From Gelidibacter salicanalis (GTDB lineage: Bacteria > Bacteroidota > Bacteroidia > Flavobacteriales > Flavobacteriaceae): 54,198 bases of DNA. Shown here one piece after another: positions 1-54,198 of the stretch. The first letter of the stretch is position 1. Every line of letters starts with the position of its first letter. The notes beneath the pieces were generated by a model, which saw nothing but the letters and a program-made list of their open reading frames with translations, did not search any database and was not told the origin of the DNA. The position numbers were made by a program, and so were the translations under genes. Location of the stretch: the NCBI RefSeq assembly GCF_016469035.1, contig NZ_JAEHJZ010000008.1, positions 1 to 54,198 on the forward strand, read 5' to 3'.

Positions 1-1
1 C

Positions 2-739
2 ATTCTAACCGATGGACTTCAAGAACAACGGACAAAAGGTACTCCGCAGGGAAGTCCTCTAAGCCCATTACTCTCCAACATTGTTTTAGATGAACTGGAC
101 CAAGAATTAAGCCGCAGAGGTTTGAATTTTGTCCGCTATGCCGATGATGTACAAATACTTGTAAGCAGTCAGAAGAGTGCCGAAAGAGTACAGGCAAGCG
201 TCATGGAATTTATAGAAAACAAGATGAAACTAAGGGTAAACCGAGAAAAGAGTGGCATAAAACCGTGCTATAAGGTGAACTTCTTAGGACATAGTTTATT
301 GCACGGAGGTAAATTGGGTCTGAGTAAATCAAGTGAACAACGTCTGAAAGACAAACTCAAAACGATAACCCACCGAAAACGAGGTGTCAGTTTTGAGCAG
401 ATCTTGAAAGAACTAACGGTTGTTGCACAAGGATGGTTGCAGTATTTTCACTTGGCACAAATGAAAAGTAAACTCATAGCAATCGAAGGATGGCTACGAA
501 GACGGCTCAAATGTTTTAGATTAAAACAATGTAAGCGGGCCATTGGAGCAGTCAGATTCTTGCAAAAGCTAAAAGTAGCAAAGACTCTGTGTTGGCGACT
601 GGCATTAAGCGGAAAAGGGTGGTGGCGATTGTCAAACAGCCCAGCTTCAAATATAGGAATGAATAATAACTGGTTTGTAGAACAAGGCTTTTACAGCCTC
701 ACATCCAATTATCAGAAGTTATTTTGTAACCCACTTTAA
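2..739 (+). CDS. ltrA: Group II intron reverse transcriptase/maturase, C-terminal part
   Basis: Intron-encoded protein that helps splicing and copies intron RNA into DNA during retrohoming. The frame is open from base 2, so the N-terminus is cut by the window edge and no start codon is visible. It shows the RT block GTPQGSPLSPLLSNI (about 38-82) and the catalytic YADD box (137-148). A maturase (GIIM/domain X) region follows, with the typical GWLQYF and basic helices. After it comes a short tail with WWRLSNSP and GFYSL. There is no C-terminal HNH motif or Cys pairs, so this is an endonuclease-less type. The RNA part of the intron continues directly downstream. Family identity is certain; the gene name is generic. 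Confidence 0.93.
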   Translation: MLTDGLQEQRTKGTPQGSPLSPLLSNIVLDELDQELSRRGLNFVRYADDVQILVSSQKSAERVQASVMEFIENKMKLRVNREKSGIKPCYKVNFLGHSLLHGGKLGLSKSSEQRLKDKLKTITHRKRGVSFEQILKELTVVAQGWLQYFHLAQMKSKLIAIEGWLRRRLKCFRLKQCKRAIGAVRFLQKLKVAKTLCWRLALSGKGWWRLSNSPASNIGMNNNWFVEQGFYSLTSNYQKLFCNPL

Positions 740-740
740 G

Positions 741-820
741 GAAACCGCCGTACACGTAAGTACATACGGTGGTGTGAGAGGACGACAAAGTCAAGGTTTA
801 AACTTAACTTTGTCTCCTAC
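741..820 (+). ncRNA. Group II intron domains V and VI
   Basis: Directly after the maturase stop. ACCGCCGTA (744-752) pairs with TACGGTGGT (765-773, one G-U pair), enclosing a GTAA tetraloop. This is followed by GTGTGAGAGG, a sequence common between domains V and VI of bacterial group II introns. A second hairpin pairs GACAAAGT (784-791) with ACTTTGTC (807-814), as domain VI. Folding was done by eye. The branch-point adenosine was not assigned. Confidence 0.7.
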
Positions 821-1117
821 TTTAATGAACGATTTTAAAATCAACCTCCTGTAAGAGAATTTGAGATTTAGTTTTGCTTATTGGTAAAAAGTTGTTGGTG
901 GAAAACACCAACAATGTCCAGTGGAAAACACCAACAACGGCCAAAATTTTTTTAAATGATTAAAACCTGTTTCTTATCTTATCGTCTTCATAATGAATGG
1001 GTCACGTCGCCATGGGGCCTCTCGGACAATTGATTTAACTTTTTATACTTTTTTAAAGCAACCTTTTGAAGTTTCTTGCATCTTATAAATGAACTTAAAA
1101 AAAAAACTACAGTAAAA
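821..1117. other. Intergenic region downstream of the intron
   Basis: No gene is recognised. The stretch contains the intron's 3' exon flank, the hairpin/direct-repeat element at 892-937, and an AT-rich stretch that probably holds the promoter of the following lipoprotein gene. Confidence 0.5.
892..937. repeat. 17-bp direct repeat forming a hairpin
   Basis: GTGGAAAACACCAACAA occurs at 898-914 and again at 921-937. The first copy together with upstream TTGTTGGTG (892-900) and CACCAACAA (906-914) forms a perfect 9-bp stem with a five-base loop. There is no T-run, so it is not an obvious terminator. Confidence 0.7.
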
Positions 1118-1654
1118 ATGAAAAAATTAAATGTACTCACGAAATCTTTAATGGTAATGACCACTCTTTTTCTGGTCAGTTGTAACACTGACGATGGTAT
1201 AGAGTGTCCTGTCGCGTTAACAGGAGAATTGACAGCCACAGAAACGGCATTTTCTGGATCTTGGGAATTTAGCGGTCTGGTTGCAGAAGATGCATTGGAC
1301 ATTACTGCTGACAATACCGAAAATCCTATTAAAGATCTTTATGCGCAGTACCCTGAGTGTGACCGTGATTTAGTGTATGAATTTATGGATACTAGAGCTT
1401 ATGTATATAAACAAGGCTATTTTGCTGAGGATTGCCAGAACAAACAGAGTATAACCGGAACTTGGAGTCTTACTGGTACAGTATTAACTTTTGTATCGAG
1501 TTGTGCATCTCAAAAAATTGATATTGAACTCAAAGAGGAGGGCAATTCATTCTCTTATGATGCGACTGTAAATGTGCGTGAGGTGAGCGGTAACGTCAAA
1601 ACTACCAAAGTAACATTTACATTTGAAAAAACAGATAGTGCAGAGCAAGTGTAA
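1118..1654 (+). CDS. Lipocalin-like lipoprotein of unknown function
   Basis: A 178-residue protein starting with a lipoprotein signal peptide: hydrophobic stretch and lipobox LVSC, with the lipidated Cys followed by NTDDG. The ATG at 1118 was chosen because the upstream TTG at 1076 would put 14 charged residues before the signal peptide. The rest is beta-rich with alternating patterns (GTWSLTGTVLTF, TKVTFTFEK), which resembles small lipocalin-like lipoproteins of flavobacteria; that assignment is a guess. It is probably attached to the outer or inner membrane facing the periplasm. It is followed by a strong convergent terminator. Confidence 0.75.
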   Translation: MKKLNVLTKSLMVMTTLFLVSCNTDDGIECPVALTGELTATETAFSGSWEFSGLVAEDALDITADNTENPIKDLYAQYPECDRDLVYEFMDTRAYVYKQGYFAEDCQNKQSITGTWSLTGTVLTFVSSCASQKIDIELKEEGNSFSYDATVNVREVSGNVKTTKVTFTFEKTDSAEQV

Positions 1655-1676
1655 TCCAATCATGATTACAAATTAT

Positions 1677-1714
1677 AGAAAACGCAAATCTTTAGATTCG
1701 CGTTTTCTGTTTTT
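1677..1714. terminator. Bidirectional terminator
   Basis: AGAAAACGC (1677-1685) pairs with GCGTTTTCT (1700-1708), with an inner AATCT/AGATT stem, then a T-rich tail. It lies between convergent genes and can serve both. Confidence 0.85.
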
Positions 1715-1733
1715 AATACCGCCTAAAATTGTA

Positions 1734-2768
1734 TTATGCAGAAGGATTTGGAATCACTTTATGTACTTCCTCAATAGCATCCAAAACCTCTTGGCTAAGA
1801 GTCAAATTAATACTTTCAATATTTTCTTTTAGTTGTGTCATGTTGGTGGCTCCAATAATATTACTGGTTACGAAGGGTTGTTGGGTTACAAAAGCCAGCG
1901 CCATTTGGGACAATTTTAAATTATGGGCCTCAGCTATCGCAAGATACTGTTTGGTAGCTTCTGTGCATGATGCACTGCTGTATCGTGCAAATCGTGTAAA
2001 CAGGTTCAATCTTGAATTTTTTGAGTCTTCGCCCTTGATATATTTTCCTGATAACACCCCGCATCCCATTGGAGAATAGGCTAACAGCCCCATGTTTTCT
2101 CGCATCGCAATTTCTGCCATATCCCCTTCAAATAACCTGTTCAATAAAGAGTAGGCATTTTGTACGGTTAACATTCTTGGCAAATCATGTTGCTTAGATT
2201 CCTCTAAGTAACGCATCGTTCCCCACGCCTTTTCGTTAGAAACGCCGATATGCCTTACTTTACCTGATTTGATAATACCGTCAAACGTGTGGAGAATTTC
2301 ATTAAAATTGTCCTGCCATTGGTCTTCCTCATGTTTATAATCACGTATGCCCAAAGTGTTGGTGTTACGCTCTGGCCAATGCAGTTGATAAAGATCTATA
2401 TAATCTGTTTTTAAGCGTTTCAAACTATTATTGACGGCGTCCTTTAAAGCCTCCGGACTGAAGCCTGTCGTTCTAATATGTGCGGTATAGTCGCCAGGGC
2501 CTGCAATTTTAGAGGCCAATACGACTTGATCTCTATGGCCTGATTTTTCAAACCAATTGCCAATAATACGTTCTGTATCAGCATAGGTTCTGGCTTCTGA
2601 AGGAACTGGATAGAGTTCTGCCGTATCAAAAAAGTTAATGCCATGGTCTAAAGCATAACTCATTTGTTCAAAACCTTCAGCTTGGGTGTTTTGACGTCCC
2701 CACGTCATGGTGCCTAGGCATAATTTGCTGACTTTAAGATTAGTGTGTGGTAGTGTGGTGTATGTCAT
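1734..2768 (-). CDS. Aldo/keto reductase, Tas-like
   Basis: NADPH-dependent oxidoreductase of the aldo/keto reductase superfamily, 344 residues, cytosolic. The sequence resembles E. coli Tas along its length (LGTMTWG, DTAELYPVPSE, NAYSLLNR, and an IIGATNMTQLKENIES-like C-terminus). The catalytic tetrad is visible: D48 and Y53 in FFDTAELYP, K87 in ASKIAG, H130 in QLHWPE. The natural substrate is not predictable. It is transcribed alone, with terminators on both sides (1677-1714, and 2826-2864 which ends the OmpA-type gene upstream). Confidence 0.92.
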   Translation of the reverse strand: MTYTTLPHTNLKVSKLCLGTMTWGRQNTQAEGFEQMSYALDHGINFFDTAELYPVPSEARTYADTERIIGNWFEKSGHRDQVVLASKIAGPGDYTAHIRTTGFSPEALKDAVNNSLKRLKTDYIDLYQLHWPERNTNTLGIRDYKHEEDQWQDNFNEILHTFDGIIKSGKVRHIGVSNEKAWGTMRYLEESKQHDLPRMLTVQNAYSLLNRLFEGDMAEIAMRENMGLLAYSPMGCGVLSGKYIKGEDSKNSRLNLFTRFARYSSASCTEATKQYLAIAEAHNLKLSQMALAFVTQQPFVTSNIIGATNMTQLKENIESINLTLSQEVLDAIEEVHKVIPNPSA

Positions 2769-2825
2769 ATCTATTTTTTGAGCGGGTAAGAATCTTTTAA
2801 AATGAATCGTTTACGAGTTCAAAGA

Positions 2826-2864
2826 TAAAAAAAACCTTTCAGCTCTGAGAGAACGGAAAGGTTT
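2826..2864 (-). terminator. Terminator downstream of the OmpA-type gene
   Basis: On the minus strand, GAAACCTTTC-type arms (AAACCTTTC at 2832-2840, GAAAGGTTT at 2856-2864 as read on plus) form a 9-bp stem followed by a minus-strand T-run (plus-strand A-run around 2827-2834). It ends transcription from the OmpA-type gene about 115 bp upstream. Confidence 0.75.
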
Positions 2865-2908
2865 CATATTGATAAGTGGTGTTTTTGAGTACGGTGATTC
2901 TTTACTGA

Positions 2909-2969
2909 AAAGGGTTTCGACTGCGCTCAACCTGACATTGATGAAAGGGTTTCGACTATGCTCAACCTG
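2909..2969. repeat. Two tandem copies of a 26-bp interspersed repeat
   Basis: Copies at 2909-2934 and 2944-2969 differ at two bases and share AGGGTTTCGACT and GCTCAACCTG. Read on the minus strand they start TGTCAGG-like/CAGGTTGAGC, which resembles the outer end (TGTCAGTTCGAGTG) of the composite repeats at 21.7-23.1 kb. They lie between the OmpA-type gene and its terminator. Confidence 0.7.
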
Positions 2970-2978
2970 CCACTGGAT

Positions 2979-3938
2979 TTATTCCTCGTTTAACAATTTT
3001 GAAATCTCATCCAATTTTGGTGTTAAAATCACCTCAATACGTCGGTTTTTAGCTTTGCCGTCATTGGTATCGTTGGGCGCGATTGGCGCATATTCACCCC
3101 GACCTGCTGCGGTTAAATTTTCTGGATTAATTGCTGGATTCTCTTTTAATATTTTAACGATGGCTGTGGCGCGTTTTGTGGATAAATCCCAGTTACTATC
3201 TATAACTCCAGTGCCATTATAAGGGTCATTGTCGGTATGGCCTTCAATTAAAATGGCAATTTCAGGGTTTTCTGCTAAAACAGAACCCAACTGATTAACG
3301 GCCTGTTTCCCATTGGAACCCACTGCCCAACTTCCAGATTGGAACAACAACTTGTTTTCCATCGATACATAGACCTTCCCATCGCGTTGTTCAACCGTTA
3401 AGCCTTTGCCTTCAAAGTTTGTCAGCGCTTTAGAAATGGCATTTTTAAGTTTGTTCATGGCGGCATCTTTAGAAGCGATCATACTTTCAAGTTCCGCAAT
3501 CCGTTGTGAACGCGCTTCCATATCCTCTTTTAATTTTTGTAAACGGCCATTTTCAGTGGCTAATGCTTGTTCTTTAGCTTCTAATTGGGCTAATAATTCC
3601 CTGTTCTTTTTAGCATTTTCAGCAATGGCCGAAGAACTGTTCTGTTCTAAAGCTTCATAGGATTTCTGTAAATTGTCGAGACTCGTTTTAGCGGCATCAT
3701 AGTCTCTTTGAAGTTGATTGCGCTTGGCCGTAGTATCGTCATAATCTCTTTGAAGCTGCATCAGTTTATTTTGAGAAACTAATAAATCTTTTTTAAGATC
3801 TGCATTTTCATCAGTAATCTCACGGTTTTCTTTCTTCAAATCAACATATTTACTCTCTAAATCTGTATAGATTTTTTTAGATACACAAGACGTTGTCAAT
3901 ACAAGCGTCAATACAATAAGTGACAATTTTTTAAACAT
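2979..3938 (-). CDS. OmpA-family lipoprotein with coiled-coil region
   Basis: A 319-residue envelope protein. The signal peptide has a lipobox LTTSC (lipidated Cys at residue 18). A long heptad-type coiled coil, rich in Lys/Glu/Gln, runs from about residue 22 to 170. The C-terminal OmpA-like peptidoglycan-binding domain spans about 200-310, with EGHTDNDPYNG, STKRATAIVKIL and GRGEYAPIAPNDT...KNRRIEV. It probably links the outer membrane to peptidoglycan. The ATG at 3938 places the signal peptide correctly; the longer frame upstream only translates a heptamer repeat into DLRFTIYDLRFT and is rejected. That heptamer tract lies 46-108 bp upstream of the start. Confidence 0.93.
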   Translation of the reverse strand: MFKKLSLIVLTLVLTTSCVSKKIYTDLESKYVDLKKENREITDENADLKKDLLVSQNKLMQLQRDYDDTTAKRNQLQRDYDAAKTSLDNLQKSYEALEQNSSSAIAENAKKNRELLAQLEAKEQALATENGRLQKLKEDMEARSQRIAELESMIASKDAAMNKLKNAISKALTNFEGKGLTVEQRDGKVYVSMENKLLFQSGSWAVGSNGKQAVNQLGSVLAENPEIAILIEGHTDNDPYNGTGVIDSNWDLSTKRATAIVKILKENPAINPENLTAAGRGEYAPIAPNDTNDGKAKNRRIEVILTPKLDEISKLLNEE

Positions 3939-3983
3939 GATTATCGTTTTTTTGTTGTTAGGTCTATATGTTGTAATTATTTT

Positions 3984-4046
3984 CGTAAATCGTAAATCGT
4001 AAATCGTAAATCGTAAATCGTGAATCCTCAATCCTCAATCCTCAAT
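3984..4046. repeat. Heptamer tandem repeat, nine units (63 bp)
   Basis: Five CGTAAAT units (3984-4018), one CGTGAAT (4019-4025) and three CCTCAAT (4026-4046), unbroken in period 7. It lies in the upstream region of the OmpA-type gene. Its last units overlap the stop codon and final codons of xth. Confidence 0.95.
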
Positions 4047-4820
4047 CTCAAGCAATATCGGACAATGGTCACTATGCACCGCGTCTGATAAGATAACGCT
4101 GCGTTTCAGTTTTTCTTGTAAAGGGGCGTTCACTAGGGCATAATCTAAGCGCCAACCCTTGTTTCTGGCTCTCGAATTGGCTCTGTAGCTCCACCAGGTA
4201 TAATGGTCCGGTTCTTTATTAAAATGTCTAAAAGAATCTATAAAACCACGCTTCATAAAACTCCCAATCCATTGGCGTTCTACAGGAAGAAACCCAGAAA
4301 CATTTGAAAGTCCTTTCGGATTATGAATGTCTATAGCTTCATGACAAATGTTATAATCGCCCAACACAATAAGGTTTGGAATGCTTGCTTTAAGCTCATC
4401 TATATAGGTTTGAAACATATCCATATAATCAAACTTGTGCTGTAATCGCGCATCATTGGTGCCTGAAGGCAGGTACAAACTCATCACTGATACCCCTTCT
4501 CCGTCTGATGATTGGGCAGGGAAATCAACACGAATATTCCGTCCTTCAAAGTCCATGGACGGAATCCCTGTACCATATTCTACATGATCTGGCTTAATTT
4601 TACTCAGTATGGCAACACCACTATAGCCTTTCTTTTGTGCACTAAACCAATAGTGGTACTTATACCCCGCATCTTCAAAAAGTCGTACATCCACTTGCTC
4701 TTTCATGGCTTTGATTTCTTGCAGGCAAATGACATCCGGATTGGCGCTTTTTAACCACTCAATAAAACCTTTGTTGAGTGCGGCACGAATACCGTTAACA
4801 TTATAAGAGATAATTTTCAT
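4035..4820 (-). CDS. xth: Exodeoxyribonuclease III
   Basis: AP endonuclease/3'-5' exonuclease of base excision repair, 261 residues, close to the usual family length. The endonuclease/exonuclease/phosphatase fold motifs are present in order: N7 in SYNVNG, E35 in LQEIK, Y116 in SLYLPSG, D155 and N157 in LGDYNI, D226 in WRLDYAL, and D251-H252 in HSDHCP. The start is ATG at 4820, preceded by a small hairpin. The 3' end runs into the heptamer tract, so the last three to four residues and the stop codon are built from repeat units. Confidence 0.96.
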   Translation of the reverse strand: MKIISYNVNGIRAALNKGFIEWLKSANPDVICLQEIKAMKEQVDVRLFEDAGYKYHYWFSAQKKGYSGVAILSKIKPDHVEYGTGIPSMDFEGRNIRVDFPAQSSDGEGVSVMSLYLPSGTNDARLQHKFDYMDMFQTYIDELKASIPNLIVLGDYNICHEAIDIHNPKGLSNVSGFLPVERQWIGSFMKRGFIDSFRHFNKEPDHYTWWSYRANSRARNKGWRLDYALVNAPLQEKLKRSVILSDAVHSDHCPILLEIED

Positions 4821-4825
4821 ATGTA

Positions 4826-4850
4826 TTTCCCATGAAAATGGGAATCTTTT
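4826..4850. repeat. Small interspersed hairpin in the xth leader
   Basis: TTCCCAT (4827-4833), GAAA loop, ATGGGAA (4838-4844), then TCTTTT. A nearly identical element (22 of 24 bases) lies at the same place in front of the Lrp gene (50543-50566). On the minus strand it sits in the 5' leader a few bases before the start codon. Confidence 0.75.
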
Positions 4851-4961
4851 AGTTAAACCTTAATATATCGGCTAAATTAAATAATACTGTACTTTTATAC
4901 GATAATTTTAAAGGCATTTTAACGATTGCAATGTTGCTGCCTTTAGAAGTTAAACCATCCA

Positions 4962-7900
4962 ATGAAAATTGCTGTTGCACTTGTTTTCTTTTTGTCCTGT
5001 TGTGGGGTGTATGCCCAGCAACCCACGTCCAATTATCGGACGAAGAAAGCAGCAGTTAAAGCCGCAATTCAAATAGACTCGGTAAGTATCAATTCGAGTC
5101 AGTTTACTTTAAAAACCAAAGATGGAATAGCCATAGACAGTTCTTATTATACCATTGATTTCTCAAAAGCGCTATTGACCTTTAAAAGACCAATTGCCAC
5201 GGATTCTGTAATCATCAATTATTTGAGGTATCCAGATTTTATCACCCGTAAATATTTTCAGCTGGACGATAAGATTATTGTTGATAATACAGATAATATC
5301 CAGCAATTGTACCGGTTGCAACAATCCACCTTGACCAGAAATTTTACACCCTTTGATGGGTTGACCTCCTCAGGAAGTATTTCAAGAGGCGTGACTATTG
5401 GAAGCAATCAGAATTCCGTTTTAAACAGCGAACTGGATCTTCAAATTTCAGGAAAGTTGAGTGATAAAGTTTCTTTGCGAGCTTCCATTCAGGATGCCAA
5501 TATCCCCTTGCAAGAGAGTGGCTATTCTCAGCGATTGGACGAGTTTGATCAGGTTTTTATTGAATTGTTTAGTGACGATTGGCGTATTAGGGCAGGAGAT
5601 ATTGATTTGATCAATACCAATTCCTATTTTACGAGTTTCAGTAAACGTGTTCAAGGATTGTTTGTAGAAGTTGATTTAGACCATGACGCCTCCAAAACTA
5701 ATCTTTTTGCTGCAGGAGCTTTAGTGCGGGGCCAATTTACCACCAGTCAATTTACGGCGCAAGAAGGCAACCAGGGGCCTTATAAATTACGTGGCCCAAA
5801 TAATGAATTGTATGTGTTGGTGATTTCTGGGAGCGAAACGGTTTACGTGAACGGAACACCTATAAAACGTGGAGAAAATCAAGATTACACCATCGATTAT
5901 AACGCAGGGGAGATTATTTTCAATCCCACCTTTCCGATAACTTCCGAAATGCGGATCACGGTAGATTACCAGTTTAGTGAACGTAATTTCTCTAGATTTA
6001 CAGTGTTTGGAGGCGGTGGTTATGAAACTGAGAAATTCAAGATTGGCGCTTCAGTCTATTCCGAAGTCGATTCTAAAAATCAACCCCTACAACAAAACCT
6101 TTCACCAGATCAGGTTCATATTTTAGCCAATGCTGGCGATGAATCTTCCTTAATGGTAGCACCTTCTGGTGTGCCTGAAGTATATAACGAAAACCGGATT
6201 TTATACCGAAAGGAGGTTGTTGGCGGGGCGGAAGTGTACGTGTTTTCAAGCAATCCTGAAGACGAATTGTACAGTGTAAAATTTCGTCTGGTGGGTGAAA
6301 ATCAAGGTGATTATGTATTAGTAAATAGCAATGCGGTTTCCAATATCTATGAATATCTAGCGCCAGAATCTGGGGTTTCTCAAGGTAATTATGCGCCTAT
6401 TGTGAAATTGATTGCGCCTACAAAATTGCAAGTCGCCGTGGTAAACGGCACCTATCAACCTACAGAACGTACGGAAATTTATTTTGAAGCCGCAGGAAGT
6501 AAAAATGATTTAAATCTCTTTTCTGATCTGGACGATGCCAATAATGATGGTTTTGCCGGAAAGCTACGTGTGAGACAGGATATTATCAAAACAGACAGCT
6601 TATGGAATCTTTCCGCTATTCTTGATGCAGATGTCATTCAAGACGATTTCAAAACAATCCAACGTTTATATGACGCTGAATTTAGTAGAGATTGGAACTT
6701 GGAGATGCCACTAGGGAATCAAAATTTGTTGACTGTCGGTCTAGAACTTTTCAATCCAAACCATGGATTTGCATCCTATAAATTTGAGCACCTTACCTAT
6801 TCTGAAAATTTTAATGGCAACCGCCACAGCGCATTTGCCAGCTTGAAATTCGGAAAATGGCAATTGTTTACCAACACTAGTGTTTTGAAGAGTAAAAGCA
6901 ATCGCTCTGAATCCACATTTTTAAGAACATTTAATAGCGTCACCTACAATTTTGGAAAGCAGTGGGTCGGCACCAAACTGGCAGCGGAAGACAATGAGCA
7001 ACACGACATTGTAACCGATCAATTAGCCGTATTGAGTCAGCGTTTTAAATCGGCTGAAGTATTTTACGGCATTGGTGATAGTACCACTGTATTTGCAGAA
7101 GTGGGCTATAAACATCGGGTCAATGATAGTTTAAGAAGCAATAGCCTAGAAAAAGTAAGCAGCTCAAATACCTATTATTTTAAGTCTAAACTTATCCAAA
7201 ACACGACTACTGATTTGGGGGTGTTTATCAATTATCGGACATTAAAATCTGTGGATAGGTCTATTCAGGATGAACAATCCTTAAATTCTCGGATGACGTT
7301 TAACAAGCAATTGTTTGATCAAATCGTGCAATGGAACACCGTTTTTGAAACCAATGCGGGGAGTCTGCCACAACAGGATTTTACCTATGTTAGAGTTGAG
7401 CCCGGGCAAGGAGCCTACACTTGGATAGACTATAATGACAACGGTGTACAAGAGCTCAATGAGTTTGAAACCGCACAATTTCAAGATCAAGGAGAATATA
7501 TCCGGGTGTTACTGCCTAATCAAGTGTTTGTAAAAACGCATCAAAATAGGCTGAGTCAAACGCTTACCATCAATCCGCAGCAGTGGGGTGTAAATGAAGA
7601 TGGGGTTAAAAAATTCTGGTCTCATTTTTATAACCAAACCTCGTATTTGGTAGATCGGAAAATAAACAGAGAGGAGAACACTTTTGATCTCAACCCATTT
7701 GCAAAAGCTGATGACCGGCAATTGGCATTAAACAAAAGCGTCAGGAATGTCCTGTTTTTTAACCGAGGGAAACAACACTACACCACATCCTATACTTTTT
7801 TAAGCAATACAGCAAGAAACTTGCTTTCTATAGGGTTTCAAGAAAGTAAGCTGAAAAGTCATCAACTTAATTTCAATCATAAGTTTGCCGAGAGTTGGCT

Positions 7901-8372
7901 TTTAAATGTAAAGGGCAGTTCAGAAGAAAATGAGAGTTTGAGTGAAAATTTTGTATCCCGAAATTATCAAATTGAAGAGGCACGTGTAAAGCCAAAACTG
8001 TCCTATCTTCTCAACGAAAATGTACGTTTTGACGTGTTTTATCAATATACTTCCAAAGATAATACTATAGGCCATATGGAACGTTTGCTCCAAAACAATT
8101 TCGGAATGTCATTCACCTATAATAACGCTCAAAAACTAGGGCTTACTGGGGAAGTCAATTTTTTTGACAACACTTTTACAGGGAACGCGAACACGCCAGT
8201 GTCGTATCAAATATTGGAAGGATTACAAGCCGGGAAAAATTTCACATGGACCTTGTTGGCACAGAAAAAATTGACCGCATTTTTAGATTTAAATTTTAAT
8301 TATTTCGGACGTAAAACGGAAACTTCCAAAACAATTCATACAGGCACCGTTCAGTTAAAAGCATATTTTTAG
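4962..8372 (+). CDS. Large outer-membrane protein of unknown function
   Basis: A 1136-residue protein with a cleavable signal peptide (cleavage probably after VYAQ). The N-terminal ~110 residues are beta-sandwich-like. Repeated transmembrane-strand-like segments follow, with conserved-looking blocks GSISRGVTIGSNQNSVLNS, LRASIQDANIPLQESG and DYTIDYNAGEIIF. The C-terminal half is rich in alternating hydrophobic/polar strands and ends in aromatic QLKAYF, as outer-membrane barrels do. Parts resemble the barrel of the type 9 secretion translocon SprA, but this protein is about half that length and the likeness is only by eye. It is monocistronic, and nothing around it gives a function. It could be a surface translocation or assembly barrel. 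Confidence 0.7.
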   Translation: MKIAVALVFFLSCCGVYAQQPTSNYRTKKAAVKAAIQIDSVSINSSQFTLKTKDGIAIDSSYYTIDFSKALLTFKRPIATDSVIINYLRYPDFITRKYFQLDDKIIVDNTDNIQQLYRLQQSTLTRNFTPFDGLTSSGSISRGVTIGSNQNSVLNSELDLQISGKLSDKVSLRASIQDANIPLQESGYSQRLDEFDQVFIELFSDDWRIRAGDIDLINTNSYFTSFSKRVQGLFVEVDLDHDASKTNLFAAGALVRGQFTTSQFTAQEGNQGPYKLRGPNNELYVLVISGSETVYVNGTPIKRGENQDYTIDYNAGEIIFNPTFPITSEMRITVDYQFSERNFSRFTVFGGGGYETEKFKIGASVYSEVDSKNQPLQQNLSPDQVHILANAGDESSLMVAPSGVPEVYNENRILYRKEVVGGAEVYVFSSNPEDELYSVKFRLVGENQGDYVLVNSNAVSNIYEYLAPESGVSQGNYAPIVKLIAPTKLQVAVVNGTYQPTERTEIYFEAAGSKNDLNLFSDLDDANNDGFAGKLRVRQDIIKTDSLWNLSAILDADVIQDDFKTIQRLYDAEFSRDWNLEMPLGNQNLLTVGLELFNPNHGFASYKFEHLTYSENFNGNRHSAFASLKFGKWQLFTNTSVLKSKSNRSESTFLRTFNSVTYNFGKQWVGTKLAAEDNEQHDIVTDQLAVLSQRFKSAEVFYGIGDSTTVFAEVGYKHRVNDSLRSNSLEKVSSSNTYYFKSKLIQNTTTDLGVFINYRTLKSVDRSIQDEQSLNSRMTFNKQLFDQIVQWNTVFETNAGSLPQQDFTYVRVEPGQGAYTWIDYNDNGVQELNEFETAQFQDQGEYIRVLLPNQVFVKTHQNRLSQTLTINPQQWGVNEDGVKKFWSHFYNQTSYLVDRKINREENTFDLNPFAKADDRQLALNKSVRNVLFFNRGKQHYTTSYTFLSNTARNLLSIGFQESKLKSHQLNFNHKFAESWLLNVKGSSEENESLSENFVSRNYQIEEARVKPKLSYLLNENVRFDVFYQYTSKDNTIGHMERLLQNNFGMSFTYNNAQKLGLTGEVNFFDNTFTGNANTPVSYQILEGLQAGKNFTWTLLAQKKLTAFLDLNFNYFGRKTETSKTIHTGTVQLKAYF

Positions 8373-8442
8373 TAATGTCAAAATGCAATTACTGTGTATA
8401 CGTGTTTAAAGGCATTTCGTTCTCTAACTTCACTTCTAAGCA

Positions 8443-8474
8443 TTGTGGTCAACGTGTTAAATTCAGTACCTTTG
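8443..8474 (+). promoter_or_regulatory. Bacteroidota-type promoter for the metal ATPase
   Basis: TTG (8443-8445), 21 bases, then TACCTTTG (8467-8474), matching the -33 TTG / -7 TAnnTTTG pattern. It lies 18 bases before a short upstream reading frame and 84 bases before the ATPase start. Confidence 0.6.
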
Positions 8475-8492
8475 AAAAATAAAAAAATAGTT

Positions 8493-8549
8493 ATGGATGG
8501 TACCTATATGCTGCTCAATGAAGCAGATGGTGGCGGACATTCCCATTAA
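8493..8549 (+). CDS. 18-residue upstream peptide, His-tipped
   Basis: A small frame, MDGTYMLLNEADGGGHSH, ending 9 bases before the ATPase start and 18 bases after the predicted -7 box. Its C-terminus (GGGHSH) resembles the His-rich start of the ATPase itself. It may be a leader peptide coupled to ATPase translation, the decayed remnant of a metal-binding protein, or chance. No ribosome-binding site is seen, which is normal in this lineage. Confidence 0.3.
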   Translation: MDGTYMLLNEADGGGHSH

Positions 8550-8558
8550 AATTTATCT

Positions 8559-10541
8559 ATGGCAGAGCATTCTAAGGACAACCATGATCATTCACATGAT
8601 CACGATGGTGTTTTCGGTAAACGGACAGAATTATATTTCTCAATACTATGTGGCGTCTTTCTATTAATAGGCTTTTTAATCCAAACGCTCGGATCTGAAG
8701 CCCAATCCATGTGGTTGTATCTCACGCCTTTTATCATTTCTTATGCTTTTGGTGGCTATTATATTACCATTGAAGCCTACGATAAAATCAAGCAAGGAGG
8801 CTTCGAAATTGACTTTCTAATGATTGCGGCGGCTATAGGAGCGGCCTATATTGGAAGTTGGGCAGAAGGTGCATTACTGTTGTTTTTATTCAGTTTGGGG
8901 CATGCCTTGGAAAGTTACGCCATGAATAAGGCTAAAAAATCTATTGAAGCTTTAGGAGATTTAAGTCCGAAGACGGCATTGCGGAAGCGCGATGGGAAAA
9001 TTGAAGAAGTTCCCGTTGAAGAATTGAAGATTAATGACATTATTGTAGTCAAGCCTAATTCTAAAATTTCGGCAGATGGTGTGATTATTAAAGGGAGCAG
9101 CGCCATTAATCAGGCGTCTATTACTGGAGAAAGTATGCCCATTGATAAAACCGAAATTGCATCTATTGATAATCTGCCTCAATTCACAGATATCGATGCC
9201 TCAAATGTTGTTTTTACAGGAACCATCAATGGCGACGGCAGTATTGAAGTGCTTGTGCTTAAATTAAGCCATGATTCTACCGTGGCACGCCTTATTAAAA
9301 TGGTGAGTGAGGTAGAAACCCAAAAGTCGCCTACCCAACGCATGACCAAAAAGTTTGAAAAGTGGTATGTGCCTATTGTCATTTTGGTTGTGATGCTACT
9401 GTGTTTTGCCTACTTAGTGGTTGACGAACCTTTTGGAGACAGTTTGTATCGCGCTATTACAGTGTTGGTGGCGGGAAGCCCTTGTGCCTTGGCCATATCA
9501 ACACCGAGTGCCGTGTTAAGTGGTATTGCAAGAGCAGCGCAAAAAGGCGTGTTAATTAAAGGCGGGAAAGCGTTGGAAGATCTGGGTTCTATTACCACCA
9601 TTGCATTTGATAAAACCGGAACACTGACAGAAGGCAAACCTAAACTTACAAACCTAGTGCCTTATAAGTATACCGAAACCGGTCTAGCGCGCCTAGTGTT
9701 TGAAGTGGAGAGTTTGAGTAACCATCCGCTGGCAAAGGCTATTGCTAAAGATTTGAAGTTACTCTATGTCTTGGATCATGAAAACATGGCATCTAACATC
9801 AATGCTATTCAAGGTAAGGGGATTAGTGCTACATTTAAGGAAAAGACAGTATATATAGGGAATGAAAAATTAATGACCGATGAGGGTATGACCATTGCTC
9901 CTGAATTGCGTTCAGAAATGAAAGGCATGCTACAAGGCGGGCATACTGCTATGTTAGTGGCGTATAATAATGAAGTTGTCGGGCTAATTAGTGTGATGGA
10001 TGTGCCAAGAAAGACTGCTGTTGCCACTTTAAAAAGGTTAAAAGAAATCGGCATCAAACGGATGGTGATGCTTACAGGAGATCATCAAAATGTTGGAGAT
10101 GCCATAGCCCAACAAATTGGGTTGACTGAAGCCAAAGGTAACTTGCTTCCAGAAGACAAAGTTGACGCTATTAAAGGTTTGATGAAACGTGATGGAAAAA
10201 TTGCCATGGTAGGCGATGGTGTGAATGATGCGCCTGCCATGGCTTACAGTACTGTAAGTGTGGCCATGGGTGCGGCAGGAAGTGATGTGGCCTTAGAAAC
10301 TGCAGACGTAGCGCTAATGTCTGATAAAATTGAAATGTTACCCTTTGTAATTGGTTTGAGTAGAGCGTCCAAACGGATTATTACCCAAAACATTTGGATC
10401 AGCATGGGCGTTGTCGCCTTATTGGTGCCTACTACTATTTTAGATTTGACCAACATTGGGCTGGCAGTCGCTTTTCATGAAGGGTCTACCTTAGTGGTTG
10501 TTATTAATGCGCTGCGCTTATTGGCGTATTCTGAAAAATAA
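8559..10541 (+). CDS. P1B-4-type heavy-metal-exporting ATPase
   Basis: A 660-residue inner-membrane P-type ATPase that pumps transition metals out of the cytosol. The N-terminus is His/Asp-rich (HSKDNHDHSHDHD, residues 4-16) and has no CxxC domain. The membrane metal site is SPC (307-309) rather than CPC, and the last helix contains HEGST followed by VVVINALRLL (from residue 640). This pair marks the P1B-4 group, known for Co, Zn or Fe export. Other motifs: TGES actuator loop, phosphorylated D351 in DKTGTLTEG, HP in SNHPLA, GDGVNDAPAMA. The exact metal is not decided by sequence. Confidence 0.9.
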   Translation: MAEHSKDNHDHSHDHDGVFGKRTELYFSILCGVFLLIGFLIQTLGSEAQSMWLYLTPFIISYAFGGYYITIEAYDKIKQGGFEIDFLMIAAAIGAAYIGSWAEGALLLFLFSLGHALESYAMNKAKKSIEALGDLSPKTALRKRDGKIEEVPVEELKINDIIVVKPNSKISADGVIIKGSSAINQASITGESMPIDKTEIASIDNLPQFTDIDASNVVFTGTINGDGSIEVLVLKLSHDSTVARLIKMVSEVETQKSPTQRMTKKFEKWYVPIVILVVMLLCFAYLVVDEPFGDSLYRAITVLVAGSPCALAISTPSAVLSGIARAAQKGVLIKGGKALEDLGSITTIAFDKTGTLTEGKPKLTNLVPYKYTETGLARLVFEVESLSNHPLAKAIAKDLKLLYVLDHENMASNINAIQGKGISATFKEKTVYIGNEKLMTDEGMTIAPELRSEMKGMLQGGHTAMLVAYNNEVVGLISVMDVPRKTAVATLKRLKEIGIKRMVMLTGDHQNVGDAIAQQIGLTEAKGNLLPEDKVDAIKGLMKRDGKIAMVGDGVNDAPAMAYSTVSVAMGAAGSDVALETADVALMSDKIEMLPFVIGLSRASKRIITQNIWISMGVVALLVPTTILDLTNIGLAVAFHEGSTLVVVINALRLLAYSEK

Positions 10542-10650
10542 GTGGACACTATTTTTTATTCGTACAACAAAAAAACTTTTTTGGACGTAATTTTTCATAT
10601 ATATTGCATTTCTAAAATATGCACCCTTAAAGATTTTAAAACGCTTTCTT

Positions 10651-11208
10651 ATGAAAAATTATGTTGTTGTATTCCTGATGCTTTTTGCAGTTGTGGGTGC
10701 TCAAGCTCAAAATGATAGTATCAAGAAAAATAATTTTGGTAAAAACGAACTTAAATTAAACGCTGTGTTTCTTTTATTTGGATCTTTTGAGCCAAGTTAT
10801 GAATATAATCTAACAGAGCAGTCCTCTATTGGGGTTTCAGCCTTTCTTCCATTTGATGAAACGAATTTTGAGATGGATATTAACTATTATATCTCCCCTT
10901 ATTACCGCATTTTTTTTGGCAGAAAATATGCCGCAGGTTTTTTTCTTGAAGGTTTTGGAATGTTAAATTCCATTGAACAAAAATTATATATAACCTCCAC
11001 TGAAGGTAATTATAATTATAGGGATGAAGACGTTACCGATTTTGCTTTGGGTTTTGGCGTGGGTGGAAAATGGGTTACTACTGGAGGATTTGTATTTGAG
11101 GTCAATGGGGGAATCGGCAGGAATTTTTTTAACACCAATAGTTCAGAATACTACGATTACTCTCCTATAGTAGGGAAATTCGGATTTAATTTAGGCTACC
11201 GCTTTTAA
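10651..11208 (+). CDS. Small outer-membrane beta-barrel protein
   Basis: A 185-residue protein with a signal peptide (cleavage near VGAQAQ). After about residue 35 it consists of amphipathic strands with Gly/aromatic periodicity, ending in GFNLGYRF, a typical outer-membrane C-terminus. It resembles DUF3575-type or other eight-stranded barrels of Bacteroidota; the exact family is uncertain. It stands alone between the ATPase and a bidirectional terminator. Confidence 0.75.
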   Translation: MKNYVVVFLMLFAVVGAQAQNDSIKKNNFGKNELKLNAVFLLFGSFEPSYEYNLTEQSSIGVSAFLPFDETNFEMDINYYISPYYRIFFGRKYAAGFFLEGFGMLNSIEQKLYITSTEGNYNYRDEDVTDFALGFGVGGKWVTTGGFVFEVNGGIGRNFFNTNSSEYYDYSPIVGKFGFNLGYRF

Positions 11209-11225
11209 AGACTTCCTAAAACATA

Positions 11226-11267
11226 AAAATCCAAACTCCAATAGCTCAGTATTGGAATTTGGATTTT
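11226..11267. terminator. Bidirectional terminator
   Basis: An 18-base arm (11226-11243) pairs with 11250-11267 with one mismatch. A- and T-runs on the two sides let it serve both the barrel gene (+) and glyS (-). Confidence 0.85.
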
Positions 11268-11298
11268 AGGTATTAAAATTACTGTGTAAGCAGGACTG

Positions 11299-12840
11299 TT
11301 ACATTTTCTTTAACCACGTTTTTACATCAACTTCTTGATGGATTATCTCGCGTAGGTCTTCAATTTTAACGCGTGTTTGTTCCATCGTGTCTCTATGACG
11401 AATGGTTACCGTTTGGTCTTCTAAAGTGTCATGATCTACAGTAATACAAAACGGTGTCCCGTTGGCATCTTGGCGTCTATAACGTCTGCCCACAGCATCT
11501 TTTTCATCATACGTCACATTGAAATCCCACTTCAAATCGTCCATAATTTGGCGTGCAATCTCTGGTAAACCATCTTTCTTTACCAATGGTAAAATTGCAG
11601 CTTTAACGGGTGCTAAAACGGATGGTAACTTTAATACTGTTCTTGTGGTATTGTTTTCCAACTCTTCTTCAACCAAAGCATTTGAAAACACTGCTAAAAA
11701 CATTCGATCCAAACCAATCGACGTTTCTAGTACATAAGGTGTGTAACTTTCATTCGTTTCGTGATCAAAATACTGAAGTTTTTTGCCTGAAAATTCTTCG
11801 TGCTGTTTTAAATCGAAATCGGTTCTAGAATGGATACCTTCCAATTCCTTAAACCCGAATGGGAATTTAAATTCAATGTCCGTAGCCGCATCAGCATAAT
11901 GTGCCAATTTCTCATGGTCATGGAAACGGTAATTCTCGGTGCCCATCCCTAAAGATAAATGCCACTTCATGCGCGCTTCTTTCCAGTGCTCAAACCATTC
12001 TTTTTGGGTGCCTGGTTTAATGAAGAACTGCATTTCCATTTGTTCAAACTCACGCATTCTAAAAATAAACTGTCTTGCCACAATCTCATTTCTGAACGCT
12101 TTGCCTGTTTGTGCAATTCCAAAAGGAATCTTCATACGTCCAGATTTTTGAACGTTTAGGAAGTTAACAAAAATACCTTGGGCGGTTTCTGGACGGAGGT
12201 ATAAATCCATCGCACTTTCTGCTGAAGCTCCTAATTTGGTGCCAAACATCAAGTTGAACTGTTTTACTTCAGTCCAATTTCTACTCCCCGTTAACGGATC
12301 AGCTATTTCTAATTCCTCAATAAGCGCTTTTACGTCGGCTAAATCTTCAGATTCTAAAGATTTTGCCATACGCGACAGGATGGTTTTTATTTTATCGTAA
12401 TAGCCAACAACTCTAGGGTTGGTGGTTATGAATTCTTCTTTATTGAAAGCCTCTCCAAAACGTTTGGCAGCTTTATCAACTTCCTTGTCAATTTTACCTT
12501 CAATTTTAGCGCAATAGTCTTCAATTAAAACATCTGCACGGTAACGTTTTTTAGAATCTTTATTGTCTATTAAAGGGTCGTTAAATGCATCAACGTGTCC
12601 TGACGCTTTCCAAGTGGTTGGATGCATAAAAATTGAGGCGTCAATGCCTACAATGTTATCATGCATTTGTACCATGGCTTTCCACCAGTAGTCACGTATG
12701 TTTTTCTTTAATTCAGCCCCATTTTGTGCGTAGTCATAAACTGCACTTAGGCCGTCGTATATTTCACTACTCTGAAATACATATCCGTATTCCTTGGCAT
12801 GAGATACAACTTTTTTAAATTGGTCGTCCTGATTTGTCAT
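11299..12840 (-). CDS. glyS: Glycyl-tRNA synthetase (dimeric type)
   Basis: Charges tRNA-Gly with glycine in the cytosol. 513 residues from the ATG at 12840; an upstream in-frame extension of nine residues was rejected because MTNQDDQFKKVVSHAKEYGYVFQSSEIY is the typical start. It contains the class II synthetase landmarks: YDYAQNGAELKKNI, the motif 2 region FRNEIVARQFIFRMREFEQMEMQFF, the motif 3 region TSIGLDRMFLAVF, and a C-terminal anticodon-binding domain with RYRRQDANGTPFC. This is the single-chain alpha2 type, as in other Bacteroidota. Monocistronic. Confidence 0.97.
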   Translation of the reverse strand: MTNQDDQFKKVVSHAKEYGYVFQSSEIYDGLSAVYDYAQNGAELKKNIRDYWWKAMVQMHDNIVGIDASIFMHPTTWKASGHVDAFNDPLIDNKDSKKRYRADVLIEDYCAKIEGKIDKEVDKAAKRFGEAFNKEEFITTNPRVVGYYDKIKTILSRMAKSLESEDLADVKALIEELEIADPLTGSRNWTEVKQFNLMFGTKLGASAESAMDLYLRPETAQGIFVNFLNVQKSGRMKIPFGIAQTGKAFRNEIVARQFIFRMREFEQMEMQFFIKPGTQKEWFEHWKEARMKWHLSLGMGTENYRFHDHEKLAHYADAATDIEFKFPFGFKELEGIHSRTDFDLKQHEEFSGKKLQYFDHETNESYTPYVLETSIGLDRMFLAVFSNALVEEELENNTTRTVLKLPSVLAPVKAAILPLVKKDGLPEIARQIMDDLKWDFNVTYDEKDAVGRRYRRQDANGTPFCITVDHDTLEDQTVTIRHRDTMEQTRVKIEDLREIIHQEVDVKTWLKKM

Positions 12841-12903
12841 AACTGCAAAAATAGAAAACCGTACCAATTAAAGGAACGGATTCTATAAATATATTTTTTG
12901 GAT

Positions 12904-13779
12904 TTAGTCTAAAACAACTTGGGTGCTGCCAAGTTTGCGGTCTTTGTGGAACACCGAGACATAATACACGCCTTTTATAAAAGGTTTATCATTGTGTCGT
13001 GCCTCTATATTGGTGCAAACATCAATGACCTTGTTATTGTAATTGATGTGCTGCTTGTTACTATAAAAAAGCAGGAACTCACCAAATTGAGCGGTGCCTT
13101 TATCGGCAATGACATTGTTTAGCGGATTCAAGATTTGAATGTAAAGTTCTTTTGCTCCTTTTTCAGTCAGTGTGTTTTCCGCCAATGTAAAGCAAACTTC
13201 GAAGCGGTTGGCCTGTGATGCTTTTGTGGTTTCTTTAGTCTCAGATTTGAACGCTTTTGCATGGAAAGAATTTGCGGTTAATAACGCGCCCTTTTTAATG
13301 GTCTTTTTCAGAGATGCATTAAGTGTTGAAAGCGATTTATTTGCATTTTTTTGTTGGTCTAGCTTATCATCACTCAATATTTTATCTCGTTTTAAACGGT
13401 CGTTTAAAACCGTTAGGGAATCGACGGTTTTAAAAAGGAAATTATTTCTGGATTTAAGTTCATAAAATTCAGTTTTGAAGCGTGCAAAGACGGAGAAGTC
13501 ACTCTTAAGGAGTCTTAATTTCTCTAGAGCAGATGTGGTGTGTTTTTTAGCGACAAGAAGTTGCTGGGAAAGTATGACACTACTTTCTGTTATCTCATCG
13601 TAGTTTTCCAGCATTTGAGACAACTCGCCTTCCACCAGTTTTTTCTCTTGTTCCAAAAATTGTTGCTGTGTTTTTTCGGTTTCGTAAGTGGTAAAACCAA
13701 ATACGCTTAAACTGACTACTGCAACAATCAATGAACCAATAATGAGTTTGTAGTTAAATAATTGAGGGTTAACTATCAT
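12904..13779 (-). CDS. Membrane-anchored coiled-coil protein, unknown function
   Basis: A 291-residue protein with a single N-terminal transmembrane helix (about residues 11-29) after a short cytosolic start. A coiled coil runs from about 33 to 160. A C-terminal beta-rich domain (about 190-290) contains RFEVCFTLAENTLTEKGAKELYIQ and ends KLGSTQVVLD. I do not recognise a named domain. The layout suggests a periplasmic protein anchored in the inner membrane. It is divergent from the ComF-like gene and lies 63 bp upstream of glyS on the same strand. Confidence 0.6.
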   Translation of the reverse strand: MIVNPQLFNYKLIIGSLIVAVVSLSVFGFTTYETEKTQQQFLEQEKKLVEGELSQMLENYDEITESSVILSQQLLVAKKHTTSALEKLRLLKSDFSVFARFKTEFYELKSRNNFLFKTVDSLTVLNDRLKRDKILSDDKLDQQKNANKSLSTLNASLKKTIKKGALLTANSFHAKAFKSETKETTKASQANRFEVCFTLAENTLTEKGAKELYIQILNPLNNVIADKGTAQFGEFLLFYSNKQHINYNNKVIDVCTNIEARHNDKPFIKGVYYVSVFHKDRKLGSTQVVLD

Positions 13780-13829
13780 TATTATGTATTAAGGGAAATA
13801 AGATTAATTAATTTTATGAATTTATATAT

Positions 13830-13837
13830 TAATTTTG
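13830..13837 (+). promoter_or_regulatory. -7 box for the ComF-like gene
   Basis: TAATTTTG fits TAnnTTTG, 24 bases before the ATG at 13862. No clear -33 TTG was found at the right distance. Confidence 0.35.
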
Positions 13838-13861
13838 TTTCAGCTAATTTTAATCGACTAA

Positions 13862-14542
13862 ATGGTAAAAAATTTGTTAAACTTGTTTTTTCCGAAGATT
13901 TGTCTGTCATGTGAGTGCCAGTTGGAGGATAATGAACTACACATATGTACAGTATGTAGGCATGAATTGCCTCTGACTGATTTTGAAAATATTCAAGAAA
14001 ATGAAGTCACCAAAATTCTGTACGGACGGGTGCAGCTAAGCTATGCCTCATCCTTATTATGGTTTTCAAAAAAAGGCATTGTACAAAGGCTGCTCCATAA
14101 CTTAAAATACAAGGGGCATGAAGAGGTTGGTGAGTTTTTGGGCCAATGGCTGGGAGAAGAGCTGTACCATCACCCGGGTTTTAAATTGGTTGATGTTGTC
14201 ATACCTGTGCCCTTGCACTCCAAACGTCTGCGACAACGCGGGTATAATCAAGTCCATAAATTTGGAAAGGAAATTGCTCAGGCTTTAAACTGCGATTTTA
14301 ATACCAGCGTTTTACAAAAGACGAAAGCCACCAAGACACAAGTTTTTAAAGATCGATTAAGACGTTGGAACGCTGATGATAGCGTGTTTTCTGTAACTGA
14401 ATACGAGAGTTTAAAAGGAAAACATATTTTATTGGTGGACGATATTATTACTACCGGTGCAACTCTCGAGACTTGTGCTAATGTGTTGTTGAAAATTGAA
14501 GGTGTTACATTAAGTGTGGCCACAATGGCAATTGCCGAGTAA
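13862..14542 (+). CDS. ComF-family phosphoribosyltransferase-like protein
   Basis: A 226-residue cytosolic protein. The N-terminus carries a zinc-binding pair (C14/C17 and C29/C32) as in ComF-family double-zinc-ribbon proteins. The C-terminal half is a type I phosphoribosyltransferase fold with VIPVPLHSKRLRQRGYNQ and the PRPP loop LLVDDIITTGAT (about residues 190-201). ComF supports DNA uptake in naturally competent bacteria. In Bacteroidota the role is not settled, and a general nucleotide-linked role is possible. Start at ATG 13862, divergent from the coiled-coil gene. Confidence 0.9.
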   Translation: MVKNLLNLFFPKICLSCECQLEDNELHICTVCRHELPLTDFENIQENEVTKILYGRVQLSYASSLLWFSKKGIVQRLLHNLKYKGHEEVGEFLGQWLGEELYHHPGFKLVDVVIPVPLHSKRLRQRGYNQVHKFGKEIAQALNCDFNTSVLQKTKATKTQVFKDRLRRWNADDSVFSVTEYESLKGKHILLVDDIITTGATLETCANVLLKIEGVTLSVATMAIAE

Positions 14543-14595
14543 TTTTTTCGTTTCAACTAAATATGTCGTTAATTTGCTAAAATTTTTATTTGCTG

Positions 14596-16227
14596 ATGTT
14601 TAAGAGCTATTATAAACTATTTCTATTTTTCGGAATTCTTGTAACCCTTGTCAATTGCGCCAATAGAGGGACACCTTCCGGAGGCGAAAAAGACACACAA
14701 GCTCCAAGAATAGTTAGATCATCACCAGAGAATTACACGACAAATTTTAAGGGTACGGAAATAAAGATCTATTTTGACGAATATATCAAGATCAAGAACG
14801 TCCAAAAACAGCTGATCATTTCTCCTCCAATGGATCCACAACCAGATGTTTTTCCTCTTGGAAGTGCAAGCAAATTCATTACCATAAAAATTAACGACAC
14901 TTTACAGGCCAATACAACCTATGCTTTTAATTTTGGACAAAGCATCGTGGACAACAATGAAGAAAATCCGTATTCTTATTACAAATACGTGTTGTCTACG
15001 GGCAATTACATAGATTCACTCTCTGTAAAAGGTGCCATTATTGATGCTGAAAAACGCGAGCCAGAAAAGTTTGTGACGGTCATGCTCTACGAGGTCGATT
15101 CGACCTACTCAGATTCTACAATTTATAAGAAGCAGCCTAAATACGTGACCAATACGTTAGATAGTGTGAGCACTTTTAGTATTGATAATATCAAGGCAGG
15201 CAAATACCGTTTGGTCGCTTTAAAAGATGAGAACGGAAATTATACCTATCAACAGAAGTCGGATAAAATCGGGTTTTACGATAAGGAGATTACGGTACCA
15301 ACTGATTCGTTTTATGAAATAAAGTTATTTAAGGAAATTCCTGAGTTCAAGGTAGAACGTCCATTGCAAGTAGCGAAACAAAAAATTGAATTTGGATTTC
15401 GAGGCGATTATAAAAATACAAGCATAGAAATGATGGGCGAAAAACCATCGGGTTTTGAACATCGCATTCTTAAAGATTCACAAAAGGACACGCTCTACTA
15501 TTGGTACAAACCAAATGTGGAGATGGACACCACTTATTTTGTGGTAAAGAACAATTCCTACACGGATACCTTAAAACATCGTTTTAGAGATTTAAAAGTA
15601 GATTCTCTAAATATAAAACCTACGGTTACAGGTGCTGTCAATTTTGATGATGATTTCTCCATTGAAGCCAATGTTCCTCTTGAGCTGCTAGATGAAAGCA
15701 AAGTGACAATAATCGATAAAGATTCCGTTAGTATAGCATTTAGAACAGAATTTGATACCCTTAAAAATAGGTTTCACTTTAAGTTTGATAAAACAGAAGC
15801 CAATGCTTACAAAATAGAGATGTTGCCAACAGCCATCACGGATTTCTTCGGAACTGTAAATGACACCTTAAGGTATGAGTTTAAGACGAAGAAGTTTTCT
15901 GAACTCTCTGATGTTCGCGTGACTTTGATAGATGCTGTGTATCCTGTCATTGTACAGCTGACAGATGATAAAGGTGTGGTGAAGTATGAACAGTATGCAG
16001 AAGCACCCCGATTGTTTGATTTTAGGCACATCAATCCGTCAAATTATTATTTGCGGGTGGTGTATGACAGCAATGGGAATCGAAAATGGGATACGGGAGG
16101 TTATCTAAAGAAAGTCCAACCTGAGCGTATCAGTTATTATACTGAGCAAGTAGAGGCCAGAGCTGGATGGGATACCGTGTATACATTTACTTTATTAAAA
16201 ACTGATCCTGATCCGATAGAAAACTAA
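14596..16227 (+). CDS. Ig-like-domain lipoprotein
   Basis: A 543-residue envelope lipoprotein. The signal peptide ends in lipobox LVNC (Cys about residue 19) and is followed by ANRGTPSGGEKDTQAPRI. The first domain (about 30-135) is an SbsA-type Ig-like fold (SSPENYTTNFKGTEIKIYFDEY, LQANTTYAFNFG). A carboxypeptidase-regulatory-like middle part contains STFSIDNIKAGKYRLVALKDENGN. The C-terminus has a similar RLFDFRHINPSNYYLRVVYDSNGNRKWDTG block. It is widespread in flavobacteria and its function is unknown. ATG at 14596 is preferred over TTG at 14590. Its 3' end overlaps the convergent amidase gene by 41 bp. Confidence 0.85.
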   Translation: MFKSYYKLFLFFGILVTLVNCANRGTPSGGEKDTQAPRIVRSSPENYTTNFKGTEIKIYFDEYIKIKNVQKQLIISPPMDPQPDVFPLGSASKFITIKINDTLQANTTYAFNFGQSIVDNNEENPYSYYKYVLSTGNYIDSLSVKGAIIDAEKREPEKFVTVMLYEVDSTYSDSTIYKKQPKYVTNTLDSVSTFSIDNIKAGKYRLVALKDENGNYTYQQKSDKIGFYDKEITVPTDSFYEIKLFKEIPEFKVERPLQVAKQKIEFGFRGDYKNTSIEMMGEKPSGFEHRILKDSQKDTLYYWYKPNVEMDTTYFVVKNNSYTDTLKHRFRDLKVDSLNIKPTVTGAVNFDDDFSIEANVPLELLDESKVTIIDKDSVSIAFRTEFDTLKNRFHFKFDKTEANAYKIEMLPTAITDFFGTVNDTLRYEFKTKKFSELSDVRVTLIDAVYPVIVQLTDDKGVVKYEQYAEAPRLFDFRHINPSNYYLRVVYDSNGNRKWDTGGYLKKVQPERISYYTEQVEARAGWDTVYTFTLLKTDPDPIEN

Positions 16228-16966
16228 GCTTGTTTCTATAGGTCGCGATAGCTTTCTTTCTTAATTCTACAACTTCAATAGCTTCTTCATTCACAGGAAT
16301 GCTGTCTAATTTGTTGCCTAACACATCATAGGCTGCAGAATGGCCTGAATAATCGTGATTGTTATGGTCTGTACCCACTCTGTTTACGCCCACACAGTAG
16401 CTCATGTTTTCAATGGCACGCGCTTTTAATAAGGTATCCCAAGCCGTCATACGCAAGGTTGGCCAATTGGCTATATAAATAAGAAGATCGTAATGTTCCA
16501 CGTTTCTAGACCACACCGGGAATCTCAGGTCATAACAAACTAACGGACAGATTTTCCAGCCTTTATAGTCTACAATGAGCTTTTTACTGCCAGATGTATA
16601 GATTTTATCTTCTCCTGCAAGTGTGAAGGTATGACGCTTATCATAATGTTCTAATGTACCATTGGGATGCACAAAAACCATCCGATTATAGAAGTTGCCG
16701 TTCTCTTCAATGACTAAACTTCCGGTAATGGCAATTTGATTTTTGCTAGCTAAATATTTTAGCCAGGTAATGGATTTCCCTTCCATGGTTTCTGCAATAT
16801 GGGAAGGGTTCATGGTAAAGCCAGAAGTAAACATTTCAGGCAATACCACCAAATCTACGGCATCATCTAGCGCATCTATTTTTTTTGAAAAATCAGCTCT
16901 GTTCTGCGCCGGATTTTCCCACACTAACTGAGATTGTATAAGGGCAATATTTAAAACCTCAGACAC
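16187..16966 (-). CDS. Nitrilase-family amidase (omega-amidase-like)
   Basis: A cytosolic hydrolase of 259 residues. The Glu-Lys-Cys catalytic triad is visible: E44 in LPEMFTSGF, K110 in HYDKRHTF, C144 in VCYDLRFP. The pattern is close to E. coli YafV and omega-amidases that deamidate alpha-keto acid amides such as 2-oxoglutaramate. The start is GTG at 16966, overlapping the stop of the upstream gene by one base (TAGTG), which indicates translational coupling. A methionine aminotransferase-like gene lies upstream on the same strand. Omega-amidase and such transaminases act together in the methionine-salvage glutamine transaminase route, so the pairing makes sense. Confidence 0.88.
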   Translation of the reverse strand: MSEVLNIALIQSQLVWENPAQNRADFSKKIDALDDAVDLVVLPEMFTSGFTMNPSHIAETMEGKSITWLKYLASKNQIAITGSLVIEENGNFYNRMVFVHPNGTLEHYDKRHTFTLAGEDKIYTSGSKKLIVDYKGWKICPLVCYDLRFPVWSRNVEHYDLLIYIANWPTLRMTAWDTLLKARAIENMSYCVGVNRVGTDHNNHDYSGHSAAYDVLGNKLDSIPVNEEAIEVVELRKKAIATYRNKLSFLSDQDQFLIK

Positions 16967-17433
16967 TATGAGCGTCTAAGGTTTTTTGTTGCCTTGTCTA
17001 AATCTTTTTTATAGCGTTCTAAATTCCTAAGCCATTTTGCTTCATCGTTGGGAGACAGTTTTCCTCTCATCTTGAGTTTCTCATATTTCTCCTGATTTTG
17101 CTCAAGTCTTTTTGCGGCTTTCTCAAATTTACTCTGTGCTATTTGTTTCCTTTTTAAGTCTTTTACAGCTTTTTTTTGTGCCTTATCAGATTTTTTAGCG
17201 GCATTTTCCAATTTCTTTCTAACATTCTCAGCGTCTTTAATCTCTTTGGCTTGATTTCTTAAGGTTTTGAAAATGGCATCCTTTTCTGCTGGAGCGAGAG
17301 TAGCTGTAATGTCTATCCCATCCTTAAACACAGCTTTTCCCTTAACTTCATAAGCTTTTCCGTTACTAATTACTTCTTGAGCATTCACGAAAGTTCCTAA
17401 GCTTAAAAACAGTACTAGTATCCAAATTTTCAT
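16966..17433 (-). CDS. Secreted Lys-rich coiled-coil protein, unknown function
   Basis: A 155-residue protein with a signal peptide (cleavage near VNAQ). A short beta segment (SNGKAYEVKGKAVFKDGID) follows, then a strongly charged, Lys/Ala-rich helical region from about residue 45 to the end. The composition would suit a periplasmic coiled coil or a cell-wall binder. No named domain was recognised. Its TAG stop shares a base with the GTG start of the amidase gene, so the two are probably co-transcribed. Confidence 0.6.
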   Translation of the reverse strand: MKIWILVLFLSLGTFVNAQEVISNGKAYEVKGKAVFKDGIDITATLAPAEKDAIFKTLRNQAKEIKDAENVRKKLENAAKKSDKAQKKAVKDLKRKQIAQSKFEKAAKRLEQNQEKYEKLKMRGKLSPNDEAKWLRNLERYKKDLDKATKNLRRS

Positions 17434-17657
17434 AATACACTTTTTAGGTTTTTTCTATACCGCATAGCTGCTTAAAACAGAGTCATATACCTGCGGTTAG
17501 AACCTTGTAAAAGTAGTGAATTTATGGGTCAATATCGAATTTTTAAGAGGTCAATATTTTCAATTAAATGGGGTGTAAATCTTTTGAAACAAGTTGAAAG
17601 TGCAATGATAAAAGTGATCATGGCATATTCGAAAAGTCATTTTTAATTTGGTAACCA

Positions 17658-18800
17658 TCAAATGATATTCAAAATATCAGCGGCTTGTTTTAGGGTGTCA
17701 TCCGTTTTGGCCAAACAGAATCGGAGAACTTTATGGTCCAAATTATGTGTGTTGAAAATGGATAATGGAATGGACGCAATTTTATGTTCTATGGTCAATC
17801 GTTTTGCGAAATCGACATCATTTTCCGTAGTAATGGCTGAGTAGCCCAACACTTGAAAATAGGTACCTTGCGCAGGGGTGAATTTAAAACGAGAATTGGC
17901 AATGAGACTTAAGAATAAATCGCGTTTTCGTTGGTAAAAAGTAGAGAGCTCGAGATAATGATGAGGTTCCTGTAGATAGTCGGCCAGAGCTTTTTGTATG
18001 GGATGGGTGGCGCAAAAGACATTAAATTGATGCACTTTTTGAAATTCGGCCATCAACTCTTTTGGAGCACAGCAATAGCCCATTTTCCAACCCGTATTAT
18101 GAAATGTTTTCCCAAAAGATGCTACAATAAAACTTCTCGATTTGAGATCTGGATATAAACAGGCACTTTGATGTTGTTCACCATCAAAAATAATATGTTC
18201 GTAAACTTCATCGCTCAATAGAATAATATCTGTTCCCCTGAGTAAATCTTGTAGTTTTGTCATATCCTCTTTAGAAAAGATGGTGCCACTCGGATTTTGT
18301 GGTGTGTTAATGATGACCATTTTCGTTTTGAACGTGATGATTCTTTTAACCTCCTCCCAATTCACTTTATATTCTGGTGCCTGCAACTGCACTGAGATAA
18401 CTTTGCCGCCATTAAGTTCAATAGCCGGTTCATAACAATCATAAGCGGGCCGGAAAATAATCACCTCATCATCTTGCTTGATAAAAGCCGAAATAATTGT
18501 AAAAATGGCTTGTGTGGCGCCAGCGGTAATGGTTATTTCTGAATCCGGATTGTAGGAGGAATTGTAAATATTTTCAAATTTATTGGCAATGGCCAGTCGC
18601 AACTCCATGGTTCCAGCCATGGGCGCATATTGGTTGTATCCAGAATTCATGGCGTTGCTCACCAAATCAATTAACTTTTGATCGCTCTTAAAGTTTGGAA
18701 ATCCTTGAGACAAATTCAATGCCTGGTTGTCTTGGGCCAAGCTACTCATTACAGAAAATATTGTGGTGCCCACATTTGGGAGCTTTGAGCGGTGTTGCAT
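17658..18800 (-). CDS. PLP-dependent aminotransferase, methionine aminotransferase-like
   Basis: A class I/II aminotransferase of 380 residues, similar in pattern to E. coli YbdL, which prefers methionine. The fold-type I signature is complete: GATQAIF phosphate-binding turn, NTPQNPSG (N169), D197 and Y200 in LLSDEVYEH, PLP-binding K231 in SFGKTFHNTGWKMGY, and the carboxylate-binding Arg in VLRFCLAKTDD. It lies 224 bp upstream of the coiled-coil/amidase pair on the same strand. The likely role is transamination in methionine salvage or amino-acid breakdown; the substrate is inferred. Confidence 0.88.
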   Translation of the reverse strand: MQHRSKLPNVGTTIFSVMSSLAQDNQALNLSQGFPNFKSDQKLIDLVSNAMNSGYNQYAPMAGTMELRLAIANKFENIYNSSYNPDSEITITAGATQAIFTIISAFIKQDDEVIIFRPAYDCYEPAIELNGGKVISVQLQAPEYKVNWEEVKRIITFKTKMVIINTPQNPSGTIFSKEDMTKLQDLLRGTDIILLSDEVYEHIIFDGEQHQSACLYPDLKSRSFIVASFGKTFHNTGWKMGYCCAPKELMAEFQKVHQFNVFCATHPIQKALADYLQEPHHYLELSTFYQRKRDLFLSLIANSRFKFTPAQGTYFQVLGYSAITTENDVDFAKRLTIEHKIASIPLSIFNTHNLDHKVLRFCLAKTDDTLKQAADILNII

Positions 18801-18934
18801 TTTGTACCAGTTTTGAAATTTGGAGATAATATAAACAAAATAATTTGCAATGTTGCAGATGGTCCCTTGCTAGATAGCTATTGGTTAAAGCTGCAATTCG
18901 TTGGTAAATAGTTTAATTTTAGTGACGGCTTGCT

Positions 18935-18942
18935 TATATTTG
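18935..18942 (+). promoter_or_regulatory. -7 box for the S46 peptidase gene
   Basis: TATATTTG fits TAnnTTTG, 26 bases before the ATG at 18969. No convincing -33 element at the usual spacing. Confidence 0.35.
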
Positions 18943-18968
18943 ACATCTTTTAAAAACCATTGTGAGAT

Positions 18969-21098
18969 ATGAAACTTATTAAAATTTTAGTCCTTTTTGT
19001 TACCCTTCAGGTTTCTGCCCAACAGGGTGGCATGTGGATTCCGTCCTTACTTCAGGGAATGAATGAAAGCGAAATGCAAAGCCTTGGCAGCAAATTGTCT
19101 GCAAAAGACATTTATGATGTCAATAACTCAAGTTTAAAAGATGCCATTGGACATTTTAATGGGGGGTGTACAAGTGAGGTGATTTCACCAAAAGGTTTGA
19201 TTTTAACCAATCATCACTGTGGATTTAGTCAAATCCAATCCCATTCATCTTTAGAAAACGATTATTTAAAAAATGGATTTTGGGCCAAAACACTTAGTGA
19301 AGAATTACCAAATGAAGGTTTATACGTAGAGTTTATCGTCAGAATAGAAGATGTTACAAATCAGGTTTTAGAAGGTGTTACTGCTGAGATGACAGACAGG
19401 GAGCAGCAATCTAAAAGAGGAAGCAATAGCACTGCAATTGAAAAAGCAGCTAAGAAAGAAGATTGGCAAGACACTAAAATAAAAGCATTTTATAAAGGCA
19501 ATCAATATTTTCTTTTCGTCACTGAACGCTATGAAGATGTCAGGTTGGTAGGAACGCCACCTTCTAGTATTGGTAAATTTGGTAGTGATACTGATAATTG
19601 GGTGTGGCCACGTCATACCGGCGATTTCTCAATGTTTAGAATTTACGCCGATAGGAATAACCGTCCTGCAAAGTATTCAAAGGATAATGTGCCGTTTACT
19701 CCAAAACACTTTTTGCCAGTATCTTTAGACGGTATTAGCGAAGATGATTTTACCATGGTTTTCGGATTTCCAGGAACGACGGACGAATATTTACCCGCCG
19801 TTGCCGTAGCGCAAATTGTAGAAAAAATTAACCCTAAAACTATTGCCATCAGAGAAGCTGCTTTAAAGGTGATTGATGCCAACATGAAAGCGGATGATCA
19901 AATTAGAATTCAATATGCTTCCAAACAAGCGCGTATTGCGAATGCTTGGAAAAAATGGATTGGTGAAAATTTAGGAATTGAAAAGAGTGGTGCCATCGCC
20001 ATTAAAGAAGCACAGGAAGCTGAGTTTACAAAACAATTGAAAGCGAAAGGTCTCGAAGATAAATACGGAATGGTTTTGCCGGAACTTGAGCGTCTATATA
20101 ACGAGATTGAAGCGGTAAATGTAAAACGTCGTAGTTTTATTGAAGTCTTTTTAAGAACCAATGAGCTTACACCTGTGCTGTTTAATCTTGCACAACTTGA
20201 AGGTGCGGCGGCTAATGGAGAAGAGACGTTTGAAAAACAAAGAGATGCGAATGTTGGACGATTGAAAGGCATTTACAAAGATTATAATGCTACAGTAGAT
20301 AGAGGGGTTTTTGAAGCGGTCATGCCATTATATACAGATACTGTTGATGCCACTATATATGATAAAACGGCGTTTACCAATTTGGAAAGTGCGTTGAAAG
20401 TGTTAGAAGGCAATTCTACGGAAGTTTTGGAAAAATTAAATAATGATGCGGCGTATCAATATTTGAAACCTTTTATCATTGAATTTTATACGGTTATAGA
20501 GCCACAATTCCAAGAGCTTAATCCGCAGATAAATGCGCTTGAGCAACAATATATGACGGCTTTAATGGAAGTATTGCCAGAGCAACGTTATTTCCCAGAT
20601 GCTAACGGAACTTTGCGTGTTACTTATGGTAAGGTTAAAGGCTACGAGCCTAGAGATGCCGTATATTATGAGCCAGTGACCTATTTGGATGGGGTTATGG
20701 AGAAATATGTGCCTGGCGATTATGAATTTGACGTACCTGAAAAATTACAGCAATTATATGCAGATAAAGATTTCGGTCAGTACGCAGATGCTTCAGGGAA
20801 AGTACCGGTGAATTTTATCGGCACAAACCACACCACAGGAGGAAACTCGGGGAGTCCTGCCATTGATGCCCATGGAAATTTGGTCGGTTTGAATTTTGAC
20901 CGTGTTTGGGAAGGTACCATGAGTGATATTTATTACGACCCGGAAATTTGTAGAAACATCATGGTCGATTTACGCTATGTGTTATTTATCGTTGATAAAT
21001 ATGCTGGTGCGATACACCTCATTGACGAAATGACTTTGGTGCATCCAAAGACCAATCAAAAGGCTATCAAAATTAAAAAAGCCAAGAAGAGCAAATAA
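18969..21098 (+). CDS. S46 dipeptidyl-peptidase, probably DPP11
   Basis: A periplasmic exopeptidase of 709 residues that releases dipeptides from peptide N-termini. The signal peptide is cleaved near VSAQ. The His of the triad lies in LILTNHHCG (82-83), the Asp region in DNWVWPRHTGDFSMFR, and the nucleophile S627 in TTGGNSGSPAID. Eighteen residues after the Ser is Arg (R645 in LNFDRVWEG). In the family an Arg here marks DPP11, specific for Asp/Glu, while DPP7 carries Gly. It probably helps feed on extracellular peptides. A terminator follows. Confidence 0.9.
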   Translation: MKLIKILVLFVTLQVSAQQGGMWIPSLLQGMNESEMQSLGSKLSAKDIYDVNNSSLKDAIGHFNGGCTSEVISPKGLILTNHHCGFSQIQSHSSLENDYLKNGFWAKTLSEELPNEGLYVEFIVRIEDVTNQVLEGVTAEMTDREQQSKRGSNSTAIEKAAKKEDWQDTKIKAFYKGNQYFLFVTERYEDVRLVGTPPSSIGKFGSDTDNWVWPRHTGDFSMFRIYADRNNRPAKYSKDNVPFTPKHFLPVSLDGISEDDFTMVFGFPGTTDEYLPAVAVAQIVEKINPKTIAIREAALKVIDANMKADDQIRIQYASKQARIANAWKKWIGENLGIEKSGAIAIKEAQEAEFTKQLKAKGLEDKYGMVLPELERLYNEIEAVNVKRRSFIEVFLRTNELTPVLFNLAQLEGAAANGEETFEKQRDANVGRLKGIYKDYNATVDRGVFEAVMPLYTDTVDATIYDKTAFTNLESALKVLEGNSTEVLEKLNNDAAYQYLKPFIIEFYTVIEPQFQELNPQINALEQQYMTALMEVLPEQRYFPDANGTLRVTYGKVKGYEPRDAVYYEPVTYLDGVMEKYVPGDYEFDVPEKLQQLYADKDFGQYADASGKVPVNFIGTNHTTGGNSGSPAIDAHGNLVGLNFDRVWEGTMSDIYYDPEICRNIMVDLRYVLFIVDKYAGAIHLIDEMTLVHPKTNQKAIKIKKAKKSK

Positions 21099-21118
21099 TT
21101 TGTGTTTTTATATAGAAT

Positions 21119-21152
21119 AAGCCTTTTTACTATGTTGAAAGGGCTTTTTTTT
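21119..21152 (+). terminator. Terminator of the S46 peptidase gene
   Basis: AAGCCTTTTT (21119-21128) pairs with GAAAGGGCTT (21137-21146), two G-U pairs, followed by a run of eight T. Confidence 0.8.
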
Positions 21153-21166
21153 ATATAAAAAACCCG

Positions 21167-21637
21167 TTAGGTGTTTTTACCTGTGGCTATAAATACAAGA
21201 ATGTCATTAAGACATTTGTCCAAATCGGTTGAGATTTCCTTTGACCAAAACCGAAACACGGTATAGCCCATTTCAAAAAGTTCTTGATTGACTTGTCGGT
21301 CACGTTGCATATTGCGTTCAATTTTGGGAATCCAAAATTTTCTATTGCTTTTGATGCTGTCTTTTCGCTCATCCCAATTGTAGCCGTGCCAAAACTCACC
21401 ATCAATAAAAATAGCGAGGTTATATTTTTTTATGGAGATATCAGGTTTTCCAGGTAATTTTTTACTGTCTATACGATAGCGAATGTTTTTTGACCATAAC
21501 GCTCTCCTAAATAAAAGTTCAGGTTTGGTGTTCTTCCCACGGATACGACTCATGATTTTTGAGCGTTTTTTGGTGGTATAAAAACCAGATTCTTCATTGA
21601 ATCTTGGGACGATTATTTTGGGTTCATCGTAGGGCAT
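21167..21637 (-). CDS. vsr: Vsr-like very-short-patch mismatch endonuclease
   Basis: A 156-residue nuclease of the PD-(D/E)XK-related Vsr family, which nicks T:G mismatches arising from deamidated 5-methylcytosine. It contains MSRIRGKNTKPELLFRRALW, KLPGKPDIS (catalytic Asp) and AIFIDGEFWHGYNW, then KFWIPKIERNMQRD. The Cys residues that hold zinc in E. coli Vsr are missing (GEFWHGYNW instead of GCFWHGH-type), as in the zinc-less branch. No cytosine methyltransferase lies nearby, so it is an orphan in this window. ATG at 21637 gives the normal start. The region just upstream contains a truncated copy of the repeat described at 21.7-23.1 kb. Confidence 0.88.
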   Translation of the reverse strand: MPYDEPKIIVPRFNEESGFYTTKKRSKIMSRIRGKNTKPELLFRRALWSKNIRYRIDSKKLPGKPDISIKKYNLAIFIDGEFWHGYNWDERKDSIKSNRKFWIPKIERNMQRDRQVNQELFEMGYTVFRFWSKEISTDLDKCLNDILVFIATGKNT

Positions 21638-21673
21638 AACATAATGTAAGTTATGAATTATTTGAATGAATTG

Positions 21674-21702
21674 AAAATTTAGTACGCTTCTCAATAACTA
21701 TA
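21674..21702. repeat. Truncated repeat right-half in the vsr 5' flank
   Basis: The sequence around AGTACGCTTCTC (21681-21692) matches the inner right half of the composite repeat units (AGTACGCTTCTCGATAC in unit A), with decay after the match. It lies between vsr and unit A, with the same orientation relative to vsr as the intact copy has to the GIY-YIG gene. Confidence 0.55.
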
Positions 21703-21714
21703 ATATATAAAGTT

Positions 21715-21954
21715 TGACAGTTCGAGTGTCCGGAAAGCTCCCACGAGTATTTTAAGAATCGATAATAATTTAAGCTTTCGGGATGTATCGAGAACCGAGT
21801 GTCCTGAAAGCTTCGGGAATGATTTGATAAACGAAGATTATGTTAAAGCTTTCAGGATGTATCGAGAACCTTAGGTTATTAAATTTTAAGTTTTAGTACG
21901 CTTCTCGATACTATTTCCAATCCCTGCCGGGCTTGCAAATCACTCGAAGTGACA
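21715..21954. repeat. Composite repeat unit A
   Basis: Left end 21715-21728 (diverged), duplicated left arm (two GTATCGAGAACC copies, at 21785 and 21859), 26-bp AT-rich spacer, right end CACTCGAAGTGACA at 21941-21954. Confidence 0.85.
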
Positions 21955-21966
21955 GTGTGTAACGTT

Positions 21967-22459
21967 TGTCAGTTCGAGTGTCCCGGAAGCTTCTGGGGTG
22001 TTTTAAAAATCAATAAATTTATTTTAAGCTTTCGGGATGTATCGAGAACCTTTCTAGCTTATCATTAATCCGTTTTACCAAACCTCTTAAATAGCATGAG
22101 TTTACTTGAACTTCTTCTTTGCCCGATTAGGTAACTTCTCAAATTCATTATTGATCAAGGCTTCTTTTTTTGCTTTTGACCATTTTTTGATCTGTTTTTC
22201 AATCATGATAGCTTGATTTGGATCCACAAACTCTTGGTAGAACACAAGGATTAAAGGTCGTCTATTATGTGTATAGCTTTCTCTATATTTGCCAGATTGA
22301 TGTTCCACAAACCGTTGTTCAAGGTTTGATGTAAACCCAGTATAATAGGTTTCATCCGAGCATTCTAGAATATAGACGTAGTATGATTTCATGTTTAAAG
22401 ATACGCTTCTCGATACTATTTCCAATCACTATCGTGCTTGCAAATCACTCGAAGTGACA
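21967..22459. repeat. Composite repeat unit B, carrying the GIY-YIG gene
   Basis: Left end TGTCAGTTCGAGTG at 21967-21980, single left arm ending GTATCGAGAA (22039-22048), then about 358 bp holding the nuclease gene, then TTCTCGATAC (22407-22416) and right end at 22446-22459. In the other units the same space is only about 26-30 bp. Confidence 0.85.
22102..22392 (-). CDS. GIY-YIG single-domain endonuclease
   Basis: A 96-residue GIY-YIG nuclease-domain protein (UPF0213/YhbQ-like size). The fold motifs are visible: YYVYILECSDETYYTGFTS (GIY and YIG equivalents), the Arg in EQRFVEHQSG, and the catalytic Glu in AIMIEKQIKKWSKAKKEALI. The tail is Lys-rich and may bind DNA. The ATG at 22392 lies next to the repeat. 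A TTG at 22425 inside the repeat would add 11 residues. The gene sits between the inverted halves of repeat unit B. Known single-domain GIY-YIG proteins are nucleases of uncertain role. A role in mobilising or maintaining the repeat is my inference. Confidence 0.9.
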   Translation of the reverse strand: MKSYYVYILECSDETYYTGFTSNLEQRFVEHQSGKYRESYTHNRRPLILVFYQEFVDPNQAIMIEKQIKKWSKAKKEALINNEFEKLPNRAKKKFK

Positions 22460-22471
22460 ATGTGTATCGGT

Positions 22472-22714
22472 TGTCAGTTCGAGTGTCCCGAAAAGCTTCG
22501 GGAATGTTTTGAGAATTGTTAATTACATTAAGCTTTCGGGATGTATCGAGAACCGAGTGTCCCAATAGGTTTCGGGAATGTTTTGAGAATTGTTAATTAC
22601 ATTAAGCTTTCAGGATGTATCGAGAACTTTACGCTATTAAATTTCATGTATAAATATACGCTTCTCGATACTATTTTCAATCACTGTCGTGCTTGAAAAT
22701 CACTCGAAGTGACA
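22472..22714. repeat. Composite repeat unit C
   Basis: Left end 22472-22485, duplicated left arm, short spacer, right end 22701-22714. Its spacer keeps 19 of 21 bases of the GIY-YIG start region (22641-22661 against 22386-22406), including ATTTCATGT, although the gene is absent. Confidence 0.85.
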
Positions 22715-22729
22715 AATGTGTGTATCGGT

Positions 22730-22969
22730 TGTCAGTTCGAGTGTCCCGAAAAGCTTCGGGAATGTTTTGAGAATTGTTAATTACATTAAGCTTTCGGGAT
22801 GTATCGAGAACCGAGTGTCCCAAAAGCTCCAAGAATGTTTTGAGAATTGTTAATTACATTAAGCTTTCGGGATGTATCGAGAACCTTACGTTTTTAAATT
22901 TTAAATTTTAGTGCGCTTCTCGATACTATTTCCAATCACTATCGTGCTTGAAAATCACTCGAAGTGACA
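22730..22969. repeat. Composite repeat unit D
   Basis: Left end 22730-22743, duplicated left arm, AT-rich spacer without gene, right end 22956-22969. Left arm nearly identical to unit C. Confidence 0.85.
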
Positions 22970-22981
22970 ATGTGTGTCGGT

Positions 22982-23147
22982 TGTCAGTTCGAGTGTCCTG
23001 AAAGCTCCCACGAGTATTTTAAGAATCGATAATAATTTAAACTTTCTGGATGTATCGAGAACCTTACGTTGTTAAATTTTAGGTTTCAATACGCTTCTCG
23101 ATACTATTTCCAATCACTACCGTTCTTGAAAATCACTCGAAGTGACA
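22982..23147. repeat. Composite repeat unit E
   Basis: Left end 22982-22995, single left arm (closest to the first arm of unit A), spacer, right end 23134-23147. This is the shortest unit, ending about 30 bp before the ahcY terminator. Confidence 0.85.
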
Positions 23148-23176
23148 ATGGCAAGAATTAAGAATAATGAAAAACA

Positions 23177-23208
23177 AAAAATCCCAAACATTAACTGCTT
23201 GGGATTTT
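23177..23208 (-). terminator. Terminator of ahcY
   Basis: AAAATCCCAA (23178-23187) pairs with TTGGGATTTT (23199-23208). On the minus strand the stem is followed by T-rich sequence. Confidence 0.8.
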
Positions 23209-23227
23209 GAATTTATTTATTTGGATT

Positions 23228-24544
23228 TTAGTAACGATAGTATTCTGGTTTGTAAGGACCGTCTACAGCAACACCAATATATTCAGCTTGCTCATCACGC
23301 AACTCAGTCAATTCTACACCAATTTTTTCTAAGTGCAATTTGGCTACTTTTTCATCCAAATGCTTTGGCAACATATAGACTTTGTTTTCGTAAGCATCTC
23401 TGTTGGTCCACAGTTCTAATTGAGCCAAAGTCTGGTTAGTAAACGAGTTACTCATTACAAAACTTGGATGGCCAGTAGCGCAGCCTAAATTCACCAATCG
23501 TCCTTCAGCCAAAATGATGATGTCTTTTCCGTTTACGGTATATTTATCAACCTGTGGTTTGATTTCTACCTTCGTGTCACCATAATTTTTGTTCAACCAC
23601 AACATTTCAATTTCATTGTCAAAGTGACCAATGTTGCAAACTACCGTTTTGTCTTTCATCATTTCAAAGTGCTTCCCTTGAACGATGTCTTTGTTTCCTG
23701 TAGTTGTGATCACGATATCAGCATTAGCGACAACGGTTTCAAGTTTTTTAACTTCAAAACCATCCATAGCTGCTTGCAATGCGCAAATTGGATCTATTTC
23801 AGTCACCGTTACAATACTTCCCGCTCCCTTAAAAGACGCTGCTGTACCTTTACCAACATCACCATAACCACAAACAACAACGCGTTTTCCTGCCAACATT
23901 AAATCTGTTGCACGGCGTACAGCATCAACCGCACTCTCACGACAGCCGTATTTGTTGTCAAATTTAGATTTGGTTACAGAGTCATTCACGTTGATTGCAG
24001 GCATCGATAAGGTACCGTTTTTCATACGCTCGTAAAGTCTGTGAACGCCCGTAGTTGTTTCTTCGGAAAGTCCATTGATACCTTCCATCAACTCAGGATA
24101 TTTATCAAACACCATGTTGGTTAAATCACCACCATCATCTAAAATCATGTTTAATGGTTGTCTGTCTTCACCAAAGAATAAGGTTTGCTCAATACACCAG
24201 TTAAACTCTTCCTCAGTCATACCTTTCCAAGCATATACGGGTATGCCAGCATCAGCCATTGCCGCCGCTGCTTGGTCTTGAGTAGAGAAAATATTACAAG
24301 AGCTCCAAGTTACTTCTGCTCCAAGAGCTGTTAAGGTTTCAATCAACACAGCCGTTTGAATGGTCATATGCAAACATCCTGCAATGCGCGCACCTTTAAG
24401 TGGCTGAGAATCGCCATACTCTTCACGTAGGCTCATCAACCCCGGCATTTCAGCTTCAGCCAGTTCAATTTCTTTTCTTCCCCAAGCCGCAAGTGACATG
24501 TCTTTGACTTTATAAGGTACATAAGGCACTGTTTTCGTATTCAT
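23228..24544 (-). CDS. ahcY: Adenosylhomocysteinase
   Basis: Hydrolyses S-adenosylhomocysteine to adenosine and homocysteine, closing the methyl cycle. 438 residues, full length for the form without the plant/bacterial insertion. It shows [16 protein letters not shown], substrate-site [16 protein letters not shown], the NAD-binding [39 protein letters not shown] and the C-terminal [10 protein letters not shown] that reaches the partner subunit. It starts at ATG 24544 and is divergent from the phosphopantetheinyl transferase gene. Confidence 0.98.
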
Positions 24545-24609
24545 CTGTAATATTTTTTTGGATTCAATAAACGCAATTCTGTAATTCTAATATTTCTGAA
24601 CAAGCGTGG

Positions 24610-24640
24610 TTGTTTAAAGAATTACATAATTGTATATTTG
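24610..24640 (+). promoter_or_regulatory. Promoter of the phosphopantetheinyl transferase gene
   Basis: TTG (24610-24612), 20 bases, TATATTTG (24633-24640): a good match to the Bacteroidota -33/-7 pattern, 55 bases before the ATG at 24696. Confidence 0.55.
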
Positions 24641-24695
24641 TTTCTATTATTCGTTTTGCGACTGCAAAGATAATTAATAACTTCGAGAAACTTAA

Positions 24696-25319
24696 ATGCC
24701 TTTATATAAAACCCTTAGTCCAAATTCACAAACTACTGTTAAAATCTGGAACATCACTGAAAGCTATGAGGCACTCCTGCAGCCCGTTAAACTCAGAGAC
24801 GAGAGCATGGCACGTGTGTTGGGCATGAAAAGTGAGCTTCACCAACGCGGCTTTTTAAGTGTGCGACACCTTTTAGCAGAATTTGGTTATACAGATGCCG
24901 ATTTGTATTATGACGAAAACGGCAAACCCCATTTAAAAGATGGGAAATACATTTCTATCACGCATTCATTTACTTTTTCAGGAGTTATTGTAAGCGATAC
25001 TGAAGTTGGTATCGATATCGAAAAACAACGTCAAAAAATTGGTGTCATCGCTCATAAGTTTATTGGCTATGAGTTTGATTATTTACTAAACACTGCTGAA
25101 GATTATATCAATAAACTCACAATTATCTGGTGCATTAAAGAGTCGCTTTATAAATTGTTTGCCACACCGGGCATGTTGTTCAGGGAGCATTTTTTAGTGA
25201 TTCCTTTTATGGTGAAGGACGAAGAGACCATTGCGTGGATTGATTATAATGATAGAAAATACAGATATGAAACCCGTTTCCTTGAATTTGATGGGTTTAC
25301 CTGTGCTTATGTGTGTTGA
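24696..25319 (+). CDS. 4'-phosphopantetheinyl transferase superfamily protein
   Basis: Transfers the phosphopantetheine arm of CoA onto carrier proteins (fatty-acid, polyketide or peptide synthesis). 207 residues, Sfp-like size. Conserved motifs: KDGKYISITHS (81-91), metal-binding VGIDIEKQ (104-111), and WCIKESLYK (145-153) with catalytic E149. Only one such gene is in the window, so the carrier target is unknown; it may activate the housekeeping acyl carrier protein or a secondary one. It lies 82 bp upstream of the GGGP synthase gene on the same strand. Confidence 0.88.
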   Translation: MPLYKTLSPNSQTTVKIWNITESYEALLQPVKLRDESMARVLGMKSELHQRGFLSVRHLLAEFGYTDADLYYDENGKPHLKDGKYISITHSFTFSGVIVSDTEVGIDIEKQRQKIGVIAHKFIGYEFDYLLNTAEDYINKLTIIWCIKESLYKLFATPGMLFREHFLVIPFMVKDEETIAWIDYNDRKYRYETRFLEFDGFTCAYVC

Positions 25320-25401
25320 TTAGAGTAGAATTGATTCAAAAATTTAAAAATCTGTAATTGCTCGTAATCAGCTATTGTAGAGCATAAAACTTGTCTGAGT
25401 C

Positions 25402-26136
25402 GTGATTAAGAACAAAGCCATACATCAAGATATACTAAGTGCCATAAATAAAGGCGAACAGCTTTTAGCCGTTTTAATTGATCCTGAAAAAATGGAACTT
25501 GAAAAATTGCCATCATTTGCGGACAAAATAAATGCTTCAAGAGCGACCCATATTTTTATAGGTGGAAGCACTGTTGAAGCTTTTAAAACGGATGATTTAG
25601 TCCAGTGCTTGAAAGGATTGACAAACTTACCCATCGTGATTTTTCCTGGAGATGTATCACAATTATCTTCACATGCAGATGCTTTGCTGTTTTTGTCCTT
25701 AGTGTCCGGAAGAAATCCTGACTATTTGATTGGAAAGCAAATTGAAGCCGTTTCAGTGTTGAGAACGATGCAACTTGAAATCATTCCCACAGGCTATTTG
25801 CTCATAGAAAACGGGAAGGAGACCGCTGTAGAACGCGTCACCCAAACCCAGCCTTTACCCCGAAATAACATTCAGCATATTGTAGATACCGCTATAGCGT
25901 CTCAACTTTTAGGGATGAAATGCATCTATCTCGAAGCAGGAAGCAGTGCGATAGAACCCATAAATTCAAAAATTATTCAATCCGTAAAAAAAGAATTGAC
26001 CATTCCGTTAATTATTGGTGGAGGCATCACTTCTAAAAAACAACTCGACAATGCTTATGATGCTGGAGCAGATTTAGTAGTGATTGGAACAGCATTTGAA
26101 GAGAATGCATCATTTTTTGAAGAATTAAACAAATAA
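25402..26136 (+). CDS. Geranylgeranylglyceryl/heptaprenylglyceryl phosphate synthase
   Basis: A TIM-barrel prenyltransferase that joins a polyprenyl chain to sn-glycerol-1-phosphate. 244 residues, GTG start at 25402. Motifs: AVLIDPEKM at the N-terminus, FIGGSTVEAF, PGDVSQLSSHADALLFLSLVSGRNP, IPTGYLLIENG, YLEAGSSAIEP and the phosphate-binding IIGGGITSKKQL and ADLVVIGTAFEEN. It belongs to the PcrB/GGGPS family, frequent in Flavobacteriia, where chain length varies. The product's role in bacteria is unsettled. First gene of a compact operon running to 29521. Confidence 0.93.
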   Translation: MIKNKAIHQDILSAINKGEQLLAVLIDPEKMELEKLPSFADKINASRATHIFIGGSTVEAFKTDDLVQCLKGLTNLPIVIFPGDVSQLSSHADALLFLSLVSGRNPDYLIGKQIEAVSVLRTMQLEIIPTGYLLIENGKETAVERVTQTQPLPRNNIQHIVDTAIASQLLGMKCIYLEAGSSAIEPINSKIIQSVKKELTIPLIIGGGITSKKQLDNAYDAGADLVVIGTAFEENASFFEELNK

Positions 26137-26158
26137 CTTTGTACTAAATTTGAGTCTT

Positions 26159-26419
26159 ATGAAAATATCAGTGGAATTGACCTTAACGCCTTTACATGAT
26201 GACTATGAGCCAAGCATCATTCAGTTTATAAAAAAATTGAGAGATTCAGGACTTATTGTTTTGGAAAATCCTTTAAGTACTCAGGTTTATGGTGATTATG
26301 ATGAAGTCATGCAGCTCTTGACAACAGAAATAAAGGAGGCATTTACGCTTATTGAACGGGGCTTGCTTTATATGAAAATCGTTAAATCTGACCGACACGA
26401 CTATGAGCCTCATTTTTGA
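26159..26419 (+). CDS. Thiamine-binding protein, PF01910/YkoF-like
   Basis: An 86-residue ferredoxin-like-fold protein (MTH1187/thiamine_BP family). It shows the paired beta-alpha-beta pattern with VELTLTPLH, GLIVLENPLSTQVYGDYDEVMQLL and KIVKSDR. These proteins bind thiamine or its precursor. The ATG at 26159 is preferred over TTG 26150. A TAnnTTTG box (TAAATTTG, 26145-26152) sits just 7 bases before the ATG, so a very short-leader or leaderless transcript is possible. It overlaps pnuC by 17 bp, which supports a thiamine role for both. Confidence 0.75.
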   Translation: MKISVELTLTPLHDDYEPSIIQFIKKLRDSGLIVLENPLSTQVYGDYDEVMQLLTTEIKEAFTLIERGLLYMKIVKSDRHDYEPHF

Positions 26420-27035
26420 TTTCCTATTTGGGCAATATTCAGGGTATGATACCATTGATATTGTTTTAGAAATAGTGGCGGTCATATTTGGGTTTCTTTC
26501 GGTGTGGTATTCCAAACAAAACAATATTTTGGTATTTCCCACTGGGATGATCAGTACCAGTATTTTTGTATACTTGCTTTTAAAATGGGAACTTCTTGGA
26601 GATATGATGATCAATGCTTATTATTTCATAATGAGCGTTTATGGTTGGTATATATGGACTAGAAAAGTGGATGCAGATCATGTTACTCCAATTTCAAAAA
26701 CGACTGCCTGGGAAAACAAAATGAGCTTTATCATTTTTATAGCGACACTTGGTTTTGTCTTTATAGTTTATAAGACTTTTGATAAGTGGACAAGTTGGGT
26801 GGCGTATGTGGACACCTTTACAACCGCGATCTTTTTTGTAGGCATGTGGCTCATGGCACGACGTAAAGTTGAAAACTGGATTTATTGGATTATTGGGGAC
26901 CTCATATCAATCCCTCTCTATTTTTACAAAGGATTTACATTTACGAGTATACAGTATTTCGGATTTACGATTATTGCAGTTTATGGATATTTAGCATGGA
27001 AGAAAAGCTTAGACAAGACCCCTCAGATTGCCTAA
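26403..27035 (+). CDS. pnuC: PnuC-family transporter (probably thiamine-specific PnuT)
   Basis: A facilitator of the PnuC family in the inner membrane, 210 residues, about seven hydrophobic segments. It shows the family pattern including WYSKQNNILVFPTG, NAYYFIMSVYGWYIW and RRKVENWIYWIIGDLISIPLYFYKG. PnuC proteins import nicotinamide riboside, riboflavin (PnuX) or thiamine (PnuT). The neighbours (thiamine-binding protein, a NadR-like kinase, and a TPP-riboswitch receptor 3 kb away) point to thiamine. Transport is usually trapped by phosphorylation, which the next gene could provide. Overlaps both neighbours. Confidence 0.9.
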   Translation: MSLIFDFLFGQYSGYDTIDIVLEIVAVIFGFLSVWYSKQNNILVFPTGMISTSIFVYLLLKWELLGDMMINAYYFIMSVYGWYIWTRKVDADHVTPISKTTAWENKMSFIIFIATLGFVFIVYKTFDKWTSWVAYVDTFTTAIFFVGMWLMARRKVENWIYWIIGDLISIPLYFYKGFTFTSIQYFGFTIIAVYGYLAWKKSLDKTPQIA

Positions 27036-27562
27036 AAGTAGTTTTGTTTGGTCCTGAATCAACAGGGAAAAGCACTTTGGCCAAGCAGTTGGCAGACTAT
27101 TATAATACGGTTTTTGTGCCTGAGTATTCCCGAATTCATGCCGAAGCACAATTATTGCGTAATAAAACATTAACCAAACAGGATGTGATGCCTATTGCTG
27201 AAGGGCAGATGCGACTTGAAAATGAAATGACGCCTAAGGCAAATAAATTGCTGATATGCGACACTGATCTGTTAGAAACCAAAGTGTATTCTGAAGCCTA
27301 TTACAATGGGTATTGTGATCCTGTTTTGGAGAAATATGCCCTAGAAAACACCTATGATCTCTATTTTTTGACTTATATTGATATCCCTTGGGAAGCGGAT
27401 GATTTGAGAGATAAGCCAAATGAACGAGAGATGATGTTTGAAGCCTTTGAAAGTGCTTTAAAAAGCTATAAAAAGACCTATATAATGTTAAAAGGATCTA
27501 TGGAGGAACGTTTTAAAATAGCCATAGACCATATTGATGAACTTTTAAAACTAAAATCGTGA
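26996..27562 (+). CDS. NadR-like AAA kinase, candidate thiamine kinase
   Basis: A P-loop ATPase of 188 residues, similar to the ribosylnicotinamide-kinase domain of NadR (AAA_28). Walker A GPESTGKS is at 19-26, then FVPEYSR, LLICDTDLLETKVYSE (Walker B region) and YIDIPWEADDLRDKPNERE. It lacks the NadR nucleotidyltransferase domain, so it is a stand-alone kinase. It overlaps pnuC by 40 bp, matching the known PnuC plus kinase trapping scheme. In thiamine-linked loci of Bacteroidota such kinases are thought to phosphorylate thiamine. ATG at 26996 puts the P-loop at the normal distance from the N-terminus. Confidence 0.85.
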   Translation: MEEKLRQDPSDCLKVVLFGPESTGKSTLAKQLADYYNTVFVPEYSRIHAEAQLLRNKTLTKQDVMPIAEGQMRLENEMTPKANKLLICDTDLLETKVYSEAYYNGYCDPVLEKYALENTYDLYFLTYIDIPWEADDLRDKPNEREMMFEAFESALKSYKKTYIMLKGSMEERFKIAIDHIDELLKLKS

Positions 27563-29112
27563 AATTTACAGACCAAGATATCTTACAAATTGAAAGTAAA
27601 GGCTTGACCCTGGCTAAGGTTCAATCTCAAGTGGAGTTATTTGAAACCGGTATGCCATTTGCAGATCTTACTGCCGCGGCAACTATTGGTAATGGGATAA
27701 TACGCTGTTCTGAAAGTGAACAGAAGCATTATATCAATTTCTTCGAGAATCAGAGAAATAACATTTCATTAGCAAAATTTGTCCCTGCATCTGGGGCAGC
27801 AACGCGCATGTTCAAATCATTGTTCCGGTTTATTGAAGAGTATATTCCTGAAAATGAAACCATCAATTCTTTTATCAACAGAACTAAAGACACTGATTTG
27901 ACGTTGTTTCTTGTAGGCTTAGAAAAACTTCCTTTTTATCATCGGGTATTAGAGCAATTAAAAGGATTTTATCCAAATTATAATTCCATGACCAGTGATA
28001 AACAAAAATTATTATTTGTCAAAACCATGTTAGATGAGGATAAAATGAATTACGGATTCTATCCAAAAGGATTACTGCCATTTCATAAATATAAAGACCA
28101 TCTGGCCACCGCTTTTATAGAACATTTCTTTGAGGCGGCACTTTATGCATCCACCAATAATACCGCAAAGTTGCATTTTACCATCTCTGAGCGCCACGAC
28201 ACTATTTTTGACCAGGAGTTTAAGAAAGTTAAAAGTATTGTTGAATCTAAAACAAACACCACATTTAAAATTTCTTTTTCCTATCAAAAAGAATCTACAG
28301 ATACTATAGCGGTCACTCCAAAGAACGAACCATTTAGAGAAGATAATGGCGAATTAACGTTCAGGCCTTCAGGTCACGGCGCACTTTTGGAGAACTTGAA
28401 TCAGTTGGATGCCGATGTTATTTTTATAAAAAATATAGACAACGTGGTGGTTTATAAGTATGAAGATGAGGTTGCTGAATATAAAAAGATGTTGGCTGGA
28501 ATGTTATTGGAGAAGCAGCATCAGGTCTTTAAGTATTTGAAGATTTTGGAAAACGGTGAACTTTCTGAACAAGATTTAATTGAGATTGCTGAGTTTTTAG
28601 CGAATCATTTAAACGTTATGATCAGTACGGAATTTGAAAAGTATTCCAAAAAATACCAAATAGAATATCTCTTTGATAAATTGAACCGACCAATTCGTGT
28701 TTGTGGGATGGTGAAAAATGAAGGAGAACCAGGAGGTGGCCCGTTTTGGGTAAAGAGCGAAAGTGGTCAAATCTCTCTTCAAATAATAGAATCTGCGCAA
28801 ATTGATAACGACAATAAGGCGCAAAAGAAAATACTTCAAAACGCCACCCATTTTAATCCTGTAGATTTGGTGTGTGGTATCAAGAATTTTAGAGGCGATG
28901 TTTTTGATTTGCAAAAATTTGTAGACCCTAAAACTGCTTTTATAACCATGAAAACCAACGCAGGAAAAGATTTGAAAGCCTTGGAGCTTCCTGGACTATG
29001 GAACGGAAGTATGGCCTATTGGAATACGATTTTTGTTGAGGTGCCACTTATGACGTTCAATCCTGTAAAAACAGTTACAGATTTATTGAAGCCTACGCAT
29101 CAGATAACATAA
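27559..29112 (+). CDS. DUF4301 protein
   Basis: A 517-residue cytosolic protein of the Bacteroidota family DUF4301, function unknown. Near the N-terminus it has SLAKFVPASGAATRMFKSL, a loop that looks like a sugar-nucleotidyltransferase signature. Later come FRPSGHGALLENLNQLDADVIFIKNIDN and RVCGMVKNEGEPGGGPFWV, both typical of nucleotide-binding enzymes. A nucleotidyltransferase-like activity is plausible but unproven. It starts at GTG 27559, overlapping the kinase gene by 4 bp, and ends 4 bp before arfB. Confidence 0.85.
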   Translation: MKFTDQDILQIESKGLTLAKVQSQVELFETGMPFADLTAAATIGNGIIRCSESEQKHYINFFENQRNNISLAKFVPASGAATRMFKSLFRFIEEYIPENETINSFINRTKDTDLTLFLVGLEKLPFYHRVLEQLKGFYPNYNSMTSDKQKLLFVKTMLDEDKMNYGFYPKGLLPFHKYKDHLATAFIEHFFEAALYASTNNTAKLHFTISERHDTIFDQEFKKVKSIVESKTNTTFKISFSYQKESTDTIAVTPKNEPFREDNGELTFRPSGHGALLENLNQLDADVIFIKNIDNVVVYKYEDEVAEYKKMLAGMLLEKQHQVFKYLKILENGELSEQDLIEIAEFLANHLNVMISTEFEKYSKKYQIEYLFDKLNRPIRVCGMVKNEGEPGGGPFWVKSESGQISLQIIESAQIDNDNKAQKKILQNATHFNPVDLVCGIKNFRGDVFDLQKFVDPKTAFITMKTNAGKDLKALELPGLWNGSMAYWNTIFVEVPLMTFNPVKTVTDLLKPTHQIT

Positions 29113-29116
29113 CAAC

Positions 29117-29521
29117 ATGAATAAAGACCTGCTACAATCAGAACTGGAATTTAAAGCCGTTAGAAGCTCGGGCGCTGGTGGTCAAAATGTAAATAAGGTA
29201 GCCTCAAAAGTGGAGCTTAGTTTTGATTTGGAGAACTCTTCAGGGTTAACAGAAGATGAGAAAACCTTGTTAACCAGAACCATTGCTAACCGTCTTACAA
29301 AAGAGAATGTGCTGTTGTTGCAGTGCGAAGAAAGCAGAAGTCAGCATACCAATAAAGAGCTTATCATCCAGCGTTTTTTTGAGTTGCTCAAAGAAGGATT
29401 AATTGTCCCTAAAAAACGGATTCCTACCAGAACTCCGAGAGCAGCTGTTAAAAAACGATTGAAAACAAAACGCAAAGTTTCCGATAAAAAGACCAATAGA
29501 AAACCGCCCGAAATTGAATAA
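29117..29521 (+). CDS. arfB: Alternative ribosome-rescue factor ArfB
   Basis: A peptidyl-tRNA hydrolase that frees ribosomes stalled without a stop codon. 134 residues: RF-1-like domain with RSSGAGGQNVNKV (catalytic GGQ at 21-23), then a flexible linker and a Lys/Arg-rich tail (TPRAAVKKRLKTKRKVSDKKTNRK) that fills the empty mRNA channel. It is the last gene of the compact operon. Confidence 0.95.
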   Translation: MNKDLLQSELEFKAVRSSGAGGQNVNKVASKVELSFDLENSSGLTEDEKTLLTRTIANRLTKENVLLLQCEESRSQHTNKELIIQRFFELLKEGLIVPKKRIPTRTPRAAVKKRLKTKRKVSDKKTNRKPPEIE

Positions 29522-29589
29522 GGTTTGTTAAATTATTGTGCGCGGTGCTGATAAAGTTAAGAGGGCTTCATTCAAATATATAAAAAAAA

Positions 29590-29723
29590 CAAATATTTGT
29601 TTTTGTCCGCGTAAATCTGTGAGATCTGCGGGATGATTTTCCCATACGCTTATTTTTCTTCCGCTGATTATGGAGATGTTGGCAGTTTTTTTTTGCTAGT
29701 ATGACAAAAAGTGGATATACAAA
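29590..29723. repeat. Interspersed ~135-bp repeat, copy 1
   Basis: Begins CAAATATTTGT and contains AGATCTGCGGGA and CCGCTGATTA, ends GGATATACAAA. A clear second copy with several substitutions is at 47881-48016. It resembles the 'AATCTGCG' interspersed palindromes found in many Bacteroidota genomes. Confidence 0.85.
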
Positions 29724-29776
29724 AAAAATTCTTCAATTTTAATTTTTAATTGTTATTTCATTTCTATCTTTGCAGC

Positions 29777-29855
29777 GTTCTCACAAAAGGGGTGCCTATA
29801 AACGGCTGAGATCATACCCAATGAACCTAGAACAGGTAATGCTGTTTAGGGAACC
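29777..29855 (+). promoter_or_regulatory. TPP riboswitch (THI element)
   Basis: The conserved core is visible: GGGGTGCC, GGCTGAGAT, ACCCAATGAACCT, GGTAATGCTG and the closing AGGGAAC. P1 pairs GTTCTC (29777-29782) with GGGAAC (29849-29854). The aptamer senses thiamine pyrophosphate and lowers expression of the TonB-dependent receptor downstream. It is the strongest evidence that the receptor takes up thiamine or a precursor. Confidence 0.93.
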
Positions 29856-29887
29856 TGCCTAACATCAGGCAGGGGCGATAATCGCCG
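29854..29887 (+). promoter_or_regulatory. Hairpins after the TPP aptamer
   Basis: CCTGCCT (29854-29860) pairs with AGGCAGG (29867-29873), and GGCGAT pairs with ATCGCC immediately after. The first arm abuts the P1 3' strand, so this may be the expression platform. No T-run follows, so intrinsic termination is not obvious. Confidence 0.5.
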
Positions 29888-29996
29888 ATTAGTTTTATGG
29901 AGTAGTTTTCGATTTCCGGAAGCATTTAATAAAATTAAAAGAAACATTTACTAACAAGAATAATGACCTCTTTTTATTCGATTATAACGTAATCGT

Positions 29997-32213
29997 ATGA
30001 AAAATTTATTCAATTTCCGAAAAGTCCTATTCAGGCAAAAATTTCAAATTGTATGTGTATTGGCTCTTGGTATTTCAGGACATGCACAAGAAAAACGGCA
30101 AGATTCCACCGTTGTTGAAAAACTAGATGAAGTTCTCGTTAAAGCGGTGCGTGTGGAAGCCACTTCGCCAATTACCCATTCCAACATCTCCAAAGTAGAG
30201 CTTGCCAAACGTAATTTAGGACAGGATATTCCTGTGCTCTTGGGCTACTTACCATCTGTGGTAGCTACCACTGATGCCGGAGCTGGCGTCGGGTACACCT
30301 ACATCAGGGTGCGAGGTATCAATGCGCAATCAACCAACGTTACCATCAACGGGATTCCCTATAATGATGCCGAATCTCTCGGGACATTCTGGGTCAATCT
30401 AAATGATTTCGCATCATCTGTAGAAAGTCTGCAATTGCAACGCGGGGTGGGAACCTCTTCTAACGGTTCAGGTGCCTTTGGTGCCAGTATCAATGTGCTT
30501 ACCGATGCTGTTTCTGACCAAGCAAATGGAGAAATCTCTAATAGTTTTGGAAGTTTTAACACCAGAAAACATACCGTAAAATTCAGCACGGGCAGATTAA
30601 ATGATCATTTTGAAATTGCAGGACGACTGTCCAATATAAAATCTGACGGTTATATTGATCGTGCGTCTTCTGATTTAAAATCGTATTTCTTGCAAGGCGC
30701 TTATGTTGATGACAATACCTTACTAAAAGCAATCACTTTTGGTGGCAAAGAGGTGACGTACCAATCTTGGAATGGCTTGGAAGATCTAGAGCTATTAGAA
30801 AATGACCGAACCTTCAATACGGCAGGCATGTATACCGATCAAAATGGCGTCACTCAATTTTATGATAATGAAGTAGACAACTACCGCCAGGATCATTATC
30901 AGTTGCATTGGAATGAACGGTTCTCTAACCAATGGTCTACCAATATCGCCCTGAATTACACGAAGGGTAGTGGCTATTTTGAGCAATATAAGGACGATCA
31001 AGATTTTGAAGATTATGATCTTGAGCCAATAACCGTTGATGGAGAAGCCATCTCATCTACAGATTTAATCAGACGCCGTTGGTTGGACAATGATTTTTAT
31101 GTCCTGAATGCGAACGCTAACTATAAGAATGACGCTATCAATATGACCTTTGGAGGGTCCTACAGCACCTATGATGGCGACCATTTTGGAGAAATTATCT
31201 GGGCTCAGTATCCAAGCAATAGCAGTATTAGAGATCGTTATTATGATGGCAACGGTAAGAAGAACGACCTCAGTATGTTTTCTAAAGCGACTTATAGATT
31301 GAATAATACTGTTAGCATTTATGGCGATTTGCAACTGCGCTTAGTGGATTATAAAACAACAGGTTTAAATTCAGATAGATTACCGTTTAATATTGATGAA
31401 CACTACACTTTCTTCAATCCTAAGGCGGGCATTACCTATAAAATGAACAACGCCAATAACCTGTATTTTTCTTATGCAAGAGCCAATAGAGAGCCAAACA
31501 GAGACGATTTTGAAAATAATGATATTGTAAAACCAGAACAACTTAACGACTTTGAATTGGGGTGGAGACATACAGATAAAGCGTTGCGGTTTAATATAAA
31601 CGCGTATTATATGTTGTACAATGAGCAATTGGTATTGACTGGAAATATTGATAAATCAGGAAACCCAATTCGAACCAATAGTGGTGATAGTTACCGTTTA
31701 GGTTTGGAAATAGAAGCTGCCATTATGTTGAGTAAACAATTTTCACTCCAACCTAATTTGACCCTAAGTTCTAATAAGAACAAGGAAACCGTAACTTCAA
31801 TTGATGGAGAACTGGTCAGTCTTGGTAAAACAAACATCTCATTTGCTCCAGAAATTGTAGCGGCCAATGCCTTTGTTTTTCAACCAAATGATAATCTACA
31901 GATGTCTTTGTTGAGCAAATACGTAGGCGATCAATATATGGGCAATACCGATTCTGAAGGCTCTAAATTGAAAAGTTATTTCGTCAATGATTTTAATGTC
32001 ACCTACGAAATTCCAATGACAAGCGTTTTTAAAAGCATCGTCTTATCCGGTTTGGTGAACAATATCTTTAATAAAAAGTATGTTTCCAACGGGTATTACT
32101 ATGCCTATGATGATGATTTTTCGGTACCAGGAGACATAACAACTATAGAAGGTGCGGGCTATTATCCACAAGCAACCACAAATTTTTTGGTTGGAGCCAC
32201 TTTAAAGTTTTAA
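29997..32213 (+). CDS. TonB-dependent receptor, probably for thiamine
   Basis: A 738-residue outer-membrane receptor. Signal peptide (cleavage near GHAQ), plug domain from about residue 45 (VVEKLDEVLVKAVRVEA TonB-box-like start, GVGYTYIRVRGINAQ, NVTINGIPYNDAE, LQLQRGVGTSSNGSGAFGASIN), then a 22-strand-type barrel ending FLVGATLKF. It carries no carboxypeptidase-like extension and no SusD partner, so it is a vitamin- or siderophore-type receptor. The TPP riboswitch in its leader makes thiamine or a thiamine phosphate the likely substrate. PnuC and kinase lie in the operon upstream. Confidence 0.93.
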   Translation: MKNLFNFRKVLFRQKFQIVCVLALGISGHAQEKRQDSTVVEKLDEVLVKAVRVEATSPITHSNISKVELAKRNLGQDIPVLLGYLPSVVATTDAGAGVGYTYIRVRGINAQSTNVTINGIPYNDAESLGTFWVNLNDFASSVESLQLQRGVGTSSNGSGAFGASINVLTDAVSDQANGEISNSFGSFNTRKHTVKFSTGRLNDHFEIAGRLSNIKSDGYIDRASSDLKSYFLQGAYVDDNTLLKAITFGGKEVTYQSWNGLEDLELLENDRTFNTAGMYTDQNGVTQFYDNEVDNYRQDHYQLHWNERFSNQWSTNIALNYTKGSGYFEQYKDDQDFEDYDLEPITVDGEAISSTDLIRRRWLDNDFYVLNANANYKNDAINMTFGGSYSTYDGDHFGEIIWAQYPSNSSIRDRYYDGNGKKNDLSMFSKATYRLNNTVSIYGDLQLRLVDYKTTGLNSDRLPFNIDEHYTFFNPKAGITYKMNNANNLYFSYARANREPNRDDFENNDIVKPEQLNDFELGWRHTDKALRFNINAYYMLYNEQLVLTGNIDKSGNPIRTNSGDSYRLGLEIEAAIMLSKQFSLQPNLTLSSNKNKETVTSIDGELVSLGKTNISFAPEIVAANAFVFQPNDNLQMSLLSKYVGDQYMGNTDSEGSKLKSYFVNDFNVTYEIPMTSVFKSIVLSGLVNNIFNKKYVSNGYYYAYDDDFSVPGDITTIEGAGYYPQATTNFLVGATLKF

Positions 32214-32632
32214 TTCGTAATAATAAGGGTGTTTCCAGAAACGTTTACGCGATATTCCTTAAGTCCGCAGGGTAGTTGCTTGCCCACGGAACCTCCGGTG
32301 AACAAACTATAAGTATTGGCGTCATCGCAACCACACACCGCGTTGGCGCCAGTAATTGTAAGTAGGGAGCAGGTGCTTTGTTCATGATTGGGGTCTGCAG
32401 CATCCCAAGCACGGAAATTACCGCCTACATTGGTAACAATCACGCCTTTATTGCCCTGATTGGCCAAATACACAGAATTGCTCGTAAATTGTAATTGACT
32501 GTATTGTGGTAAATTCATATTAACCGAAGCATTTACTTGGGCGTTGACCAAAAATTTACAATTATCATTGCTAGTGTTGCTGCTGCAGGCGGTTAATAAA
32601 ATCAAGCTTATAAATAAAAAAAAGTGTTTCAT
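32210..32632 (-). CDS. Rieske-like lipoprotein without full cluster ligands
   Basis: A 140-residue lipoprotein with lipobox LLTAC. It has a Rieske-like beta-sandwich pattern (VYLANQGNKGVIVTNVGGNFRAWDAADPNHEQSTC, CGCDDANTYSLFTGG). The two Cys-X-His pairs of true Rieske iron-sulfur sites are not intact, so it probably does not bind a 2Fe-2S cluster. Similar proteins are common and uncharacterised in flavobacteria. ATG at 32632 is chosen over an upstream start that delays the signal peptide. Its 3' end overlaps the receptor gene by 4 bp (convergent). Confidence 0.7.
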   Translation of the reverse strand: MKHFFLFISLILLTACSSNTSNDNCKFLVNAQVNASVNMNLPQYSQLQFTSNSVYLANQGNKGVIVTNVGGNFRAWDAADPNHEQSTCSLLTITGANAVCGCDDANTYSLFTGGSVGKQLPCGLKEYRVNVSGNTLIITN

Positions 32633-32688
32633 CTGATAAAAATTGTGACGCAATTTACAACAATCCCAAAGTTGAAGTAAATATTTTG

Positions 32689-32785
32689 TATATTTGTTTA
32701 ATGTCTCGTGTCAACGGGATTTTTTTTATGCTGTTTCCCACAACGGGGTTTCAGCATATTTTATATACAGTAAAACGGAGGAATT
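32689..32785 (+). promoter_or_regulatory. greA leader: -7 box, hairpins and strong Shine-Dalgarno
   Basis: TATATTTG (32689-32696) fits the -7 box. A short stem with TCTCG and CGGGA follows, ending in eight T (about 32704-32727), like a small attenuator. A second hairpin pairs TATGCTG (32727-32733) with CAGCATA (32752-32758). GGAGG (32777-32781) lies four bases before the ATG, unusual for this lineage. Confidence 0.5.
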
Positions 32786-33259
32786 ATGAGTAAAGTATCT
32801 TATTACACCCCAGAAGGTTTAAAGAAATTGAGGGATGAACTCAGTCATTTAAAAGACGTGGAGCGCCCAAAAGCTTCTCAAGCAATTGGTGAAGCAAGGG
32901 ATAAGGGAGATTTAAGTGAAAATGCCGAGTATGATGCTGCCAAAGAAGCACAAGGCATGTTGGAGATGAAAATATCTAAATTAGAGGAAAGATTATCAAA
33001 TGCACGAATAATTGATGAATCGCAATTAGACAGTTCTAAAGCTTTGGTGCTTTCTAAAGTAAAAATAAGAAACCAAACTAACGGGATGGAAATGACCTAT
33101 ACTTTGGTGGCTGATGGTGAAGCGGATTTGGCTTCAGGTAAAATTTCAGTAAATTCTCCTATTGGCAAAGGCCTTTTGGGTAAATCAGTAGGCGAGGTGG
33201 CAGATATTCAGGTGCCTAACGGCATTATTAAATTTGATGTCTTGGAAATTTCGAGATAA
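32786..33259 (+). CDS. greA: Transcription elongation factor GreA
   Basis: Rescues backtracked RNA polymerase by stimulating transcript cleavage. 157 residues: an N-terminal coiled coil with the tip acidic pair in RDKGDLSENAEYDAAKEAQ, then a C-terminal FKBP-like domain with ISVNSPIGKGLLGKSVGEVADIQVPNGIIKFDVLEI. The start is fixed by the GGAGG motif four bases upstream. A terminator follows at 33340. Confidence 0.97.
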   Translation: MSKVSYYTPEGLKKLRDELSHLKDVERPKASQAIGEARDKGDLSENAEYDAAKEAQGMLEMKISKLEERLSNARIIDESQLDSSKALVLSKVKIRNQTNGMEMTYTLVADGEADLASGKISVNSPIGKGLLGKSVGEVADIQVPNGIIKFDVLEISR

Positions 33260-33339
33260 ATAGAGCGCAGCATCCGGATTTTGGGTCGCTACAAAATTTA
33301 GGGATACCTTCAGAAGGACCTTAAACTATATAAATAAAC

Positions 33340-33380
33340 ATTCCTGTTAAGAGGTCATCTAACAGGAATTTTCTTTTTAT
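33340..33380 (+). terminator. Terminator of greA
   Basis: ATTCCTGTTA (33340-33349) pairs with TAACAGGAAT (33360-33369), followed by TTTCTTTTT. Confidence 0.8.
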
Positions 33381-33387
33381 ATTTATG

Positions 33388-33450
33388 GAGAATAGAGAAT
33401 AGAGAATAGAGAATAGAGAATAGAGAATAGAGGAGAGAGGAGAGAGGAGA
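33388..33450. repeat. Heptamer tandem repeat, nine units (63 bp)
   Basis: Six GAGAATA units (33388-33429) and three GAGGAGA units (33430-33450), unbroken in period 7. Same length and same 'switch of unit' structure as 3984-4046. A looser period-7 tract of the NNCGAAT type follows to about 33507. Confidence 0.95.
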
Positions 33451-33960
33451 GAAAATCTCGATTATCGAACAACGAATCCCGATTTACAAATCCCGATTCA
33501 CGAATCCCAAAAGTTGAATAGTGCAGTAGGGAGACAGTGGTTGACCATTATTTTGTTTGCTTTATTTTAAAATTTAACTACCCTCTTAAATTCACCTCCT
33601 CGTAAAGGAGGAGTGGATTCTGCCTCCGAAGAGAGGCAGAAGACGAGGTGATTTTTAACTTGATTATGAGTAGGATTGAATAGAGAATAGAGAATAGAGA
33701 ATAGAGAAGTTCAGAGAGAGAAATCTCGAATATCGAATCCCGAATCCCGATTCATAAATACCAAAAGTTGAATAGTACAGTAGGGTGACATTGACCATTA
33801 TTTTGTTTGCTTTATTATTTTATTATTTAACTACCCTCTTAAATTCTCCTCCTGGTAAAGGAGGAGTGGATTCTGCTTCCGAAGAGAGGTAGAAGACGAG
33901 GTGGTTTTTAACTTGATTATAAGCAGGATTGAATAACGAATAAAGAAATAACGAATAACG
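33388..33960. repeat. Tandem duplication of a ~285-bp repeat-rich block before the HIT gene
   Basis: Copy 1 (about 33388-33677) and copy 2 (about 33678-33960) share the order: GAGAATA-type heptamers, NNCGAAT-type heptamers, CAAAAGTTGAATAGT, a conserved AT-rich stretch, then a two-hairpin element. The hairpin TTCTGCCTC (33618-33626)/GAGGCAGAA (33633-33641) recurs as TTCTGCTTC (33871-33879)/GAGGTAGAA (33886-33894). Copy 2 ends with GAATAAC heptamers touching the HIT start codon. No gene is seen in this 700-bp gap. Confidence 0.85.
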
Positions 33961-34350
33961 ATGGCATCTATATTTACAAAAATAGTCAATGGTGAAATTC
34001 CATGTTATAAAGTGGCCGAAACTAAAGACTTCTTGGCATTTTTAGACGTCAATCCCAATACGAAAGGGCATACGCTTTGTATCCCCAAAATTGAAGTAGA
34101 TCAATTGTTTGATTTGGATGAGCCTACGTATGTTGGGTTGATGGAGTTTTCACGACGTGTAGGCATTGCTCTAAAAAAGGCGGTACCCTGCAAGCGTGTG
34201 GGCATGTCCGTTATTGGCTTAGAAGTGCCTCATGTACACGTGCATTTAATTCCGCTGCATACTATGGAAGATGCTCGCTTTACCAGTAAAGTGCATTTGG
34301 AAAAAGAAGCGTTTGAGACTATTGCCAAGCAAATTGCGGACCGTTTATAA
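33961..34350 (+). CDS. HIT-family nucleotide hydrolase/transferase
   Basis: A 129-residue cytosolic protein of the histidine-triad superfamily. The N-terminus (MASIFTKIVNGEIPCYKVAETKDFLAFLDVNP) is typical of HinT-like proteins, and the active site HVHVHLIP is at 91-98. These act on adenosine phosphoramidates or similar nucleotides. The start codon directly abuts a heptamer tract. It overlaps the convergent zinc-ribbon gene by 6 bp. Confidence 0.95.
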   Translation: MASIFTKIVNGEIPCYKVAETKDFLAFLDVNPNTKGHTLCIPKIEVDQLFDLDEPTYVGLMEFSRRVGIALKKAVPCKRVGMSVIGLEVPHVHVHLIPLHTMEDARFTSKVHLEKEAFETIAKQIADRL

Positions 34351-34707
34351 AATCTGGTCTTCAAAAATTCCTAAAAAGAAAAGCGTTGTAATTATGAGGA
34401 GGGCGGTTAGCACCAGAATTAAAATCCAAGAGAAGGTCTTTAATTTGAACGACGTTGGCTTGGGCGATGAAGCGCGTTGTTGGTACTCAAAAACCCTATC
34501 AATATCATCGGTCCATCGTGCAGGAAAGATGGTAGTTTCGCACACCTTGCAAAATAAAGAGTGAGCGGTTTCTTTGGAAATGGCTTTGTAAAAAGAATTT
34601 TCAATAAAACGTTGCTTAAAAGTCAATTGCAATCCGTCTCTAGAATAACATTCGGGACAATTGTTGTTTAATTCGACCTCCCTCAACGTGAAAAACTTTT
34701 CTTCCAT
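34345..34707 (-). CDS. Zinc-ribbon protein with C-terminal membrane helix
   Basis: A 120-residue protein. CPEC (about 17-20) and CKVC (about 53-56) form a likely zinc ribbon. A single transmembrane helix follows at about 90-113, with a short tail. It is a tail-anchored arrangement with the ribbon in the cytosol. Function unknown. It lies 9 bp downstream of the histidine kinase gene and is probably co-transcribed with it. Confidence 0.7.
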   Translation of the reverse strand: MEEKFFTLREVELNNNCPECYSRDGLQLTFKQRFIENSFYKAISKETAHSLFCKVCETTIFPARWTDDIDRVFEYQQRASSPKPTSFKLKTFSWILILVLTALLIITTLFFLGIFEDQIL

Positions 34708-34716
34708 GGGCCAAAT

Positions 34717-35856
34717 TTACGGAATTAATTTTAATGAAATTTCCATGGTTGTGCCTTTATTGATTTCTGAATGCAGCACCTTTATCCTGCCGTCGTGGTA
34801 ATCTTCAACAATACGTTTGGCCAAGGACAGACCCAAGCCCCAACCTCGTTTTTTACTCGTAAAACCAGGCTCAAAAATTTTAGAATACAAATTTTTAGGG
34901 AGTCCCTTACCCGCGTCTGTTACCGTGATTTTAACGTGTTTGTCGTGCTCAATTACCGACACTCTCAAATTGCCTTTTCCTCTCATGGCGTCAATGGCAT
35001 TTTTTACTAAATTTTCTATGGTCCAACTATACAATTGCTGATTAAGAGCTACATAAATAGGGTGTTCTGGAGCCGTAATTTCAAAATTGATCAAGGTGCT
35101 GGAGCGTGCTTTTAAATATTCGTAAGAATCGACAGTTTCTTGAACAATATCTACGCGTTTAAGCGTAGGAACAGATCCTATTTTACTGAAGCGTTCTGTA
35201 ATGGTTTGTAGGCGTGTGATGTCTTTTTCAATTTCTAAAAGATAGGACGGATTAACATCTTCAGATCGTAATATTTCAGTCCAACCCACTAAAGACGATA
35301 AAGGTGTGCCAATTTGATGTGCCGTTTCCTTTGCCATTCCGGTCCAGAGCTTGTTTTGTTCAGCAATTTTTGAACTGCGATAGAAAAAATAAACCACGGC
35401 AGCAAACAAAACAATAATCAATAATAAGGCTAACGGGTAGTATTTAAGTTTGTTGATTAATGGCGAGTTTCCGTAATAAATAGTGTAGTAAATCTCTTTA
35501 TCAAAATACACATCGATGGGTTTGTTTTCGCTCTCAAATTCTTCAATGAGGTTTTTTACGGAGAGGGTGTCACTTACTTTCTTTTTATCAATATTTTTGA
35601 AGGTTCCTAAGCTGCCGTCCCTGTTAATAGCCAGCATTGGTGTGGTATGGTTGCTTTCTAATATCTTTAGGGTCAGTTCTACGTTTTCGTTAGTGTCAGA
35701 TTTTAAGAGTTCAGATTGTGCAAAAGACCAATTTTGCATTTTAATGCGCTCTTCCGCTTTAAAATTTTGGAAAAAGATATACGTGTTCCATAAAATTAAT
35801 GATATGATGATAAAAGACGAAACAATAATAATCCACCGTAAAATATTTCGGTTCAT
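34717..35856 (-). CDS. Sensor histidine kinase, orphan
   Basis: A membrane sensor kinase of about 379 residues from MNRNILRW; starts at 35868 or 35910 are possible. TM1 (about 8-28) and TM2 (about 141-159) enclose a ~110-residue extracytoplasmic sensor. The phospho-acceptor is H180 in AKETAHQIGTPLSSLVGW. The ATPase part has N-box ENLVKNAIDAM, DAGKGLP, FEPGFTSKKRGWGLGLSLAKRI and a final GTTMEISL. No response regulator is nearby. The partner gene downstream encodes a zinc-ribbon membrane protein. Confidence 0.93.
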   Translation of the reverse strand: MNRNILRWIIIVSSFIIISLILWNTYIFFQNFKAEERIKMQNWSFAQSELLKSDTNENVELTLKILESNHTTPMLAINRDGSLGTFKNIDKKKVSDTLSVKNLIEEFESENKPIDVYFDKEIYYTIYYGNSPLINKLKYYPLALLLIIVLFAAVVYFFYRSSKIAEQNKLWTGMAKETAHQIGTPLSSLVGWTEILRSEDVNPSYLLEIEKDITRLQTITERFSKIGSVPTLKRVDIVQETVDSYEYLKARSSTLINFEITAPEHPIYVALNQQLYSWTIENLVKNAIDAMRGKGNLRVSVIEHDKHVKITVTDAGKGLPKNLYSKIFEPGFTSKKRGWGLGLSLAKRIVEDYHDGRIKVLHSEINKGTTMEISLKLIP

Positions 35857-36022
35857 AGTGTAAGACATCAATACATTAGTAGTTTTAAATATAGGTAAAG
35901 AAATCAGCAAATGGAAAATCTTTGAAGCTATAATTTTAGTGCGCTATTTAACTAATGCAATTATGTTGATATTATTGTATGAATCTTGCGCAAAATCATT
36001 TTTATAGGTTTAACAATATGGT

Positions 36023-36030
36023 TACATTTG
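36023..36030 (+). promoter_or_regulatory. -7 box for the flavin reductase-like gene
   Basis: TACATTTG fits TAnnTTTG, 20 bases before the ATG at 36051. No matching -33 element at the usual spacing. Confidence 0.35.
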
Positions 36031-36050
36031 CATCACATAATATTTTTTAG

Positions 36051-36920
36051 ATGGTAACATTTGATCCTAAAGACCTCTCTACTGGTAGATTACATGGTTA
36101 TTTGCTGAGTGCTATAGCACCACGGCCAATAGCGTTCGCAAGTACTGTAGATGTAGATGGGAATCCGAATTTATCACCGTTTAGTTTTTTTAATGTATTT
36201 AGCGCCAATCCGCCAATACTCATTTTTTCGCCTGCGAGACGGGTTAGAGATAATAGCGTAAAACACACATTGGATAATGTGGAAGCTACTAAAGAGGTGG
36301 TTATTAACGTTGTTAATTATGAGTTGGTGCACCAAGCTTCATTAAGTAGCACGGAGTATGCAAAAGGAGTTAACGAGTTTGACAAGGCTGGTTTGACCAT
36401 GTTAAAATCAGATCTTGTAAAACCATTTAGAGTTGCAGAGTCGCCTATACAAATGGAGTGCAAGGTCAACGACATTATTAAATTGGGTACTGAGGGCGGA
36501 GCTGGTAATTTGGTAATTTGTGAGGTTGTAAAGCTTCATATTTCTGAAGACGTTTTGGATGGGAATCAAATGATTATTCAGGAAAAATTAGATTTGGTAG
36601 CAAGAGCGGGTGGTAGTTATTACAACCGTGCTAAAAACGGTTTTTTTGAGATTCCAAAACCATTGCAAACACTTGGTATAGGAATTGATGCGATGCCAGA
36701 TGAGATTAAAAATAGCATGATTTTTACAGGTAATGATTTAGGGATGTTGGGTAATGTTGAAGTACTTCCCACTCCTGAAATTATTGCAGATTTTGTAAAA
36801 AGTGTTGGAGAGCATCATGCTAATATTAATGAAATGACGCATAGAGAAAAACATAAAATGGCCCAGAGCTATCTGAGTTATGGCGATGTTGAAAGTGCGT
36901 GGAAATTGTTGTTGTCGTAA
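36051..36920 (+). CDS. Flavin reductase-like FMN-binding protein
   Basis: A 289-residue cytosolic flavoprotein of the flavin reductase-like (flavoredoxin) family. The FMN-binding core is at the N-terminus: YLLSAIAPRPIAFASTVD, NLSPFSFFNVFSANPPILIFSPAR, EVVINVVNYELVHQASLSS. The C-terminal extension of about 90 residues contains ARAGGSYYNRAK. The electron donor and acceptor are not predictable. It lies upstream of the DUF3127 gene on the same strand, 69 bp apart. Confidence 0.9.
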   Translation: MVTFDPKDLSTGRLHGYLLSAIAPRPIAFASTVDVDGNPNLSPFSFFNVFSANPPILIFSPARRVRDNSVKHTLDNVEATKEVVINVVNYELVHQASLSSTEYAKGVNEFDKAGLTMLKSDLVKPFRVAESPIQMECKVNDIIKLGTEGGAGNLVICEVVKLHISEDVLDGNQMIIQEKLDLVARAGGSYYNRAKNGFFEIPKPLQTLGIGIDAMPDEIKNSMIFTGNDLGMLGNVEVLPTPEIIADFVKSVGEHHANINEMTHREKHKMAQSYLSYGDVESAWKLLLS

Positions 36921-36989
36921 GTTCGATAATAACAATACGTAATAAAAAATAAGAGAATAGTAATTACAATAGAAATAAAAAACAGTCAA

Positions 36990-37367
36990 ATGGAAGTACA
37001 AGGAAAAATCAAAATGGTAGGAGAAACCCAAACTTTTGGAAGTAACGGGTTCAGAAAAAGAGAAGTGGTAGTGACTACAGAAGAACAATATCCTCAGCAT
37101 ATAATGGTAGAGTTCGTACAAGATAAGACAGATTTGTTAAACAGCTACCAAGTAGGTCAGAACGTAAAAGTGAGCATCAATTTGAGAGGAAGAGAATGGG
37201 TGAATCCACAAGGTGAAACCAAATATTTTAACTCTATCCAAGGATGGCGTATTGAAGGTGTACAAGAAGGTGCTTCTGGTGGCGGCATGCCTCCTGTAGC
37301 TCCAGCTGAAGCATTTCAACCAGCAAACGATTTAAACGAAGATGATCACGACGATCTTCCGTTCTAA
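36990..37367 (+). CDS. DUF3127 OB-fold-like protein with SSB-like acidic tip
   Basis: A 125-residue protein whose first ~95 residues are the DUF3127 domain (MEVQGKIKMVGETQTFG, FRKREVVVTTEEQYPQHIMVEF, VSINLRGREWVNPQGETKYFNSIQGWRIE), predicted to have an OB fold. After a Gly/Pro/Ala linker the protein ends EDDHDDLPF. This closely copies the C-terminal peptide of single-strand DNA-binding proteins (DDDIPF-type) that recruits repair enzymes. A role as an accessory ssDNA-binding protein is plausible but inferred. A strong terminator follows. Confidence 0.85.
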   Translation: MEVQGKIKMVGETQTFGSNGFRKREVVVTTEEQYPQHIMVEFVQDKTDLLNSYQVGQNVKVSINLRGREWVNPQGETKYFNSIQGWRIEGVQEGASGGGMPPVAPAEAFQPANDLNEDDHDDLPF

Positions 37368-37432
37368 ATTAACAGAATTTTACACTTTTGAAAATTAGTT
37401 TTTATAAATTTTCAGAATGTGAACATTCATTA

Positions 37433-37468
37433 AAAAAACCTCGATGTTGATAGCATTGAGGTTTTTTT
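37433..37468 (+). terminator. Terminator after the DUF3127 gene
   Basis: AAAAAACCTCGATG pairs with CATTGAGGTTTTTTT around a short loop, ending in a run of seven T. Confidence 0.85.
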
Positions 37469-37491
37469 CGTGATATTTAACTTTAAAAATA

Positions 37492-37747
37492 ATGAGTGTC
37501 CGGTAAAAAAGATTAAAAGTTTACATACCCCAATAAAAGCAAGATGTAGTACGATATTTTTAAAATGGCACCTTGCTTTTTAAACCAATTTTACTTCGAG
37601 TAATAGGGCAAATTTAATTTAGAATATCGCGTGTTTCTCAGTAAGGTGCAATCAAGTCTTTGTTCTTTTCCCGATGGCTATCGGGACTAGAAGCGCAGCG
37701 CCTGCCTGCCGGCAAGGCAGGGTCTTAATTATTTATCGGACACTCAT
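37492..37747. mobile_element. MITE-like element with terminal inverted repeats, copy 1
   Basis: A 256-bp element bounded by ATGAGTGTCCGGTAAA and TTTATCGGACACTCAT (15 of 16 complementary positions). It encodes no protein. A second, more decayed copy lies at 49814-50054 and aligns along its whole length, including the GC-rich right part with GCAGCG and GGCAAGG. Terminal repeats without a transposase suggest a non-autonomous derivative of an insertion sequence. Confidence 0.75.
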
Positions 37748-37767
37748 GTTTAAAACAATAAATTTGA

Positions 37768-38391
37768 ATGGTAGTATTGTCAGATAAGCTCGAGTTCCCA
37801 GATGTTTCCAGAGCCACTTCAGAGGGGTTGCTTGCTATTGGTGGCGACTTGTCTGCGGAGCGCCTCATTCTGGCCTATAAAAGCGGTATTTTCCCGTGGT
37901 TTGACGATGATGAAGTGATTCTATGGTGGTCTCCAAGTCCGCGGTTTGTGTTGTTTCCTGACCGGTTAAAAGTCTCCAAAAGTATGCGCCAATTTTTAAG
38001 GAACACAGATTTTACGGTCACGGTCAATACAGATTTTCTAACGGTTATTACAGAATGTTCCAAAGCAAAACGCTCAGGGCAGCCAGGTACGTGGATTACG
38101 GAAGATATGATCAGGGCCTACAACCAGCTCCATCTGTTAGGATATGCAACTTCTGTTGAAGTATGGCAACATAATCAATTGGTAGGAGGTCTGTATGGTG
38201 TCGACTTGGGCAACGGTGTATTTTGTGGCGAAAGCATGTTTGCCAAGGTAAGTAATGCGAGTAAAGTAGCCTTTATCACCTTTGTGCAGAATACCAATTA
38301 TAAACTAATTGATTGCCAAGTGTACACCAGGCATTTAGAAAGTTTGGGTGCCGAGGAAATTGATAGGGATGAGTTTTTGAGGTATTTATAA
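37768..38391 (+). CDS. aat: Leucyl/phenylalanyl-tRNA-protein transferase
   Basis: Adds Leu or Phe to proteins with N-terminal Arg/Lys, making them ClpAP(S) substrates (N-degron pathway). 207 residues. Family landmarks: [93 protein letters not shown] and [17 protein letters not shown]. The ATG lies 20 bp beyond the right end of the inverted-repeat element, so the element may supply or displace its promoter. Confidence 0.95.
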
Positions 38392-38445
38392 AATTCGGAG
38401 CTAAAAATTTAAAATAGTAAAGTTTGCATTTTTCTATTCAAGTCA

Positions 38446-39009
38446 CTAAACTTCCCCATATCTCAAACAATTCACCTCATGATCATTGATCATTCCGGTG
38501 GCTTGCATGTGTGCATACATCACTGTAGAGCCCACAAATTTAAAACCTCGCTTTTTTAAATCATTGCTAATGGTATCGCTTAGGGCTGTTGTTGGAGGTG
38601 CTTCTTTATAATTTTTAACGGTGTTTTTTATGGGTTTGCCATCCACAAAACCCCAAATATAATTTGAAAACGAACCAAATTCTTCTTGAACTTTTATAAA
38701 GGCTTGGGCATTGGTAACAGCCGAATGTACTTTTAATTTGTTTCTGATAATGCCTGCATCCTGAAGCAGATTGTCTATTTTATCCTGGTTGTAGGACGCT
38801 ATTTTTTTATAATCAAAATTGTCAAAAGCAGCTCTAAAGTTTTCACGCTTCTTTAAAATGGTAATCCAGCTCAAACCGGCCTGGAAGGTTTCAAGGATCA
38901 AAAATTCAAAAAGGGTGTCGTCATCTTTAACAGGAACGCCCCATTCAAGATCGTGATATTGCTCATAGAGCGCATCGCCTTTACACCAACCACATCTGTG
39001 TTTTTCCAT
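38446..39009 (-). CDS. tag: DNA-3-methyladenine glycosylase I
   Basis: Base-excision repair enzyme removing 3-methyladenine. 187 residues, start ATG 39009 chosen because MEKHRCGWCKGD is the usual N-terminus. The zinc snap residues are present: Cys in HRCGWC at the start and a C-terminal HEVNC. Other motifs: YHDLEWGVPVKDDDTLFEFLILETFQAGLSW, FDNFDYKKIA, FKFVGSTVMYAHMQATGMINDH. Convergent with aat. Confidence 0.96.
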   Translation of the reverse strand: MEKHRCGWCKGDALYEQYHDLEWGVPVKDDDTLFEFLILETFQAGLSWITILKKRENFRAAFDNFDYKKIASYNQDKIDNLLQDAGIIRNKLKVHSAVTNAQAFIKVQEEFGSFSNYIWGFVDGKPIKNTVKNYKEAPPTTALSDTISNDLKKRGFKFVGSTVMYAHMQATGMINDHEVNCLRYGEV

Positions 39010-39076
39010 TTTGTAAGGTATTTTGTTTAATGCCACTAATGTAACAACAGTTACTTAAGATTGTTTTAATTTGAGT

Positions 39077-39084
39077 TAAATTTG
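39077..39084 (+). promoter_or_regulatory. -7 box for the thioredoxin-like gene
   Basis: TAAATTTG fits TAnnTTTG, 15 bases before the ATG at 39100, so the leader would be short. Confidence 0.4.
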
Positions 39085-39099
39085 CACAAAAATATAATC

Positions 39100-39720
39100 A
39101 TGGATACAATTACACACAACATTAACAATATACTAAAAACTAGCTTAAACAGCAGCATGTTTTATGCGGACTATAGATCTTTAATGGGCGAGTTGGTGGA
39201 AACCCATTCAACCACAGGATTGGACCCAAGTGTGGACATGGTGGGGTACACTATTTTAAATGAGCAACGGATGAAACGTTGGGATAAAACTCTAAAAGTA
39301 TCAGTAGAAGCTCAAGAAAAGATAGCAAGTTTTAAAGGTGATGTGACGTGGTTGGTATTGACCGAGAGCTGGTGCGGTGATGCGGCACATGTTATTCCTG
39401 TTATCAATAAGGTAGCCGAATTAAGCCCAAATATCGATTTGAAATTGGTTGTACGTGACGAAAATGAAGATTTAATGCAGCAGTTTTTGACCAATGGTGG
39501 AAAATCAATTCCTAAGTTGATTATGATTGACAATGGTTCAGGGGAAGTTTTGGATACTTTTGGTCCAAGACCAACCAGTGCTGCTAAATTAGTAGAAGAT
39601 TATAAAGCAGAACACGGTATGATTACTGAAGAATTTAAGGAAATCTTACAAGCGTGGTACAATAAAGATAAAGGTCAGAATACTATTGAAGACTTATTGA
39701 CAATCTTAGGGGTTTCTTAA
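39100..39720 (+). CDS. Thioredoxin-like protein with single active-site Cys
   Basis: A 206-residue cytosolic protein of the thioredoxin_9-like type. The active-site position reads LTESWCGDAAHVIPVIN, so the second Cys of the CxxC pair is absent (CGDA). The cis-Pro region is KSIPKLIMIDN. Proteins of this kind may act in thiol exchange with bacillithiol-type or protein mixed disulfides, or have lost redox function. ATG at 39100; an upstream TTG is inside the promoter box. It is followed by a terminator. Confidence 0.85.
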   Translation: MDTITHNINNILKTSLNSSMFYADYRSLMGELVETHSTTGLDPSVDMVGYTILNEQRMKRWDKTLKVSVEAQEKIASFKGDVTWLVLTESWCGDAAHVIPVINKVAELSPNIDLKLVVRDENEDLMQQFLTNGGKSIPKLIMIDNGSGEVLDTFGPRPTSAAKLVEDYKAEHGMITEEFKEILQAWYNKDKGQNTIEDLLTILGVS

Positions 39721-39751
39721 ATTTCAATTTACAGATTCCAAGAGTTTTTTT

Positions 39752-39795
39752 AAGGAGTTTTTATCTTCCGGCAGGGAGGTGATAACTCCTTTTTG
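39752..39795. terminator. Terminator between convergent genes
   Basis: AAGGAGTTTTTATC and GATAACTCCTTTTT pair around a GC-rich loop. It serves the thioredoxin-like gene and possibly the TonB-like gene. Confidence 0.7.
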
Positions 39796-39815
39796 CAATT
39801 CTAGATGCGGTTGGT

Positions 39816-40601
39816 TTAATTTTTTCCTTTAAAATAATAGGTAATGGACCCAATTTGCTTGGTTTTAGAGGCGTCTGGACTAAAACGCGCATCATTCGCA
39901 TACTGTAGCGCACTGTCAATTAAACATGCGTTTTTTGAGGTGGAGGAGTTGTTCACGTAGGCATCAATAACTTCTCCAGATGCATTTACCGTAATGTTGA
40001 TGACTACTTTCCCGCTGTCCTCACACAAGTAAACTGGAGGAGGTAAGTGTTTATCCTTGCGGTTTACCAAACTATAAGACACGCTACTATTGGTGTTAAC
40101 AGAGGAGTTACTCGCTAAATTATTAGTGGAATTATTACCGTTTGATTTGGCCGAGGCACGCTTTTTGGCAGAACGCATTGCAATGACATTATTAATTTTA
40201 CTGTACGAAGAAAGCTCGTTTTCACTCACCGAATGCTCTTCAGTAGCCGGTGTGTTTTCTACATCAGTAACTTCTTCTGGTACTTCAGTGTCTTCAGTTT
40301 CTGTCTGTTTAGAGTTCTTGTCAAGCTCATTAGAATTAACCGACTTGAAGTTTTTCATGATCTCTTTAAAATCATTTGCAGAATTGTAAGCTTTGTTGGT
40401 TTCTGAAATATTAGGATCATTCATAGCCATCTCCTCAAGGATTTTTTGTTCTTCAGGTGATGGAGTTGGCGGCAATTCATAATAGCTTTCAGCCATTACA
40501 TCTGCCTGTTTTTTAATGCCAATGGCAAACATAGCAAGTATAAGGGTACCGCTGATAAGGGCGGTAATGATAAAGGCTTTATGTTTTTCTATAAATTCCA
40601 A
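39816..40601 (-). CDS. TonB-like energy transducer
   Basis: A 261-residue protein with one N-terminal transmembrane helix (about 10-28), a long acidic and Ser/Asn-rich periplasmic linker (about 60-170), and a C-terminal TonB-like domain with KVVINITVNASGEVIDAYV and ALQYANDARFSPD, ending TYYFKGKN. It presumably couples the proton-motive force to outer-membrane receptors, with ExbBD proteins encoded elsewhere. The linker lacks the Pro-Lys repeats of classical TonB, so it may be a short-reach or divergent version. Confidence 0.8.
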   Translation of the reverse strand: MEFIEKHKAFIITALISGTLILAMFAIGIKKQADVMAESYYELPPTPSPEEQKILEEMAMNDPNISETNKAYNSANDFKEIMKNFKSVNSNELDKNSKQTETEDTEVPEEVTDVENTPATEEHSVSENELSSYSKINNVIAMRSAKKRASAKSNGNNSTNNLASNSSVNTNSSVSYSLVNRKDKHLPPPVYLCEDSGKVVINITVNASGEVIDAYVNNSSTSKNACLIDSALQYANDARFSPDASKTKQIGSITYYFKGKN

Positions 40602-40817
40602 AAAAAAGATATGTTTAATAGGTTCGAATGCGTTGCATTGATATATACGTCAAAATAGGAAAAAAAGATCAAAAAACCATAAACTCTATCAGACCAAGTG
40701 CTTTCTTGTAAAATTGAAATTGATGACCTGATAATTTCTTAAATTTAATCATAGGTTCGATCGCTCACCCTAAATTTATAACTCTAGAGGTTCTAGGTAC
40801 TAAAGAAGTATCAATAA

Positions 40818-41513
40818 TTATTCCGAAGGAAGAGCTTTGATGAAATTTTCTACGGTTACCGCATCGTCAACATCAAAATCGCCAATTTTTGTTCGTCTTA
40901 GGTCCGATAAATGAGCGCCAGAATGAAGTGCTTTTCCAAAATCGTTGGCCAAAGATCTAATATAGGTGCCTTTGCTACAAACAATCCTGAAATCAACTTC
41001 GAGTTGCTCAATTCGTGTAATTTCAAATTCTGAAATGTGGACTTGTCGCGACGGAATGTCCACCGCTTCACCCGCTCTTGCATATTCGTACAAGCGTTTG
41101 CCGTCTTTTTTAAGTGCAGAAAATACTGGAGGAAATTGGGAAATGTCCCCAATAAATTGTTGGGTTGCTTTATAGATTGATTCTTCAGTTACATGATCTG
41201 TAGGGTAGGTGTGATCCACTTCTGTTTCTAAATCATAGGAGGGTGTGGTGTCTCCTAAAACAAAAGTGCCTGTATATTCCTTTATCTGTGCTTGAAAACT
41301 ATCAATGTTTTTGGTCATTTTACCCGTGCAAATTACCAATAAACCTGTTGCCAAAGGATCTAAAGTTCCGGCATGTCCAACTTTTATTTTTTTGATGTTG
41401 AAAGTACGTCGAATCTCCCAACGCAATTTATTGACCACTTGAAAGGACGTCCAATGTAGTGGTTTGTCAATTAATAAAACTTGACCTGTAAGGTAATCTT
41501 CAGCTGTGACCAT
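40818..41513 (-). CDS. truB: tRNA pseudouridine(55) synthase
   Basis: Makes the universal T-loop pseudouridine in tRNA. 231 residues, short Bacteroidota form. The catalytic Asp lies in KIKVGHAGTLDPLATGLLVICTGKMTK. Other landmarks: LLIDKPLHWTSFQVVNKLR, IGDISQFPPVFSALKKDGKRLYEYAR, CSKGTYIRSLANDFG. Its start overlaps the uppP stop by one base (TAATG), so the two are translated in sequence. Confidence 0.96.
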   Translation of the reverse strand: MVTAEDYLTGQVLLIDKPLHWTSFQVVNKLRWEIRRTFNIKKIKVGHAGTLDPLATGLLVICTGKMTKNIDSFQAQIKEYTGTFVLGDTTPSYDLETEVDHTYPTDHVTEESIYKATQQFIGDISQFPPVFSALKKDGKRLYEYARAGEAVDIPSRQVHISEFEITRIEQLEVDFRIVCSKGTYIRSLANDFGKALHSGAHLSDLRRTKIGDFDVDDAVTVENFIKALPSE

Positions 41514-42310
41514 TAGTTGTTATATAGTGAAAAGATAATCGCAATTAACCCAATCACAACGCAGTAAATGGCAAAATAAGTCAACTTGCTTTTCTTAACC
41601 AATTTGATCATCCACGTACACGCAAATAATCCTGAAACAAAAGCAGCGATAAATCCAACCAGTAGCGGTAATGAACCTGAGCTTTCATAGGAGATTTCAC
41701 CACTTAAAGCATCTTTGGCCATTTTGCCAAAAATTAATGGCACAACCATCAAAAAAGAAAAACGCGCTGCTTTACCTTTATCGTTCCCTAAAAGGACTGA
41801 GGTGGAAATCGTAGCTCCCGAACGTGAGATTCCAGGCAGCATTGCAATAGCTTGAGAAATGCCAATGATAAAAGCATTGCTGAAACTCACTTTTTTGTCA
41901 GTATCCTTAGCTTTATCTGCTAAAAATAAAAGCAGTGCGGTGACTAATAACATGTATCCCACAAATAAGATATTGTTTCCAAAAAGAGATTCTAATTCTT
42001 CTTCAAATAATAATCCGATAACAACTGCAGGAATCATGGAGAGCGCAATTTTTGCAGCAAACTGCATATCGTCATTCCATTCAAACTTTAAGATACCTTT
42101 TAGGATGCTCCAAATATCTTTCCTAAATACAACAATGGTACTTAAAGCTGTAGCAAAATGCAGCACCACTGTAAAGAGCAAGCTTTCTTTAGCTTCAAAA
42201 TTATCACCTAGAATAGCCTTTCCAATTTCCAAATGACCGCTGGAGGATACAGGTAAAAATTCTGTAAGACCTTGTATAATGCCTAAAATTATAGCTTCTA
42301 ATAAATCCAT
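41513..42310 (-). CDS. uppP: Undecaprenyl-diphosphate phosphatase
   Basis: Integral membrane enzyme (BacA family) that recycles the lipid carrier for peptidoglycan synthesis and can give bacitracin tolerance. 265 residues, about eight membrane segments. Conserved: LGIIQGLTEFLPVSSSGHLEIG near the N-terminus and QAIAMLPGISRSGATIS in the middle. It is part of the ftsX-DUF3098-uppP-truB cluster. Confidence 0.97.
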   Translation of the reverse strand: MDLLEAIILGIIQGLTEFLPVSSSGHLEIGKAILGDNFEAKESLLFTVVLHFATALSTIVVFRKDIWSILKGILKFEWNDDMQFAAKIALSMIPAVVIGLLFEEELESLFGNNILFVGYMLLVTALLLFLADKAKDTDKKVSFSNAFIIGISQAIAMLPGISRSGATISTSVLLGNDKGKAARFSFLMVVPLIFGKMAKDALSGEISYESSGSLPLLVGFIAAFVSGLFACTWMIKLVKKSKLTYFAIYCVVIGLIAIIFSLYNN

Positions 42311-42375
42311 AGGGTACTCGGGTGTAAGTTTTTGGGGTCCAATTTTGAGAAATAAGGACAGTATTTAAGGGGAGT

Positions 42376-42645
42376 TTAAGTCTTTGGAGCTTCGTCTTTG
42401 TTGGGGTTCAATAAAATGGCATATATCTGAACGCCAAAACCAATCAGCACTAGTGTGGGGGCCAATCGGATGCGTCTCCAATTAAAAATTTCAGGATTAA
42501 AGACATTGGGGTCGTCACTACCACCACCAGACATGAGTATAAAACCTAAGGCGATAATGCCCAAGCCAATTAGCATAAATTTGTAATTTTTCCTTCCGAA
42601 AATGAAATTGTTATTAGCGCTTTCTTTGCGTTTTTTTTCTCCCAT
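42376..42645 (-). CDS. DUF3098 small membrane protein
   Basis: An 89-residue protein with two hydrophobic helices (about 26-42 and 62-80) separated by the conserved-looking SGGGSDDPNVFNPEIFNWRRI. DUF3098 proteins are Bacteroidota-specific, of unknown function, and usually found between ftsX and uppP as here. ATG at 42645 was chosen (MGEKKRKE). Confidence 0.88.
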   Translation of the reverse strand: MGEKKRKESANNNFIFGRKNYKFMLIGLGIIALGFILMSGGGSDDPNVFNPEIFNWRRIRLAPTLVLIGFGVQIYAILLNPNKDEAPKT

Positions 42646-42773
42646 GACAATTGCAATAATAATAGGCTGCAAATTAACGGTTTTATTTAAAGCTTTTTGT
42701 TAATAGTATCTAAATACTTGGGTTTTACCATAGATTTTAAAACCTTCCAGTCAAGTCAGTTGACAAACAGGTT

Positions 42774-43652
42774 TTAATAATACAGTGCATCCGTCTTCAA
42801 ATTTAAAAAACGTTGCGTCGCAATAAACGTGCTGATCCATGTAATGAGAATCCCCAAAAGGAAAATACCAGCAAACAGTCCGCCAAGTAATATTGGGTTG
42901 GATAATAGTTGCAGTTCTAAGAAGCTTTGATTGAGATAGTACAATACAATACCCATTCCGATCAATGCGATAATGGCACCAATGATCCCCAACTGTACAC
43001 TCTTATAGATAAAAGGTCTGCGGATAAATGATTTTGTTGCCCCCACCATTTGCATGGTTTTAATGATAAAACGTTTAGAATACACTGCCAGTCTAATAGA
43101 ACTATTAATCAGCAACACGGCAATTAAGGTAAATATGGCGCTAATGACCAACACCCAAAAGGTGATTTTTTTAACATTGTCATTCATCAATTCCACCAAA
43201 TCATTATCATACCGAATTTCTTCAATAAACTTTTTGTTGGATAATTCTTCAGTAATAGAGAGTAAGGTTTCTGTAGTAACAAAATCGGCTTTTAAATGCA
43301 CATCAATGGAGTTTTGCAGCGGATTGTAGCCCACAAAATCCATAAAATCCTCACCTGTTTCAGCTTTCATAGATTCGGCAGCAGCTTCCTTGGACACGTA
43401 TTCTGTGCTTTTGGTATATTCTGCCATTGCCAAACTTTTTTCAAGCTGGTTTACTTCAACTTCTTTTGCAGAATCGTTTAAATAGATGGTTACAACTACC
43501 TGTTCCTTAAAGTGATCAGCAACTTTTTTGGCATTCAAAACCAAAAGTCCCAAACATCCCAATAAAAATAGGACCAATGCAATACTAATTACTACAGAAA
43601 AGTAGGACGAAATTAACTTACGTTTTTGATATCTGTCAAAAGATGTACTCAT
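42774..43652 (-). CDS. ftsX: Cell division protein FtsX
   Basis: Membrane partner of the ATPase FtsE; the complex activates peptidoglycan hydrolases at the septum. 292 residues. N-terminal cytosolic tail, TM1 (about 17-37), an extracytoplasmic domain of about 130 residues (VVTIYLNDSAKEVEVNQLEKSL, FMDFVGYNPLQNSIDV), then three C-terminal helices with KTMQMVGATKSFIRRPFIYKSVQLG. ftsE is not adjacent. First gene of a cluster with DUF3098, uppP and truB. Confidence 0.93.
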   Translation of the reverse strand: MSTSFDRYQKRKLISSYFSVVISIALVLFLLGCLGLLVLNAKKVADHFKEQVVVTIYLNDSAKEVEVNQLEKSLAMAEYTKSTEYVSKEAAAESMKAETGEDFMDFVGYNPLQNSIDVHLKADFVTTETLLSITEELSNKKFIEEIRYDNDLVELMNDNVKKITFWVLVISAIFTLIAVLLINSSIRLAVYSKRFIIKTMQMVGATKSFIRRPFIYKSVQLGIIGAIIALIGMGIVLYYLNQSFLELQLLSNPILLGGLFAGIFLLGILITWISTFIATQRFLNLKTDALYY

Positions 43653-43894
43653 ACAATTTTAGTTGAAGTTGTAAAAATATAAAAGAAATCTGTTCCCTTT
43701 GGGTTTACAACGTTTAAAATTTCAATACTGTTGTATTAAGTGGACGCTTTGATCAATTGGGTTCCAATAATTGGCATTATAGATAGTTATAAATAGGAAT
43801 TAGATTTAATTTTATATTTTAGGAGATCATAGAATGCAATATTATTTTTAATTTTTTGTTTGCTAAGTGCATCCTATGATAAATTTTAGCGATT

Positions 43895-44449
43895 ATGAAT
43901 AGAATTTTAATTGTTGCAGTGTTGACCATATTAGGCTTTTCGGACTATAGTAACGCACAAGAAATCAATTTTGGGGCCAAGGCGGGTCTTAACATCACAA
44001 ACCTCAATGGTGGTCATACCGAGGGAGATCATAGTATTGGTTTTCATCTTGGCTTTATTTCAGAATTTATTTTCAGAAGGGGGCGTTTTGGGGTTCAACC
44101 TGAGTTTCTCTATTCTAGCCAAGGTTCAAAAGCAAGAGATGGATATAAAACAACCTTAGATTACGTTTCCGTACCGCTCCTATTTAAGTTTTTTCCTATT
44201 AAGGCCCTAAGTTTCGAAGCTGGTCCACAAGCCTCTTTTCTTGTAAATGACAAAAGAGAATTTTCAGATGACCTTGAGACCGAAACGGAAACTGGCGCTG
44301 AAAATTTTGATCTAGGTGTCAATCTCGGTTTGGGATACCAGCTTAAATACAATCTTTTTGTTCAGGCACGGTATCATTACGGCATAAAAAAAGTTTTGGG
44401 CGATCTCCATAACAGTGTGTTTCAATTTTCTCTAGGATATAAATTCTAA
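43895..44449 (+). CDS. Small outer-membrane barrel (PorT/OMP_b-brl family)
   Basis: A 184-residue protein with signal peptide (cleavage near SNAQ) and eight-stranded-barrel pattern: INFGAKAGLNITNLNG, SIGFHLGFISEFIF, FGVQPEFLYSSQGSK, YVSVPLLFKFFP and a terminal FQFSLGYKF. It matches the porin-family/PorT-like barrels that are numerous in flavobacteria. No partner gene suggests a substrate. Confidence 0.85.
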   Translation: MNRILIVAVLTILGFSDYSNAQEINFGAKAGLNITNLNGGHTEGDHSIGFHLGFISEFIFRRGRFGVQPEFLYSSQGSKARDGYKTTLDYVSVPLLFKFFPIKALSFEAGPQASFLVNDKREFSDDLETETETGAENFDLGVNLGLGYQLKYNLFVQARYHYGIKKVLGDLHNSVFQFSLGYKF

Positions 44450-44754
44450 TCCAAAAAAAATCTAAATCTACAAAGCGTCTAAGAATTTCATCACGCTATT
44501 TTTGTTTTAAATAGTTGTGTGCTGTTTAATAGGCAGTTTAGGCGCTAATTCTTAAATTTGCGCCTCTAATTTGATTCAGTGTAGGAAGATTAGTATTGCA
44601 ATTTTTTTATTTGCAATAACAGAACTATAAGCTATTGTTATTTGAAAAAGTTAATATCTTCTCTGGTTTGGGCTTTCTTTGGAAGAAGCATCAGTTAAGA
44701 GCAATTGAAAATAAAAGGAATAAACTAAAGATACCTGTGTTTACAGGCGTTAAT
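44450..44754. other. leuS leader region
   Basis: No gene. TAAATTTG (44553-44560) fits a -7 box and is flanked by AGGCGC/GCGCCT (44540-44566). TATTGCAA (44594-44601) and TTGCAATA (44611-44618) form an 8-bp hairpin. The leuS leader is about 190 bases if this promoter is used. Confidence 0.4.
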
Positions 44755-47700
44755 ATGAATTACAATTTCAACGAGATAGAAAAAAAATGGCAAGACCATT
44801 GGGCAAAAAATCAAACGTTTAAAGCCGATAATTTTAGTGATACCCCAAAATATTATGTGTTGGACATGTTTCCTTACCCTAGTGGGGCAGGACTGCACGT
44901 TGGACATCCATTAGGGTATATTGCGAGCGATATTTATGCGCGTTACAAACGTCATAAAGGCTTTAACGTGTTGCATCCCCAAGGTTATGACAGCTTTGGT
45001 TTGCCTGCAGAACAGTATGCCATCCAAACTGGGCAGCATCCTGCGGTTACTACTGAAGAAAATATTAAAACCTATCGGCGTCAATTAGATCAAATAGGAT
45101 TTTCATTTGATTGGAGTAGGGAAGTCAGAACTTCTGATCCATCATATTACAAATGGACCCAATGGATTTTTATTCAATTGTTTGAATCTTGGTATTGTAA
45201 ACATGCCGATAAAGCTTTTCATATTTCAGAATTAATAAAAGTATTTTCTGAAGAAGGAAACGAGGGCGTAGAAGCGATATGTGATGATAATGTTGAAATA
45301 TTTTCTTCTTCCGAATGGAATGCTTTCGATGCTACAAAACAGCAAGAGATTCTTCTTAAATACAGAATGACCTATTTGGCGGAAACTGAAGTCAACTGGT
45401 GCCCTGCTTTAGGAACTGTCTTGGCAAATGACGAAATTGTCAATGGTGTTTCTGAACGTGGGGGTCATACCGTGATGAGAAAGAAAATGACCCAATGGAG
45501 CATGCGAATTTCTGCTTATGCTGAACGTTTATTGCAAGGTTTGGATCAAATTGATTGGACAGAATCGCTAAAAGAAAGCCAGCGCAACTGGATTGGAAAA
45601 TCGGTGGGTGCCAGTGTGACGTTCAAGGTTATTCCGAATGACTCGTCCGGCGCCGTCGAGACGTCTCATAAGATTGATGTTTTTACAACACGACCTGATA
45701 CCATTTTTGGGGTGAGTTTTATGACCTTGGCTCCAGAACATGACTTAGTTTCAAAAATCACTACTGGTGAACAGAAACCGGAAGTGGAAGCCTATATAAA
45801 AGCTACTTCAAAACGTAGTGAGCGCGACCGTATGGCAGATGTCAAAACCATTACAGGGGCTTTTACAGGTGCTTATGCTGAGCATCCTTTTACCAAAGAA
45901 CCGATTCCGGTTTGGATTGGCGATTACGTATTGGCAGGTTATGGAACAGGCGCCGTAATGTCGGTGCCCTGTGGTGACCAGCGGGACTACGATTTTGCAA
46001 AACATTTTGACATTCCGATTCCTAATATTTTTGAAGGCATTGATATTTCTGAAGAAGCCTACGGCGCGAAGGAAAATGTTGTTATTGCCAATTCCGACTT
46101 TTTAAACGGATTGCCGTATAAAGAAGCTACAAAAAAAGCCATTTTAGAACTTGAAAAATTAAACCAAGGAGAAGGAAAAACCAATTACCGCCTCCGCGAT
46201 GCTGTGTTTTCGCGTCAGCGGTATTGGGGTGAGCCATTCCCGGTGTATTACGTCAACGGCATGCCACAAATGATTGATAAAAAACATTTGCCAATCCGTT
46301 TGCCTGAAGTAGAAAAATATTTACCTACTGAAACCGGCGAGCCACCTTTAGGACGCGCTGATGTGTGGGCTTGGAGTACGGAAAGCAACACTGTGGTTGC
46401 TAATGAGAATATCAATCACACCACTGTTTTTCCATTGGAGTTGAACACGATGCCAGGTTGGGCAGGGAGTTCTTGGTATTTCTTTAGATATATGGATGCT
46501 CAAAACGATGAGGTTTTTGCCAGTGAAGAGGCGCTCAACTATTGGGAAAGTGTCGATTTATATATTGGAGGAAGTGAACATGCCACGGGTCATTTGCTTT
46601 ACTCTCGTTTTTGGGTAAAATTCTTAAAGGACAGAGGTTTTGTAAGTATTGAAGAGCCTTTTAAAAAGCTGATCAACCAAGGAATGATCTTGGGGACGAG
46701 TGCTTTGGCTTTTAAACATATTGTCGATTATGATTTTTTAATTAAATATTTAGATATAAATGGTTCTATCATTTCTAATGAACCAATAAGTATTTCGGAA
46801 GAAGTCTTAATTGAGCAAGACCTTATTAATGACGATGGTGTTGACGGTAGAATAGAAACAGAAATAATGAAGAAAGTAAGGCGTAAATTGGAAGATTCAA
46901 GACCTAATATCTCATTTGATTTAAAACCAAAACTTACGAGCTTTAGCCTTGCTATGCCTTTTCATATAGATGTAAATATTGTAAACTCTTCAGATGAACT
47001 AGATATTCGGGCATTCAAAAACCATCCTTTGTATCAAGATTACAACGAATCAATTTTTATTACTGAAGAAACAGATATTTACAAAGTTTCCCGCGAAGTC
47101 GAAAAAATGTCCAAATCCAAATACAACGTGGTCAATCCAGACCAGATTGTAAAAGATTATGGCGCAGACAGTCTTAGATTATACGAGATGTTCCTTGGAC
47201 CGTTAGAACAAGCAAAACCTTGGAATACCGCCGGAATTACTGGCGTTCATAGTTTCCTTAAAAAACTATGGAAATTGTATGTGGGGGAAAATCGTTTAAA
47301 TGTTACTACTACCGAACCAACAAAAGACAACTTAAAAACATTGCATAAAACCATCAAAAAGGTGGAAGAAGACATTGAAAACTTTTCGTTCAACACATCC
47401 GTATCAACCTTTATGATTGCAGTTAATGAATTGACAGCTCAAAAGTGTACGAGTAAGGCCGTGTTAGAACCGTTTTTAATACTACTCTCATCTTATGCGC
47501 CTCATATAACGGAAGAATTGTGGAATCAATTAGGATATAATGAATCTATTGCCACAGTGCCTTTTCCAGAATTTGATGCCAAGCATTTGGTAGAAAGCAG
47601 TAAAAATTACCCCATCTCTTTCAACGGAAAAATGAAATTTACCTTAGAACTGCCAATGGATATGAGCAAAGACGACATCGAAAAAACCGTCATGGCTCAT

Positions 47701-47784
47701 GATAAAACCATTGCTCAATTAGAGGGCAGAACACCTAAAAAAATAATCATCGTTCCTGGAAAAATTGTGAATATTGTTGGTTAG
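44755..47784 (+). CDS. leuS: Leucyl-tRNA synthetase with enlarged insertion
   Basis: Charges tRNA-Leu. 1009 residues from ATG 44755 (MNYNFNEIEKKWQDHW), which is longer than usual for the family. The class I signature is HVGH in YPSGAGLHVGHPLGY, and KMSKS is in REVEKMSKSKYNVVNPDQ. The editing domain has TRPDTIFGVSFMTLAPEH. A Bacteroidota-type insertion occurs after the first catalytic half (about 160-210). A second insertion between GMILGTSA and KMSKS (about residues 645-735) seems 40-60 residues longer than I expect for relatives. The upstream extension to 44635 has atypical composition and was rejected. Confidence 0.95.
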   Translation: MNYNFNEIEKKWQDHWAKNQTFKADNFSDTPKYYVLDMFPYPSGAGLHVGHPLGYIASDIYARYKRHKGFNVLHPQGYDSFGLPAEQYAIQTGQHPAVTTEENIKTYRRQLDQIGFSFDWSREVRTSDPSYYKWTQWIFIQLFESWYCKHADKAFHISELIKVFSEEGNEGVEAICDDNVEIFSSSEWNAFDATKQQEILLKYRMTYLAETEVNWCPALGTVLANDEIVNGVSERGGHTVMRKKMTQWSMRISAYAERLLQGLDQIDWTESLKESQRNWIGKSVGASVTFKVIPNDSSGAVETSHKIDVFTTRPDTIFGVSFMTLAPEHDLVSKITTGEQKPEVEAYIKATSKRSERDRMADVKTITGAFTGAYAEHPFTKEPIPVWIGDYVLAGYGTGAVMSVPCGDQRDYDFAKHFDIPIPNIFEGIDISEEAYGAKENVVIANSDFLNGLPYKEATKKAILELEKLNQGEGKTNYRLRDAVFSRQRYWGEPFPVYYVNGMPQMIDKKHLPIRLPEVEKYLPTETGEPPLGRADVWAWSTESNTVVANENINHTTVFPLELNTMPGWAGSSWYFFRYMDAQNDEVFASEEALNYWESVDLYIGGSEHATGHLLYSRFWVKFLKDRGFVSIEEPFKKLINQGMILGTSALAFKHIVDYDFLIKYLDINGSIISNEPISISEEVLIEQDLINDDGVDGRIETEIMKKVRRKLEDSRPNISFDLKPKLTSFSLAMPFHIDVNIVNSSDELDIRAFKNHPLYQDYNESIFITEETDIYKVSREVEKMSKSKYNVVNPDQIVKDYGADSLRLYEMFLGPLEQAKPWNTAGITGVHSFLKKLWKLYVGENRLNVTTTEPTKDNLKTLHKTIKKVEEDIENFSFNTSVSTFMIAVNELTAQKCTSKAVLEPFLILLSSYAPHITEELWNQLGYNESIATVPFPEFDAKHLVESSKNYPISFNGKMKFTLELPMDMSKDDIEKTVMAHDKTIAQLEGRTPKKIIIVPGKIVNIVG

Positions 47785-47880
47785 ATGTGCTCATGGAGAA
47801 TTCTCCCTTGAGTGTCAGTAAACATCATAATGATTTAAGTTGATTCATTATAATAACCTGTATATTTCATCAAAAAGAAG

Positions 47881-48016
47881 CAAATATTTGTCTTTGTTCC
47901 GTGTAAATCAGCAAGATCTGCGGGACAATTTTTCCATACACTAAGTTGTTTTTCCCGCTGATTACAGAGATTTTCGCAGATTTTTATACGAGTATGACAA
48001 AAAACGGATATACAAA
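47881..48016. repeat. Interspersed ~135-bp repeat, copy 2
   Basis: Aligns end to end with 29590-29723: CAAATATTTGT start, AGATCTGCGGGA, CCGCTGATTA, GTATGACAAAAA and GGATATACAAA end, with scattered substitutions. Confidence 0.85.
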
Positions 48017-48079
48017 TTCTCCTCCTTTTCAAGGAGGAGTGGCTTCTGTTTCAGAAAATAAACAGAAGACGAGGTGGTT
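48016..48079. repeat. Two-hairpin element, copy 3
   Basis: CTCCTCCTTTTCAAGGAGGAG is followed by CTTCTGTTT/AACAGAAG and GACGAGGTGG. Same architecture as the two copies in front of the HIT gene (33590-33655 and 33843-33906), with different loop and stem sequence. Confidence 0.8.
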
Positions 48080-48207
48080 TAAAGTGGCTATAGTAATTAA
48101 TATCACTTTTTTTAAAAGCACTCTAGTTAAAAATAACTGACAAAATTACCTGATGTAAAATTGGCGTGCTTTTTGTTATCTTTAAATGAAATTTAAAACA
48201 AAATAAA

Positions 48208-48915
48208 ATGGGAGGAATAGGCATGGGCTATTGGGTTTTAATTGGTGGTATTGCACTAATTAGCTGGTTGGTAAGCAATCAATTAAAAAAGAAATTCAAA
48301 AAATATTCGCAAGTTCATTTAAGAAATGGAATGAGCGGAAAGGAAATTGCTGAAAAAATGCTCGCTGATAATGGCATCACTGATGTGGAAGTTATTTCCG
48401 TAAAAGGACAATTAACTGACCATTATAATCCAGCAAATAAAACGGTTAATTTAAGTGAATCTGTTTATATGCAGCGTAATGCTGCTGCGGCCGCCGTTGC
48501 TGCCCACGAATGTGGACATGCGGTGCAACACGCGCAAGCGTATAGCGCCTTAAAATTGCGTTCCGCTTTGGTTCCTGTAGTAAGTGTGACTTCAGGAATG
48601 TCACAATGGTTAGTTATTGGAGGTTTGATTCTTGGTGCCGCTGCTGGCGCCGGTTTTGGCTATTATATTGCCATTGCGGGATTAGTGTTTATGAGCTTCG
48701 CAACCTTGTTTAGTTTTATTACCTTACCGGTAGAATATGATGCCAGTAATAGAGCATTGGCTTGGTTAAAGGGAAAAAACATGTTGACGCCAGAAGAGTA
48801 TAAAGGTTCAGAAGATGCACTTAAATGGGCTGCAAGAACGTATTTAGTAGCGGCAATTGGTGCTTTAGCTTCTTTATTATACTGGGCTATGCAAGTTTTT
48901 GGTAGTAGAAACTAA
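48208..48915 (+). CDS. Membrane zinc metallopeptidase (YugP-like)
   Basis: A 235-residue integral membrane protein. TM1 is at the N-terminus; the zinc site HECGH is in VAAHECGHAVQHAQAY (HEXXH-type, about residues 99-103); several C-terminal membrane segments follow. The third ligand is probably the Glu in LPVEYDASNRA. These proteins are annotated as neutral zinc metallopeptidases, with unknown physiological substrate. Followed by a terminator and the Bax-inhibitor-1 family gene. Confidence 0.9.
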   Translation: MGGIGMGYWVLIGGIALISWLVSNQLKKKFKKYSQVHLRNGMSGKEIAEKMLADNGITDVEVISVKGQLTDHYNPANKTVNLSESVYMQRNAAAAAVAAHECGHAVQHAQAYSALKLRSALVPVVSVTSGMSQWLVIGGLILGAAAGAGFGYYIAIAGLVFMSFATLFSFITLPVEYDASNRALAWLKGKNMLTPEEYKGSEDALKWAARTYLVAAIGALASLLYWAMQVFGSRN

Positions 48916-48938
48916 CCGTTTTATAATATGATAATAGA

Positions 48939-48980
48939 AATAAGCCGAACGCAAATACTTGTTGTTCGGCTTATTATTTT
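48939..48980 (+). terminator. Terminator of the metallopeptidase gene
   Basis: AATAAGCCGAAC (48939-48950) pairs perfectly with GTTCGGCTTATT (48964-48975), followed by ATTTTT. Confidence 0.85.
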
Positions 48981-49023
48981 TGCTATTTTTATCTTCTAAC
49001 ATAACGAAACACATTTATTATTT

Positions 49024-49749
49024 ATGGAACGACAACTTCCTGAGAGTCCTTTTGATAGTTTTGATGCGAAACTATTGGTGCATACTTCTGATGCTGAACG
49101 TGTCGACTTTTATAAGAAAACATACGGGCACGTGGCAGGCGGCGTTTTGGTCTTTATTGTATTTGAATATCTTTTATTACAAAGCGAAACCATTGTCAAT
49201 TTTGCCTTGTCAATGACAGAAGGATATAAATGGCTCATTATGCTGGGAGGCTTTATGTTTATTACCAGTTATGCTGAACGAATGACCATGAAATCGCCTG
49301 ATAAAAATAAACAATACTTAGCGTTCGGAATTTATATTCTGGCTCAAGCATTCATCTTCGTACCCCTAATTTATATCGCTGCGTTTTACATGGATTCTGG
49401 TCCTGAGATCTTAAACCAAGTTGCCATTGTCACTTTGGCGCTTTTTACGGGACTATCTGCCGTTGTATTTGTCAGTAAAAAAGACTTTTCATTCCTTAAA
49501 ACAGGCTTGACCGTTGGCTTTTTTATTGCCATCGGATTGATTGTGGCAGGAATTTTATTCGGATTTAATCTCGGATTGTGGTTTTCTGTAGGGATGTGTC
49601 TATTGGCGGGCGGCTCCATTTTATACCAAACTTCCAATTTAGTGAACAAGTATTCTACTGAAGATTATATTCCTGCGGCTTTAGGACTTTTTGCCTCCTT
49701 GATGCTTTTGTTCTGGTATGTACTTCAGATTTTTATGTCGAGAGATTAA
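49024..49749 (+). CDS. Bax inhibitor-1/YccA family membrane protein
   Basis: A 241-residue protein with about seven membrane helices and a soluble N-terminus (MERQLPESPFDSFDAKLLVHTSDAERVDFYKKTYGHVAGGVLVF). Family patterns include FIFVPLIYIAAFY, ALFTGLSAVVFVSKKDFSFL and SILYQTSNLVNKYSTEDYIPAAL. Homologues act as calcium leak channels or as modulators of the membrane protease FtsH. The role here is inferred from family. Confidence 0.92.
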   Translation: MERQLPESPFDSFDAKLLVHTSDAERVDFYKKTYGHVAGGVLVFIVFEYLLLQSETIVNFALSMTEGYKWLIMLGGFMFITSYAERMTMKSPDKNKQYLAFGIYILAQAFIFVPLIYIAAFYMDSGPEILNQVAIVTLALFTGLSAVVFVSKKDFSFLKTGLTVGFFIAIGLIVAGILFGFNLGLWFSVGMCLLAGGSILYQTSNLVNKYSTEDYIPAALGLFASLMLLFWYVLQIFMSRD

Positions 49750-49768
49750 GCTATAATCACATCATAAT

Positions 49769-49799
49769 AAAAAACTCCTGATATTTCAGGAGTTTTTTT
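49769..49799 (+). terminator. Terminator of the Bax-inhibitor-1 gene
   Basis: ACTCCTGA and TCAGGAGT around a TATT loop, followed by seven T. Confidence 0.85.
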
Positions 49800-49813
49800 A
49801 TTAAAAAAAGGCC

Positions 49814-50054
49814 ATCAGTGACCGGTAAAACAGGTGAAAAGTTTCAAACCCCCTTAAAGCATAATCTGGTTCGAGAACTTAAAAATAACACCTTGTTTTT
49901 GAAACCAATTTCACTAAGAGTGATTGGGCAAATTCCACTTTGAATAAGCATTGTTTATCAGTTAGTTATAATCAAATCTTTGTTCCCTGCCTGACTGGCA
50001 AGGGCAGGTTTATTCTATCAGCGCAGCGGTCTTAATTCTTTATCGGACAATAAT
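49814..50054. mobile_element. MITE-like element, copy 2 (decayed)
   Basis: Aligns with 37492-37747. The left end reads ATCAGTGACCGGTAAA and the right end TTTATCGGACAATAAT, so the terminal repeats are partly lost. The interior keeps matches such as AACCAATTT, GGGCAAATT and TCTTTGTTC. No protein is encoded. It sits between the terminator at 49769-49799 and the Lrp gene. Confidence 0.7.
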
Positions 50055-50065
50055 GAGAAAAGATC

Positions 50066-50536
50066 TTAAATTTGAATCTGTCGGTCTATTTGCTGATTTA
50101 AGGAAATAAAGGTTTCTGTTCTTGAAACCCCGGCAATTGATTGAATTTCCTTATTGAGCAAATGCATCAAATGTTCGTTATCCTTACAAAGAATTTTTAT
50201 TAGGATACTCCAGTTTCCTGTGGTGTAATGACATTCCAATACTTCAGGAATTTTTTGAAGTTGCTTTACTGCCTCTGGATTGCTCATAGCCTTGTCTAAA
50301 TAAATACCGACAAATGCCATGGTAGTATACCCCAATACCTTCGGATTGATAACAAATTTAGAACCCGATATTAAACCTGATTTCTCTAGTTTTCTCAAGC
50401 GCTGATGTATAGCTGCCCCAGAGATGCCTACATTACGGGCTATTTCTAAAATAGGCGTTCTGGCATCTTCCATTAAGGCACGGAGGATCTTTTTATCGAT
50501 CCCATCAATTTGTATATTTTGATTGACTATTTTCAT
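50066..50536 (-). CDS. Lrp/AsnC-family transcriptional regulator
   Basis: A 156-residue regulator. N-terminal helix-turn-helix (IDGIDKKILRALMEDARTPILEIARNVGISGAAIHQRLRKLEKSG) and C-terminal RAM amino-acid-sensing domain (TTMAFVGIYLDKAM, VLECHYTTGNWSILIKILCKD, GVSRTETFISLNQ). It follows the saccharopine dehydrogenase-like gene by 57 bp on the same strand. Lrp proteins often control adjacent amino-acid genes, so lysine or a related amino acid is a likely effector. ATG at 50536. A small hairpin lies in its leader. Confidence 0.94.
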   Translation of the reverse strand: MKIVNQNIQIDGIDKKILRALMEDARTPILEIARNVGISGAAIHQRLRKLEKSGLISGSKFVINPKVLGYTTMAFVGIYLDKAMSNPEAVKQLQKIPEVLECHYTTGNWSILIKILCKDNEHLMHLLNKEIQSIAGVSRTETFISLNQQIDRQIQI

Positions 50537-50542
50537 GTTCAC

Positions 50543-50566
50543 TTCCCATGAAGACGGGAATCTTTT
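50543..50566. repeat. Small interspersed hairpin in the Lrp leader
   Basis: TTCCC (50543-50547), ATGAAGAC, GGGAA (50556-50560), then TCTTTT. Differs at two positions from the element at 4827-4850 and occupies the same place before a start codon. Confidence 0.75.
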
Positions 50567-50593
50567 TAATTTTAATCTTTCACTTGAAACCGC

Positions 50594-51958
50594 TTATGCA
50601 TTTAATGGATTATATCCTAAATAGGGCACTTCTTTTTCGGTAAACTTGATATCAAACGCCTCTAGTTCTGATAGAATCGGGCCGTAGACTTCTTTAGTTA
50701 TAGGTATTTGAACGCCAGGCGTCACAATAGTGCCATTTAAAATAGCCAATGTGGCTATTGCCAACGGGAGTCCAACGGTTTTTGCCATTGCTGTATAGGT
50801 CATGTCTTCACCAAGTGTGACCATAGTAGAGTCAATTTGATGCATCTTCCCGTTAAGTTCATACCCAAACTTGTGGTACATGACTAGCATATCTTTGTCG
50901 TCATTGTCAAGTGTCCAACTATCCATCAGTATTTTCTGAAGGATTTGTGCTGGAGTGGCTTTTATAAGACCCACCATTTTGTTTCGGTTAAAAATATCCA
51001 ATTCTTCAAATTTCTCCCAAACAATATCGTCTTGATCAATTTTAAGCGACAATCTGAATTTCAATTCTACAGAATCTGTAGTGCTATACGGTAAAAACGC
51101 ATTCACAAAATCCCGATAACTCATGTTTTCACTATCATCTATCGTATAGCTGTCGTCCGTCATTCCCAGTTGTACAAAGACATTCCATGCTCTACTGAAT
51201 CCAACGCGGCGCATCGTGCCTCTGTATAGTGTTTTAATGTGATCTAAACCATAAACGCTCTGGTATTTAAGAGAATCTCTATTGGCATAGGCTTCAAAAC
51301 GACCGTAACCATCCACTTCTAAAAATTCAGTTCTTCTAAATAAACGATGGTAAGGAATGTACTTATAATTGCCTTCCTGTATGAATTTTGCGGCACTACC
51401 TTGCCCGGCTACAACAACATTTCTTGGGTTCCACGTAAATTTATAGTTCCAGAGGTTGTTGTCGCTTTCAGGAGCAACCAATCCGCCAGCAAAAGATTCA
51501 AACAACACCATTTTGCCGCCTTTAGCCCTGATGCTGTCAATAACTTTCATGGCGCTCATATGGTCGATACCAGGATCTACACCAATCTCATTCATAAACA
51601 CTAACCCTTTGTTTTTAGCAACCATGTCTAGATCTTCCATTTCTTTACTCACATAAGAAGCGGTGACCATGTTTTTACCGTAAGTAAGGCAATCTTTGGC
51701 GACTTCAATATGATATCTGGCAGGGAGCATTGAAATGACTATATCAGCATTCTCGATAGCATTTTGTCGTGATTGTTTATCAAATACATCTAAGGTAATA
51801 GCCTGGGCATGCTTATGATTATTAATAAGTTTGCTGGCGTTATGGATGTCGATATCACCAACTATGATATGAAGGTTTTCGGGTATTGATTTTTCCAGTA
51901 AATATTTTATGAGGTATGAAGAAGATTTTCCTGAACCTATGACTAATATTTTTCGCAT
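50594..51958 (-). CDS. Saccharopine dehydrogenase-like oxidoreductase
   Basis: A 454-residue cytosolic dehydrogenase. The N-terminal Rossmann fold starts MRKILVIGSGKSSSYLIKYL, with IVGDIDIHNASKL as the end of strand 2 and ADIVISMLPARYHIEVAKDCL. The family block NEIGVDPGIDHMSAMKVID follows, then a large C-terminal domain with FTWNPRNVVVAGQGSA. It fits glutamate-forming saccharopine dehydrogenase of the lysine degradation route. Related enzymes (lysine or carboxynorspermidine dehydrogenases) have similar motifs. The adjacent Lrp gene supports an amino-acid catabolic role. Confidence 0.88.
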   Translation of the reverse strand: MRKILVIGSGKSSSYLIKYLLEKSIPENLHIIVGDIDIHNASKLINNHKHAQAITLDVFDKQSRQNAIENADIVISMLPARYHIEVAKDCLTYGKNMVTASYVSKEMEDLDMVAKNKGLVFMNEIGVDPGIDHMSAMKVIDSIRAKGGKMVLFESFAGGLVAPESDNNLWNYKFTWNPRNVVVAGQGSAAKFIQEGNYKYIPYHRLFRRTEFLEVDGYGRFEAYANRDSLKYQSVYGLDHIKTLYRGTMRRVGFSRAWNVFVQLGMTDDSYTIDDSENMSYRDFVNAFLPYSTTDSVELKFRLSLKIDQDDIVWEKFEELDIFNRNKMVGLIKATPAQILQKILMDSWTLDNDDKDMLVMYHKFGYELNGKMHQIDSTMVTLGEDMTYTAMAKTVGLPLAIATLAILNGTIVTPGVQIPITKEVYGPILSELEAFDIKFTEKEVPYLGYNPLNA

Positions 51959-52043
51959 AATGGGAATTCTTGAGTAGTTTTGTGTTTAATAAATACGAAT
52001 TTACTAAATAACTCTTGTTTATTGAAGGCATTAATATAAATAT

Positions 52044-52439
52044 ATGAATAGAACGATCTTGATAACTGCAGCTGCTTTTGGCATCATCGCCATCGCTTTA
52101 GGTGCTTTTGGTGCGCATGGTTTAAAGCAATTAATTTCTATAGAGGCACAACAGACGTTTGAAACGGGTGTGCGTTATCAAATGTACCATGCATTGATGC
52201 TCTTATTTGTTGGAACGACAACGTTTTTGAAAGATAAATCAAAAACCATTATTTATTATTTGGTAGTCGTTGGAATACTATGTTTCTCAGGGTCAATCTA
52301 TGGGTTGGCTACCATGGAGGTAACTGGTATTAACTTTAAAACCATAGGCTTTGTGACGCCAATTGGCGGGCTTTTCTTGATTATTGCATGGGTTCTCATG
52401 ATGGTCGCTTTTTTAAAGGAGAAACGTTATAATTCTTAA
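52044..52439 (+). CDS. DUF423 membrane protein
   Basis: A 131-residue protein with four predicted membrane helices. The N-terminus AAFGIIAIALGAFGAHGLK and FETGVRYQMYHALMLLFVG are hallmarks of the DUF423 family (YgdD-like), whose function is unknown. Divergent from the dehydrogenase gene and about 60 bp upstream of pckA. Confidence 0.92.
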   Translation: MNRTILITAAAFGIIAIALGAFGAHGLKQLISIEAQQTFETGVRYQMYHALMLLFVGTTTFLKDKSKTIIYYLVVVGILCFSGSIYGLATMEVTGINFKTIGFVTPIGGLFLIIAWVLMMVAFLKEKRYNS

Positions 52440-52467
52440 AAAGAAGTGCATACTTTAAAATAATTGC

Positions 52468-52475
52468 TAATTTTG
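52468..52475 (+). promoter_or_regulatory. -7 box for pckA
   Basis: TAATTTTG fits TAnnTTTG, 25 bases before the ATG at 52501. No clear -33 element. Confidence 0.35.
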
Positions 52476-52500
52476 TAGCCACAAACAACACAATATTATT

Positions 52501-54117
52501 ATGGCCAATAACACCCAAACTACGAAATCGATTTCGTTAGATGATTACGGTATTAAAAATGCCGAAGTACATTATCAACTGCACCCAGATAGACTTCATG
52601 ACATTGCTATTGCCGAGGGGCAAGGTGTTGAAGCATCTTCTGGCGCGCTGGCAATAAACACTGGGGAATTCACAGGACGTTCACCCCAGGATCGTTTTAT
52701 TGTTAAAGATGAGGTAACTAAAGACCGTGTATGGTGGGGAAATATCAACATTGCATTTGATCCAGATGATTTTCAAAAGTTGTATGATAAGGTGACGGAT
52801 TATCTTTCAGGGAAAGAGGTTTTTGTAAGAGATAGCTACGCCTGTGCGGATGAAAATTACAAATTAAACATTCGAGTAATTACGGAATATGCCTGGAGCA
52901 ATCAATTTGCGTATAACATGTTTTTGCGTCCAACAGAAAAAGAATTGGAAAACTTTACTCCAGAATGGACCATTGTCAACGCACCTGGTTTTATGGCAGA
53001 TCCTGAAGTAGATAAAACACGTCAACATAACTTTGCAATCTTGGATTTTACAAGAAAGATTGCTTTAATAGGAGGAACAGGGTATACTGGAGAGATTAAA
53101 AAAGGAATTTTTTCTGCCTTGAATTTCATTCTGCCAGTATTTAAAAACACCTTACCAATGCATTGTAGTGCCAATGTAGGTAAAGATAATGACACTGCTA
53201 TTTTCTTTGGCTTGTCAGGTACAGGAAAAACAACATTATCAGCAGATCCTAACAGACGTTTAATTGGCGATGATGAGCACGGATGGACTAAAGAAAATAC
53301 CGTTTTCAATTTTGAAGGCGGATGCTATGCAAAGGTGATCAATCTCTGTGAAGAGAATGAACCTGATATCTTTAAAGCCATCAAGAAGGGTGCTATTTTG
53401 GAGAATGTCATTTTAGATGCTCATGGTCAAGTCGATTTTGACGATGTTTCTATCACACAAAATACACGTGTAAGTTATCCTTTAGATCATATTGAAAATA
53501 CGTTAGTGCCTTCAATCGGTGAAAATCCTAAGAATATTTTCTTTTTAACAGCAGATGCCTTTGGAGTATTGCCTCCAATTTCAAAATTGACACCTAGTCA
53601 AGCTGCCTATCATTTTATTTCAGGCTATACGGCCAAGGTTGCTGGTACTGAAGCGGGAGTGGTGGAACCAGTACCAAATTTTTCAGCCTGTTTTGGTGCT
53701 CCTTTTATGCCGTTACATCCTGCCAAGTATGCTGAGATGTTAAGTAATAAAATTCAGGAAACCGGTGTTAATGTGTGGTTGGTAAACACAGGTTGGACTG
53801 GCGGACCTTACGGCGTAGGTACCAGAATGAAACTGAAATATACCAGAGCCATGATCAATGCGGTCTTAAACGGTGATTTGAAAGATTATACTTACGAAGA
53901 TTATCATATCCATTCTGTATTTGGAGTGGCGCAGCCAAGATCTTGCCCAGGAGTTCCTACGGAAGTGTTGAGTCCAAGAACAACATGGAATGATGATGAA
54001 GCCTATTATACGACAGCATTTAAATTGTCTAATGCCTTTAGAGAGAATTTCAAGAAATTCGAAAGCTTTTCTAGTGAAGAAATCAGAAGAGGTGGCCCAC
54101 AACGTTACGCGTTTTAA
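52501..54117 (+). CDS. pckA: Phosphoenolpyruvate carboxykinase (ATP)
   Basis: Converts oxaloacetate and ATP to phosphoenolpyruvate, the entry step of gluconeogenesis. 538 residues, full length. Motifs: NTGEFTGRSPQDRFIVKD, Walker A region GLSGTGKTTLSADPNR (237-252), metal site around IGDDEHGW, ENTVFNFEGGCYAK, and the C-terminal TGWTGGPYGVGTRMKLKYTRAMI. The GTGKTT loop indicates the ATP-dependent class. Confidence 0.98.
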   Translation: MANNTQTTKSISLDDYGIKNAEVHYQLHPDRLHDIAIAEGQGVEASSGALAINTGEFTGRSPQDRFIVKDEVTKDRVWWGNINIAFDPDDFQKLYDKVTDYLSGKEVFVRDSYACADENYKLNIRVITEYAWSNQFAYNMFLRPTEKELENFTPEWTIVNAPGFMADPEVDKTRQHNFAILDFTRKIALIGGTGYTGEIKKGIFSALNFILPVFKNTLPMHCSANVGKDNDTAIFFGLSGTGKTTLSADPNRRLIGDDEHGWTKENTVFNFEGGCYAKVINLCEENEPDIFKAIKKGAILENVILDAHGQVDFDDVSITQNTRVSYPLDHIENTLVPSIGENPKNIFFLTADAFGVLPPISKLTPSQAAYHFISGYTAKVAGTEAGVVEPVPNFSACFGAPFMPLHPAKYAEMLSNKIQETGVNVWLVNTGWTGGPYGVGTRMKLKYTRAMINAVLNGDLKDYTYEDYHIHSVFGVAQPRSCPGVPTEVLSPRTTWNDDEAYYTTAFKLSNAFRENFKKFESFSSEEIRRGGPQRYAF

Positions 54118-54128
54118 TTAGTGAAACT

Positions 54129-54167
54129 CAATTTTTAAAAGTTGCGAAGCAATGAATTAAAAATTGT
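54129..54167 (+). repeat. Perfect 10-bp inverted repeat after pckA
   Basis: CAATTTTTAA (54129-54138) and TTAAAAATTG (54158-54167) are exact complements around a 19-base loop, just before the terminator. It is AT-rich, so a weak RNA structure. Confidence 0.5.
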
Positions 54168-54178
54168 TAGTTGAACTA

Positions 54179-54198
54179 ATCCCGCTTTTTAGCGGGAT
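54179..54198 (+). terminator. Probable pckA terminator (window edge)
   Basis: ATCCCGCT (54179-54186), TTTT loop, AGCGGGAT (54191-54198). The following T-run lies outside the window. Confidence 0.65.

Follow-up and report, generated by a model that had tools for sequence, protein, structure and literature searches.

We propose, with a probability of roughly 0.72, that a small GIY-YIG nuclease of Gelidibacter salicanalis and the CGTC/TGTC-like REP repeats around it are an enzyme and its cognate repeats, the gene occupying the spacer of an inverted dimer formed by the very repeat that the enzyme recognises. The locus lies in a stretch of 54,198 nucleotides, here called the window. We are highly confident that gene and repeats form one system. 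Recognition and cutting of the folded repeat by the enzyme are probable, and it is plausible that the nuclease makes the repeats mobile. The proposal is built on features that can be observed directly: the architecture of the array, the complementarity within the foot of the repeat, the linkage of gene and repeat, the agreement of the repeat's tag with the protein tree, and presence and absence at one genomic site.

An array of composite dimers with a nuclease gene inside

Five composite units make up the array, and, as an earlier note on this DNA had claimed, they have imperfect outer terminal repeats and a perfect inner inverted repeat, a description borne out by both the unit ends and the inner 10-mers. 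The features of the locus are these:

21167 to 21637, minus strand: vsr-type mismatch endonuclease, left neighbour (TIGR00632, E 4.5e-41; start placed at an internal Met)
21671 to 21696, no strand: degenerate remnant of a right half, at the array's left edge
21714 to 23147, no strand: the array as a whole, five composite palindromic dimers (REP-type repeats paired in inverted orientation)
21714 to 21954, no strand: unit 1, with a nested pair of left hairpins, a spacer of 33 bp and a right hairpin; left tag TTGACAG
21967 to 22459, no strand: unit 2, with a left hairpin, a 358-bp spacer that holds the GIY-YIG gene, and a right hairpin
22102 to 22392, minus strand: GIY-YIG nuclease gene, 96 aa from ATG (Pfam PF01541, E 3.2e-17)
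22472 to 22714, no strand: unit 3, with a nested pair of left hairpins, a spacer of 35 bp and a right hairpin
22730 to 22969, no strand: unit 4, with a nested pair of left hairpins, a spacer of 33 bp and a right hairpin
22982 to 23147, no strand: unit 5, with one left hairpin, a spacer of 33 bp and a right hairpin
23228 to 24544, minus strand: S-adenosyl-L-homocysteine hydrolase, right neighbour and anchor of the empty-site comparison (PF05221, E 1.4e-139)

A unit runs from its left tag through one or two hairpins ending in GTATCGAGAAC, then a spacer, TTCTCGATAC and a second hairpin, to CTCGAAGTGACA, which forms the right end of all five units; the left end is TGTCAGTTCGAG in four of the five and TTGACAGTTCGAG in unit 1. 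The inner 10-mers are perfect throughout the array, GTATCGAGAA occurring eight times and TTCTCGATAC five times because units 1, 3 and 4 each have a second, nested left hairpin, which the earlier note had missed. It had correctly placed a GIY-YIG gene, now backed by a Pfam match, in the spacer of the second unit, and had put the gene-less spacers at 26-30 bp; measured between the inner 10-mers, the spacers of units 1 to 5 are 33, 358, 35, 33 and 33 bp, which corrects the gene-less range to 33-35 bp. With at most one mismatch allowed, TTCTCGATAC has 18 matches in the window against 2.1 expected, a count that none of 100 shuffles reached, and genome-wide it has 84 exact copies in 5.16 Mb against 3 for the reversed pattern; the window shuffles and this genome-wide excess over the reversed control together argue that the array is not a product of chance.

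The variable part of the window repeats is 34 nt long in the right hairpins and 61-63 nt in the left, the stems start without AT, and the left tail reads CTT or CGA. Folded as DNA, six window hairpins scored z from -3.5 to -0.4 against shuffles, one of the six being no better than its shuffles (z -0.4) and another only weakly so (z -1.4). Minimum-energy folds tend to pair the left-foot TCGA with its right-foot counterpart, so that more than one pairing register may be open to the foot.

The coding start of the GIY-YIG gene is most likely the ATG at 22392, which yields the protein of 96 aa. A longer open frame of 107 aa reaches a TTG at 22425, inside the repeat, and PF01541 matches residues 15-87 of that frame with 63 bits against a curated cut-off of 22.6. 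Y7, Y17, G19, R27, H31 and E65 are invariant in a 48-row alignment of homologues, and among them we take Y7, Y17, R27 and E65 to be the conserved active-site Tyr, Tyr, Arg and Glu of the GIY-YIG superfamily. A fold search with the predicted structure (mean pLDDT 84.6) returned only two matches with E below 0.001, both of them UPF0213 NMR structures (PDB 1zg2 and 1ywl), and after these a weaker match to Slx1 (E about 0.01). A sequence search of solved structures ranked the same two first (1zg2, E 5.9e-17; 1ywl, E 5e-12), making these UPF0213/YazA-type GIY-YIG proteins the closest solved relatives of the window protein by sequence. To our knowledge, no repeats are linked to either of them.

The repeat foot accompanies homologous genes

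When 60 genomes were searched, the source included, matches of 91 to 63% identity to the window protein were found in or beside the same repeat, and homologues of 47-58% identity had mostly other repeats in their flanks (ten loci, by eye), for example TGTCA-GGCT-GAG-CGCAG-TCGA-AGCC. Common to both repeat forms is [T/C]GTCA-N4-GAG...TCGA-N4'. We searched for the foot as N4-GAG-x-TCGA-N4', leaving the tag unused, requiring exact N4 pairing and allowing at most 55 nt between GAG and TCGA, a limit that the window's own left hairpins (61-63 nt) exceed. In the best 80 named loci of 459 relatives, a foot lies within 400 bp of the gene in 77 and on both sides in 67, and the remaining three (L178, L181 and L182) have, by eye, a repeat with mismatches; the earlier note had set the flanking of close homologues by such repeats as a test of its reading, and the outcome favours it. 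The 400-bp flanks of the 80 homologues contain 327 feet, where 30 dinucleotide shuffles average 2.2, and a [T/C]GTC tag precedes 299 of the 327; distant control pairs more than 1.5 kb away show a foot in 8 of 144. Five altered control feet gave 0 to 5 matches; another, 'TCG...TCGA', gave 142, which we attribute to the inner inverted repeat within these dimers. Among loci L070-L099 (n = 30), a foot occurs within 1.5 kb in 18 of the 18 with at least 46% identity (16 of them with a [T/C]GTC tag) and in 5 of the 12 below 46% (3 of them tagged).

The foot is constant among homologues and its four outer letters vary, the letters on the two sides covarying so as to pair. At 298 of 422 tagged GAG sites, TCGA and the exact N4 complement follow within 55 nt, and N4 and N4' are complementary in 52% of 577 within-site tag-TCGA pairs as against 12% between loci. 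With TTC/GAA fixed (n = 223), base 1 is a G-C pair in 122 cases, C-G in 76 and C-C in 10. A further 4-bp stem is found in 208 of 337 variable parts, and a short class with a variable part of 4-6 nt accounts for 80 of the 337 feet and lies near other homologues.

Two further observations concern the genes themselves. One homologue (L146:3001-3288) has an in-frame stop codon and still has the foot on both sides, and is probably a decaying copy. Tandem trios of small GIY-YIG genes, spaced about 300-400 bp, occur at G034:C1:190095-190912 and G316:C34:259588-260606, those of G034 being 36-39% identical to the window protein.

The tag follows the protein tree

We placed tags and feet on a quick tree of 99 homologues, in which 41 of 96 inner branches are unresolved; 93 of the 99 rows carry a tag label and 96 a foot label, the window's labels having been entered by hand. 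The tag base (T or C) changes 6 times on this tree, compared with a mean of 24.3 and a minimum of 18 in 500 shuffles. The foot triplet changes 19 times (shuffle mean 31.2, minimum 28), and within the TTC class of 61 rows the tag again changes 6 times (shuffle mean 19.5, minimum 13). As a pattern in sequences, this agreement would fit specific recognition of the repeat by the protein, and would equally fit physical linkage alone.

Three cases of two loci in one organism occur among the 80. Flavobacterium profundi has L140 (CGTCA) and L148 (TGTCA) on different contigs and with different repeats; F. luminosum has L173 and L194, also on different contigs, both TGTCA with different N4; and in Winogradskyella algicola L135 and L145 share one contig, both among CGTCA repeats. 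When flanks of 3 kb or less were compared for the 80 loci, the 81 gene loci fell into 48 synteny groups, with 57 of 3240 locus pairs sharing a flanking frame. At one locus of Tamlana sargassicola (L126), a homologue and CGTC-tagged repeats lie within 3 kb of the same S-adenosylhomocysteinase gene beside which the Gelidibacter repeats are TGTC-tagged, which could mean either that the tag changed in a coordinated way at a single site or that two insertions took place.

Repeats and gene in the source genome and across the family

Ten loci examined in the source genome show arrays or smaller groups that share their outer and inner constant pieces. Across its arrays (L042-L058), inner stems are alike within an array and different between arrays, and tag and foot stay constant. 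We placed 82 of the 84 exact copies of TTCTCGATAC against open frames, leaving out those near C100:995 and C284:906; 77 lie outside frames of at least 100 aa, and the five inside are isolated and about as many as chance would give. The genome has eleven GIY-YIG matches, and only the window's sits in such an array. A search for the foot at the other ten (L002-L011) found none, and on this and the scarcity of feet at the low-identity loci above we reject the idea that all small GIY-YIG genes are linked to the repeat. Eight Y1_Tnp matches (L062-L069) have neither foot nor 10-mer within 1.5 kb, which counts against repeats driven by a Y1/RAYT enzyme; the comparison with REP elements and their RAYT enzymes drawn in the earlier note remains apt as an analogy.

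In the 299 family genomes, TTCGAGTG-N(12-42)-TATCGAGAA is present in 134 and totals 1577 occurrences, against 5 matches of the reversed control. At least three repeats are found in 48 of 48 genomes with a close gene and in 47 of 251 others, where a close gene means E 1.4e-41 or less, a threshold set after the table had been seen, and where the test takes the genomes to be independent, an assumption that does not hold. The four genomes next past the threshold are G318 (E 2.2e-41), G322 and G127, with one repeat each, and G257, with 13. Within-genus comparisons made by hand go in the expected direction in 11 of 13 cases and in the opposite direction in 2 (sign test, p 0.011). The other refuting outcome named in the earlier note, repeats amplified to the same extent where the gene is lacking, was not found as a rule, though the tie between repeat and gene is not absolute: among 13 many-copy, gene-less genomes checked besides G007, five (G101, G312, G292, G259 and G124) keep 6 to 26 repeats, and their GIY-YIG matches are all long proteins of 459-608 aa (E limit 1e-8). 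These five, lacking a small GIY-YIG match, lead us to reject a strict requirement of the gene for the repeats; their repeats are either relics left after gene loss or the work of another enzyme.

Within Gelidibacter the contrast can be followed at a single site. Ten genomes (genus inferred) have 51, 56 and 51 repeats in the three with a close gene, 9 in one without, and 0 in the other six. At the window's site there are five units and one gene in the window itself, two gene copies in G001 and in G005, and two units with no GIY-YIG gene in G007; in six genomes there is no array in the 1.5 kb beside the S-adenosylhomocysteinase gene, and a vsr homologue lies within 1.5 kb of that gene in five of these six. 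The two gene copies of G001 are identical over 321 nt and lie in a duplication that aligns over 1745 bases at 94.6% identity. In three Gelidibacter species, a comparison of stems showed arrays whose stem pairs are alike, which speaks for slow dispersal.

Homologues beyond the phylum

From 35 plasmid records with a homologue we examined eight, chosen for spread and without listed pathogens rather than at random. A Sphingomonas plasmid homologue has the foot on both sides with the tag GTTCA or GTTCG, its downstream repeat copy overlapping the end of the annotated gene, and two Methylobacterium plasmid records have the foot on both sides with the tag CCTCA. A Planktothrix plasmid homologue (L209) has TGTCATTCTGAGTGAAACGAAGAAT repeats on both sides, and none of the fetched flanks of the Variovorax, Cupriavidus and Acetoanaerobium plasmid homologues contains a tagged foot. 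A homologue is also present in 24 phage records. The Planktothrix homologue, with its TGTCATTCTGAG-type repeats, is placed between a type IIL restriction enzyme gene and the DISARM gene drmA, and in Sinorhizobium (L205) a different palindrome, GGATTCCTGTGACAAGCACAGGAATGAGGG, was seen by eye on both sides of the plasmid homologue.

A possible mechanism and its rivals

How might a nuclease and its repeats maintain each other? Each repeat opens with a tag, in most cases [T/C]GTCA, and continues into a hairpin with a conserved foot, N4-GAG...TCGA-N4', and an inner stem that is free to vary. In the mechanism we propose, such a repeat would fold when single-stranded, whether on the lagging strand, in DNA taken up by the cell or in an extruded cruciform, and the nuclease would then recognise tag and foot and cut next to the tag. 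If the cut were then mended by recombination with copies nearby, arrays could expand, contract and occasionally spread, gene included. Because GIY-YIG enzymes act by hydrolysing DNA and would not be expected to reseal the strands, any spread would depend on host repair. Recognition, single-strand cutting and the expansion, contraction and spread of arrays through repair are what we infer from the patterns above; we saw no target-site duplication, and likewise no cleavage, excision or insertion.

A 2025 paper reportedly describes small GIY-YIG site-specific single-strand nucleases, Ssn, with cognate multicopy NTS repeats in Neisseria, and these nucleases are said to cleave single-stranded DNA only, in a site-specific manner. 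It is possible, if distinctly less probable than our main reading, that the window's enzyme is an Ssn-like nuclease of this kind, with repeats that serve the host, for instance by marking where incoming DNA is cut in natural transformation, and with immobile arrays that grow by tandem recombination. Such an enzyme would share recognition and cutting with the mechanism proposed above, and the odds of the two overlap; where they differ is in the purpose of the repeats. The Ssn/NTS system, as reported, resembles the window's in linking a nuclease of the same superfamily to a multicopy cognate repeat that is similarly tagged, and immobile arrays would be consistent with the recurrence of alike stems in three Gelidibacter species. 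Neisseria dRS3 repeats are, moreover, CGTC-1 elements according to section 6 of a survey of such repeats (PMC3733652). However, the patchiness of the system within one genus and the many genomic places it occupies look more like a self-maintaining element, as does the joint absence of close gene and repeats from six of ten Gelidibacter genomes. If the Ssn system is as reported, the pairing of a GIY-YIG nuclease with a repeat is already known in kind. Set beside that system, the window's displays nesting in a repeat dimer, tandem arrays, variable inner stems and tag-protein agreement across genera; what is added here may be the nesting in dimers, the array structure, a foot that covaries around an unconstrained inner stem, the match of tag and protein, and the record of presence and absence at a single site.

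GIY-YIG enzymes also include homing endonucleases, and one could imagine that a homing-type endonuclease gene invaded REP dimers spread by something else, such as a Y1/RAYT transposase. The gene does interrupt a repeat dimer, G007 has a gene-less array at the same site, and the portion of PMC6006769 drawn on here describes Y1 subclass 2.6 of Bacteroidetes as flanked by atypical secondary structures. Yet these repeats are missing from the 1.5 kb around all eight Y1_Tnp matches, repeat copy number goes with the gene, and in G000, G001 and G005 gene-less dimers closely resembling the occupied one persist beside it, where a simple homing gene would be expected to convert them; we consider this history unlikely. 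That the gene is a chance passenger trapped in a tandem array would suit its presence in one of about nine arrays of the source genome, but is most improbable and, as a general explanation, is refuted by the shuffle and distant-flank controls (77 of the 80 homologue loci have a foot beside the gene, whereas shuffles give about 2 and just 8 of the 144 distant control pairs show one).

Relation to known palindromic repeats

Returning to the reading of a nuclease nested in its own cognate repeat, the nearest described repeats are the CGTC REPs, which are palindromic, occur mostly as dimers and are clustered in Neisseriae and Wolbachia, with the tag variants TGTC and CCTC, according to the parts of the survey used here (PMC3733652, BMC Genomics 2013). 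The same parts describe a typical member as having an 8-9 bp stem, a 4-5 nt loop, complementary AT at the stem start and a CCA tail, and the repeats as apparently without a dedicated transposase. The repeats studied here are like them in their tag with TGTC and CCTC variants, their palindromic stem, their dimers and their clustering, and all three tag forms (CGTC, TGTC and CCTC) are found beside GIY-YIG genes; the window's repeats are unlike them, as far as those parts go, in their long variable part and their lack of both the AT stem start and the CCA tail. Since stem start, loop and tail do not fit, we call the window repeats CGTC-like rather than typical. The GIY-YIG enzyme is likely the partner of this repeat type, which was reported as apparently without a dedicated transposase. 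A more tentative step, for which we would give somewhat less than even odds, is that this GIY-YIG clade comprises the missing mobilising enzymes of CGTC/TGTC-tagged REPs, acting through autonomous units, a cut in the hairpin and copying by host repair, with no transposase involved.

The system also resembles REP/RAYT, as described in the portions of PMC2817692, PMC3116915 and PMC6006769 that we used, in having an autonomous gene flanked by REP-type repeats alongside many gene-less copies, and differs in that its enzyme is a GIY-YIG nuclease and not an HUH/Y1 transposase. Among the literature matches listed, from a search with most subscription papers outside its scope, none links GIY-YIG genes with REP repeats, and the part of PMC12306157 consulted mentions neither GIY-YIG nor RAYT.

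The 2013 survey, in the sections used here, left open which enzyme, if any, drives CGTC-tagged REPs (PMC3733652). A nuclease gene beside or inside repeats of this type in nearly all of 80 loci, and a tag in step with the protein tree, open the matter to direct test with one small protein and short oligonucleotides. If our proposal is true, these nucleases would be a second enzymatic solution, next to the RAYT transposases, for maintaining palindromic repeats in bacteria, and would offer a source of nucleases with differing specificities.
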